Of a stretch of 64,000 nucleotides of DNA, positions 1 to 64,000 are shown one piece after another (the first letter of the stretch is position 1; every line of letters begins with the position of its first letter). The position numbers and the translations under genes were made by a program. Below the pieces are notes generated by a model, which made no database searches, was not told the origin of the DNA, and saw only the letters and a program-made list of their open reading frames with translations. Origin of the DNA: Branchiostoma floridae (Eukaryota; Chordata; Leptocardii; Amphioxiformes; Branchiostomatidae); NCBI RefSeq assembly GCF_000003815.2, contig NC_049979.1, forward strand, positions 10,365,374 through 10,429,373, given 5' to 3'.

Positions 1-2281
1 AAAGTCAGTGGTATATTTGATCATAGTGAATTTATGTTCTGTCGACAAAATATTGGGAGTATTACAACAATAGAAAATTATACTTACTGGGTAAAAAGGA
101 GTCCTGACAATAACATTCACAGACAGACTGTGGCTTGAAATAAAAATTGTTTGGAACTTCACACAAAACTACAGCATGACTGAAACTGAAGAGTCCACAA
201 ACTGTCATGTGCCATGCATCCAAATACAGACAGATAAGATGTTAACTGCTTTTGCAAACAAATTCAGATGCTAAAACTATATGGTACATTGTGCAAAGCA
301 TTATCACCATATAAGGCAGGTACTGTATTTACAACAAATAGAGCATATCTTCTTTGAAACAAATGTATTAGGTATAAACATGAAAAAAGAATTGCTGAAA
401 AACTATGTTACAGTATTACTGTGTTGACATGACTTTGTTTAACTGTGGCTTAGTTGGCTACGCTTGAATTCACATAGAAAGAATATATGGTATCTTCCAA
501 TGTACTTCTGTATGTATCTGATGACTTAATGTCTGCAAGGTACATACTAATATACAGTGAAGCTGTGAAAAGGGAGGCTTCACTATGTAAATGACATCAC
601 ACTAATAAACCATGAAATAAGTGAGACACATGTAGTATTATTCCCCTAAATGCCCACTACAGCATCTTCTCTTACCAGCACAAAACTTTGTAACTTGGTG
701 AAACATACCATTAGATGTACATTGCAAAAGTAGTAACTTCCGTGTCTATAGTATTCATAGTTAACAGTTTCTATAGTATAAAAATGTGAACAATGTGTAT
801 TTTTGTAGAGTTTTAGACTCTAAATTTTGATAATGTAATCTCACATTACTGATAAACTATCTAGATAGACATACACCCAACAAAAATATATGCATTACTC
901 TATTTACAAGGTAAAATATTCACAAAATTTCAACATTTAGTACCAACATATAATATATATATATATTCATATTTTTTTACTTTTAATAATTTTATTGCTC
1001 TGGCTGCAGCATTACATACAGCCAAGGCTGCTGAACTAGATATTAAAGGCATGTGGAGAACAAGCTTATTTTATAGCCCTTGTACAAAAAAATGCTTAAT
1101 ATAAAGTAGTCAGTACTCATGCCTTCAACAGAGTAGATTGAAGGCCTCCCATTGTTATTGCACTTCAGAGAGGTCCAGACTATGACTGCTACCTGGTGAC
1201 AGCTACAGAGTACACATGTATCATTATATTTATGATAACATCAGACAAGGGTTGTCAGTCCAAGATTCCTTCTCTGCCATGGTGGAGTGTCATCGACTGT
1301 CCAATCACCAAACAACTCATCACTTACAAAGTCAGACATGAGTGAATGTTGGGGTGCTATGCTGAAGAGCTGTTGATATACTGGTAAAGGTGTACGTTTG
1401 TGAACGTTGACAAATGCCACGATTGCAGGAAATGCCACTAACCTCCCAATTACTCCATGCAAATGTTTTCTAGTGTGCCAGACCTTACCAGATACATGTA
1501 ACAGTCTATTTTGTAGATTGTCTATTATTGGCTGTTACGACCTGGAACAATATGCAACCTTCAATCCCATGCCTGTCAATGTTAAAGACACAAAAGAAGT
1601 CCTTTTCTTACAGCAAATATGTAGAAGAATTCCCTACATCCTCATGTCCCCAGGTAGGTCAATGAAAAGTCTTTTGTACACACAAAGTTCTGGTCATGTT
1701 CATAAACATGGAAACTGACAAGACCAATCTAACCATGTTACGAACAAATCCTATTCTGATGACATCAAAATTCAGCTTCCTGTCAATGCAAAGCTGTGAA
1801 TTTATATCTTTTTTTCAAGCAATCCATTTTTGTATGTACAGAAATTTATAAAACTATGCAAAATGAATCAGCAAGGTGCATATCTTTATGCTTGCATACA
1901 ATCTGTTCATTTCAACAAAACCTTCTTTCTCTTCTACACATGTTTCACCTAGTGATCAACAAAGGAATTACAACACCACAGTGTACAAATAGATAGTTTG
2001 CTGCAGCACTAGATACCAAAGCAAAATCTACAGCTGATTAAAAATCCATAAATAGTGTAAAATTAGCTTACCGGTAGTTCATTTAAACATACATTGGAAT
2101 GATGGTGATAAAAGATGACATCGTAATGTACAATATGAAGGAGGAAATAAAACGTTTCTGGTTAAAAACATTACACGAATAAAATTCCCCACATTAGCTG
2201 GGTGGGAACAGTTTGAGTCTTTTGCACTCACATGATACACATACATGAAAGTCTGTAGTAAAATGTAGTAAAGGCAATCTA
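1..2281 (-). other. 3' flank and 3'UTR of the ELM2-SANT gene
   Basis: AT-rich DNA downstream of the stop at 2282. I see no credible exon on either strand. A minus-strand AATAAA (plus strand tttatt at 991-996) is a possible polyadenylation signal, which would make a 3'UTR of about 1.3 kb. The short open frames here have no family resemblance. Confidence 0.4.
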
Positions 2282-5200
2282 TTATTCAAATGCATCTTGT
2301 AGATCTTCTTCGAATGTGTTGGTATGGTTGGACATGGGGAGCCCCCTGTCTGGGAGAACTGACACCCTGCTAGCTTCAGGTACATGAATCTTGTCAGACG
2401 TCTTCTCCTCCTCCCTGTCAACCTTGCGGTGAGTCTTCATGTGAGCTGATCTGCTCTTCACTTTGTGAAACACCCTGGTGGAGAGTGGCATAAACCAGAT
2501 GTTAAACAACCAATTTCCATAAGTTTTTTTGTCCATCGGCTTCCATAGCACACATTAAAAAAAAGTACAAGCAGCAAGAAATATGTACTGTAAATTCATT
2601 TATTTTTGGACTTAATTTTTAATAGAAAAGGTAAGGTTTTCACAGTGGTTTAATTCTGGTGTTGAAACAATTTTTAGGACAGTAGTAATATATTAGAAAT
2701 GACATAGTGTCAAGAATTCATGACAGAATTCACCATGAAAAATAAAACCACAGCAAAAATCAAAGACATATAGTAATATTAAGGACTTCATTGCAAAGTT
2801 GAAGAATAGAATACTGGTTGGTATGTAAATAGCATTCATTATCTACTAAATTGTTCAACCTGGTACTTACTTGCCACATATTCTGCAGGGGAACTCCTCC
2901 CCCTCCACAGCAGTAGCTCCAGTCATACTGGACTCACCACTCTCATGGGAGGTGGCGGAGGCATTGGATGGAGGAGGAGATAAACTATTGCTTCGTCTCC
3001 TCTTTCTCTTCTTCTTGCCGTTGTCAGGTTTGCTGTTTCTCTTTGCTGTTTGATTGCTATTGCCAGTGCCACCATGGACTCTTGTGTGGCCATTAAGCCC
3101 TTGTCTTGTAGGGAAAGTCTGGAACAAAGACAGCAGCATTATTGATTAAGGTAAAAATGTGAAATCCTACCAAAGAACTTATACAGACCATACTACCAGT
3201 GCCTTAATACAGGGTATCATCTTTTCTTAAGATTCTTTAAGTACATTGCAAAGTTTTAGAAAATGAAATATTGATACCTTTACTTTACACCAAGGAGAAG
3301 CATAATGGAAAGTTTAGTGTTATACAATCCATTTAATTTAAGAGTAGAAGAGGAAGAAACAAAGGCTGCACATTGTGCTTATGCTTCTTTCTGACAAAGA
3401 CATTCCACGTCATGTACATCTGTTCCACAAATACAAAGAAAAGTATTATTGACTTTGCACTCACTTTAAATAAGTTTAGACTGCTGTATCTGATAAATTC
3501 TGCATAAAAGCAAAGCCCTGAAACCTACCGCATTACATCCTTCGATTGTACAGCAGAAGACATGACTGGGTTCAGGTGTGGGTGACGAAGGTTTGACAAA
3601 GCTGCTCTCAGGACTAACAAATTGTGGCAAGATGGTTCTAGGGGTCTCCACTTCCGAGTCAAAGGATATTGATCGCTAAGGGGGGAGAACAAAGTATCCT
3701 CAAAACCTCATCTAAATGTACTTACACCGCCTATTGAGTGTCCTAAAAACCATCCACAAAAGTCAGCACGTATTTCAAAATACAAGTACTAGAAAACCGT
3801 GCTTCACTGTAAAATGATCCATTCCAGTCATTCATCAATCTGATAAAAGACTCTTTGATGTGTTGAGAAAATATAATCAAAGGTTTGGCTAGTAATGATA
3901 TAATATAAGTTGGGTTAGAAATAATATAATACAATACAAGCCCTAATTGAAAATCGTTTATCTACTCCCAATGTACAGCAAAACTTTTCCATCTTATCTA
4001 CTTTTATGACGTTCTCACCTGATAGACGCAGGCTTTAACAGAATATATTGAAGTAGTTTCCATCAAAAGCTTGGGACAAACCAAAGAATTTTTGAGACAG
4101 GCCAAGGAAAAGACTTACCCCCCATTGTGCCTCCTCTGCACGCCGCGCCTGCAGCCGGGTCCGTCCCAGGATGACTTTGTCCTTCTTCCCCGTGGTGTGC
4201 TTCCAGCGATAGTAGAACTCCACACACTGATCAACAGTCTTGTTTGGGAGCTGCAGGAAAATACATGATGTACATAGTCACCTTTCAGTCAACACAGATA
4301 CCCGGTATGCAGAAGAGAAGAAAATTGATACATGTGCAGCTTTCTTTGAGCAGTTCTAGTACACCTACTTGTACAAAACTAGCTGGATGTAAAGTATTTC
4401 AAAATAAACCATCATATAATATACGAATATTTGAATTAACATATGTAGGCAAATTATACCACTGCAACATTGCAATCTGCACTACCGGTAGTCCAACAGA
4501 CTTGCTAACACACCATGTGGTAGGTAAGTGATAAACCTTTCAAGGAAACTCACAAATTCCTTGAAGTCACTGAAGCTCTTCCCATACTGCTTGATGGCCT
4601 CCTCAAAGTTGGCCTTGTCCTTCTTGTTCCATCGTGTCGAGCCTGATATGTGAATAATTCTAAGTTACAGAGACTGCATATATATGCATGGAAGGATGGC
4701 TGCATTAATTAACCGGATGGTAGCTACAACTGATACACAAATTACATGAAAGTCCTTGACTTTAAATAATTCTGAATTTCACATACCATGCTTCATTTCA
4801 TTGAATGGACTTTAACTGTACAATTGTGTGGGTTGTTGAAGGATGGTATCCAGAAATGGCACTCTGTGATATCAAAGTCCATATGGCTTTGCCTGACTGA
4901 TTGTCTTGTAACCGACAAGTCTGCCCTTCTGTATGGCCAGAATGTCTGACTTCAATACAATTCTATTACAGAAATGCAGCAATATGTTACCTGAATAATG
5001 ATATGTCTGCATGAAAGAATCCTTAGGAAGCAAGGCTGGTTTTGTCATCAGTTTAGGCACTGCCGTCTGGAAGGGAAAAAGTCAAAATTACTCAGGTATG
5101 CACAGATCAAAGTATCATAGAGACAAGACTTTGAGGAATTTCAAACATAAAGCAGTCCGTGTTTTGTATGACTGTGGCAAATGTTTTAATAGTCAACTTA

Positions 5201-8200
5201 GCGATGTCGTCATGTGATGATTGGATACAACTGGTTCCTGAGAACTCACCATGATGTCACCATTACACCTGTACAACAGGTGGAAGGCATACTCCTTGTT
5301 GCGTCCTCCCAGAGGGGCGATTTTAGAACAAGCTGCTTCCAAGTATGCTCGCACTATTAGGAAGGAGGACCAACACATGGCAACTTTATTGGACCTTTAG
5401 CAACAAGTTGAAGATGACAAGCACTTATTTCTCACTATTTCTAAGTTGTTCAAAAACCATACAGGTCAGAATGTATAGTGGCATTAAAAGTTGTTAATGC
5501 AGCCATGCTAAGAAAACTTACACAGTATTTACTGAACAGAGCAAGAAGACATAAACCACACAACACTGCTCTCATCTTAAACATGAAATGTGATATTGTT
5601 TCAAAATTCAGAAATTAAGACATGAAAAGACATTCTGTTGACACCAACCTTCCTTATCAGTCAATTTCTCCACACACTCTGGGTGGAACACCAGCTCAGC
5701 TTTCTCTTCTTCCTTAAGAGCATCTGCTTTGTTTCCTGAGTAACAACAGCACAATGCAAGTTAGATACAACAGCTGAAGTGTACATTGGTGCCAAAATAT
5801 TTGACATTTCAGAAACTGATGCCCAATCTTATGAAATTCTGTGTATGATGTAAACTATAATGCACTATGGGTTTTAATTCAACATCGGCAGACAATAACT
5901 GATTTCATTGAGACTAAGAAGTTTGGTCATAATCAACAGTTAAAAACAGAAGGTCTTGAAGCTCTTGTATATCAAAAGCAACTTACTGCTGTTGAGATAC
6001 CAAACATACATTATGACCAAACCACTGAATAGTCGGAAGCAGCCTTTACTTACTATTGCATTCTGGGATCTGCCTGGAATCTGCCTGGAAGTTGGGTCCA
6101 ACGTTGACCTTTGGCCTGACACCTGCTTCCTGCCAGCTCCCTACAATATGACATTCATCTTAAGTTTGTTTGTTCTATTATAGATGAGTATGTTCTCATA
6201 TATAAAAAAGGGGCACAAAATGACATGATGAGATTAGGTGCTACTTACATTGTCTGCTGAAGAGTAGATTTGGACTGGGGCTCAGGAAGGGGGTGGACGG
6301 TTGTCTGGGTGCAGGAGTCAGCAGCTTCTCATTCTCATTCTTGCAGAATGTGCTGAAGTACAGGCCTGATCCTACCCGGATGGGACTCAACATTGGCGGG
6401 GGGGTGTATGGGGGCTCAGCCCCCTGTGCCTGGGTGAAGATGAAGTCCCCGTTCAGGGCACGGGGGGACCTCATGTGTGACTGGTAAACAATGGGTCCCA
6501 CCGCCACGTGGGCGTTCACACTGTCGGGAATGTTTAACGCCGGAGGTTTCCGTTTGCGCGGCACTGACGGTGCAGTGGACTCAGCAGCCTGAGAGCTCAT
6601 AGTGTCAGGTTCAGGCTTCGTCTTCTTGGGTAGAACGGGGGACACAGAAATGACAGGCGTTCTCCATACCTCTCCTGTGGAAGATGCCTGGCTTCTCACA
6701 GGTTGTGCAGAATATACAATCGTGCTAGCTTTGCTGGAGTAGTTGGTAGGAATTGTGAGTCCTGCAGAAGTGTAGGGTAGGGAGAAACTAACTGAGTTTG
6801 AGCCGTGGGACTGTTGCTGTAGTGCTGAGGACCCAATTGTGGTAGACTGTGTGGGATAGCTGCCTTGGTTAGAAAAGTCTTGAGCTAGCAGTGAGGCAAC
6901 AACATTTGCTATTTCCTTAGTAGAATCTGTAGAGGACGTGACGGGAGACAGTTGTGGCTGCTGTCTCTGACTCAGCATAGTTGCCTCGTAGTTTGAAAAG
7001 TCCATTCTTTCTAACTCCGGTGGCCCTTCACTGTCTGACTGGCTACTTTCTCCTCTGTGTGTTGCCGTTCCCAGCTGGTGTTGCCGTTTCAGAGCAGAGT
7101 AGCTGCCAGGTAGATGAGTAGTAGTCTCAGGCAAACGGATCTCAGTTTTAACTGGTGGTGCACTTTCTTTTGACGGATACAGAAAGTCTGATAAGACAGC
7201 TCCTGACTCATTCCCCCCAGCTCCGCGATGAAGCAATGCTGGATTGGTTGTTGATGAATGACCAGTTGCCATAGATGATGCTGTAGCAGTCCCCATCACC
7301 AGAGACTGCAGCACAGGGTGGGCAGACTCGCCCAGCTGGTCTGGTGTTGCCTGCTCCTCCTGCCCAATAGATGCTACAGTCTGGGTCAGGGCAGCCAGAC
7401 TTTCTGACGACGGATCTTTCTTCTAGAATTTGAAAGAAGGAATCTAAGTGTGCTGTAATAACAGGTAGTTATTTGGACTACTCTCACCTAGGCAAATTCT
7501 GAAAACGCACAACTCCAATGGATGATATGTCTGACTCACATGCAAAGATTCTGTATCAAAGCCATTTATATCTAAAATTGAACCATGTGCATTATTGTTG
7601 TTGTATTATCAAAACACAAAATGTGTTCTGAATCACTAGGGATACAAAATCAAGAACTAGAACTTTAATCTCTTCTGTTTCTGATTACCTTATTCTTCTC
7701 ATAACCGCCATGAAGTCTCATATGGCCATTGAGGGCTGGAAGGCTGCGAAACTGGCGACCACATGTCTGACACTCCACTGGCTTCTGGGGTGCAGCAGCG
7801 GTCTGGGCTGGTACAGTCTTACTTCCGGGGACAGGGGCTTGCTGTAAAGTTGTAGGAAACCTATCAACTTCTGTAGACGCTGGGCTCAGAATTATCATAC
7901 TTTCATGACTTAAATCATCATTCATACTTCACAGACAGGTATTCCACATCACAAATTTTCTCTCCACAATCACTGATAAGCTGCAAACAATCTGCGGAAC
8001 AGTATTGTTTTAATATGCTCAACAATCATTCGGATTGTCATACAGCACCAGATACAGCAATCATGAGGCTACACAATGTACCTGTGATCAAGAATAACAT
8101 TTGGTAAATCACTGTGATTGGAAACTGATGGTCAGTAGTAGAATGAGTTTTTCACATACCCTCGACCACTGACTATGGTTACTTGTCAGCAGGGCTTGAA

Positions 8201-11200
8201 GTTCGTATGGGAAAGACTGCAAGAAAAATGTAATCAAATCACAAACCAGGATTGGGCTGTCTTATGAAGATACGACAACCTTCCCTATTAACCTTTGGCC
8301 TACATCTCACCAAAGAAATGCGTTACACCAAAACAAGACAAGGTTTCAGCACTGGTGGTTAGGAGAGTTGGATTAACCTGAGTGTTGTCCTAACAATTTA
8401 TCTTACCTGTTGCCAGGGGCCTCCTGGTGTTGTGCCGAATCCTGGTGGTGCCGGGACCTCTCTCCTGACGTCTCCAGCCTGTGCTTGTGCCTGGGCAAGT
8501 CTCTGGGCCACCTGTGCATTGTTTGCTGCCTGATTGTACTGCAGTTGGGATGTAGCCTGCACAGCTTGTGCTCGGTTGACCAAAGCCTCATGTGTCACCT
8601 GTGGCTGACTCACGGCCTGAGATACCCGTACCTGGTTGGTAACGTGACCCAACGGAGCCTGGGAGGTGACATGTGGCTGGTTTTCTACTTTGATCATCTG
8701 TACCTGGTTTGCTGCTTGAGCCAACTGCACCTGTGATGTTGCCTGAGCCATCTGTGCTTGACTCACAGCTTGAGCCATCTGCCTCTGGTTTGCTGCTTGA
8801 GCCATCTGCACCTGTGTCTGGTCCGTGGCTTGTGACATCTGTGCTTGCATTCCTGATTGAGCCGCATGGGCCTGGTTTGCAGCCTGGATCATCTGCACCT
8901 GGTTTGCACCCTGAACCATCTGAGCCTGGCTCACACTTTGAGCTGCATGGTTCGCTGCCTGTGCAACGTGTGCCTGTGTAATCTGCACCTGGCTAGTAGG
9001 GGGCATATATGCAGGTGGCGGCTGAGAGAAAACTTGCTGCGGGAGGACCATTTGTGTAGAGCCAACAGCGCCACCGTTGGCTGCTGCTACCAGCTGGGAA
9101 GCAAAGAAACTGTCCAGGTTGACGGTGTATCGAGGCTGAGTACCGCTTGTGGGTTGGTCTGGCAGAGCCCAGGCATTGTACGAAGCTCCAGGCTGCTGGG
9201 GACGCTCCTGGTACGAAGGAGGCTGCGGCTGTGGCTGCTGCTGCTGTGCTCTCCTCGCAAACTGGGCGAGAGACTGCATTGCCTCTCCATGAGATCTCTG
9301 CTGAACTTGGCTGCTTGTCACTACAGCCTCTTCGGGAGGCCTGGGTGCTGATATCTCTGTGGTGGGGGCCGCCACCTCTCCTGCCTGGGTGTAGGACAGC
9401 TGAGGGTCCCGGCTGGTGGATGGGGGAGGCATAGCAGTGGGAGGCACTCCCCTGGTCATGGCAGTCATGGCCTGCTGGGGGGATGGAGGGGAGGGTAGGT
9501 AGAAGGGCCCCAGCTCACTGTGGTGGAGCTCGAAGTGACGACGGAGGGAGCGGGTGTCACAGTAGCTCTTGTCACAGCCTGGAACCATGCACGGAAATGG
9601 CTTCCTCTCGCGATGGGTGTTGATGTGTCCATTTCTGTATTGAGAGAAATAACACTGGTTTAACACAACTTTCTTAAAATCCTTTACAACAGCCCTTCAG
9701 ATGATGGCAGGAATCATTAAAAAATTCTAAACATGTTCAACTCTTTAACTTCTCTTTCATCGTATTAAATGCAGCTTTGTTTGTCTCATCTCCAAAGTTT
9801 ACTGGAACAGATAAAGCAACTAAATGATATTCAACATGCATGCAGGCAGACAGGCCCATATTACAAATTACAATGCTCCTTACACCCTTTCAATACAATC
9901 AGACATAATTTGTATTCTGAGAATACTCTATATAGCTTTGGGCTGTTTTTATACACTCTACATGACATGTATGCAGGGCACATACAAGCCTCGTACACGT
10001 AGCACATTCATCACCACAAAATGGAGACATGAATCAACCAAACAACTGACAACACAGACTTGTACAGCCTAAAAGTATTGCCTGGCTAAGAAAAGTCAAA
10101 TGTCTTCCTCTGCCCTAGAAAGGTACATTTTACTCCTGGCAGTATTACAAACAATGGACTTATGGAAAATACTCAACGTATGTTGGAATACAAAAACATA
10201 TACCTGATAGTACAGTGGATGCATCTGTCTCCAAAAGCAATGTTGTATATACAGCTGATTTGTATGCTATTAATTGACAGACTATCTCAAAAGTCTCATA
10301 AGGTTGGGAAAGTAACTTTGCAAAATTCTTATAACATACAAGAGCTGTACTGTGATGTCTACTAGGGATGGGGTACCGGTACGGTGTACTGGTACAAACC
10401 CGTTTTTTCTTATTGTAGCGGTCCGAAAAAAAAGGACCCGAAAAAAAAAACGGTGAACCGGATGTTGGACCTATTAGAAAATAAACAGATTATATGATCA
10501 TGAATTCACTCATTTGGGGCTTACCGGTCTAAGAAAATAAAAAGATTAGAGTTTATAGTCATTTCTACAAAGTTTTCCAGTCAACCGTACAGAGGTAATT
10601 AGTCTTGCAGGATTTTTAGAACAGCAAAGACTTCACAAAACATACTCTTTGTAGCGAAATTGACCATTGTTTTGAGTATCGTCCATTCACGTGCTTTCAC
10701 ATACTGAGTCAGGTCAAGGTTCAGGTCCGGACCTGGACCTGATCCTCTGGACCTGAACCGGACCTGGACCTGAATTCTCTGTACCGGTACCCACCGCTAA
10801 TGTCTACTATGATGTAAGATCATGTGCAAAGTCTATGCTGTCATTTGACATTTGTAAATAATTAGAATTAAGCCAAGAAGAAAACCCAATTGTCAATCTA
10901 TTCCCAAGATGCTGCCACATTCCTCAGCCAGAAAAATCATCTTACAAGAGTTGATTGATACTTACAAGTGGTCTTGTCTCTTGAAGGCCTTGCCGCAGAT
11001 CTGGCAGACATACTTGCGTTCCTCGCTATGTGTGGACCTGTGCTTGGCGAGGGAACTAGAAGAGCTGAATGTTTTCCCGCACTGTGGACAGTCCACGGGA
11101 TGACGGGAGGGCGAACCACGGGCTGGCCGACCTGCCCGCTTCTGGAGATACAGACAAACAACATTCAACTTCTAGTTCAATACTAACACAGTGACTACGT

Positions 11201-14200
11201 ACAGTATTATAGCCATTGGGACAATATGTTTAATTTCGCCATCATTATTTCTTGTAAGGCTTACTACAACCTGTAATTTGCAGGATAAACATTTTTAGAT
11301 TGCAGGTAAAAATATGATCAACTTGCAATTTTGATGGTTTTGTTTCTTGTAATATTACTTATTAATTAAATTGATATTGATATGCATGTCTGGGGATTTT
11401 CCCTTCAGGGCAAGCATAGGCAACACGTCCCCCATGATTAAATAGATGAATTAATAGAATAATTTTAATAACAGATTTTGCAGGCTTCTTAAAGCCCAGG
11501 CTTGGCACCATGACTCACAGTCTAGCCTTATGTACATTCAGCAGCATACCAAAGCCTGTGACACTTCAATACCATGTCGAGGCTTTCAATTCGGATTTCC
11601 TGACTCTTGTTCTTGTATCCCATAAAAGCACAAGACGAGACAATATTTTCAAGCATTAAAAGGTCATAAACTTCAATTTTCAATAAAGGGCCCATGGAGA
11701 CTGTTAAAAAAAATCAAAGTACCACTGAAACATGATTATTTCAGAATTGATGCATATCCACACAATGGCATCCTCACCAAACAATATAGATTTAATATTG
11801 CATACTACAGTCTGGCTAATAAACAGTCACACATAAAGGCACTGCCTGCAGGCATGTCTGTTATTCAGATTGCTGCCAAGACCATAAACAACTCAAAATG
11901 TTCCTACGCCACAGTGGCAGAGCCTGTTATAGCCCCCAACGCTAGTTAAAACACCAGTCACTCCAATCATGCAAATGATTTCTGAAGTCTTTCCACAGCA
12001 ACATCTGCAGAATACAAATTAGCTAACGAAGCATGAGCTTCCACCCTTCCAAAGTCTTGACTATTAGAGGAAAAACATTACCTGTACTTGAGGAACATTC
12101 AACATAGTACATTAGTCATGGTCTGTTGGGACTATGATTTGCATGGCATGTCATTGGTCAAGGTCAGCGGTACACCAGTGTTGTCATAGTCAGGGTGCAT
12201 GGTGATCACCACTGGGAAACATCCCGTCACCGCGTCATAGGTCTATTTATGACGGACGTCAGGCTACTAAACATGGCATGCTTTATGGGTCCAGTATGTT
12301 ATCAATCTTAAAAACATATTTGTGGTAAAACCCTGAATATGTGGATCTGTTCACTCCTGGTTAATGTTTTGATCTGTTCAATTGATTGCAAATACTTATA
12401 TTTTTTTCCTGCCTACTTTCTTTTAATTAATCTTCCAGTCTTTTATAGGCTTTTACAAAGCCATCATTTAATCAACAAAATTATAGATGATGACCACAAA
12501 TTAGTGCATTATATGAAGTGCAAAACAAATTCAGATTACTACCATTAATCACATATACTTCCTTCTTGTAAGTTTTTAAGAGTTCAAACTTTTTTTTAAA
12601 CATAGCACTATCTTTAATGAATGTGGTAGAGACCCACCTTAGTAGACTTGCTATCCGACCCTGAACTTGCTGTGCTGCCTGTGGACAGCTGGCTGTCCAG
12701 TGAGCTGGACCTTCCCCTTGCTATAGGTCGAGGACCTAGGAAAGACATAGCAGCAATCATTTATCAAGATTCTCCTTCAAGAGAATGACATTATCAGTAC
12801 AACAGTTTTATATCATCATGATGTGAGTACTCAAGCACAACCAGACTGTAAATGTACTAAAACATTTACATGCATCATCCTGGATACAAACCATAAACTA
12901 AGCTACGGCATGCATGATGATGATGGTGGCATGTGTGTACATTTTGTCATAGTCCATACCATAGCATTACATGTCACTATGGCTTAGGTGACAAATGGAC
13001 TTGTCGCCTGGCCCTGTTCAGATACTTAATGCACATACATGAAGCTAAACATCAAGTATGTAGGTTATAGCATAGTCATTGCCATCTAGCAGGTGGGAAG
13101 GAATGGAAATAATAAAATAATTACACCAGAGTATTTGTCCCCCTCAGCCCGTATCTGCTGACTTTACAATAGCAAACAACTATATTTCTCCCCCCCCCCC
13201 CCCCACCACCACCACCACTGCCATCTGTCACTTTATGCCATTGACTTCCATTAGTCTACTACTGAACTCCCCACTCTTCCCTCTATACCCTTTTACTAAA
13301 GTCTTTCAACAACTAAATATTGTCAACAAAACCTTTCATAGCAATTTGCAGGATACTTCAAGCTGTCACCAACTCCTAAGCAATGACAACCTGAGTGGTT
13401 TTTCCACCAGAGGTGTCTAATTTTAACCACCTTGTCACTTTTCAATTTACAGCTCTGAAAGGAATACTGTCATCAGCGTGACATCCTTGTGCGTCACACT
13501 GCCTACAGATGTGTTCGAAATAGATGACAACAATTGGTACAGCCACAACTGCTCTCGACAGATAGATCGTGACTTTAATCAGTAACTCCTACTCTCTTAC
13601 ATGTTGTTAGAATTGGAAGGTCTAAACATAGAAATCCAATTAAATGAAGACTACTCATGAGATACATTTGTATATACAAAAGTTTGCTTTAAATAGTATT
13701 CATTGCCATTAAATAGTCACACTGCTCCTGTAATAACTAAACTTCATTATTTCAAGAATATACATCATTGTCAAATGTGAGGAATTTTACAGATGCTGGT
13801 AATAAAAATATGCCAGGCGACACATTTGATTGCACAAATTGGCCCTGTTCCGTGCAATGAATATTTAATTCACATAAGGCAATAGTATAATTTCTACCCA
13901 AATTGTGTTATGTTTGAATTGCACATCATGCACTGTAAAAAAGAGATAACTGCTTCAACAGTCTGATGTTTACATAAGTGAGCTAAAAGCTAGCTGGTGG
14001 CATGTGAAACCAAACAGATGGCTTCAGGGTGCAAAGGAATGCTTTCCTACAATAAAAGACAATTGTTAGGAAATATGCCATGAAATATGGTCTTTTGTGC
14101 AGAAAATGCCTATATGTATAACACAAATGTGCATACAATGGACTCGTTTTTGTCTGGCAGGATTTTTTTCAATGATATCAGGTCATGCGGACCTATCCTA

Positions 14201-15761
14201 TAGAATCAGCTATATAATTGTAAGTTGCCTGGGTCCATAACTGTGGCAATTATCTTAATTGGTAGATCTAGATTATGAGCACTTAACTGTCTCCCTGCTG
14301 AATTCTGTTGTACGTTACAAATACCATAAAATTTTACAAAGGGTTATACGAATCAAACATCTACACCAAATACTCGTGTAAAAGCAACTGGCACATATTG
14401 GTGATTTTGTCTCTTGTTCCTGGATCTTTGAACCTGAATTCTGCAGGCTTTATGTAATGGGTTTCAATTTTAAAGATAACACTTCCTCGTGGTGAAGGAA
14501 AGGGGATTCTATATATAAACATCTGCAAATGCACAAGAAAGTATTTTATTGGCTACCAATGTATGTTTTCCTTTAGGGTCTTCAGAAATTTGCAATTTGC
14601 ATTTTCCTACACATGTGCACTGCTATATACACCATTGTCACACGATACAGGATGCCTTCCATTTCTACAGAAGTCTGTTATTGTCCCAAAAAGACATGAA
14701 TTTTCATGGCTTGTTGTTCATAGCAGACAATCAATATTTTCCTGGTACACATCACATGTAATTGTCTCTCTGGAGATTTCTGGTAATTCTTAGCAATGTT
14801 TCTTTCAATAAACTATAGCTGGAAGTTGGAACTATATCAAAATTCAAATGCTGTCTAACTACAGGCAAAAATACCACCACCTGAAAGAGCCTGCTTAAAA
14901 GTTTGACCCATTCAAGTAAATCAGTTGCAACCTACTCTTGATTTACTAATGGTTAACATGTGGCTAGAGTTTACACACTGACATATTTAAAGCATGTACT
15001 TCTCCCCCTGTTCGTGCTAACTAATAACATCAATTTGAAGAAATTTCTGATGTCCAGTTGAAGTAAACTGCCTTAATAAGAAGTGGAAGAAATTTTCTTT
15101 TACCTTTCCGAGCCTGTGGTGTTGCAGACCTGGGCCTTTCTGGTGGCTCCTTCTTCATGACCATGTCAGCACCTCCCATGGTTGCCATGGAAACAAATGG
15201 GCTATGCTCCTCCATGTTGTGAGGGGACAGCTGGGCTTCAGAGATGTAGGGAGGTGCCTCGGGATCCACCACCCCTCCATGGTCTTCAAACAGTGAGTAA
15301 TTCTGTGCCGTCCCCATGGAGATGCCATCACCAAGGATACCATCCTCCAGGCGGTTCCCATTAGAGATGGAGGCAGCATCTTCGATGAGTGAGCCTTCCG
15401 TATCATGCAGGTCATCAGTGCTACAGTTGATGGCGCTCAGCATTTGGTCCGAGGATGGTGGTGGGTAGCGCATGCCCGCTGGAGAGCCCTGAATGTCACT
15501 CCTCTGGTCCTCACTGTATTCATTCAAGTCCTTATCACTTCTTTCTTCCTTGACGTCTGGATCCAGGTGCCACATTGTGCCGTGTTCTGAAGTGGGGATT
15601 CCTTCTGACTCTGCAGATGGGGGAAATCCAGCCATAGTCTGGCTAGGAACAGAATATGCTGCCTCTTGGCCACCTTGCCTGTTTGGCCAAGCAAAATAAG
15701 GCTTGCCATCTTGAGACACTGGCCGTGGAGGAGGATTGGGTAACACAATGTTCCCGTCCAT
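2282..15761 (-). CDS. TRERF1/ZNF541: TRERF1/ZNF541-type ELM2-SANT zinc finger protein
   Basis: Exons as read on the minus strand: 15761-15104, 12735-12638, 11141-10966, 9634-8407, 8216-8160, 7841-7689, 7422-6249, 6140-6054, 5735-5649, 5353-5250, 5066-4991, 4642-4554, 4250-4119, 3675-3529, 3118-2871, 2474-2282 (stop TAA). All junctions are GT-AG and stay in phase, giving about 1568 residues. Domains: C2H2 fingers 1-3 near residues 269-350, a Gln/Ala repeat, finger 4 near 762-783, the family motif YTPPPMLSPIR followed by GSGLYF, an ELM2 domain from about 1193, a SANT domain near 1275-1345 (RWNKKDKANFEEAIKQYGKS, then VDQCVEFYYRWK), finger 5 near 1415 and finger 6 near 1503-1525. TRERF1, ZNF541 and MIDEAS are scaffolds of HDAC1/2 complexes. 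Six fingers plus ELM2-SANT suggest a single chordate ancestor-type gene; choosing one vertebrate name is inference. The ATG at 15761 is the first in-frame Met after the leader exon. Confidence 0.92.
8407..9634 (-). repeat. Gln/Ala-rich degenerate tandem repeat in exon 5 of the ELM2-SANT gene
   Basis: The 1228-bp exon begins by completing finger 2 and encoding finger 3 (PGCDKSYCDTRSLRRHFELH). After about 250 residues rich in Pro and Gln it runs into roughly 8400-9000, where a unit of about ten residues like QVQMAQAANQ recurs with drift in at least a dozen copies. It has no stop and sits in one frame, so it is coding low-complexity sequence, probably a disordered interaction region. The CTG/TTG-rich strand explains long shadow frames on the opposite strand. 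Confidence 0.8.
9635..15103 (-). other. Large introns between exons 2 and 5 of the ELM2-SANT gene
   Basis: Three introns (12736-15103, 11142-12637 and 9635-10965) hold only the two small exons listed for the gene. The middle and upstream introns are AT-rich, with a poly-C/CCA simple run near 13190-13220 and nothing coding that I recognise. The downstream one carries the TACCGGTAC-ended element. Confidence 0.6.
10369..10797. mobile_element. TACCGGTAC-ended interspersed element, copy 1
   Basis: Starts with gggtaccggtacggtgtac and ends with ctgtaccggtacccacc, so the termini are inverted. Near the right end there are repeated GGACCTG/GGTCCGG blocks. An internal stretch, ctttgtagcgaaattgacca, reappears reverse-complemented at about 50812-50830 in a second copy. 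There is no coding capacity. It is probably a non-autonomous element; boundaries are approximate. Confidence 0.6.
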
Positions 15762-16118
15762 CAATCTATGGAAAAATAAGACAACAATTACACTCTTTTC
15801 ATACCCTTAGCTGGCATAAAAGTGGATAATTATTTTAATTAAATGTTTTGCTGATTTGCAGATTTCACTGTGATCACTACAACAATGCCCTTCCTCTGTT
15901 GCTAAGCCACAAAAAGGGCATTACAAAATCTTAAACTGAATTCTTGGCAACTTTCCTAAAGGGATGGTGTCAATCTATGAAGATAGAATTCAGCTAAGAA
16001 AATTAAAAAAAAAAAGCAAAATGAATTAACTAAAGCTGTGACAGAAATACAGGTGTTTGTCATTTGTGCTAGATTTACAAGCCAATCTATTACTGCAATT
16101 ATTATCATTTTTGCAGTA

Positions 16119-16296
16119 CAGTCAAACCTGTCTATAGCGGCCACTCAAGGGACCGGACAAATTTGGCCACTATAGACAGGTGGCCTCTGTATAGAGGTGG
16201 CAACTTGTAGATAAAATACCCAAGGGACCGACAAAAAGTGGCCACTATGGACAGGTGGCCCCTCTGTAGAGGTGGCCCCTAATACAGGTTTGACTG
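16119..16296. mobile_element. TA-flanked mariner-like MITE
   Basis: Inverted ends CAGTCAAACCTGT and ACAGGTTTGACTG are flanked by TA on both sides, the target duplication of Tc1/mariner elements. The 178-bp interior repeats GGCCACTATAGACAGGTGGCC-like blocks and has no ORF. It sits in the first intron of the ELM2-SANT gene. Confidence 0.75.
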
Positions 16297-16965
16297 TAGT
16301 AGTAAAAAGAAGAAGTGAAACTGATGTGCTGGCAAACAATGTTGCACTAAGACACCTCCCTAACTCCACTCTACAAACTAATGACGGCTGGAACTGCATC
16401 ACAAGGGGTTCTATCTTTCAGGATTAACTCACTTTTTTGACAGTTGGTAACATTATCCTCAACTTAGTTTAGGTCATCTTTATCAGAACGCCACAAAATT
16501 TTGACATGATGAAAGAAAAAGAGAATAGGAATGCCTAAACAAAACAACACCCCCTAAAAATCAGTATGTAAATTTGCTAGAAATGTGTGAATTTAAAAAC
16601 ATAGGTAGGCACAAACTTCCCACATTAGTTATTAAAGATGCCTTTAATAGGGGGCAGGGCAAAAATCTAGAAGTATGAAAACTTTACGCCCATATTAACA
16701 ACAAGAAATCAAAGTAAGACAGGTCGACTTTCCGCAGCTTCTGAAGGAGACTGGATCCCTAGCATAACGTAGTACAAGTATCTACCAACTGCGTGACATG
16801 TATATTTTGCGTTACGCATATTTTGCAGCTCACATAAATCGAACTGCAAAGCCCAACCAACAACACAGATCGTAATCGATGGAAAACATGCAGCAAAAGC
16901 TTCTGCATAGCTTGCGAAAAGCAGGGTTTGCACCTAATTCTTATCAAAATGAGCCATCGATTTAC

Positions 16966-17098
16966 CTTTCATTTCATCTGACGATGTTGTAGAATCGACG
17001 AGAGCCGAGTAGTTGCGGTCAGATAATGATTCCGGTGAATAAAACCCAATTTCCTGCTCAGAGCTCATGCAGAAATTGACGTGCAATGTTGTGTTCAT
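16966..17098 (-). other. Leader exon of the ELM2-SANT gene with an upstream ORF
   Basis: An ATG at 17098 (G at -3, A at +4) opens a frame through 44 codons, including a second ATG at 17068, to a good donor (AAAG followed by GTAAAT at 16965). The next exon acceptor lies just before 15765. Direct joining gives Asp and then TGA, and that TGA overlaps the ATG at 15761 as TGATG. So this exon is either a leader carrying a 45-codon upstream ORF, or it is linked through an exon I did not find that restores the frame. The coding-like composition (SSEQEIGFYSPESLSDR) keeps the second option open. Confidence 0.6.
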
Positions 17099-17563
17099 CT
17101 CACCGAAGTACAGAACAGTCTCCGCGGAGGGATATTACTACAGAAATATAGTCCACGTCATCCCTTGACCACATCCAGGAAGAATGAAGCCAGACAAAGG
17201 CGAAATAGATATATCTATATCTAAACTGTTAGCAGATGTGTATTCACAGTTTCCTTAATGACAGTAACTTTCATGTATCAGACTTTAAGGTGCGGATGTA
17301 GACTCCAAAGGACTAGTGTGCTCCGCCAGAATCTCGTAAGGACGTCATCGCGCACCTACGGGGTCAGGACCTCTCACCCAAAATTTGCATAAACTGTCGA
17401 ATTTTTCCACAAAGTCTGGTTAAAGTTGTAGAAACCTTTACGTACGGAATGCATAAATCTTAACGTAGATTTGGAAAGGCACCGAAAATAGCCGAGTGGA
17501 GAAAACCGTATGTCCTTCAAAGAGGGCTCTAGGCAGTGACGTCATCAGATGTAGATTTCCAAG
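17099..17563. promoter_or_regulatory. Shared head-to-head promoter with CRE-like sites
   Basis: This spacer separates the leader exon ATG of the minus-strand ELM2-SANT gene from the atlastin ATG. It holds a palindromic CRE TGACGTCA at 17537-17544, a half-type GACGTCA at 17341-17347 and CACGTCA at 17154-17160, and is richer in CpG than its surroundings. I see no TATA box at a convincing position. Divergent genes this close commonly share a promoter; use of the CRE sites is inference. Confidence 0.6.
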
Positions 17564-20500
17564 ATGGAGGAATTGAGCAATCGTAAACAGATGGATCCTG
17601 CAGAAGGTAGTGTATATTTACCATATTTTGGGGACAGGAGCAATTTTTAGGTACACAATGACGTGTGATAGCAGTTCATTAAGTGTCCAGACTTGTAAAG
17701 CAAGAAAGGTGTAGGTCTGGGCCTTGTGTACAGTCCCGTGACTCATTTGTTTGGAGAGCCTCCGGATGTAACGTTAACGGTTTTCTACAGCACATACAGT
17801 CGTCCATCCACTCATTTTGTCACGTTATGTCCACAACTACCTCCCGTAAATATCGTTGTTGTAACGGCTTGTTTAGGAAGAACGTGTGTAGTGCTACCAA
17901 GGGGAATGACACAACACCCTGGCCAACCACAGGAAAGAACATGTCTGACTGATGGAACGATAAAAGATGGCGCAACATGTCCACGACATGGCATGCATGC
18001 ATCATGGTAGTGCCATACTGCTTGTGTACATAATTTTTTTCATCTGACACTTCCGCCCACGTCGTGTATCTCTGTTGTTGTTATTTGCGAAATACTGTGA
18101 AAATTTGTAACGTTGGCCCAACGCGTCAAAGTCCTACCCCACACTTTAATACAAGGACAGACAAGACTGACATGATGGCACTGTTGGCAGAGTATCAGAT
18201 TGCTAACAACAGACACTACCCTTGTAGCTCATGGAAGGATTTAATACTAAAACATGATCCAGTTCAAATATAAATCGCACTGGATTGGATTCTAGATCAT
18301 AAATGATGTGCAACTTTTACAACCTTTAGATAATCAATGTTTAATAGGATAATCATGTTGCAATCCTGTGACAAATGCTTCATTATGAAATCAATGTAGG
18401 CTTAGTGGTCTCAACATTACAGTGACAGAGATCGCAGGACCTTGTCAGGAAATATTAGCCTTGCATGTAGACCATACTGGACTGTATATACACTTGCTGC
18501 ATATGCACACTTGCACAGGAAAACCTTAAATATCTGACGGTATGGTGTATCAGTTTTTCGGACATGCAAAATATTGTTCTTGTTGCTGAATCACAGAAAT
18601 TGGCATGATCTACCTTAACTTTAAAATTTTATAGTTACAGTTTTAACCTCATCTGAAACATTAAATTCAATAAAGACCAACTGGAACTAAACATTTTCAT
18701 GTCAATTGATACGATAAGTTTCTTTTAAAATTATTTTTGCAATCCAGGCAAGCCAAAATCAAACGCAGCAAGTGGCTTATAGTACCTGACCAGAGCATGT
18801 AGGAGGGCATACGTGTACATGTACCTTAGAAAGCTACAGTTGCTTTTTACCCAACAAAGATCAAAGTCTAAAGTCTTTTGTGGAATCTTTCATTCTGCGA
18901 GTCTGTTGGTTGGTAACCTTTGACCTTTAATACAGGTGGCATGATGTGTTGTATTGGATGTTCAGATCATGGATTTTTGTCCTAATTTGTGTGAAAGTGA
19001 ATTTACTGCAAATAAGCATGTTCCTAGGTTTTAAACAGAATATGAGGTTTCACACTTCTGAAACCAAAGCAATTACTAGTATGTGATACTGATAGCATCT
19101 CACTCTCTTGTATCAATGCTAATATGACTGCTTAAATAGTACTAGTACATGTTAATGGCAAGCAATTTCCCTCTATGGATATTGTAGCCATACTTCAACG
19201 TCAAAGGGCTGTTATACCTGCTATATGGATACTGATTGCATCTAATACCAACTTATATTTGCATTTTGATTGCTCAAATTTATCCAAAGTAATAGTTAGA
19301 ACATAGCTCGAGGCCTTCTATTGGGGAAAAGGGTCGCTCCTCCACAAGGGGCGAAGCCTAGGCAGTTATCACAGTGTTGGCTGATGAGTGTTGCAAAAAA
19401 AGTGTTGTACTGTGATAAAAGTGTGGCCCTATGTTATTCAAATGATTTCATAGTACCACACTTTTTTCATAGTGCCACACTTCTTCAAGTTACTGACTAA
19501 GGGGGTATAAAACAGAAATTAAACAAAGGGCTCTGATTGGCTGAGGGGTAGTGGCCATGTTCTAACTACTTACTGCACAGTGTTCATGATGTGTGCATGT
19601 TCATGTTTTTGGTGAATCCAGTGACTATCAGCTAGAGATCTCCTGGACACCATCCATTGAGCCAACATTCAATAACAGGACTTACATATACATCAGAACT
19701 GTTTGATTCTGCTATCTACTCTGTAGGTAAGAAGTGTACCGAGTGCATGCTGTGGGCATGGTGGCATAGTGGTGCTATTTTCCATGCTTGAAAGAGGCCA
19801 TAAGTTTTAAAAAAGTTAAGTTTTCTTGCAATAGGAACAGTGCTTCTGAAGAACCCTATGTGGTCTAACACGCTTGCAACAGCATGCTCACACTTACCTG
19901 ACAGAAATCTCAGCAGTTGACTTGCAGTGTTTTTATTTGTTGCGTAAAATATGTATTAATGCCTGTGCATTTGCAAGTTTGTATTTGTCAAAACTGCCCA
20001 TGAAGACCATGTCACTCGGGACAATTAAAATGGGCACTTTAGACAGAATTGTGCATGGGAAAATTTATCTTAAGGTACGACCAAAAAGTAATACACGTTA
20101 CTACTAGTATTCATAAGTCATATACCTTATGTTCTGTTTTCTCTATTTTCCCTATTGCAGAAAACATGTCTGCAGGAGACACCATAGGGCTGAATGGGAG
20201 ACCCATCCCTGTTGTTCTGGTCAACTCAGACGACCATACCTTTGAGCTTGACGAAGATGCTCTTAGGTCAGTCCTCCTCAAGGAGCACATCCAGGACAAG
20301 AAGGTTGTTGTTGTTTCTGTCGCTGGTGCCTTCCGTAAGGGCAAGTCTTTTCTCCTCAACTTCTTCCTGCGATACCTGAAAAGCAAGGTAAGAGATACCA
20401 TCAGAGTGTTGAGCACTATATACCAGTTGTTGTGAGTTGAATATTGGTATTGACACAGATTGATAATGTTGTGGCCATGAAACGCCATCTATTCAACAAA

Positions 20501-23500
20501 ATACTCGTTTTTCTTAAAAGAAGAACTTAGACATGTTATGTGTGGCAGAAAGAGTTTATTCATGAATCTACATTATATGTTAAAGATTTAACGTACATGC
20601 ATTTGCTCTGGAACAGTGTAAGCGTAAAACACAGCACATAAGCCTACTTTTTTTTACAATGTCCACCATTTTAAATAGGTGAATACTGTATATGCTATTT
20701 TTTAAATGTTACTGAAGTGTTACCTAACAGTGATATACATGTACTAGAAATATATGTGTGTTCTGTCACTTCTGTGTGTACCTTTACCAATTACCGTGCA
20801 TTTAATAATTAGGTTTTTGCCTCTGTGCAGTGTGAAAAGAGCAAAGGTGTATTGTATAACAAATGTCTGCTATTTCATGAATTTTATGATAGGAGTTTAA
20901 AGCCAATAAAGGTATACTGTTGAGTCTGCACAGTGTAACATTACAGATTAAATGGTACTTTGCCCCTAGCATAGCTATAGAAAAAGTATTCCCCATTGGT
21001 ATTATAAAAACCAAATGAAACAATACAAATAAAGAAGAAAATATTCCTTAAAGTCGTTCCAAATTCATCTTTAACCTCCTTTTTGTCAGTTTCCACATAC
21101 ATTATATGTGCTTGTAGAAAATATCTCATGGACTGAAGGGAAACTATGAAATGAACCTTGACATAATGATGAAAAAGATCAATAACAAAATGAATGCATG
21201 AGTCACTGTTAACTGTTTCTGTCCGCATGCATTCCAGTGTTGGTGCTCATCAGGGAGTACTGTGGTACAGTATTAAATCTTTTTCCTTCCAGTAGAAATA
21301 GCATTTTGGCAGGAGGATTTGGATGGCTATACATTATTCATCCCACACATCTGCAATGCCTGTGGCAGGGCTTAGTTATGATATCTAGATGCAACATCTT
21401 ACAGCAATCATGACCTCGTCCCGCGGTTCCTTTTAGTGAGCGATGTTCGGTGGCAGCAAGCACTTATCTATATATACATCTTTTTCTGCAATTTCCTTTT
21501 AGTCGTTTAATTGGGACATGTTTGGTGTCATCAGTCTGATGTGGAAGCTTTCTGCTTTGTGCCCAGAGTCAGAGTAATGTTGTCTGGGAAATGGCTACTC
21601 CCCTTCCAGTCATTCCCTTTGAATGAGGAAATAAGATCTACATCTGTGAAATGTACCATCCGTGTTCAGACTACCATGTAAATTGAGTTAGAAGGATGAA
21701 AAAGGCTGTGTTGGAAGTAATGTAATACATTTGTTGCGTAATGTAATATTGTCCACATGTATTCAGGCAATCTAGGCACTAGATAATGTGAAAGGAGAAT
21801 TGATGGGCTTTTGGACAGAATGTGATGTTGGATTTTGGGAGAGTAAGACATTTTGGTGTTACAGATTTCAGTCTCAAATTGTTGCAATGGAACCCAAATA
21901 AACTTTAAGTGCCATTGAATTACCGGCATACATTAAGAAATAGTCAATCAAGGTAATCAATCAATAACATAAAAAACATATCAAGAATGAGATAAACTGA
22001 ACATTTTTAGTCAGATTTCCCTGCTATAGTATCAGTAAGACATATAACAATCCTTAAAAAAATGCTCTAAACACTGAGCGGGATCTGACATCTGCTTAGA
22101 GATTAGAGGTTAGGCAAATGACTTAGCGGTGGCTATGGTGCCATAACACATCATTGGAGTCTCTGACAGAAGAAAGAGAGCAGTTTGAACCTTGCATCGT
22201 ATACTATTAGTAGACTGTAGGCAGTGCTTCCATTCATTCATCCACCAACTTCTAGTTATAACTCCTTTTTCTAGTTTTCCAGCACCCTGTTTACTTTCCC
22301 TTTACACTGGGTCTAACTCCTGCTTCAATGTTTTATGTATATTCTACACATTCACTCTTATCATCCAGAAAACTTCTAGCTCAATCAGACAATCTTGTAA
22401 ATATCCTTCTTTGCTCTTACTGAAGGGAAAGGATGAGTGGCTGGGACAGGAAGACCAGCAGCTGGAGGGATTCTCCTGGAGAGGGGGGTCAGAACGACAC
22501 ACCACAGGTATCCTCATCTGGAGCGACCCTTTCATAGTCACGCTGCCCAATGGAGAAGAGGTCAGTACTACATTCATGTAGACCTGATTGATTACAAATC
22601 AAGGAATACCATCCCTGTTGGCCAACCGATATGGTTTGTTACCTTCGCCGAGAAGGTTATATTTTGGGTAGCGTTTGTGTGTGTGTGTGTGTGTAGAAGA
22701 CCAGCATAACTCAAGAACCCCTGGATGGATTGTATTGATATTTGGTATGTGGGTAGGTCTTGATAATACCTAAAAATGATTAGATTTTGGGGCCCCTAGT
22801 GGCTTGTAATGGTACTGCAGTTTAACTTCCGGGTTTGATATCTCGAGTTCTGGATATGCTGTGGTCATGATTTTTGAGTGGTAGATAGCTCTTGGGGTAG
22901 AAAGTAAGTAGTGTAGTTTTGGGCCCCCTAGCGGCTTGTTTTGGAACTGCAGGGGCCGGACAGTGTCAGATTTTGAAAGGGAATAACTCAAGAAGGGATT
23001 AACGGATCGTCACAATTTTTGGTATGTAGATAGCTCAAGTGATGCTTTATATAGTTAACTATTTATTATGCAAATTGACATCTAATTTGCATAATTAATG
23101 AGGAAATCGTCTAACCCGCTCCATTCCATTATAGGACTATTGCAACATTGGTAACATTGGTAAATGAGTAAGAGAAGAAGATATTGATAGATGAGCATTA
23201 TGCAAATTAATACCCAATTAGCATAATTAATGAGAAAATGCTATAATCCTATTGTGGTAAATGACAGGAATTTCTTACTTGGGGCATTTGGGAGTTATGA
23301 ACAGGTGAACATCATTGATCTCTATTATGCAAATGAGGACATCATTTGCATAAAAATGAGGACCTCATTTGCATTAAGTATCAGAAAATGCGGTTAAACC
23401 ATTCTTTCTTAACATATTGTGTAACTGGATTGAAGAGATGATTAACGAATATTATTTATACAAATTAGGATCTTATTTGCATAATTAACGAGAACCACAA

Positions 23501-26500
23501 TTCAAACACTAGTTGTAAAGGTTAAAGTCATTTGGCGAAGGTATGGGGTCGTGGAACTCTAGTTGGTTTATCAATTTATAAGCAGGGAAGTTGAAAAAAG
23601 TCTGTTGTAATTTTGACAGACGGTATTTGAATTAGAATGTAATTCTTCTATCATATGATTTATAAGAATTGTAAATATGACTTTGTGCTACCAAACCCTT
23701 TTGTCATCGGCAAAGATTGTGTCACAAAGCTATACTCAAGCTTAATTTATAGCTTGTTACAATGTGACAGATAAAATAGTGCAACAGTCCTTCTGATTTC
23801 CTCCACACAGGTAGCAATAGTGCTGTTGGACACCCAGGGAGCCTTTGACAGCCAGTCAACAGTGAAGGACTGTGCCACGGTGTTTGCCCTCAGCACCATG
23901 ACCAGCTCTGTACAGGTCTACAACCTCACACAGAACATACAGGAGGACGACCTGCAGCACCTGCAAGTAGGTTAGATTTGAACAGGTTCATGCTTCAACT
24001 TTAGCTGGATATCACCTTTTCTGTGCGAGATCAGAACTGATCTGCAGGACTGTCTTGATTCTGCAAACAATCGTACCAAAAACAAAAGTTTGTGAATGGT
24101 TATATAGGGTTGATAAGTAAATGGATTCTTTACTCAACCAAAACAGAAAGACTATGGGAACGTTGGCAATTATACTCTTTTGATTGAGTAACAAAGGACT
24201 GTATTATCCAGTCTTACAAAGTATAGTAAGGTTGACTTCATAAGTTTGCCTAATATAGTATGCTGTCAGGCACTGGTGATCAAAGGTTATCTTTTTACTA
24301 CACAGTCACTGATCTAAAAATGACAACATCGTGATGTTTCATGGCTAGAGTTATTCTTCAATTTTTTTTTTTCTTTACTCCACAGTTGTTTACTGAGTAT
24401 GGAAGGTTAGCCCTGGAAGATACCAACTCGACTCCATTTCAGGTACTTCATTAGCATTAGTGACTTGAAGGTGATGTTAGGAATTACAGCAATTGTTGAG
24501 TATCTTGGAGTTTGTAAATTGTTTCATCATTTCAATGGAAAATATTTATTTCATTTAAGTACCAGTGCACATAAAGATGTTTTGTTGGTGTCACGTAAGA
24601 AACTTTACTTACTGTTGTTGAAAAAATAAGGTCACAAAATGAGTCACAAAAATTGGACAAATGAAGACAATAGATCTTGACGAAATGAAAGAGTGAAATG
24701 AGCTACAAAGGTTAACAAACCATGATTTATGATTGTTATGATCAAGTTAACTAAATGCAATAGTAAACATTTTTCTTCACCACAGGTCTTGGAGTTCTTG
24801 GTGCGAGACTGGAGCTATCCATATGAAGCAGAATATGGGTCTGAAGGAGGAAGGAACATTCTGGAAAGAAGACTTGAGGTGCTTATTATACTTTTATACT
24901 TTTTTATTTTCTCATCACTAGTGTATGTATCTTGAAGTGTCCATGTTTTGATAATTTTGCCGTTGCCATCACCAAGAACATCTTTACTATATGAGCCGTC
25001 TTTTCATGTATGGTGGAAGAAAATATTTTTTGTTCTTTCCCTGTAAAGATTGCAGACAAGCAGCACGAGGAACTCCAAAATGTGAGGAGACACATCAAGA
25101 AGTGTTTTGAGAAGACGGGCTGTTTCCTGATGCCTCACCCCGGCATGAAGGTCGCCACCAACCCTGTGTTTGATGGCAGACTCCAAGGTGATATTTTCTC
25201 CAAGTGTGGGCTTTCTTACACTATGATATATTGTAGTACAACCATGTATTTACATGACATAGGGATTCAGCACGATTGAATGTTTTTGACTGTTTTTTAA
25301 ATCACTTTTCAGATTGTGGTAATGCCAGTCGTTATAAATGGCTTTAGAAAGCAGTGAAAAAGTAGAAATTATCTTTTTGACTTTGTGAACCCTTGTTTTA
25401 TTTTTGTGGTAGGTAGCATGTAGGAATTTATTTTATTGATATCTAGTACAAAGATGGAGAGACAATGTTGTTAAGTTCCTGAATGCCACTTGGCCAAGTG
25501 GTTCAAGGAGTGCAAACTGGGGAAAGGTTTCTCCCTCTGAGATGATGATGATGGTCTAATCCGTACATTTTAATGTGGTAGGAGGTGTAGTTGCAGAGAT
25601 GACTTTTTGCCTTCTGTTTTGCTAGACATTGAGAGTGACTTCAAGGAACAGCTGAAGGTTCTGGTGCCCCAGCTCCTGGAGCCGACTCACCTGGTGGTCA
25701 AGAAGATCAATGGTGCAGATGTCACAGCCAGGGAATTAGTGGAATACTTCAAGGTAAATAATCCTAACTAATAGCAGGCATAAGCCCGTGTGTATCTTCG
25801 ACATTTTATGTGTTGGGTAGTAAAAGAAATGAGGGCTTCTTGATAGTATGCCATGTTTTACTTAAGGCCTAAGATATCCTCTTGTCTTTCCCGTGACACA
25901 GTTTTCTCCACATCTGAATGTTCTGCTCTGAAAGAAGCAAGAGTATCGGGTGTTTAGAAAAAGACAACAGTTTGGTGTCATATCAAGATAATAAGTGTAT
26001 TTGTTTCTCCTCAACTTCCTTGTCTACCTTGTAACAGGCCTACGTGAATGTATTCAAAAGCGACGAGCTCCCAGAACCAAAGTCCATGCTGCAGGCAACA
26101 GCAGAAGCAAACAACCTGGCTGCAGTGGCCACAGCTAAGGCCCTATATCAAGCAGAGATGGAGAAGGTAGGTCATGACAACAGTCTTTGTAACTTAAACT
26201 CTCACTGTCCAAGGACACTGTGCAGCCCCTGACTAGTGGAGGGCTACTAGAAACATTGTTTAGTCAAGCTAAGCTTGACACAGTTACATATGTAGTTTTA
26301 GTGGTTCCACAGTAATCTCTATTGTAGTTAGCCAAATACTAGTAGAGACTCCTTTTCACATGTCCCATCTATGCATGCATATTCAACAGTTACAAACTGT
26401 AAGTATTGTTGATGCCAAAATAGTTACAGCTATTGGTTGTTTACGGATGCCACCTGGGTGAAATAACTAGAACTGCAGGTATTGTTACTTAGCATGCAAG

Positions 26501-27914
26501 TCTTCGTCATGTATGCACTTTTTCTATGATTATTACAGCATACATCATTGCTATATGGTTGGTAAATCATAGGAGAGCTGGACCTGCTGTTTCAGGAACA
26601 TCCTGGATACCCAGATACCATTTTGCCACCTTATCATAGCTTTGTACAATAGTGGAACTGTCTGTTAGTTGACATTATGGATCAATACATGTATGTGCTA
26701 CATATATCATTTAGAACAGCCCTATCAAACTACATGTATTTTTTTCAACAGATCTGTGGAGGAAATCAGCCATACCTGAATCCCGATGAGCTTGAGGCTC
26801 ACCACCAGCGTTTCAAAGAGAACTGTCTAGAAATCTTTCACGAAAAGAAGAAGATGGGAGGAGAAGAGTACAGTTCTTGCTTTGCTGAGCAGCTGGACAA
26901 GGAAGTAGAGGAAGCCTTCGAGCACTTCTCTGAGCAGAATGATAGCAAGAACATCTTCCGTGCTGCACAGACGCCGGCCACGTTGTTTGCAGTCATGGTG
27001 GTCACATACGTACTATCAGGTATTAGAACTACATTCCTTTCCACGTATCAAAGTACTTGCATCTACTTATGTACGTGTTTCAATGACCTGTGTATTAGAT
27101 GTTGTATTGAAAGGTCCAACCAAACAGCTCTTATCAACAATCTGTTTTGGACTGAAACTTAGCAAAGTGAAAAGTAAAAAAGCTGTATTGCAATGATTTA
27201 GTGTGCTTAAGCTGATTTGTTTGCATTATTTTCATCATCAAAATGTCCCCTCCCATTCTGCCTTGCTGTAGGTTTCTTTGCATTGCTTGGAATGTACACC
27301 GTAGCCAACATCCTGACAGCGGTATTGTGGGCATCCCTAGTCAGCCTGTGCACATGGTCGTACATCAGATACAGCGGACAGTACCGTGAGGTTGGCACAT
27401 ACATCGATCTGGGAGCAGAAGTCATCTGGGAGAAAGTATGTGAACCTTAATGATTAGTTAATCTTATACTCTATGTCCTTTTTTTCTTTCTTTACTACTG
27501 TAACTCTTGAAAGGTTCATGGTGGTGTTATTTTCACTTTTTTCACTATAACCCCTTATCCTGAAATCATTCTACTGCGAGTATGTGGTTTGGAATTCTGC
27601 TGTACTGCAGAATTGTTTCAACCATGAACTTCAAACTCTGCTAAAACCTCATTTTCCCTCCTTCTACAAAACAAAACTACAGCCAAAGGAACTGTATTTA
27701 CAGTACCCTCATGTAGTGTCTACAAATCATTATCAAATGGCCTGGCTATGCTATATTGTGCTTTAACTTGGATACAACTAAAATATCCTACTATGTAGCT
27801 ATATTCTAATGTTTGATTTCTGAACCCACACAGGTTGTGAGCCAGGCTTACATGAAGGTGGTGCAGAAGGGTGTGGAACATAGTATGGCCAATAACAGAA
27901 AGAAGAAAAACTGA
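17564..27914 (+). CDS. ATL: Atlastin, ER membrane-fusion GTPase
   Basis: Exons: 17564-17606, 20161-20387, 22426-22560, 23811-23966, 24386-24442, 24786-24878, 25049-25187, 25626-25753, 26038-26166, 26752-27019, 27272-27435, 27834-27914 (stop TGA). All are GT-AG and in phase, giving 539 residues (human atlastins are about 540-580). Atlastin tethers and fuses ER tubules by GTP-driven dimerisation. Visible motifs: P-loop GAFRKGKS at about 70-77, DTQG at 142-145, the guanine-binding RD at 213-214, the three-helix middle domain ([20 protein letters not shown]), two membrane segments around 444-490 ([18 protein letters not shown], then [19 protein letters not shown]) and a short cytosolic tail with a C-terminal KKKN, a KKXX-type ER signal. 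The first exon is chosen because CAAGATGGAGGA gives a start that splices in phase into the next exon. Confidence 0.96.
17607..20160 (+). other. Atlastin intron 1
   Basis: A 2.55-kb intron with no recognised exon. It holds a foldback at about 19395-19486: blocks resembling AAAGTGTGGTACTATGA occur twice on one arm and, reverse-complemented, twice on the other, with an AT-rich loop. Otherwise the sequence is AT-rich. Confidence 0.6.
19395..19486. repeat. Foldback hairpin of about 20-bp units
   Basis: The left arm contains aaaagtgtggccctatg and the right arm contains catagtaccacactttttt and catagtgccacactt. The arms pair over roughly 38 bp with several mismatches. It is a likely MITE remnant or a strong DNA hairpin. 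There is no coding content. Confidence 0.5.
20388..22425 (+). other. Atlastin intron 2
   Basis: A 2.0-kb AT-rich intron between the P-loop exon and the GFSWRGG exon. I find no exon, RNA gene or clear repeat in it. Confidence 0.5.
22641..23542. mobile_element. Repeat element with internal octamer-rich tandem units in atlastin intron 3
   Basis: Begins ACCTTCGCC and ends GGCGAAGGT, a 9-bp inverted terminus. After a GT run the interior holds about four units of roughly 130 bp, at about 23065, 23198, 23325 and 23455. Each pairs a TATGCAAAT-like block with a facing ATTTGCATAATTAA block. I count seven perfect ATGCAAAT/ATTTGCAT octamers between 23065 and 23485. There is no ORF. Confidence 0.6.
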
Positions 27915-30112
27915 GGATGACAATTTGATATAAGGCAACAGATACACACATTATCATCATACACACAACACACACACACACGCACATGCACATGCACACA
28001 CTCACATACACACACATCCATCCATACATTTGCCAAAGTTATTGACAACATACCATGGTGTGCATCTGTACCATACTTTTGTCTGAGCAGACAAGAGGAC
28101 CAGAGACATGATCTAAGTCTTGTCTTGGTCTTAGCCTTAGCTTTAACTCTTGATTTCCACATGAATAATACCAACAAGCATTCATTACCTTCATACCTGT
28201 ATATTTCTTTTGCCATACAGAATTCATTGTAATATTTTCATATTCTGTGACATTATTGTTGGTTATTTGTTCAAAAAATAGTTGGCTTTCAATTATAGTG
28301 TACATGTATTCTAAACCATGGATTAGCTAAAGCTTTACTCTGTGACATCTATCTATGTTTGTACTAATAATTATAACAGAATTCTTCATAAATCATTGGA
28401 CATAGTCAAGCAAATGTTCAGTTACTATACATACTGTTGCTTTCTACCCACTAGTACTGTTGATACATTACATGTTCAGTAATTTAACCCCATTCTGGTT
28501 GACAATGGCCTTGGGAGTTGAGTGATTCCTTTCACTTAGACATTTTCTGAGCAATCTTTACATATTTATGATAGACTATTCGTATCAAATTCTCCCTGCT
28601 GAGACTACCTTGCTGTGTCCTTATGTTTATGTCTATGTACTTCTCAAGCTCAAAAGCTGAAGCTATAATATTCTGTGATGTTATAATGTATGTGATATCC
28701 TGACCAAGTTACTTGGAGTGTGCACATGTTTGGGGACTCTGTTCTAAAATGTTCAAAATTTGTAAAGACGTCATGTCATGGGTGGGAAATTCTAATTACT
28801 GACAACATGGATTGCTTAAAGATACAGTTTCTTTTTTGCTGTTGTTATAACTGTCAATTTTAACATTTAAAACACACACTCTTGTATTTCCAATGGAAAA
28901 GAGATGGACAGACATCATTCAAGTGTTACAATAATTGGAATGCACAAATAGGTAAAACAAAAGGCTACCACGGTATTTATAAAAAGTGCTGTCTGTTTGT
29001 TTGCCACTGTCTTCTGATCTATGCTCTTTTGGTCAAAACTTGACAACAACATTAATGTAAGTTTGCTTTTGTGATGTTCATGCACAGTAACTAGATAAAT
29101 ACCATGTCATACAAGTGTCCCAATGTTCACTGTACAGTTACCTCATGTGGCTGCTGTAATCTCTTTGATTCAGTCTGACAAAAAGAGAGGAAAAATTAAT
29201 GCTCAGGGCCAGATAGCTCAGTTTCTATGTAGCATTTGATGTTAAATTGATGGAGGCATGTGTACAGAGGAGTGATGGTATTGTTTGCAATGCCATTCTA
29301 TATGAATAATATGTTGCTATGAAAAAAAGAAGAAAATGCATGATTTAGGCAAGATGTTTTTGTGACTAGAAGTTAGGACTTGGACATAATTTATATCAGA
29401 GCATTGGCTGTATTCGTACATTGCAGCTTGGTCTACAACTTGTCCTAGGAGGACAGAGAAGGGGATGACCAACCTGACAATAAAGGCCTGTAAGGTCACA
29501 ACCATCCATTGTTACCACTCACAATGGAAACCCAGTATTATGTACACACTCCCCTGTATAATCTGTAATAGGAAATAGAAGTAGACTATAAGGGTCAAGA
29601 CTGAGGCTTCACATGACAATGCTAGGGCTTCATTCTTCAGACCTAACCTCACAGCTGCTGGGCCATGTCATCCTGTGCATATGATGTGTGTGAAGTTGTA
29701 AGGTCTAACTATAAGACCTATAGTACCATGTCTCCTCATCACCCATGGGGTATATTTGTAGCATCCTTGCATCTAGCTTGGTTTGACCAACACACGACCG
29801 TGAACATGCTGTGTTTTGATGTAGGAGTTGTGACATCTATGTAAATAGTCAGCCATGTTTTGTAATGTCGGATTTCCTACCGTGCAGAAAATGTACAGAG
29901 ATAACAACACTTGTACAGCTAATTTTGTACATCTCCATCCTAGAATTTTGTACTACCATACTGTTCAATCAATATGTAATGGAAATGTTTATGAATGATG
30001 CAAAGTGATGTATTGTTCTTGTTGAAGTGACAGTATGCACAGGATGTTTGTCTTCGGCTCCTCAGTTCCTCAGATTTGCCTTGTTACCTTCATCAGTAGG
30101 ATATGAAATAAA
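27915..30112 (+). other. Atlastin 3'UTR with poly(A) signal
   Basis: No coding signal for 2.2 kb after the stop. A CA-rich run lies at about 27960-28015. AATAAA at 30107-30112 is the best plus-strand polyadenylation signal and is followed by a T-rich stretch near 30140-30160, which fits a cleavage region. The UTR extent is inferred. Confidence 0.5.
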
Positions 30113-31311
30113 TATGATGCATTTGAAATAACAGTGTTTTTTAACAGTGTTTTTTTTTTCCTCATGTATGGCATTCGTTGCAGTTCCCCTTAAATTCGTT
30201 TGCAAACTTGTTGATTTTAAGTAGTCATCTACTTACTAGTACAGCATTCGAAAGAAAAGCTGGAAAACCAGGGATAACTAATACTTTCTAGCCACTCCCC
30301 CTCGAAAAGGGTTGGACTTGCGGTCTAGTGCAACTCCTTTAGGATGATTTAAATCTACCGGTACTGTGACTGCCAGTTTTCTGTACAGTCAGTTGGTACC
30401 TCATTGCGTTGACCGTTATCCTCAGTGGTAAATACGGACAGATGACGTGAACACCTGAAGGAGTGGGATACAGGTAACGGCAGGATATATACTACACAAA
30501 GTCGCAGACGTCAACCTCAGTCATTCTCTCCAGTTTGCAAGATCTGCCACATGGATGGATCAACCTCATCAAAATCTGGACAATCTATGTGAACAGCTGG
30601 AAAATCATAGAAGTTGTTGTCATTGCGAGGGTTGGGGCGGTACAAGTCATGTGTACCAAAATACGTACAAATAAAGTCTCTGTCGCATTTTACTCTGACT
30701 CTAATTCATGTGCAGCTTCCACTGACTATTTTCCATTGAAAGTCGGTCGGAAGATAAAGTATAGATGCTGTGCAGACCTGGAGTCGGACACGGTCTGACC
30801 GTCATACATGTCGGAAATAAATGCCCCGTCATACATGCTTGGTGTAACACAATGCGCTGTGTGTTCTGCAAGGTGGCTTGGTCTTAATACATGGAAGTGT
30901 CTGGAAACAACAATCCCTTAATTCAGTTCAAACAAAAGCATTGCTTCAGCATTGTTCGAACGCAGATGAAAATGCGTGTCATTATGTATAAAGAGACATG
31001 TCAGCCTTGCAGGATACTCGACCCCCGTCGATCCTGGAAATGAAAACAGGCGACCTCTACTACTCGCCGAAAATATATACGGAATGCCTCGAGTATGCAA
31101 ATTAGCAATATCATCTGTGCTTACTTTTCATGGCAATGTGCCATATAAGGAAAGTGTCAGACCAAGAATTCTCTGATAGGTCCGTTATTCCGGTCTTCAG
31201 AACTGATATAGCCCGACCAACCGACTTTGGAGGTCAGCAGTTTCTGCGCTCACCAGTGCGTCGGCTAGTCGTTGGGGTCCCTGTGTCTAAAAGGAACGAA
31301 CTGAACCAAAG
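30113..31311 (+). other. Spacer upstream of the myosin light chain gene
   Basis: About 1.2 kb between the atlastin poly(A) signal and the myosin light chain start codon exon. Apart from the CArG box at 31141-31150 I see no coding exon or clear repeat. Confidence 0.5.
31141..31150 (+). promoter_or_regulatory. CArG box (SRF site) upstream of myosin light chain
   Basis: CCATATAAGG is a perfect CC(A/T)6GG box about 160 bp upstream of the start codon exon of a myosin light chain gene. SRF sites of this type drive muscle contractile genes in animals. Its use here is inferred from sequence and position. Confidence 0.55.
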
Positions 31312-34300
31312 ATGGTAAGTAGTGCTCTGTCCATATTAGAGGCTTTTTCTCAGCTTTTGGAATTGATAAAACAGCTTCCTTTCGGTTTTGTTTGGCGACT
31401 GTGACAAGTTTTCGTTATGCGATTGGACGACTAGACAATGCAGTTGATCAAACTTTGAAAACGGAGTTCTTCGAAATGTAATGAGCTCTTAAGAGTTGTG
31501 GCATGCAGTAAGTTACAGACGCCTTATAGCTATGAACATCGATTAGCGTTTTTAAATAACTTTCGATTTCATATCATTGTATTGCAAAGGAGAGCAATGT
31601 TTACAAATGATGGAAAGTAGACTTAATGGGCCTTGCACTTATACAAGACTTGACTTATCGTCATATGTTACGAATATAAGTGACAATTGAGAAAAAGGGC
31701 AAGCGCAATACTTTTCCTTCGTCTCCCAACTATGATACACACCAGCAGTCAAACAGGGGTATTTCGTTTTTCCAGTCAGGCTGAAATAGTTTAAATACCG
31801 ACATGGTGTAGTACAGGATAGTATATGTACGCGCATACCTTAGGATACTTGAAACTGCATTTACGTATTGAAAGTGATACCCCGTTGATACCCGATTCGC
31901 ACTATTTCATAATTCCCCAAGCACATCGTAATATACGCAATGATTCAAATGTGGCTATATAAAAAAAGGAACACGGAAAAATTCTGTGCTTTATACAGTC
32001 GTACGTGAGGTTAGGACGGTACTATTTTGGGGCAGGGGATCGATTACAAAAAACACAGACAATGCAATTCTACTTTTCGCTTAATGCTTTGCCATTTCCG
32101 ACTGAGCCATTACACTGCTCAAAGTCTGATTCTGAAACGAAGAAAAAGCAACGTATAATAGATGCATTGCTACACAAAGTATACGATACAGCCAGCCTTT
32201 CTTGGCACAGAACACGATTACGTTTAATACTGGCTCCATCTTGGATGAAAGTTTCATTTTGGCGGGAACACATTCCAGGAATACTCGCGAGGGGACAGCA
32301 AATTCTGCGCCCGGCTAGTGTGGCTACTGTTGAACTGTTTACAGATGACCTAAGACAAAACTATTAATGTCATGTTTTTTGATACGCAAAGCAAGATGAT
32401 GACAGTTAATGGTTCTATGAGTAGCGATGGTTGCGTGTTCTGGTAATATCAAAATATTAAATATTAAACAGTAAAAAAAATGGAATGTGGAAACTTTGAA
32501 GACTTCAAATTTAGATTTCAGGGGAAAAAGGAAAAATATTGTACGTGCGATCGACAGAAATAGGACTTAACGTTTTTGTATATGTTTAGCTTACGCGTTG
32601 TGTACGTTGTGTCACCTTGTTGTGTTGAAACCCTGTGCGCTAGGCGTCCAGAAAGGCCAAGAAGAAGGCAGGATCCCTACGCGCTAAGCGCGTCACTTCC
32701 AACGTCTTCGCGATGTTCGACACCGCGCAGATTCAAGAATTCAAAGAGGTAATTATCCACTTCGATGAGAGTGAGAGTAACCCGAGTCCTGTTGTATTGC
32801 TCTCTCCTAACAGGCAAGCAGAAAGGCCAAGAAGAAGGCTGGGTCCATGCGCGCCAAGCGCGTGACATCCAACGTCTTCGCCATGTTCACCTCCGAGCAG
32901 ATCCAGGAGTTCAAAGAGGCAAGCCATGTAGCATGGCCGACTTAGCAAAACCCACTCTTGTACAAACTGGGCGGGTTTTGCTACTTCGGTCTGCTTCCTA
33001 AGTTAGAAGACCAGAGACGTTTGTGATCCTACTGTCATGGGCTATGGTTTGGATCACAGACGCCCTGGCCAACCAACGAACCCACGAGAATTGCCTGTAG
33101 TAGCTTGTACTCCGCATTCTAACCCATACTGCTCTTTCACAAATCTATCATCACCATTTTCATTTCAGAAGGTCCAACAGAGTGCCCACGGATCCATAAC
33201 TTCATTCTATGCTTAACATCTTCCTTTTTTTTCACCCGCCGACAACTGACAATACCATAGAACTGCCCTGTGTTGTGCTATGACCCTTTATGCAACTGAA
33301 ACGTACGAATGACTAGTGGTGGAATCGGGCTTACTGTAACACCGCTAACGTACAAGATACGACAAGTGATGTCGGTTTTCGAAAAAAAAAGACAACCGAA
33401 TTATTAACTGTTCAAACAACTTCTATTCATATCTGTGCTGTATAATTCTGAAACCCTGCCAAAAGGTCAACCTTCAACAGAACTACAGGCCATTAAAACA
33501 CTATGAAAAATGAATTGTGAGGAAGAGTGACTAACGACAAACTTACATTTCCTGTTCCATGACAAACAAGTCAACTGACATTTTAGAATGCACGACCGAC
33601 CCACAGCACGTACATGTATTTCCATAGACCACCATGGCATCAACTCGGCCTGTACCTGAAAATGGGACTCTCTCGTCGTCGTCGTATATGGACCAATACA
33701 CAAAGATTACACCACCCACCATCCACGACACATGTTTAATTTAAACATCCCAGATCCTCTACTAACCGGGACATCAGCTGATAACTCTAGATCTCTAACC
33801 TAACCGTTACGTTAAGATTACATACCTGATCACTAAAGCGTCGCCCCTCTGTCCCTGTCCCACAGGCTTTCACGTGGATCGACCAGAACCACGACGGCTT
33901 CCTGCAGCCTGACGATCTGAAGGGTGTCTTCTCAGAGCTGAGTAAGTCGGGTCTCCTCAAAACCTGTGTTAAACTGTGTATAGTTGCTATGAGGTCTGAT
34001 GATACATGCATCTATAGTCGTACCAGATGATATGTCATTGTCGAAGCATCGCGGGGATTTAATTTCGCGGTGGCGGGAAAATGAAGTGTTCGCGGTTCAG
34101 CGCCATGTACTGTACTGTAGTCACATACTGCAATATAAAATGTTCGCGGTGGTTTTGAGTTCGCGGTGAAACAGCCATCGCAAAAAAAACGCGAACATAA
34201 AATCACCGCGAACATTTCTGCATCTACAGCACAAATGGCAGGTTTAAGATAGTTAACCATCCATTGCTGCCTTTCTCCAGACAAGGATCCCGGCAGTGAT

Positions 34301-35313
34301 GGCATCGACAAGATGATGGCCGACGCACCTGGTCCCATCAACTTCACCTGCTTCTTGACAATCATGGGCAGGAAACTCAAGGGTAAGTTGTGCACCTGAT
34401 GTTGTAAAGGTAAGAGCGACAGAACGCCAACAGATTATGAACGTAAGATCGTGACGTTGTGTTGTGTTGTGGTGGACCGAGGGCCATTATAAACAGAACA
34501 GCGGCATTTTGTCAACATCTCCTAGGCTCACCATACAAACATTTGTCTTTCTTACAGGCGTGGACACAGAAGAGGTCATGTTAGACGCCTTCAAGATCTT
34601 GGATCCCGATGAGACTGGGAAAGTAGCAGTATCGACGTAAGTTGTCCTGAACATTTTCGTGTCCATTCTTTTAGCAATAGATTTCCTGGGCTTGGTTTAC
34701 ATGACAAACGCAATCATCACACGATAGAAGACGTCCCAATCACATTAATGTAAACGCTCTGTAGTGAAGTGTATTTCCAGAGATATTTCACTAGACGTAG
34801 ACCAAACGTTTGGAATCGTCCAACCAAAATAATAATCGATACTTTTTCTCTCTTCCTACAGGATCAAAGAGCTGCTGGTCAGTGGCGGCGAGAAGTTCTC
34901 AGATGACGAGGTACTTTCTATATTATCTCATGGCATCAGCTTTGCAAGCATACAGATAAAGGAGAATTTCCGTAAACCTTTAGATGTGTTCTTTAGATGT
35001 TACTTCAGAGTCAGGATTGTATGCCAGTTTTGATTGCATCTAGTTCCTGATATCCAGATCCCGTGGTTATGATTATATTCTACGACAATTATTATTATTA
35101 TCTCGTTATTATGGTTAACTTCATCCATTACAATATCATTTATTGCCATCATCCCGTTATTATGATTAAATCCCGAGACAACAACACATATGTTAATTCA
35201 TATTTTGACTTCTCTTTCCTCAGCTGAAGGGTGCATTTGAGGGTGCACCAGTCGAGGACGGAAACTTGGACTACATCAAGTACTGCAAGATCGTGAAGCG
35301 CGGCGAGGACTAG
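31312..35313 (+). CDS. MRLC: Myosin regulatory light chain
   Basis: Exons: 31312-31314 (ATG only), then one of two versions of exon 2 (32644-32748 or 32814-32918), then 33866-33941, 34281-34382, 34558-34636, 34862-34910, 35224-35313 (stop TAG). Either choice gives 167 residues, the family size. The protein binds the IQ motif of the myosin heavy chain neck and tunes contraction. The N-terminal KRVTSNVFAMF (Thr19-Ser20) matches the myosin light chain kinase target site. The first EF-hand loop, D42-x-N44-x-D46-G, is canonical; later EF-hands are degenerate, as in regulatory light chains. The donor directly after ATG (ATG followed by GTAAGT) explains why no long first exon is visible. ATTAAA at 35587-35592 is a likely poly(A) signal. 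Muscle expression is suggested by the upstream CArG box. Confidence 0.95.
31315..32643 (+). other. Myosin light chain intron 1
   Basis: A 1.3-kb intron separating the ATG-only exon from the paired second exons. A 120-codon open frame at 32005-32367 lies inside it, but it has no family resemblance and no splice logic, so I treat the region as non-coding. Muscle genes often hold enhancers in this intron; I see no decisive motif. Confidence 0.5.
32644..32748 (+). CDS. MRLC: Myosin light chain exon 2, upstream version (2a)
   Basis: The acceptor ends GCGCTAG and the donor is GAG followed by GTAATT. The exon is 35 codons, phase 0 at both ends, and encodes residues 2-36 with Leu13 and the FDTAQ variant before IQEFKE. 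It lies 65 bp upstream of a same-length version. By my count the two differ at 18 of 105 bases and 4 of 35 residues. Confidence 0.9.
32814..32918 (+). CDS. MRLC: Myosin light chain exon 2, downstream version (2b)
   Basis: The acceptor is preceded by a pyrimidine-rich tract (tctctcctaacag). The exon is 35 codons, phase 0 at both ends, with Met13 and FTSEQ replacing FDTAQ. The donor reads GAG followed by GCAAGC, a GC-AG type donor with otherwise good consensus, while the upstream version has a GT donor. Inclusion of both exons would keep frame but duplicate the phosphorylation segment. Confidence 0.88.
34046..34229. repeat. GCG-rich interspersed repeat in the myosin light chain intron
   Basis: Blocks such as ttcgcggtggcggg, tgttcgcggtggttttgag and aatcaccgcgaacatttctg alternate in direct and inverted order, so the element can fold on itself. 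It is far richer in CpG than its neighbours and ends near ctgcatctacag. It is probably a dispersed non-autonomous element; boundaries are approximate. Confidence 0.5.
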
Positions 35314-36118
35314 ACCAGCTCCATCCCCCACCCACACGCTTCGGTCGTATAGGGATCACGTCATCGTCTTTGAACTATGTCAGAAACGTACTTTGTGAGC
35401 ACATTTGAGCTATTTATGGCGACATCCTCACCACCACAGTTGTCATTCTCACGTTGCCTGCTATTTTTGGCTCGCACATGTATGAAACATAGTCGGGCTT
35501 CTGACATACTTTGAACCGACTCAAGTTACCATTCTTCTGTACCAACAAATGTATTTACTTATCTCCAAATCAATTTTCGTTATGAAATTAAATGTGTACT
35601 TCTAAGCGCCTGTTGGTCATTTGGACTTCACTGGTCGTATTGTAACAAAAAGTGTAAGTGTACTACCGTCTTTGGAAAAACGTAGGCGAAGTAAACGAAG
35701 TAGATGTAGCATGTACATGTGAACAGTTAAGAGGGGTGACATTTGAAGAAATAACCAGAGGGGTTGCGAAGGACAGAGGAGCATAAGGATTCTCTTGCAC
35801 AGGGAGATCCCCACTTGCATTTTTGTACAGTTCGTATTTTGGTTTGTGTCAATGGTTTGTCCAGCCTTTTTACTCCCAGTAAAGTTAAATGGCTGCTCTT
35901 ACCTACTTCTACTTTCTCTGTGAATTTGTTGTCAGCGTCGTTACTAAACATTACTTAACGCCACCACCAGTTCTTGAATTGACTTACAATCTCAAATGGA
36001 TGGACTTGCGGTCAGCGGTAACTATGGACCAACGCGATTCCACGATGCCAGTAATGCGTCTCCATAAGAAATGTGTTAAACGTTTATGAGAGAGACGTAT
36101 AAAAGGAAGGAATGAGAA

Positions 36119-36124
<6 letters not shown>

Positions 36125-36204
<80 letters not shown>

Positions 36205-36218
36205 GAGAGAGAGAGAGT
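36125..36218. repeat. (GA)n microsatellite
   Basis: About 90 bp of nearly pure GA with one GGAAA interruption. On the minus strand it produces a false Ser-Leu repeat open frame. Confidence 0.95.
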
Positions 36219-37636
36219 TACCCAAGCCATGGCCCCAATCACCACGTGACGCACAATGTCCTTGGTGCTGAAGCGCCATCTCGGGTGCCTGTGGACTGTT
36301 CCAATCCGTCACACACATACCGCTACTGTGGAGTTGTCAATAGATCGTTGCTACACGAAACGCCTAATGATATAATAGCTATATGCTGCAAAGAACTGTT
36401 CAGCACCAGGACCCCTCCCTCATCACACAAACATTACTTGAGTCAAAGATATCACGCAACCTCGATCCCGATCTGCACACAGTGGTTGGTATAAAATAAT
36501 TTGTTTGAGTAAAGAAATGTGTATCATGCAGTACCACCAGTAATACTTATCCACCGGGTCACATAATTTCGCTACTTAAAAAATGTGTTTAGGAGATCTC
36601 TGAGTACAGAATCCCCTAAGTATACACCGCTCAAAAATGCTTATTTACTTCTTACTTGATAAGGTCTCCTCATCTCTCTGAGTGGCCTGCATCAAGGAGT
36701 CTGTACCTTTTTTGTACCGTACTTTGCCATTCCGGGCGGCTCTGGGCCACATCTCAAGGCTTTGAAATACAGGAGTGCATTATACTGGGGGATGTTGCAC
36801 TGGAGATCTCTTTAGATGCATTGTTTTGAGGTAGTAGATATGTGTGACTGGCGGGATTATGTTAACAACTTAAGATGTTATACCATGTGTCCAACAAATA
36901 GAAACATGGAATGATATAACCCATATACATACATAGTCTCCAACAGGCCTTCCTAAAGGGTTGATGTTGATAATGACAAATATATGGTGGCCAGGAAAGT
37001 GCGCCTGCAGTAAAAGTAGCATTTCTCCCTGAACTGTTCGGGCAAAGAAAACCTTGTGGTGTGGTGGTCAAAGTCTCCCGCCAAATCATTCTCCTTGGTA
37101 GTTGGTCTGGTGGAGACTAGTACGCACACATCATATAAAGTAGTCTACATCTCCTTTCCCGATGAGATGTGGCTGGTTCTCAACGTTAACACTGATGGAA
37201 TATCACGAAAATACCTCTTGCACCATCTATCTTTGCTGTCTAATAAAAAGGGCGTAAATTGTGATTTCTCATGATGAAAGATGAAAGGTATAGGTGAAAA
37301 AATATCAGGCATCTTAGCAAAAGGAAGAGAAAAGACATGTTGCATGTACGTACCATCGTCATTGTTGGAAAAATGATTATCTTTTATATTAAAATTTTAC
37401 ATATTCCATGTATTGTGTTATTGGGTGCCCTCGTACTACATGTATTAGGAAAGTTTTGTTATCTTATTTGACGACAATACATGTGCAAGGATACTAGTAC
37501 TTCCCCGGTAGGATAACCCGTTATCTTAAGTTAATGTTTCAGCAAAACGGTTCTCCGTATTGTGCAATTGTTACAGTACATGCGTCTCTAAATACATTGT
37601 ATAAAAGAGTCCCGATACGAGTATTGCATTGCCGTG

Positions 37637-37667
37637 TATGTATGTATGTATGTATGTATGTATGTAT
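37637..37667. repeat. (GTAT)n microsatellite
   Basis: About eight uninterrupted GTAT units in the spacer upstream of the EML gene. Confidence 0.9.
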
Positions 37668-38755
37668 TGCCGTGATCGGCTGAGAAACCAATACAGGTGC
37701 ACTCAATGTAAGCTGTCGCCACTTCGGTCCGTCCCTTGTCACTCACTTTATGTGTAATTGTCTAACTTAGGGCCGTGGGAGATCAAAACAGTCTGCTATG
37801 GAATGTGATGGTCTAGCAAAATATACTGCAGCTTCCATTGTGCAACGGCTGCACTTCATATTCGACCCTCATGGTGGCGTTTATAATCAGGATAAGGCTC
37901 GGATTTAACTATAGTAATAAAGGAATGAACAGTTTTGAACGGTGGTATGCACTTTTGATGACCGTTTTTTGTACTGGGTCGCAAGAGACAAAAAGAAACG
38001 GCCCGCAAAAATGTATTATGAGCCCCGCAAAGAAAACACGAAGAAAGGCGCAGAAAGTCTGCTATGGAGGCTAACAAATCTGTCCACACTGCCCATGATC
38101 TTTAGCCATAGCAAAACACAATAGTAGCGTTGTGTATCACTCGGTCCAAGATGAAATCTAATGATTGTCCTTTGTCCAGCAAAGCAACTCTACCTGGCTC
38201 ACACACGTGTGACCCCAGCGCGCCATGGAGCTGGTCACGCCCACTTTACCTGAGCACTTTCCCTTTTCTGTCCGCCGGACTTGCAGCACCAGTGATGGCT
38301 GACAGGACAAATAATAATTAAGGACACTGCCATTCGGACAATGTTTTTAGATGAGATACACAAAACTTCGCCCCTGTGTGTGATTTAAATCAACATTAAA
38401 TGTTGACTGTAAGCCTATTCTTGTGACAGAATCAGTTTGGTCAAACATTTGAATATGCCCATCTTGTTTGGATATGGGCAATTGAGTTCGCATCATGACC
38501 CAGTTATTTCTCTGTCAGCAAGTACCGAGACGTCGATATTTTGAAAGTCCCGCCTGCCAGTCGACAGTTGGTAAAGATATCGACCTACATGTACTTAATA
38601 TGAACACACGCGTTCGATATGAAGTGTAAGTACATAGAGTACTCTGGATTGAGTTAATGGTTGATGGTAGGTCCCCACTTTCTCACCTGCCCATGACCTG
38701 AAGTACACCCATGGGCTCACCCGCCGACCGGCATGCTTTGCAAGCAGCTGGCAAG

Positions 38756-38768
38756 ATGGAGGGATTCG
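38756..38768 (+). CDS. EML: Candidate first coding exon of long EML (MEGF)
   Basis: CAAGATGGAGGG followed by ATTCG and the donor GTAAGT gives Met-Glu-Gly-Phe plus one base. This joins in phase to the coiled-coil exon at 48727 (Asp-Asp-Ser-Leu-Ser). The start context matches that of atlastin exon 1. The distance is large, so an unseen intermediate or different first exon is possible. Confidence 0.6.
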
Positions 38769-41700
38769 GTAAGTGGCTGTCAAACATCTCCTCTGGTTTT
38801 CTCCTTTTTTGTCGGCCCTGTCTGTGCTCTGTGTCGTTTGATATGATAGGTTAGCTCAGATAAGGTTTGTTGTACTGTGGATATCGTTTGTTTTGTCTGG
38901 AGGGTCTGGGTTTGGTCATAGGGGTGCGGGGACGTTGGGTGACGAGCGGTAGTGTACAAACGTCAAATCTATTTCCCCAAACACAGACCGGTACAGATCG
39001 GTACAGCACGGCACGGGGAGATGTTCAGACGACACGAAACACTGCAGATGGTGGTTACACAGCAGTCGTTTGTGTATTAGCTGCACAGCTGCTACTACTA
39101 GTCAGTACAGAGCTCCCGTGAACGCCAAGGGCTTTTTATTCTGGCGCGATTTCTTATCCTGGAACATGCCAGGGACTTTCTGCCTGTGCATGACGGTGTC
39201 CTGGGATGGTTGGTTTTGATTTCCGCGGATCCCCGATGGTGGGCTGGGACTGTTTGTCCAGTTCTGGCAGCTGGGGGCAGTTAGTGTCTAAAAGCCGTGA
39301 AGAGATCACCAAAAATGGCAGTAGAACAGAGAAGCCCCTCCCTCGCGTTTTCTCTCGTGGAGTTGGCATCACAAATTGCAGTCTGAAAGGGGGAAAGAGG
39401 ATCGGGTTAGAAACAACATATTACATCTGTTGTATCAACTCACTAGAGTAACGCAATGCCAGCCCCATTGAGTAGATCACTGCTCAATGTTGTGGCATAA
39501 ATAGCACCTTATTAGACATTAGGAGGTAATTTATGTTATTGTAGCAAACACCATTACCAACATAATGAATTTGCTGATGTTGAATAATGATATGATTATG
39601 TATCAAACAGATCTTATGATCGGAAATGATTCACAAGTTCAGTGGTATCAGAACAATATTGCTTTGCTGAGAAAAGCGTGTTTTCACACTTCAGGGCAGT
39701 TGCTCCTTTATTGTGCTATTTTATACAATGCCTAATTGCAGTTGTCATAAATAATGTGTGACAAGATGTAAATGGCAGAGGGGCAATCAGCCCAATCCTT
39801 GGTGATCCACATGAACAATAAATCTCCATCAAACTCAAGGACAACAGGGCGCTGGTGGTTTTATGTTTCTCTATGCAAGACCACAGAGCCTTTGAAGTTC
39901 TGGCTGATTGGCTTTTGTTCAGGAGATGACTGTTGTACTGTTACAAGATGGACCTTGCATACAACCTTGTTACATGACTGCAAACAAATCTGACAAAGTG
40001 TGTTTGCTGTCAGCTGCTGCTGGGACCTACTAGTACAATGTTCTTATTCAGCACTGACATGGGCATGTATTATACAACAAGTAAACTCCATCCGCTACAC
40101 AATATGGGCTTTAGCACTTTTGTTCTGAAACGCTGAAGAGGCGAGTAGAAACAGTACCCTGGCTTCTGTGATTCGAACCTGGGCCCGCCAGCTCACAAAA
40201 CCAACATCGCAAAAGGTCTGTATCCATAGGCCTGGTCAGTTGGTGGCACATGAGCCTCACTGTTACAGTTCTTATCAGCCAGGGACATTTCTTTTCCTTA
40301 CAAGACATGTATAATCCTGGCTGGTGCACGTGATTGAGACAAGGACTGGAAAATGCAAACTTATGAATGTAGAAATGGTTCAGGTTGACACAGTTTCACC
40401 CAGAACATGCATGTAAATATGAATGATCCATTCAGTCTGAGACAGTGCTTTCACCTGAGTGAAAAGTAGTTCTTGGCTGACAGCTAATTGACTATGGAGA
40501 GGAATGCTGCCACGCCCCCTTTGCAAACACTGCATTTCAGTCAAGTCTAGATCCTGACAAGCTTGTGTGTAACAGAGCATAGCAAAGAAGTGTTTCACTG
40601 AAAAGGTAACTCAATACATTGCTTGAAATAAATTGTGACTGGCACGCCTTGGTATTCCTGTGTTTGTGTGAAAACTGTCCCACAACAAAGTGGCAAGAGA
40701 CAATGCAAACATCGTCAAGTGGCAAAACTAACACATTATCACCAAATTGACTGGCTAGGGAAAGTGAATTAGTAAATAAAGTCTTTAGCTTAGGTAGACC
40801 TATAGCAAGTAGCAAGAATAAATAAACCAAAAGGCCATATTGCCAAAGTGGAAAAATTACTTCCTTGATACTTCCTTTCCCTTTCATCATCTCCTTTCCT
40901 TCCTAGTTGAAGATTCTCCTTCTTTCCTGTGCAGTGTTTTTAACAGACAATTTTCTGTGAAATTGTGGCTACTTTGTCAACTTTCATTATTCATTCCAAT
41001 ATAACACAATGGCAAGTAATGGTGAATCAGGCATTCATGAAGAGGAAGCACATCTGTTACAATGGGAGGGGATATGGGAGGCAATCCAAAGGAAGTTATT
41101 CATATTTGTGGCTATGGTCTTTAAGTGTTTCCTACATATACACAGGGGGCTCACTGTTCCTCTCACCTTGGACCTTGGAGGAATGCCAGGTCCAGACAAG
41201 TTAATCCTCTTGGGTATATCACCTGTGAACCTGAAAAATTGCTGTAACATTACCCTTGCTTCAGGCATTACTGACATCCATTAGGCCTGTGTTAAACATT
41301 GTAATGTTACGAAAGCACAGAGAGAGGCACTATCTAAAGTGTGCAGATAATATGAACATCCACAGTATACCTGACTTGAGCCTGCATTGTTGTACTAAGT
41401 TCTTTATGGTATACTGCCATGACAGAAGTACAGTTCCCAGGGGAGGTATATTCCATGATTCAGTGATTGGATATGTCAATAATTAATCCTTTCCCTGATT
41501 GTATTTTATGTCAGTTGACCTAGCATCCCTTTGTGGCAATGGCAGGGAGGCTTCAAAGGCTGCAGTGGAGACTTGAATTAATGATATGATAAGGATGTTG
41601 GAAGTACTATCATGTTCTTTTATATATAATAGTGAAATAATGTGACCTTTGTACATCCCTAGTAAAATTACAGGCATGCTGAATGGGCTGAATTTGTCTG

Positions 41701-43750
41701 GCTATTTTGAACACCTACATGTATTGAGGATTATGGAATTTATTTATTCTATCCATGTTGTTCTTTTGTAAAAATATTAATGAATGGAAATCGAGAAGTA
41801 AAGATTTTCTTGGGGCAAGAAGGGTCCAAAAGTTTTGATGACTTGGATTGCAGCCTGAGAAGGACTAACTACATATTGAAAGAGATCTTTGGTGATTTAT
41901 TTTCTCCTTATCTTATCTTATCATTTGTGCATGTAGGTTCAAATTGGTCACATTTGTACATTGTAGAGTTTTAGCATATACACGTAGGTGGGATGTTTAG
42001 AAGTGCTATAGCATGCACATAATGATGATGTGCACTTGTGATTGAGTACACTTTTTATACCTGCCAATGGGTTTATTTCATACACATTTTCAAAGACGTA
42101 TAAAGTCTTCCTGTTATTATATGGGAACTCGTCTCTAGGTACAGATCATAGGAGAATGCCCAACATGTCATTGTTCATTACATAGAATTGTCCTGACTCA
42201 CATGTATGTTGGAGGCATCAAATATAGCCTGTAGCATGCTTAAGGTTAAAACAGCCCAAGCGTTCAACTGATATATGATGTTACAGATGCACAGTCCATG
42301 CAGGGGTATTTTGTTAATGTTACATCAAGCATATCCTGGATCAATGGGAATGCAATTACATGGGTCTGATTTGATAAATTGTGTTTGAGAAAAAGAGGAA
42401 ATTACTAGGCACCTAAGTTGATTATCCAATTCTGTAGGCTTGTTAGAATGCACTGTGCAATTGTGATTTTCTTGGACTGTCAGGAAATTAGATTAAGTGG
42501 ATCACTTGTAAGTAGAGTAATTTCATCTTCAGCGGTTCACCGAATCAAAGCTTTATCTTTCTTGTTTTATACCCAAATGTGTAAACAGTGCTGTATTTGT
42601 CCTTGTCTTGAAACCTCAGTCAGCTTATGATTTATGATGCACATTTGTTTTAAATCACTGAACTTTGACCTAATTGTTGTCTGAAGTCTGAAGCTATGGC
42701 CTTGGGTTATTCACCTGGCACTTGACAGGCCTGGGGGTATAGGTAGGTTTGGGTCCTATGGGTAGGTTTTCACTTTCAGGCCACTTGTAATCTGCCTATT
42801 CCAGCCCAAGATTCCTACATATTCTAAGACTCAACTTTCAAATGTATACATTATGATATTTATGTACTGGTATGTAAATGGGGAGCTGTTATACTTTTTT
42901 AAAAATCAGGTAGGCCACCATGTAATGTCAATCGGAGCCTTGGGTCCTGTGTATGGGGGAGCCATAGGCATAAAAGTTGAATCAAACACACATAGGCTTG
43001 CAGGATAAAGAACCCATCACATTTATTGAGAGTAGGGGTTGACCTAGTGTACTTGGCCAAATTCTTGAGGACATGATAGGCACATGCTGCAATTCTTCCT
43101 GGTTTCTCGATGACCAATAGCATAGAATATTTTTCCTGAGTTCTCACCCCCTCCCTGAATGTAGAGAATGGGTACTGTTACTTGTGAAGTATTCAGTGAC
43201 CTCTTACCACTAACATATCACACTGCAAATACATGTCTATCTAAGTATCTTGCTATGTCTTACTACTTCAGCGAATGAAACAACACAATGTAGCCATTTG
43301 GTTCCACATTATTGTTTTATATGTATATAGTTTTAGACAGCAGGGAGAAGGTTAAAACATCTCATTTCCCCTCCCGGTGCAGAATAAGTCCTATTGATTG
43401 TACAGGACCTGCCTCTGCCTTGGTTGAACCAGCTGAAGCTCGGGTTCGCATAAAAGGCTGGGCTGTCTACCAGGCCAGGCTACCTGGCCTGTCTACCTGG
43501 CCTGGCTATCACGTCAGGCTACTCAGATCCCCCCATTCATAGCCCCATCATATGGCATTCAGCTGATTGACAGGCATAGTAATTGCTAATCTCCCGTCAC
43601 TGCAAGTGACCTGAGGTTGGCCTGTCCACCACTGGCTGGGCCCTTCGGGAATGTGTCTGGTAGGACTTCCTTGCAGCGTTAGGAACACAAGTACCAGTAC
43701 TGACTGTTTGTGTATGTTTGTGTGTGTGTAAATGTGTGTGTGTACATGTA

Positions 43751-43785
<35 letters not shown>

Positions 43786-46700
43786 ACGGGCTTGCCAGCA
43801 ACAGAAATTTGTTTCTTTATTGAATATCTATCTTCTAGAACAGAAACCATCTCAGCTCGTGCAACAAGAAGGAAGAGCATAAATCGCTGTAAAGCTAAAC
43901 TTGTATTGACCAGGGGGGGGGTATAATTACATGTACCTCCTTGTTCTCTATGCTAGTATGCCATGTTGACATACACAATCTCGGTAGTCACATAGCCTTT
44001 TTGAGGCTGTGGATTGTTATCCAATGTACAATTTTTTGTGTCCAGGACAAANNNNNNNNNNNNNNNNNNNNNNNNNNNNNNNNNNNNNNNNNNNNNNNNN
44101 NNNNNNNNNNNNNNNNNNNNNNNNNNNNNNNNNNNNNNNNNNNNNNNNNNNCAAATTTTGTGTCAAGGATTTGAACCCAGGACCTCTGTTTTCTAGGTCT
44201 AAACCCTAAAGCATTTACTCAACACAGTACTCAGGTACGGTACTTGAATGTGTTCCTGACATGCTGCAAGGAAGGCCTCATAACCACTACCAGACACATT
44301 CCCGAAGGGTCCAGCCAGTGGTGGACAGGTTAACCTCAGGTCACTTGCAGGGTTAAAGATTAGCAATTACTATGCCTGTCAATCAGCTATTTTGGCTGAA
44401 TGCCATATGATTGGGCTATGAATGGGGGGGATCTGAGTAGCCTGACGTGATAGCCAGGCCAGGTAGACAGGCCAGGTAGCCTGGCCCGGTAGACAGCCCA
44501 GCCTTTTAAGCGAACCCCTGAAGCTCCCACTGTGTCTGTCTGGTTTGTGTTTCACTTCAGGGCAGATAGCTGACCTCTGGGTGATGACTGTAAAAGGTCA
44601 TGTATGGGTATACACTTCACATCAGTGTTGACTTACCCTAGATAGTAGAGGTGTAACTTTACACCTTGAAAAAGAGGCAATATTGGTCATCTAATATGTG
44701 TTGGTGAATGATTGTACTTAAGGAAGAGAAATGATTTACAATCAATTCTTCTAAAATCTGAAGAGGCAATTTTTAAGAAGGTCAGTTGTTGGCACAATTT
44801 TATGGCCAAGAAGCATTTGAGATCATTATGAAGTACTGTGGTAGTGTTCCCCCAGACCAATTGAGGTTAGTTTTATCCATGATATTAATGTGCTCTGAAC
44901 AACAACATTGTTTTTGCATCTCTGTACTATATATTCATGAGTTCCCCACTCATACTAGCCAACCAGGCATGACTTTGTTGTTTATTGATAGTAATACAAT
45001 ATTCCTGTGACCAGGAAAACTCCAAACATCCGGGTAGATTTCCTGATTGGCAACTTGAGAATTTGTTCTGCATGCAATTTGTCTCTGAGGTTCTTGCACA
45101 ACAGCTAGCATAAAGAACAACAATTCTGTCCCAGACTATTGCATATTTACTACTCAACAGTGCCAACCACTGGCTCTCTTGATACCAAATAGCAGTCATC
45201 AAGGCACAGATGCAGTGTATGTGATGGAGACTCAATATACTGCAATGTCTTTCTTCCTGCACAAAAAATTGAAGAAACTGGGTTTGAAAGGTAAGTCTGA
45301 AGACTTGATGTACATGTACAGTAAGACCAAACCAGGTGGTTCAGCAGGTTACAGTCCAGCTTGACAGCTTGAAGTGCTTAGTCTAGTAGATGGATGTAAA
45401 TAAGGTGTTTCAAATGCTGCAGAAGAGCTGCATTGTATTTGCAGACTGTAGTGAGCCACTCACCAGAAAATATGGCAATGTGAAAGGTCACGGGTGATTA
45501 GGCAGATAGAAAGCAGGGATTAGGCAGGTAGGATGTGGATTTAGGGACCACAGTCATCTAATATTCTAGATCAGCACTCCCTATTCTGAATACCTGAAAT
45601 ATATCTTACTTTAAGCCATAAGAAGGTTGTCTTCAGTTTAGCATCCACTGATTTTAGGTTGCTGTTAGTGAGTGTTGTTATCACTATTACATGTAAGTCT
45701 ATATGAACTGCTAATCTCTAGTGTATGGAACATGTAGAAGATGAGATCATATTCTAAAGGAGCTGTGTTGATTTGAAATGAAAGTCTTGCTGGGGCATGT
45801 TGCAAAGTACATATAAACAAACTGTTGGAATTATTTTCTGCTTCTGTATTTCTGTTTCCTGAAGTTATCTTTACTAGATCTACTGTGCATTAAACAAATT
45901 ATATTGTTGTATGGCTAAAAAGTATAAAATGTGCTCACTCGTGTATATATGTAACATTACATACCATCATGACTTTCAAATTAAATATGCAATAGGACCT
46001 TGACGGTCAGGAATTATTTGGCCAATGCTGTAGGTCAAGTGTCAATCAGCCACTATAGCTGTTCAAAATGGTTTCAAATTAGAACATAGTATCTAACGTT
46101 TCAATGTTGTTTCGTTTTTTGAGTCAGGCTGCTGAAAGGTGTCTGAATTCAGCCTAATTGTTGTGAAGTAATATACTAGTAGTCTTTAGCATTACTTGTA
46201 CAGTGTTTTCACTATCAGGGGCGTATGGAGACTGTATACTATATAGAGAGTGTGTGTGTGTGTGTGTGTGGTGGGGGGTCAGTAAGTGGGGTGGGCATGG
46301 TTTAGTCAGGCTATGCCTTGCTGGTCTTAATCTGCATGTATTGGGGACATACTCGTTGGCAGACATGAGAAGTTGTTTGGTTACCATGGTGAGAGAGAGC
46401 TGGTCTTTGATGTTGCTGATGATATTACAGCATTGGAGCAGGAATGTAATCTACAGAGAGTGCAATCAGACTAGGCATCAGCCAGAACCCAAATTATGTA
46501 TCGACTAGTATGTACAAAGTCTAGTAATCTGGGTTGCACCATTGAAACTATGTACGAGTCAACCTATGTTTATGTGAAATGTTGTTATTTTCTTCAATGA
46601 AAGTATAAAGCGTATAAATGTTTGTGCGTACATGCATATATTAAAATCAAATGAGTCATTCTTACGCGTTACAAACATGTAGTATAATGTTGTAATTGTA

Positions 46701-49700
46701 ACAGACCAGCTTGATAATAAAATGATTCCAAATTACAATATCTGTGTGTCCAAATGTACATTATGTGAAAGTAGAATGCTCTTTAATTTCTGGAACATAA
46801 TTTTCCCTGCCATGCCAGAGAAGTGATTGCCCTATACTTGAGTGATTCTTTTATACAGTCAACAGTAAACCTGATTTGGTTGCCAGACACATGAGCAGAA
46901 TGCGTAAGTAAGCTGTGCTCTTTGTTGTGGTCCTGTAGCTGACAGCAAACCCATGGAGATGGAGCCAGCTTCTGCGGCTGATGAAACATCATCCCAACAC
47001 CTATGTAATTATCCTCAAAAATATTGTTTGCATGTATAATTTAGATTAGTCTAGCAAATTATGGCTATTCGTGGGAAAGGTGCAAATATTTTGAAATCTT
47101 TTCCTTTGCCTTGTAAAATGAGTTGCACATGTATATATTTGGATGATGTTTTCTTGTTGTTACTACGAGCGCTAGAGTTAGGTTTTGGTGGATTTTTTTC
47201 TACTTAAACTAACCCTTAGACTTAATTTGGGAAGATGTAAGTACATGCAAGGATTCTTAGAAGGAAGCCACTTTCTTCAACTGCTTATAATTGTTCCATC
47301 TCTACTGGTGCAGAGATTACTCAAGGTGTTAAAGAAGCATGTTGTAGTTCATTGCACTGCTTGCCTAGTGCTAACAGTGTCAGGGCTATTTTTCTCTCAC
47401 TCTCATACTGCTGACAGCCTGCCTTGTTAAGCTGTGCTGAATTCAACAAGGCTTTCCCATGTGTAAATCCCTGCTGAAAGGGATGGTCTTCTTTGTGCTG
47501 GTCTAAATGGGGCCACAAGGAATGTCAAGTTACATCATTCATGGTTGGACAGATATTCATGAGTGCTTTCAAAATAAAAAAAGAAATGGGAGGGTGGGAA
47601 AGGTGGGGATGACTAATACTGTCATATTTGTGTCAGCGTCTACTATTATCAAGGACTGCAACTTATAAGATTTTAATACATGTCTAATTCTCCATGAGTG
47701 TAATATCTGCAATGAGGAAGCATTGCAAAAGTATCAAGCATCATTAAAGTGGTAGGCAACTCATAATATATGAATTGAAAACAGCATTTTGAAAGCTTGT
47801 TATTGAAGCCTCCTTTCTTGTACAGATATTTTAGTTTGCCCAAGGCTAGGTATCAAAGCCTAAGTCATCAAGATGATCTGTTATCAGTATCTATGTCACA
47901 GCACACCTTTGGCAACTTTGGTACCTTTAATCTCTTCTATTTTGCACTACAATAATTCTCCAGCACAGTTTATATTTCCCATATTGACACCGGGTGCCCA
48001 ACATATGTTTCCTTCTGGCATGGCTAATGATATGAGTAATTCCATTTCCTTCCCGTGGAAGCTCAAGATGGAGACAAGCAGCCAGCCGGACCACCTGGTG
48101 GAGCCACAAGTATACTGTTTTACTTGAAGGGTGTTAGCCTGTGTTATTGGTGCTCTGTGGCATTATCTTTCTGTGGAAATGCACTTCACAATAGTACATA
48201 ACACTCTTATCAGTCCATATCAGGTGTGGTAATGGTCAGAATGGAGGTGTAAAACTGCCACTCTAATACAGTGGGCAATACTTACTGGGTGGTAAATGAT
48301 TACTAATGACTAGTACTACCTCATCCCTACTTTAAGGAATATAAGTTCGGAATAGATGATGATGTCATTTCTCTCTCCTGAAAGGCTTAACCATTTTCTT
48401 CTTATTTTGTGTTGTCTTAATCCTGTTATTAAAGGAAACAAAAGGTGAGGGAAAATTGGGTTCGTAAGGCTCCAGTACTACTGGTAGGATTCCTAGTGAT
48501 TGGAATCTTTAAGGCGTGTGCACTTAATGATATGGCTGGAAGATGAAGGTTCTTCCCCATTTCTTACCCTTGGATGGAATACTGGTCCAGTACAGATCCT
48601 ACAACAGACAAGTGGGAATAAGACATACATGGATTAAGGTCTATCATACTGTTAAACATATTTCACGTCTATTAAGAATATGTGTACTTAAACTTGTATC
48701 ACACTGCCAGTTTCCTCCCCCTCCAGATGACAGCCTGTCCCAGGACAGTATAGACCTGACAGACAGAGTGGCCACCCTGGAACAGAGGGTCCAGCTGCAG
48801 GAGGATGAGATCCAGCTCCTCAAGTCTGCGCTAGCTGACGTCCTCAGGAGGCTGGGCCAGTATGAAGAAAAAGACAGGAAAACAAACAAACGTAAGTCAC
48901 TAACTGCTGTATTTTTTGTTCAATCCCTAACGTCAGACATGTGATGTCTATTACTGTAAGTTCTTTGGTTTCACTTGGATTGCATTGGACAATCCAGTTG
49001 TGGTTTAATTATTCCACTGTGGAAAGTGGCATAAATGATAAATGAAGATCCATCAAATATTTCCACAGATTTATTTGACTGATTTCTATCCTATTCCACC
49101 AATGACCTGTTCTGTTAGATTTTCAAAATGTGATGATATTCACTTTCCATTATGATTTTTAACTGTTCACTTTACCATTTGGACTGGATAGATGTACGTA
49201 GAAACTCAGTGAAACATGTTTTCGACATACAAGGTAGCTGTTATTGTTCCAGTTGTTTCTTGCCTTGACCAGTCCCAATTGTGCCAGAAGGGAGTCCATT
49301 AATGCCTGCACTGCTGACAGCTCGCCAGGCTTTTCAGGTGATTGGGGTAATTTCCTGATTATCAGCAATGCAGGCAGATCAATAGCAATTACAGCAGGGT
49401 CTGGAGTCTGGAGCTGGTGGGATTTTCTCAGCTTGCTTTCACAAAAGCAGCTTTGGTGACAATTAAGTTAAAACATTTATAAGGAAGTAGGTAGATGAAA
49501 TCTTATATTTTCTGTGCTGACAGGTTTATATACAGGCAAAGGAAAATTGCTTTAAAAGTATAGATTTTCTTGACAGTATCTGCTGCTGATTAATGAGCAA
49601 ATTGTGTTTTATAATCTGTGTAAGACTGAGGCCTGGGTAACTCATCCATGGGATTTGCAGCTTGATCTTTAGCAGTTGCTACATCCTGTCTTGTTGGCAA

Positions 49701-52700
49701 AGCTTTCACAGGACAATTATAGCAAATCCAGAGTTGACCGCATTGTCAGATTTAAGCTGGTTTATGAAACAGTCACTACAATTCAGCAAAATTTGACTGA
49801 TTTTGACCCTCAAAGTTTTCCAACAGAACACCACATTGACGATGGTGTATTACCTCCTGAAAATGATATGGTTTACCATCGCTTTCCACATCAATTTTTT
49901 TTCCCCACTCTGGTACATACAATATTATTTGGAGAACTAACTTTTTTCTCATGTTGCCTCTCGGAAGAATTACGTAGTTGCTACTTGTCATCAACGAGCT
50001 ATTTCCAAAGCTGTTCCTATGGGAAATAACAGGAAAGATGTACATTGCATAAAGCTGATGAAAAAAGATTACGCATATATACAGAAGGCTTGTATGCATT
50101 GAGAATGGGGAGCTGCAAGTTAAATGGCACATTTTTGCGAAATCAGAATAGCTGACAGTACTTTCTTCCACATGTACATTTGTATTTCAGAAGCATTCAC
50201 CTTGGCTTGCTAACCTTAGATATTTCTCAGATTGTACTGATAGGGAGGGAAGTTACTGTCAAGGACGAGGAAGGTCAGGGGCTCTGGACCTATTTTGAAG
50301 GACACTCTCATTAATTTTGAATCAGACGCATGATGTTCCCATTACTGAAAGTACCACTTTGAAAGATGAAGCAGGCTGATCCTCATGAAGACAAATCAGT
50401 GTGGTCGAAATCTTTAAGTTATTCTGAGTCATACAGTCCTTCACTGCAAGTTAAGTTTAGATGAAGCTTACTCATCTGTCATCAGGATAGGTATACCAGT
50501 AAAAAGACTGTATTCAGGTATAAGTAGTATTTTTTATCATTCATATGTTTTGAAATTCATGATTAATCGTTGTCCCTTTTCCTTCAGTGAAACAAAAACA
50601 GATACTAGTAAATAATGCTTCTTAAAATTGTATATTGCTTAAAATATCAGATCATGCATTAAGTATTATGCTGCTTAACATATTACCACAAGGGATGGGT
50701 ACCAGTACAAAATATTCAGGTCCAGTTCAAGAGGATCAGATCTGGGTCTGGATTTCAACCTAAATCTTATTATCTGTGAAAACTTGTAAACGGGCGATAT
50801 TCAAAACAATTGTCCATTTCACTACAAAGGAATATGTATGTGCTAGTATTCAACGTCCACTCAGGCATTTTGAAATCCTACCTTCTTGTAAATAACACTA
50901 ACTGCTTCTGTTTTAGACCAAGGTTGACTGTAGAAACTTTGTAAAAATGACCATCAACTCTCCTTTACTTCACTCTTATTATTTTCTTGGACCTGTAAGC
51001 TCCAAAACACGTGAACGTCTACCGGTATTATCTGTTCATTTTCTAATCAGTCCAAAACTCAGTCCATTACCCAGTCCACTGATATTTTTCGGGTTCGGTT
51101 TTGTACCGGCACACCATACTGGTTTATCGGTTTTATTACCACTGTTATGAGGATCAACATTGACTATGTCCATGGTGCTGAAATAGCGTTTGCAACAGTG
51201 ATCAACATTTTGCTTTCATACAAAATATATCACAGAAAGAGGACTGTACCTAACAAGCAGCATTAAGAAATGCCTTTAGCTTATATTATATCAATCAGTA
51301 ATACTAGACACAGACAGACTTTGGCTGGAGCCATGGTACCCAGTCTGGAGGGGGGAGGAGACACTGAGTCTGATACTGAACCATCTGTGACTGATGCTGG
51401 GATCCTCTCATCAATACTGAACAGGTCATTGGCTTTGCTGTGCGACTGATGAAAGGCAAACAAGTTTCCTGGACAGTAGGTTGAAAACAGGCCTGGCATA
51501 ATATTCTCTTTATATCATCTTCAAGATTACCAGTCTACTGCAGACAAAGTGTGCTGTACTTTTGCAAGCATTCCTGCCTTCCATGACCTACACCACAACT
51601 TCCATGCAAGTTTGGATATTCTAACATGCCAATATCCATGGTTTTGTATGCAAAGTATGAGTTTTGACCATCTATTACAAATGATCCTCTAATTCACTGC
51701 TCTTTAAGATAAAGAGAGTGATCAGTTTTCTTTTTCATATTGGCTATTTTGGGAGTAAATGTCAGTATGGCAGAGTTGTCAATTTTTAATTTGGGGTGCA
51801 TTTTTACATATCTTTTTAGTTATTTTATTCTTTTGCCTCCCAAAAAGTTAGCAAAGTATGATGGCATACTAAGGCTTCATTTGAACATCTCGGTAAGAGA
51901 TGGTAGTCGTCCAAGTTTCTAGTACTTCCACGTTCCCCAGCAGATATCAGTCTTTCACAACAGAATTACAGGGCAGGTATGATTCATAGAAAGGGCACAG
52001 TGCAGTGGTTCTAATTGTATTTCCCTGGTTTATTGTAGGAAGTCTGTCTAGCTGTAGCACTGAGCGTGGCAGTTGGCCAAGGATATTCTCAATGGAACTT
52101 CACATAGGTTTTCTTTCCCAAGGTTTCCATGACAATAACACAATGTGCAAGCTACAAACCATCTAGCTGACACAAAGAGCTTTTCATAACTGACCTGATT
52201 TTTATTCAGCACAGCAGTTAATTTGTCCACATCATCTTTAATGTTATTGATGACTTAAAGATGACAAGAAAATTAGAAAGTCTATGAGTCATACCTGCAG
52301 TACCGTAATGGATAGCAGTGCATATATGTAGGTATTCCATCTACAAGTATAGTAATCTTGTTTGCACTGACTGAGCTGGCCGTCAAGTTCCCAGAGGTAA
52401 TTGCATTAAATTAAAGGCATGCTAGCTATTGCCAAGGCTTGCATGTTATACCTTTTCAGCGTGCTAGATCAACTACATGTACCATTTTTTATTGGAACTC
52501 AACTAAGTGAAAATCTTTTAGAGCAAATGTGTTTCTTGTACATGTTAAAGAGCTTAATACATAGGGTGCATTCAAGTTGAAATGTAAATTGTTTTAGATC
52601 TGTTTGGTGAAGCATCAGTGCGCATATACAAGGTTGATTAGGTGTGGTAAAGGACTGTTTTGTTGAACATTAGCTTTGAATCACGCTGAAGACAGCACAT

Positions 52701-55700
52701 ACATGTACACCTAATGAGTCACAACTTAATGTCCATTGAAAAATGTCCCTTAATTTTTCAACTTGTTAAAAAAACACAGCAATAATGAGACTGTATAGCA
52801 GGATGAAACCCAGGCTAGCTACACGTAATCTCTGGAGAGTGTGAAACCCATCACACTGGACATGCCTTGTGCTGTAGGCAGGTAGCCTGTGGGATGCTTA
52901 TTAATGCTTATCCATCATATGATTTATCGCTTATCCATCCCATCTTTATTGCATGACTGACATCTCTTGGGATTCATCAAAACCATTCAAATGTCCAGAG
53001 AGGTGACCATGTGGCACAACCTATATTTCCAACATTATAGCTCTTGTACAGTGAAAAATAGTAGCAGGTTACCTTTTGTTGAATATGAAGAAACCAAATT
53101 CATTTTGGTACATATTTTAATATATATTTTAAGATAAATGAAACTTGATAAGTGACAGGAGTACTTCAAAATATTGAATTATAGTATGGCATTGATTTTT
53201 AAGGTAACAGTTATACAGAGAAAATACATGACATCATCCCAATATTTGCAACAGTAACTGCTCTGGGAAAAGAAAATATATCACATGTCCAATATGTCGT
53301 GCACGTTACAACCAACAGGGGGCAGGTTAGCCATCAGACAAGATGAGTTGAAGGGATGGCACATTTGTAAGGCTGTGTAAACATGACAGCAGCCAAACGA
53401 ATGGTCAATGGGGGAGTGATGCATCAGTGCTGAGCACTGACCTGCCGCGAGGATGATGATGAATGCATCAAATATGCCTTCTCTAGACAATTCTTCATAT
53501 CGACACATTGGAGACAGAATAGGAAATTGTAATGTAATTGCATTCCATTGCAAAATTAACTGGTATATTGTAATAAATGGCAGAAAGAAGAATGTATTCT
53601 AGCTATGTGGAATCATAGTAAGAAGATAAGTTACCTATTAAATCTGCCATTTTACGAGGCAGGTGAAAGGCGTGTGTGATGTGAATGCCAAATTTGCTAT
53701 TGCTATTGATCCTTGTATCCTGTAGAACATTCTATCATAAACCTAGCTATACAGAAAGTTTATGCTATGTTTGCTTTCTTCAGAATTTTCTATTGCAGAA
53801 ATGTTCATATTTTTTGTTTTGTGTAATCCTTCCATTCTTTTAAATTTTGTGTGTGTATTTTGTTGAAACAAACAGAAGTATTCATTAACATAAGTAGTTT
53901 TGAAGAAGTCTTTCTGCATTTTCAGTTTGAATGTCTGCATTTGGTATTTATGTGATAAAACCTTGTAACAGATACAAAATTCGTTAGATGTGATCTATGT
54001 GAGCAATAATAAACCTTGTCCTTCAGGTACAGTTTTAATACTGTTTTGTGAGATATGCATTATCAGTCAAGCTAGTAATCTTTGGTTAATTCAATGGCTC
54101 CAAATAATGGTATCTAAGACTTATTACACAATGCAGCTATGGAGGAATTACATTGATGATAATGACAGGGTGATATTAATTCATAGGGCACCCACATATC
54201 ACGATGATGAAATGTCTGCTTCAGTCTCTTCAGGCATTGTGTCATGTTGTGTTTATCATGAGTGCCCTTTTGTGTGGGAAATGACAGTTCATTCAAATGG
54301 CACAATTCATTGAACAACAGCAGGAGCAGGCACGGAATGTAATCAGGCCTCCTCTGGCAGACTGGCACATTTATACATCTATATCATAAGTCAGGCTGAA
54401 AATTAGCAGTGCCACGTATTGATGTCTCCATAAATTGTATGATATGAAATTGCTATGTTCTTCTATTAAGGAAAGATATTTTGTGAACACTCATGCAGAA
54501 TCATTCTGCTCCAGAACATCTTTTGCATATCTGTTTATTCCTCATTGTTAGCAAGCCAGCTACAACTCTTTTGATTTTACACATGCATTCAGGGGGATTT
54601 TGGTGTTATAATTGACTTTCATGGCAGAGTTTTATCCTGAAAACCTTTGACAGCAGTCCATAGAGAAAACTACAGATAACATACTGTACCTCACTGTCAT
54701 GCTAGATGGTAATTACCTGGCCTCTGGGGAACATTAACAGCTAATCTTCTGTTGACCACATATCTCTGCCATCTCACACTCAGCTGCAGTTACTGCCATA
54801 TTAAGATCTGACAGAATATAATGACCTGCATTGGCCTTGCAAATATAGAAGTAGACCTTTCCTCACTTCAGGCAATCTGGCCACAAGATGAAGATTAGAG
54901 AACTAGTCATACATTTTGCTATTCTCCTTGATAAATGGACATCCCCTGAAAGAATATGAAACTATCCATCATCATTGACACAGTCATATTTCATGAGAGC
55001 TCAGTTCATTGGATGGCTATTCAGTACCATGAATAGCACGTTTTTGCTTTGCTCTGGGAAGATACCTGGTGAATGTTATTTTTATAACTATTTTTAGAAT
55101 GTCTTTTTCATCAGCACACAAAGGAATTTCACAACACTGTTATCAGTTATTATCTTGGAGATGACATTTGAAGAAAGACTATTATTCCTCTCTTTTTGTG
55201 TGATGAGCAACAAGGTTTTACAATGACATTTTTCAGCATCTTTTGTAATTCATAACCATTTCAGCACCAAGGACAGAGACACAAATGTGAGCAATGTGCT
55301 TGACATGTATTACTTTAATGTAATCCCATCTTCCTGTTTAAGGGTTGAGGACTGCGTTAGCTCCCTACTTAAGCCTCCTGCATTGCTTCCTGTGCCTAGC
55401 TTTATTTGTACATAATATATACGGTAAAATCTGCCCAAGAAGGCCACTAAGGGAGCCGACAACACCTGGTCCATGTGGATAATAGGTCACTATTGACAGG
55501 ATTCGTAATGCTTGCATCAATGGGAATATCTATGTAAGGGACCACCAAGAAATGGTCACATTGGCATAGTCCTTTTGTAGACATGGTTACCTGTATAGGC
55601 ATAACAGTGTTTTCCCTTATTCCAGCACGACCGCCAGTCCTGCCATCCAGACCCACTATATCTAATGGAGGCACCAACACACCTAAAAAGGCCGACCACT

Positions 55701-58700
55701 CCATATCAGGGAGACAGCAGACCCCACCAACACCTACCTCCTACACACATGGCATCAGCCAGAGAAGTCCCATGCCTTCACCCAAAACTCCACACAGGGA
55801 AATCAAGAGGTGGTCATCAGGGGACGCGTCTTCTGGTCAACCCAGGTGGGCGTCGCCGTAAACTTCTGGTCCTTTCATTGCTTCCTTTTTTCAATAATTT
55901 CCAATATATTTTACATCTCAATTTTCTTAATTTCCATTTGTTTTGTGTTTTGATTGACAGAATCTATCATTGATTTTGGTATCTATGTTTTTAGCCTGGA
56001 TTTCAGGCTGTTTCCAGGGCCTTCACAACCCAGCCCCTTGGCTCTAAGGCCAACATGCCTCCAAGGAAGTTTTACCTCAGCCGACATAAACTTTCCTTGG
56101 AATATGTTGGACCTCGAGCCAAGGGGCTTGCAGAGTAGGCCTAGGAAATATTCTGGCATCCAGGCCACTATGTTTTGATCTGTTTCTGTGTTCTCATTCT
56201 TTTTGCTGTGTGAAACAAGGTTTGCAGTTCCCATGCATCGTAACTCCTGGACACTCGTAATATCAAAGACCCCAATTTTATGTGCACCATTCCAACTCAA
56301 CTAATTTATTGCTTACCCTCACAAAGCAATTAAGATTGTATTAAAAAATGCATGCTATATGGGTTAATTTTAGCATTTTATTGTCAAGGAACTGATCTTG
56401 CTTTTACATGTTTTCGGCGAACATTTTCCAGGACCTTATCATGTGTGGAAAACTGGAAGCCTCTTTCTGTAACCTTTTCTTTTCATCTTAGATTCCTTTG
56501 TGTCATTACTTTCCCAGAATCCGCCATGACAGTGCAGGATCTGACCATTCTACTGACTCTTCCTCACCTCGCAAACTTAAGGCCAGCAGTGGCAAACCAC
56601 CCCTTCCCCCTAAGAATATTTCCAAGAGGTACTGAAAATGTACTGCCCGAGGGTCTTGCCTGGAGTGTGTCAGAATCCCAGAATGAATAACAGCATCTAA
56701 TCTTACCCCCGCATCTTATTCTTGCCCATTTCCTACTGGTATTTCATATACAGGTTATTGCTAGTACATTTTGTTTGTGCCATATGTTGTTTCTGTTATG
56801 TCATACTACGTTATGTTATGTTTGTTCATGCATGAATGAGTCATTCCTCACATGTGAGTACAGTCAGTAGTTCTTGTGGGTGACATAATTTTAATAGCGG
56901 AACTATAATTGATATCTGTTGAATGTCATGTGGCATGTCCACTTTTCTTTTGTATACATGTGTGTTATTTGTGCAAATCCACCTAACAAATTTGACTTAT
57001 AAAGTAGCATGTTTGAATTTTTGACATTCTGTTATACCTTCCATTGGCTGCTTCCTGGTTTGTTTGCCACATTGAAAAAATGATTATTCCAGTATTATTC
57101 TCAGTACTAGCTACAGTTTGAAAAGTGAACCTTAAGATACAGAGAAGGTTTTGGCATGTAGTAGACATGACCATCTTGCCTGCACATTAAATGAGGAACC
57201 TGGAATGAGGAATGATTCAACACTGCATGACAGTTTTTTTCTCATCATTTGCCTGATTTTACTCTATAGATGTTTTACTGATCCTGCCTGAGTTTCTGCC
57301 AGTTCCAACAACAGATGGATGTTCTGGACTGGGCAGGTTTTTGCTCCACCTGACTCACTCTGTGCTAGTCCACTGATGACTTAAATTGTTTGTAGACCAC
57401 CTGCCTCGCTACTGCCTTAACCTTGTGTGCACCCCACCTCTCACCTCTGCTAGGAGTCGCAGTAGTTCACTGGATAGAACATCAATACTCAGGCAGAGTG
57501 GGAGAAGAGGGTCTGGTAGTCAAAGGTACTTGTACTAACTTCCAACTCCCATCAGTAGCGCAACGAGATGCACATCTGTTTGTGTGTACATGTACATTGC
57601 ATGCTGTTGTGTTTGTTACACACAGAGAAGCATTTTGACATCATTGGTTGATTGATGTTTCTTAGGTAGGGAGTACTATAGAACAGATGCCAATGATATG
57701 GTTAGTAGGATTTGAAATTTGTACCAAAAAACAAATTTGTCTCCACAGCTGCACAGAAATGTCAACAGCTTTAAGGTTTCCTACTTGTCTAACTTGGCAT
57801 TTTGACCTTCTATTGTTTTCTCATCAATGAATTAAGAGAGAATGGAATTGTGACAAATATTGATAGATGGGCATGAAAGAATTTTAAAGATGACTTTTTA
57901 GGCCATATGGATAACGTCATTAAGTTTTGCTGATTCTAATGTTATATTTTCTATGAGAAAATGCAGCACATACCACTGCAATGAAACTATGTTTTTCATA
58001 TGTCTTTTAATTATGTGTAGTTATTAGGAAATGTGTTTTTAATTAGATGAAAACAATTTTTTTCTAATGACTACTGACCATTAGTTAGATATCAAGATGT
58101 CAAACGCGAGTTTGTACTAGCTTTCATCATTATGCACATGAAAAGGTGTTACGGTAAGGAACAACAGCATTTCATTGGAGACAGCCATGGCAATATGACA
58201 GGTTGAAAGATTAGAGTGTGCAATATGCTGTACTAATCTGCACAATCATCTAATCCTGAGAAGACAACAGACCCAGAAGAGCTTTTAAATGTTCACTTAC
58301 TTAAGATTATGCAGCATTTACACTTATTGAACATGTCTGCATTGTTATCAAGGGATGAGTTTCTTTTCTTAACTTTTAATTGGGTTTTATTTGATTTTAT
58401 TGGTGTCAAAATATTGTAGACAAAATTGCATTTTGCTTTCAGGTCATAATGTCTTACAAAAAGCATAATTTTGTTCAACTATAGGAGCTACCTATACTTT
58501 ATGAGTTAAGTAGTGCATACAAAGCAAAAGGAGTAGATTTAAACCAGGGTAAATGTACAATAATTGAATTAAATTTGTACTTCCACTCTCAGTTCCACAA
58601 ATGAATGTACATGATGATGATGATGGATGTACCATCTTTAACCAGTTAAACTTCCTAGTGTACTTCAAATTGGAAATAAAATTGATCTGCATTCTAATTG

Positions 58701-61700
58701 GCTTTGTTGCAAAATATATTACATCGCTGAAGTGCTATGAACCAAATCATAAGTGCTATGAACCAAATCATCAGGGTTTTTTTTTTTATTCCATCAAGTT
58801 CTTGTGTTGATGTTGACCATTGGTGTTACATCATATTATAAATGCTACCACAAAAAAGGGCTCAGAAGTCACTTGAGGTTAAGGGTTAGTCGACTGACAA
58901 CTACATTACTAAGAAATGCATAGTACAATGTACTGATTGTTTTATTCACACTTGTGAATGTCCTATACAAGGTAAGTTTCTGACCCTGAGTAGTTACAGT
59001 AGTCAAAACCAGACTTTTTTCTAATACATGTACCGGTAGAATATACAGCTAAATATGGTTTGTGCCATCTTCTTAGTGAGAACAACATGATCAAGTTTAT
59101 ATCGCTATAGGTTTGTCAACAAGTGTTATAATCATTTTTCACATTGTTAACCTGTTTGGGATGAAATTTTATTATAGATTTGTTACCTAGTCAAGATGTT
59201 AATTGATGACAATAATAGCTATAAACTGATTATGTACCAAAAGCTCCAACTTACCTGTATGTCTTCCCTCCCACAGTCATAGTCCAAGGGAAGCTTCACA
59301 TGTGCAAGGTATGTCTTCATGTTGTTATTCTTACTTCTTATACTTGAGATAAAATGGAATATGCTGAAAGGTATTACTGTCTATTATGACACAGTTGCCC
59401 TGCTGCAGATTGATTGAAACTCCACGCTCATTCTTTTTATTGTGTTGATTTAGGGGAATGCTAAAAGGTTAATGTTGTAGCTCGCTCAACAGGTTGATTA
59501 GTTTAAGTGCATTTTACATAGGGCAAAAAATTTAATCTAAGGTTAGTACATGTACGCTTAAATATGTTTACGAGGGCAATATGTTCCCCATGTGTCAGGC
59601 ACCTGTAACTTTGCCTTTCTGAGTTTTTGTGCAACTGCATTATTGCAGTCATCAGGAGGTATTCAGGTCAAAGGTTGCAAGGTCACCGGTTCCATCTGAT
59701 TATCAGGGCTTGGAGGAGTGCCAAACTCATAAAGGCAGGGGCTGCTGTGGTATAGGACAATTCATTGATCTCGGGCCAGCAAGTGGGCCAAATTCATAGG
59801 TTATTCCATTCGTAATTCACTTACTGAGCCTCACTTGCAGTGGGGCACCACAGAGGCAGGTCTTGTGATTGTTGTGTGGAATATCACAGAGGTAGATAGA
59901 TATACGTAAAGACTGACAAAGATCGAAGATGGCTGGCAAGAAGAAACAGATTGAGCTACGGAAAGGTGAACTAGCTTTTGTAATTGTATTTTACCATCTT
60001 GATGTGGAACCTGAATGATTCATGACAGTTTTCTGTTCCTGTCTGGTACATGTAGGTGGAGTGAGGCCTCCAAGAAGCCCCTCTTGTCGTAAGAATGCGG
60101 AGTTTACATTGAGGTGTTTGAGAAATGGGGATGCTGCTTTGAACTAAAAGATGTATAAGGTGTTCAATTGTACTCTGGTGCTGAAGAACTGCAGTCTAAA
60201 ATGGTTGTAATTTTACAGGGTAAGATTTTAATTAACCAGAGTGCTTTCCAAGTGCCTGTGGTGGGGCAGCTATGGGGTGTTAACAGGTGTAAATTCTTTC
60301 TGGCTCTGAAATGAGATCCTCAAAATGCATGGTCTGTTATTCAAGCACTGGGTAGTGTCTTGTTTATAGCAAACTGTTGCTTGTCTTGCTGTACATTGTA
60401 CAAATACTTGTCAATATGTGTTGTATGATGTATTGTGTTCATCACAGAGGAGGGAGCGGTGCGGATGTTCCTTCGAGGACGACCCATCACCATGTACATG
60501 CCCACCAACATGATGGAAACATATAATTTCAAGGAGAAGGGAACCTTACCAGCAGAGAAGCTCAAGCTGGAGTGGGTGTATCCTTCACATTCCACTGTCT
60601 CTGTTTTGGTTGAAAGCTGTGCTTGAATTTTGTTTGTTATCACTGATTTAGAAAAGGGCCTTTCTCTTGAATATTTATATATAATGCAGTTCTCAAGTTT
60701 CATATTCCCACATACCTCAAGTGCAGCTGTAGCATAAGTGGAAACAATGGTTTTGCCAGAAGTAACAAAGCTTGAAGGTCCCTTCCTGTCCTGTGATCTG
60801 TGGACTGTTTATCACTGATAAGGTTTCTGCCCTCTAACGGTGTTTGTATTCTTGCCCTCTGCCCCTTCAAATATAATCTGATAAGCCGTTTGTTTTTGAG
60901 TGACACGAACAATTGGTGTGAGGGACAGAGCACATGATTATGAAATTCATGTGTGCTGTAGTGGAATTATAGGGCACTAACCCTTGCCATGCTTGGTACA
61001 CAGAAAAAGAATGTAGCCAAGATAAGAGTGGCCCCTCCCATGTCAGTTCTGGCTGTAATCCATGCAGGGTAGTCCCGCAGAGCATTGATTTCCTGACAGT
61101 CTATTCCTGTCACGTTGTAACCATCTGCTGGCACTGCAACTGTAGGAGGGCCTACGCTGGAGGAATCTATAACTAGGGATTCTCTCTGCAAGTTTTTTTT
61201 CACTCATCAAATTATGTCATTCCATGTCATTGGTCAATAACCGATACAATAAAGGCATGTGAAGCACTCCAACACAGACTCTTTTTATCCTGTTGGGGAT
61301 GATGATGTCATATTCATGAACAGCTGGAAAAGTTTTCGATAGCGTTTTGATAGAGTCAAACAAGATACAGTGCCACAAATTGACTACATGATCATGTACA
61401 TGGGCCACATCCTGACATTGTTAAAAGTAAACAATTTTTAAAATGTGAATTCTTCAGTGCATTCCAGCTGTCCTCAAGAACATAGAATTGTTTCATGTTT
61501 TTTAAACAACCTGCATGTATCTCCTGAAATAACAACATGAAAAGACATATTTGTTTTACCATATTTTTTGTGTTTGATTATTTTCACTACCATCTTTGNN
61601 NNNNNNNNNNNNNNNNNNNNNNNNNNNNNNNNNNNNNNNNNNNNNNNNNNNNNNNNNNNNNNNNNNNNNNNNNNNNNNNNNNNNNNNNNNNNNNNNNNNN

Positions 61701-63414
61701 NNNNNNNNNNNNNNNNNNNNNNNNNNNNNNNNNNNNNNNNNNNNNNNNNNNNNNTCGTGTACTTTGTTGCAGCAGTGGTGGTACTGTACAACGTGGATGA
61801 ACAGCTGCCAAGACACTACCTGGGTCACAATGATGACGTCAAGTGGTGAGAACTTGCTGCTCTATTGCAACTGTCACATGTTCCTTCTTTTGTTCAGACC
61901 CCAAGTACCATTTGCTGTTTCATTAGCAGTATTATATAGGGGATGGTTTGCTAGCCCTTCCCATTTGACGTACCTCCCCGATACACATTTGTCATCCCTT
62001 CTGAAAGAAAGGTGCCCAACCCAGGATTGAACTTGGGGTGTCCCTGTTACCAGCTAATAAGAACTAGGAGGACATCCCTAATTGTCACTCATTAAAAAAA
62101 CAGTTTTTCCAGTCTGTGAGTTTGTTTGTCCTGGTGTGTGTTTGGAGACTGAAAATGGTGTAAATGGAGACTTGCAGGATGGGAAGGCTGGTTTGGCCCG
62201 GGTTCAAAGTTGGTGCCATAAGTCCAACAGGAAGGCAAGAAAATGCTTTACCTGGCAAAGCTTGAAGGTTACACTGCCTTTGTTGTTTCAGCCTTGCAGT
62301 TCATCCAGACAGGATCACTATAGCGACAGGGCAAGTGACTGGACATGGCAGAGATGGAGAGGTGAGCCAAATCTTTCTATAATACATGGGTTGACTATGA
62401 TCTTGTTGAAACAATCTGTGTTTGAATGTGCATGTTTGCAGTGGTTTAGCAAAGCAATGAATAAATGTCTTTTGTCACATTTGATATTAGATTCTGCAGT
62501 GGTATACTGATAGGAACTGATCAGGTTTTGAAGTCTTTGTTAAGTACAGAATATGGTCATCATCCTACCCTGTGGTTATACTTTCTGATAACATCTATCT
62601 TAATACATGTAACTTAACTTAGCCCTATAACAATAGATGGTCCATTCTTGTGTCTTTAACATGGCAATGAACTCTCATATTTAACTTGTATGTTGTAAAA
62701 GGTTGGTAATTAGTACATTTAGAGATTGGAAAGGAGATTCTGTGCCAGTGTCAAAGGCATTAGTGTGTTCATCGGGGGTTGGGATGAAACGAAAGTCCCC
62801 ATCCCATGACATGCCTCTGTGTCTCATCAAAATGGTCCTTCCTGATAAGAATGCAAATTGTTCCTTGCACAGAGGGAGTCCATCAATGATATTGGCAATG
62901 TCCCCAGTGTACAGGAATGTCCTTCTATTGATCTCTCAGCAAAACCTGAGTGATTGAATGGCAGAATATTGCATAAGTCTGTGTAATGGGTTGCCTGCAG
63001 ATCTGGCCAATCTGCCATGATGGTTTCTTAGGTTGCTTTCAGCATTTTTGGAAGTCTAAGAGGTGGTGATAAAGATTTTATCAGTTTGAAGTGTACTCCT
63101 AAGGAATTTCTATTGTTAGACCCAATGTGGGCAGGATTACAATGATTTAAAAGTTGTGCTGCCTAACTGTAATAATTATGCCAAACATTAATGGTTTGAC
63201 TAAATAATCCGATGTATGTGGCCAGTCTGCAAATTATCTTATCTTGCATCTCATCTCTTAATCTTAGAAGCTAACTAGCTAAGTTTCCTTGCTAATACTA
63301 GTTGTTGCATCTGATAGTATACCGCCTATATGTATGACATTTCCTAACTTTCAGCTGGATACGTACAAGAATGTGGACTCCTTCTACAACAAGGATGTGG
63401 AGTTCTGGTACAGG
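38756..63414 (+). CDS. EML: EMAP-like microtubule-associated protein (EML), 5' part
   Basis: Exons of the long form: 38756-38768 (MEGF), 48727-48891, 55626-55845, 56518-56628, 59277-59308, 60448 to 60575 or 60577, an exon starting inside the gap and ending at 61845, 62292-62361, and probably 63355-63414. The gene runs off the window. EML proteins bind and stabilise microtubules. Residues of about 14-52 form the trimerising coiled coil (VATLEQRVQLQEDEIQLLK). A basic Ser/Thr/Pro linker follows (SPMPSPKTPHREIKRWSSG, then SPRKLKASSGKPPLPPK). The HELP motif (VRMFLRGRPITMYMP) ends in KLKLEWV, and the first WD blade includes RHYLGHNDDVKCLAVHPD and IATGQVTG. All readable junctions agree in phase. The segment between LEWV and VYFVAAVVVLY is lost in the gap at 61599-61754. 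The first exon is inferred from phase and start context across a 10-kb intron. Confidence 0.9.
43722..43782. repeat. (GT)n microsatellite inside the foldback
   Basis: Interrupted GT/GTAT repeats between the two arms. It probably contributes to the assembly break that follows. Confidence 0.85.
44052..44151. other. Assembly gap (N) inside the foldback
   Basis: Exactly 100 N, a common placeholder for unknown length. Similar sequence flanks it on both sides (ttttttgtgtccagga and aattttgtgtcaagga), suggesting a collapsed tandem repeat. Confidence 0.95.
50693..51147. mobile_element. TACCGGTAC-ended interspersed element, copy 2 (opposite orientation)
   Basis: Starts gggatgggtaccagtac, followed by ttcaggtccagttcaagagg, which match the reverse complement of the right end of the copy at 10.4-10.8 kb. 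It also shares the internal block caaaacaattgtccatttc with small changes. The far end (ttgtaccggcacaccatact) mirrors the other terminus. It lies in an EML intron and is more diverged than copy 1. Confidence 0.55.
55430..55600. mobile_element. Diverged copy of the GGCCACT MITE family
   Basis: The left part reads aaggccactaagggagccga, close to the ggccactcaagggaccgga block of the element at 16119-16296, and later agggaccaccaagaaatggt echoes its inner block. The termini have decayed. The call rests on these shared blocks only. Confidence 0.4.
55992..56168. mobile_element. Hairpin MITE with 8-bp target duplication
   Basis: Two arms of about 78 bp pair: the left contains agccccttggctctaaggcc and the right has its reverse complement with few changes; the outer tips share GCCTGGAT. 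TATGTTTT occurs directly on both sides (55984-55991 and 56169-56176). An 8-bp duplication suggests the hAT group. It lies in the EML intron between the linker exons and makes a false open frame on both strands. Confidence 0.7.
56629..59276 (+). other. EML intron between linker exon and microexon
   Basis: AT-rich. Contains a possible tRNA-derived SINE start near 57454 (A-box-like tagttcactggatagaac) and a 21-bp unit repeated twice at about 58730-58770. There is no supported exon. Confidence 0.45.
59277..59308 (+). CDS. EML: EML 32-bp microexon
   Basis: Flanked by a strong acceptor (cttccctcccacag) and the donor GTATGT. It encodes SHSPREASHVQ and bridges phase 2 of the linker exon to phase 1 of the HELP exon. 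Because the exon is not a multiple of three, skipping it would break the long-form frame, so it should be constitutive in that form. Confidence 0.75.
59929..59965 (+). CDS. EML: Alternative first exon of short EML
   Basis: An ATG at 59929 in the context GAAGATGGCTGG encodes MAGKKKQIELRK plus one base before the donor GTGAAC. It joins in phase to the HELP exon at 60448 and skips the coiled coil and linker. Vertebrate EML2 also has a short N-terminus leading straight into HELP, so an internal promoter for a short isoform is plausible. Confidence 0.6.
61599..61754. other. Assembly gap hiding part of an EML exon
   Basis: 156 N. The sequence right after it is already coding (tcgtgtactttgttgcagca encodes VYFVAA in frame), so the 5' end of this exon and its acceptor are missing. 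This exon normally encodes the start of the tandem atypical propeller. Confidence 0.9.
62005..62075 (-). repeat. tRNA-derived SINE-like fragment
   Basis: On the minus strand the sequence reads ccaagttcaatcctgggttg, a good tRNA B-box (GTTCAATCC), preceded by AGCTGGTAACAGGGACA. No complete cloverleaf is evident, so it is probably a SINE piece in an EML intron. Confidence 0.35.
63355..63414 (+). CDS. EML: Candidate extra EML exon in the first WD region
   Basis: 60 bp with a good acceptor (cctaactttcag) and donor (AGG followed by GTGAGT), phase 0 at both ends, encoding LDTYKNVDSFYNKDVEFWYR. It follows the exon ending GQVTGHGRDGE. In the family the chain normally continues there straight into a PPHVRIWD-type strand, which I do not see here. 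It may be a lineage-specific or alternative cassette. Confidence 0.5.
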
Positions 63415-64000
63415 GTGAGTGGGGCCTCACACAGGCCAGGAGCCAGCGGCAGTTAGGCGCTACTAACCACATCTTCTCTGTATGCATGGGATCTGGGGTT
63501 TTCTTCCACAATGACTTCTAACACACTGCTGCTACTTCGTGTACACTGTTTTCTTTCCTACCAACCACTTGACAGTCCTTAGCCTTCTTTTTTAAAATAT
63601 GTCTTCAAACATGCGCAAACTTCTCAACCACAAGTGCAGGAATGCATGTGGTAACCTAAATTTTAGATTATCACACTCCTGACTAATTTTCTAAAATTTA
63701 TACACAATGTCATGTATTCTCAAATTTTTTGGTAGTATCTTGGTACTATCCCCTTTGCCAGACTACTGAATGCTTAGAAAATTAACAAGTCTTAAGTTGT
63801 GATGTCATCTGAGCCTTGCTCTTCCACCTGCCAGGAATTGTCTGACTGCATGTAGTGTGTTGGAGATGTAGGTGCACAGGAGTTTTACTAATAAGTTTTT
63901 ATCTTTCCACAGGACTAACAGTAGGTTACTTGTTTGATCCATAGACTAGCCATCAAACTAACGAGGTGGAAAGGTGTGGTGTGCAGAAAGGGCCTTGGAG

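Follow-up and report, generated by a model that had tools for sequence, protein, structure and literature searches.

Tandem copies of exon 2 in an amphioxus myosin regulatory light chain gene, a candidate mutually exclusive pair with a 65-nt intron and a GC donor

A single myosin regulatory light chain (RLC) gene of Branchiostoma floridae probably gives rise to two light chains through a choice between two copies of its exon 2, termed 2a and 2b, with a steric block against their joining and with splice sites tuned for the choice. The gene lies on the + strand of the window, i.e. the whole 64,000-nt stretch of DNA analysed here (C1:10365374-10429373). At the level of sequence, duplication of exon 2 within the gene, complete reading frames for either choice, and differing splice sites are established; mutually exclusive splicing of 2a and 2b appears likely.

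Results

The RLC gene and its surroundings

The initial ATG combined with either 2a or 2b and with exons 3-7 (Table 1) specified a complete protein of 167 residues. MYL9 and MYL12B (PDB 9syu, 9z3w) were the closest solved relatives of both forms. The MYL9 match extended over residues 1-165, with E = 9e-48 for the 2a form and 6.7e-47 for the 2b form. When the 2a form was scanned, three EF-hand Pfam families scored above the cut-off. The segment TSNVFAMF was in register with MYL9 in both exon versions, with basic residues upstream of the putative phosphorylatable Thr-Ser. A previous sequence-only reading of this DNA had named the gene as a myosin RLC, and the full-length similarity to MYL9/MYL12B agrees with that. 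No further RLC exon set was found in the window; the next tblastn match had E = 0.39.

Table 1. Coordinates of RLC gene features in the window
Feature	Position	Strand	Remarks
Exon 1, coding part (ATG alone)	31312..31314	+	donor gtaagt directly after
Exon 2a acceptor	32614..32643	+	poor pyrimidine tract
Exon 2a	32644..32748	+	residues 2-36, ASRKAKKKAGSLRAKRVTSNVFAMFDTAQIQEFKE; donor gtaatt
Intron between 2a and 2b	32749..32813	+	65 nt
Exon 2b	32814..32918	+	residues 2-36, ASRKAKKKAGSMRAKRVTSNVFAMFTSEQIQEFKE
GC donor of exon 2b	32919..32924	+	GAG/gcaagc
Predicted strong hairpin	32937..32989	+	begins 18 nt past the end of 2b; arms CCGACTTAGCAAAACCC / GGGTTTTGCTACTTCGG
Exon 3	33866..33941	+	EF-hand 1 loop
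Exon 4	34281..34382	+	
Exon 5	34558..34636	+	
Exon 6	34862..34910	+	
Exon 7, coding part	35224..35313	+	includes stop codon

Other features of the window were recorded. A GTPase gene, which we take to be atlastin-like, lies upstream on the same strand at 20169-27400; a Pfam GBP domain was detected in two of the three pieces scanned. On the - strand, a long open frame rich in Gln and Ala, with repeats of period 27, occupies 8398-9696; by eye, a C2H2-like finger motif is present close to its start, and the frame matched no Pfam family at E ≤ 0.001. Repeats built on TTCGCGGT, both inverted and direct, are present in intron 3 of the RLC gene (34064-34217) and resemble a short mobile-element remnant.

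Comparison of exons 2a and 2b

Exons 2a and 2b are adjacent homologous exons of equal length, phase, and frame. They differed at 18 of 105 nt and at 4 of 35 residues (31 identical), and both were in phase 0 at both ends. Coordinates and lengths confirmed the earlier description of two 105-bp exons of the same phase, 65 bp apart. Alignment likewise confirmed the four residue differences that it had listed, which from 2a to 2b (Met = 1) are L13M and, at the Asp-Thr-Ala/Thr-Ser-Glu positions, D27T, T28S, and A29E. When 18 changes were placed at random 20,000 times, the mean number of residue changes was 12.3, and no placement gave four or fewer; the resemblance of 2a and 2b is far beyond chance.

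A repeat finder returned a single 111-nt family, and ungapped comparison of their 60-nt flanks gave a match of 27% upstream and 30% downstream. By both analyses the similarity ends at the exon edges. The homology is confined to the exons and the Nei-Gojobori dS is 0.72; therefore, the duplication is evidently not recent. The proposal of a tandem duplication with matched phase is supported.

Origin of the duplication

The whole genome (513,431,437 bp in 431 contigs) was searched. With the 2a/2b pair, the DNA search matched, apart from the window, one sister exon, on C4. The protein search yielded 52 matches (E ≤ 10); five loci were fetched from these, and they contained six further RLC genes, designated C2a, C2b1, C2b2, C2c, C4a, and C4b. 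The total of seven RLC genes is a lower bound; the remaining matches, located elsewhere on C1 and C2 and on C3, C5, C6, C7, C9, and C12, may represent further RLC-like or other EF-hand genes. Two of the RLC genes seemingly lie in tandem within one locus (L029, on the reverse strand of C2:11085000-11094900), at about 900-4050 and 7400-9505 onward of the reverse complement.

In each of the six sister genes, the exon-2 segment was detected once at E ≤ 0.05 (within a longer exon in the case of C2a), and neither the window nor any of the five fetched RLC loci yielded an extra copy at this threshold. The nucleotide comparison covered the sister exons of C4a and C2c, with one C4a codon dropped for alignment. 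Identity was 87/105 between 2a and 2b, 78 and 76/105 to C4a, and 72 and 74/105 to C2c. Because the sisters are single-copy and 2a and 2b resemble one another more than they resemble the C4a and C2c exons, the duplication most likely arose inside the window gene. A protein tree joined the 2a and 2b forms (100/100), a grouping that is forced by their common exons 3-7.

Residue 27 was Asp or Glu in 2a, all six sisters, and MYL9, and Thr in 2b. When the 18 changes were polarised with C4a and C2c, 5 fell on 2a and 5 on 2b (one on each less surely), and 8 were unpolarised. The changes placed on 2b comprised 2 synonymous ones and 3 within the replacements D27T and A29E.

Predicted block to joining of 2a and 2b

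Splice signals were compared among 16 introns: 7 of the RLC gene and 9 of the upstream atlastin-like gene, the latter placed by eye from conserved peptides. The weights for donors and branch points were human-type frequencies; the resulting scores are relative and serve for rankings only. The 65-nt intron was the shortest of the 16, followed by introns of 170 and 175 nt. Of its six best-scoring branch-point candidates, five are usable, at distances of 11-37 nt from the donor; the top motif (A at 32810) is 3 nt from the intron end and unusable for this acceptor. The best usable candidate, gagtAAc with the predicted branch A at 32780, scored a moderate 3.36; this A is at +32 from the donor, and 33 nt remain to the end of the intron. 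The predicted usable branch points are thus below the ~50-nt steric limit, which derives from human/vertebrate introns and may differ in this species.

These predicted positions support the suggestion in the sequence-only reading that a 65-bp intron may sterically hinder the joining of 2a to 2b. We propose that this intron would be spliced inefficiently, its branch point being too near its own donor (about 32 nt), so that 2a and 2b would not be joined. PMC7969005 describes human OGDH exons 4a and 4b as exclusive via branch points 25-41 nt from the donor, under the ~50-nt limit. In a human survey (PMC5740500), 57 of 629 clusters (9%) had a donor-to-branch distance below 50 nt, and many similar neighbouring exons were not mutually exclusive.

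Inclusion of both exons remained in frame (202 residues), as did skipping of both (132 residues). These outcomes are compatible with use of 2a and 2b jointly or as independent cassettes, which would place a doubled N-terminal segment in some transcripts. We consider such use improbable in view of the 65-nt intron and its branch-point candidates near the donor; moreover, an extra basic tail and helix start before EF-hand 1 would be expected to disrupt the conserved fold. Enforcement of exclusive use by frame loss was ruled out: joint inclusion is in frame, and therefore nonsense-mediated decay cannot impose exclusivity. Competing RNA pairing of the docker-selector kind between the 65-nt intron and its neighbours was also rejected, as shuffled sequences did as well in 47 of 60 cases for intron 1 and, for the intron that follows 2b, in 16 of 60. 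The in-frame result of joint inclusion or joint skipping extends the earlier description of the locus, as does the GC donor of 2b.

Splice sites of 2a and 2b

Fifteen of the 16 donors were GT; the single GC donor was that of exon 2b. Its total score (3.67) was the lowest of the 16, the next being 4.04, and was low largely through the penalty assigned to C at +2. When positions +1/+2 were left out, 2b scored 6.31 vs 3.52 for 2a, indicating a good match apart from the C. The 2a donor, with a total score of 7.51, is not weak. The intron after 2b is predicted to be of GC-AG type, with a good U1 context at the GC donor and a normal AG acceptor (cccacag/GCTTTC). In sister C2c the homologous donor is gtaagc, so one T-to-C change would yield the GC donor of 2b. 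A further candidate donor, a GT lying 9 nt past 2b, is also in frame and scored 0.83.

At positions -20 to -5, the 2a acceptor had 8/16 pyrimidines, the fewest of all; the other fifteen acceptors had 11-16/16, including 12/16 for 2b. The choice between the exons would be tuned by these complementary weaknesses, a poor acceptor on 2a and a GC donor on 2b. GC donors are described as weak and tied to alternative splicing in PMC7242645, which cites Farrer 2002 for a GC donor without which C. elegans let-2 does not undergo its developmentally regulated splicing.

With an acceptor so poor in pyrimidines, 2a might be rarely used and 2b might be the standard exon. This is very improbable: 2a retains the acidic residue 27 of the sisters and has no clearly polarisable replacement; the third-position change polarised to 2a in exon codon 12 may or may not alter the residue. 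Furthermore, weak acceptors are typical of regulated exons.

The hairpin predicted after 2b had z = -3.93, with 1 of 200 shuffles as good, and a 421-nt region had z = -3.28, with 1 of 100 shuffles as good. Local folding almost always paired both G's of the 2b exon-intron junction. Stretches of 100 nt that folded as well as the hairpin numbered 26 of 2556 (both strands of the window, overlaps of the same hairpin included), and 5 of 342 at similar G+C. The hairpin could be regulatory, or it could be a small inverted-repeat insertion; we do not claim it as a regulator, because equally stable folds recur in the window. No Rfam match was found in the window at gathering thresholds.

Predicted consequences for the light chain

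Alignment with MYL9 placed the putative kinase sites at Thr19-Ser20. Through these residues, 2a and 2b are identical except at residue 13. The changes at 27-29 had been described as beside the Thr-Ser kinase target; they are indeed near it, 7-9 residues past Ser20, but outside the kinase motif. Residues 27-29 form the start of helix A of EF-hand 1 in the RLC fold. Asp-Thr-Ala of 2a is like that of other RLCs, whereas Thr-Ser-Glu of 2b shifts toward calmodulin. The score against calmodulin (9ya0) was 81.8 bits with 2a and 86.1 bits with 2b, and in the fragment search calmodulin appeared, at 1e-7, with 2b only. Replacing 2a by 2b lowered the MYL9 score from 165.8 to 162.9 bits and raised that of an invertebrate striated RLC (3jbh, which we take to be the tarantula RLC) from 136.5 to 140.9 bits.

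The two products would be distinguished chiefly by the first EF-hand helix cap, shortly past Thr-Ser, so that the coupling of the phosphorylated N-terminus to the light chain body would differ, rather than phosphorylatability. Judged from the residues exchanged, what is tuned is likely the hinge that joins the phosphorylated tail to the light chain body.

Selection on the two copies

Both exons had been proposed to be under protein-level selection. The pairwise comparison (Nei-Gojobori dN 0.097, dS 0.72, dN/dS 0.13) agrees with this for the pair; for 2b taken singly, the proposal stands less firmly. With 2a conserved, the probability that 2b, drifting neutrally, would show no stop and at most four residue changes was 0.31, 0.085, and 0.0018 for 3, 5, and 10 synonymous hits, respectively, on the 2b branch. 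Few synonymous hits are firmly placed on 2b; therefore, its neutral drift is compatible with the data. Selection on 2b by itself is weakly to moderately supported by these comparisons.

The drift values at 3 and 5 hits, with 2 hits firmly placed, bear on another reading, in which 2b is a decaying copy whose donor has slipped to GC and which is rarely or never spliced in, 2a being constitutive. The lowest donor score of the 16 would fit such decay, as would the polarisable replacements on 2b (D27T and, less surely, A29E), by which the acidic residue 27 was lost. However, 2b is open and in phase, its acceptor is better than that of 2a, its donor pairs well apart from the C, and the pairwise dN/dS is 0.13. 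In addition, its clustered changes produce a helix-cap sequence nearer that of calmodulin. We therefore regard decay of 2b as unlikely and favour alternative use of the two exons.

Paired exons in sister genes

In C4a (L003, C4:14049000-14058500, reverse strand), two 76-nt versions of exon 3 were found between exons 2 and 4, 515 nt apart: 3a at 6741-6816 and 3b at 7332-7407 of the reverse complement, each with AG and gtgagt. They were identical at 9/25 residues and 36/75 nt, with dS saturated; the pairing rests on position and fold more than on close similarity. Inclusion of both would shift the frame, so 3a and 3b look like a second exclusive exon pair.

C2a (L028, C2:2013000-2022900, reverse strand) is a MYL9/12-like gene with two homologous last exons, starting at 5061 and 6546 of the reverse complement. 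Over the part compared they shared 33/50 residues, and each had its own stop codon. Neither AATAAA nor ATTAAA was found after either of them in the fetched stretch. These exons are candidate alternative C-terminal lobes.

Paired exons were thus present in 3 of the 7 RLC genes found, at three positions: exon 2, exon 3, and the last exon. The pairs in two sisters suggest that duplication of exons may be a route taken repeatedly in the RLC family. More tentatively, we propose as a possible general picture that this lineage diversifies its RLCs by tandem exon duplication besides gene duplication. The three paired positions (the N-terminal phosphorylation segment, the EF-hand 1 loop, and the C-terminal lobe) would each tune a different regulatory part, and in the window gene exclusivity would come from a branch point too near the donor, and choice from the GC donor.

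Discussion

Diversity of vertebrate muscle RLCs is usually ascribed to separate genes. If the proposed choice of exon is true, one chordate gene swaps its phosphorylation-hinge segment, a natural experiment on the role of that segment with the rest of the protein constant. With its GC donor and 65-nt intron, the splicing switch is open to direct tests in minigenes.

No account of alternative exons in an amphioxus RLC was found among the papers listed in the literature search, most subscription journals lying outside that search. The terms 'light chain', 'MRLC', and 'splic' are absent from the main text of PMC5888912, on 16 chordate muscle genes. In PMC8805411, on the muscle transcriptome of amphioxus, light chains receive a single passing mention.

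The proposed arrangement resembles several known systems. As described in PMC7969005, vertebrate OGDH has two exclusive exons, 4a and 4b, separated by a short intron, whose branch points in human are at the above-mentioned distance of 25-41 nt from the 5' splice site; its isoforms differ in calcium sensitivity. Those branch points were mapped, whereas those of the RLC gene are predicted, and the latter gene encodes a myosin light chain and adds a GC donor. In C. elegans let-2, a collagen IV gene, a GC 5' splice site is also found at a developmentally regulated alternative splice; however, let-2 is an unrelated gene and, according to PMC7242645, the site was tested experimentally, whereas our case is built from sequence. 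Chordate Fgfr genes, including that of amphioxus, acquired mutually exclusive exons (IIIb/IIIc) by tandem exon duplication. That duplication is reported in PMC5703972 to predate the split of the chordate sub-phyla, whereas the RLC duplication was seen in 1 of 7 RLC genes of one genome. At the protein level, both predicted RLC forms resemble MYL9/MYL12B in full-length match and in the register of the Thr-Ser motif.
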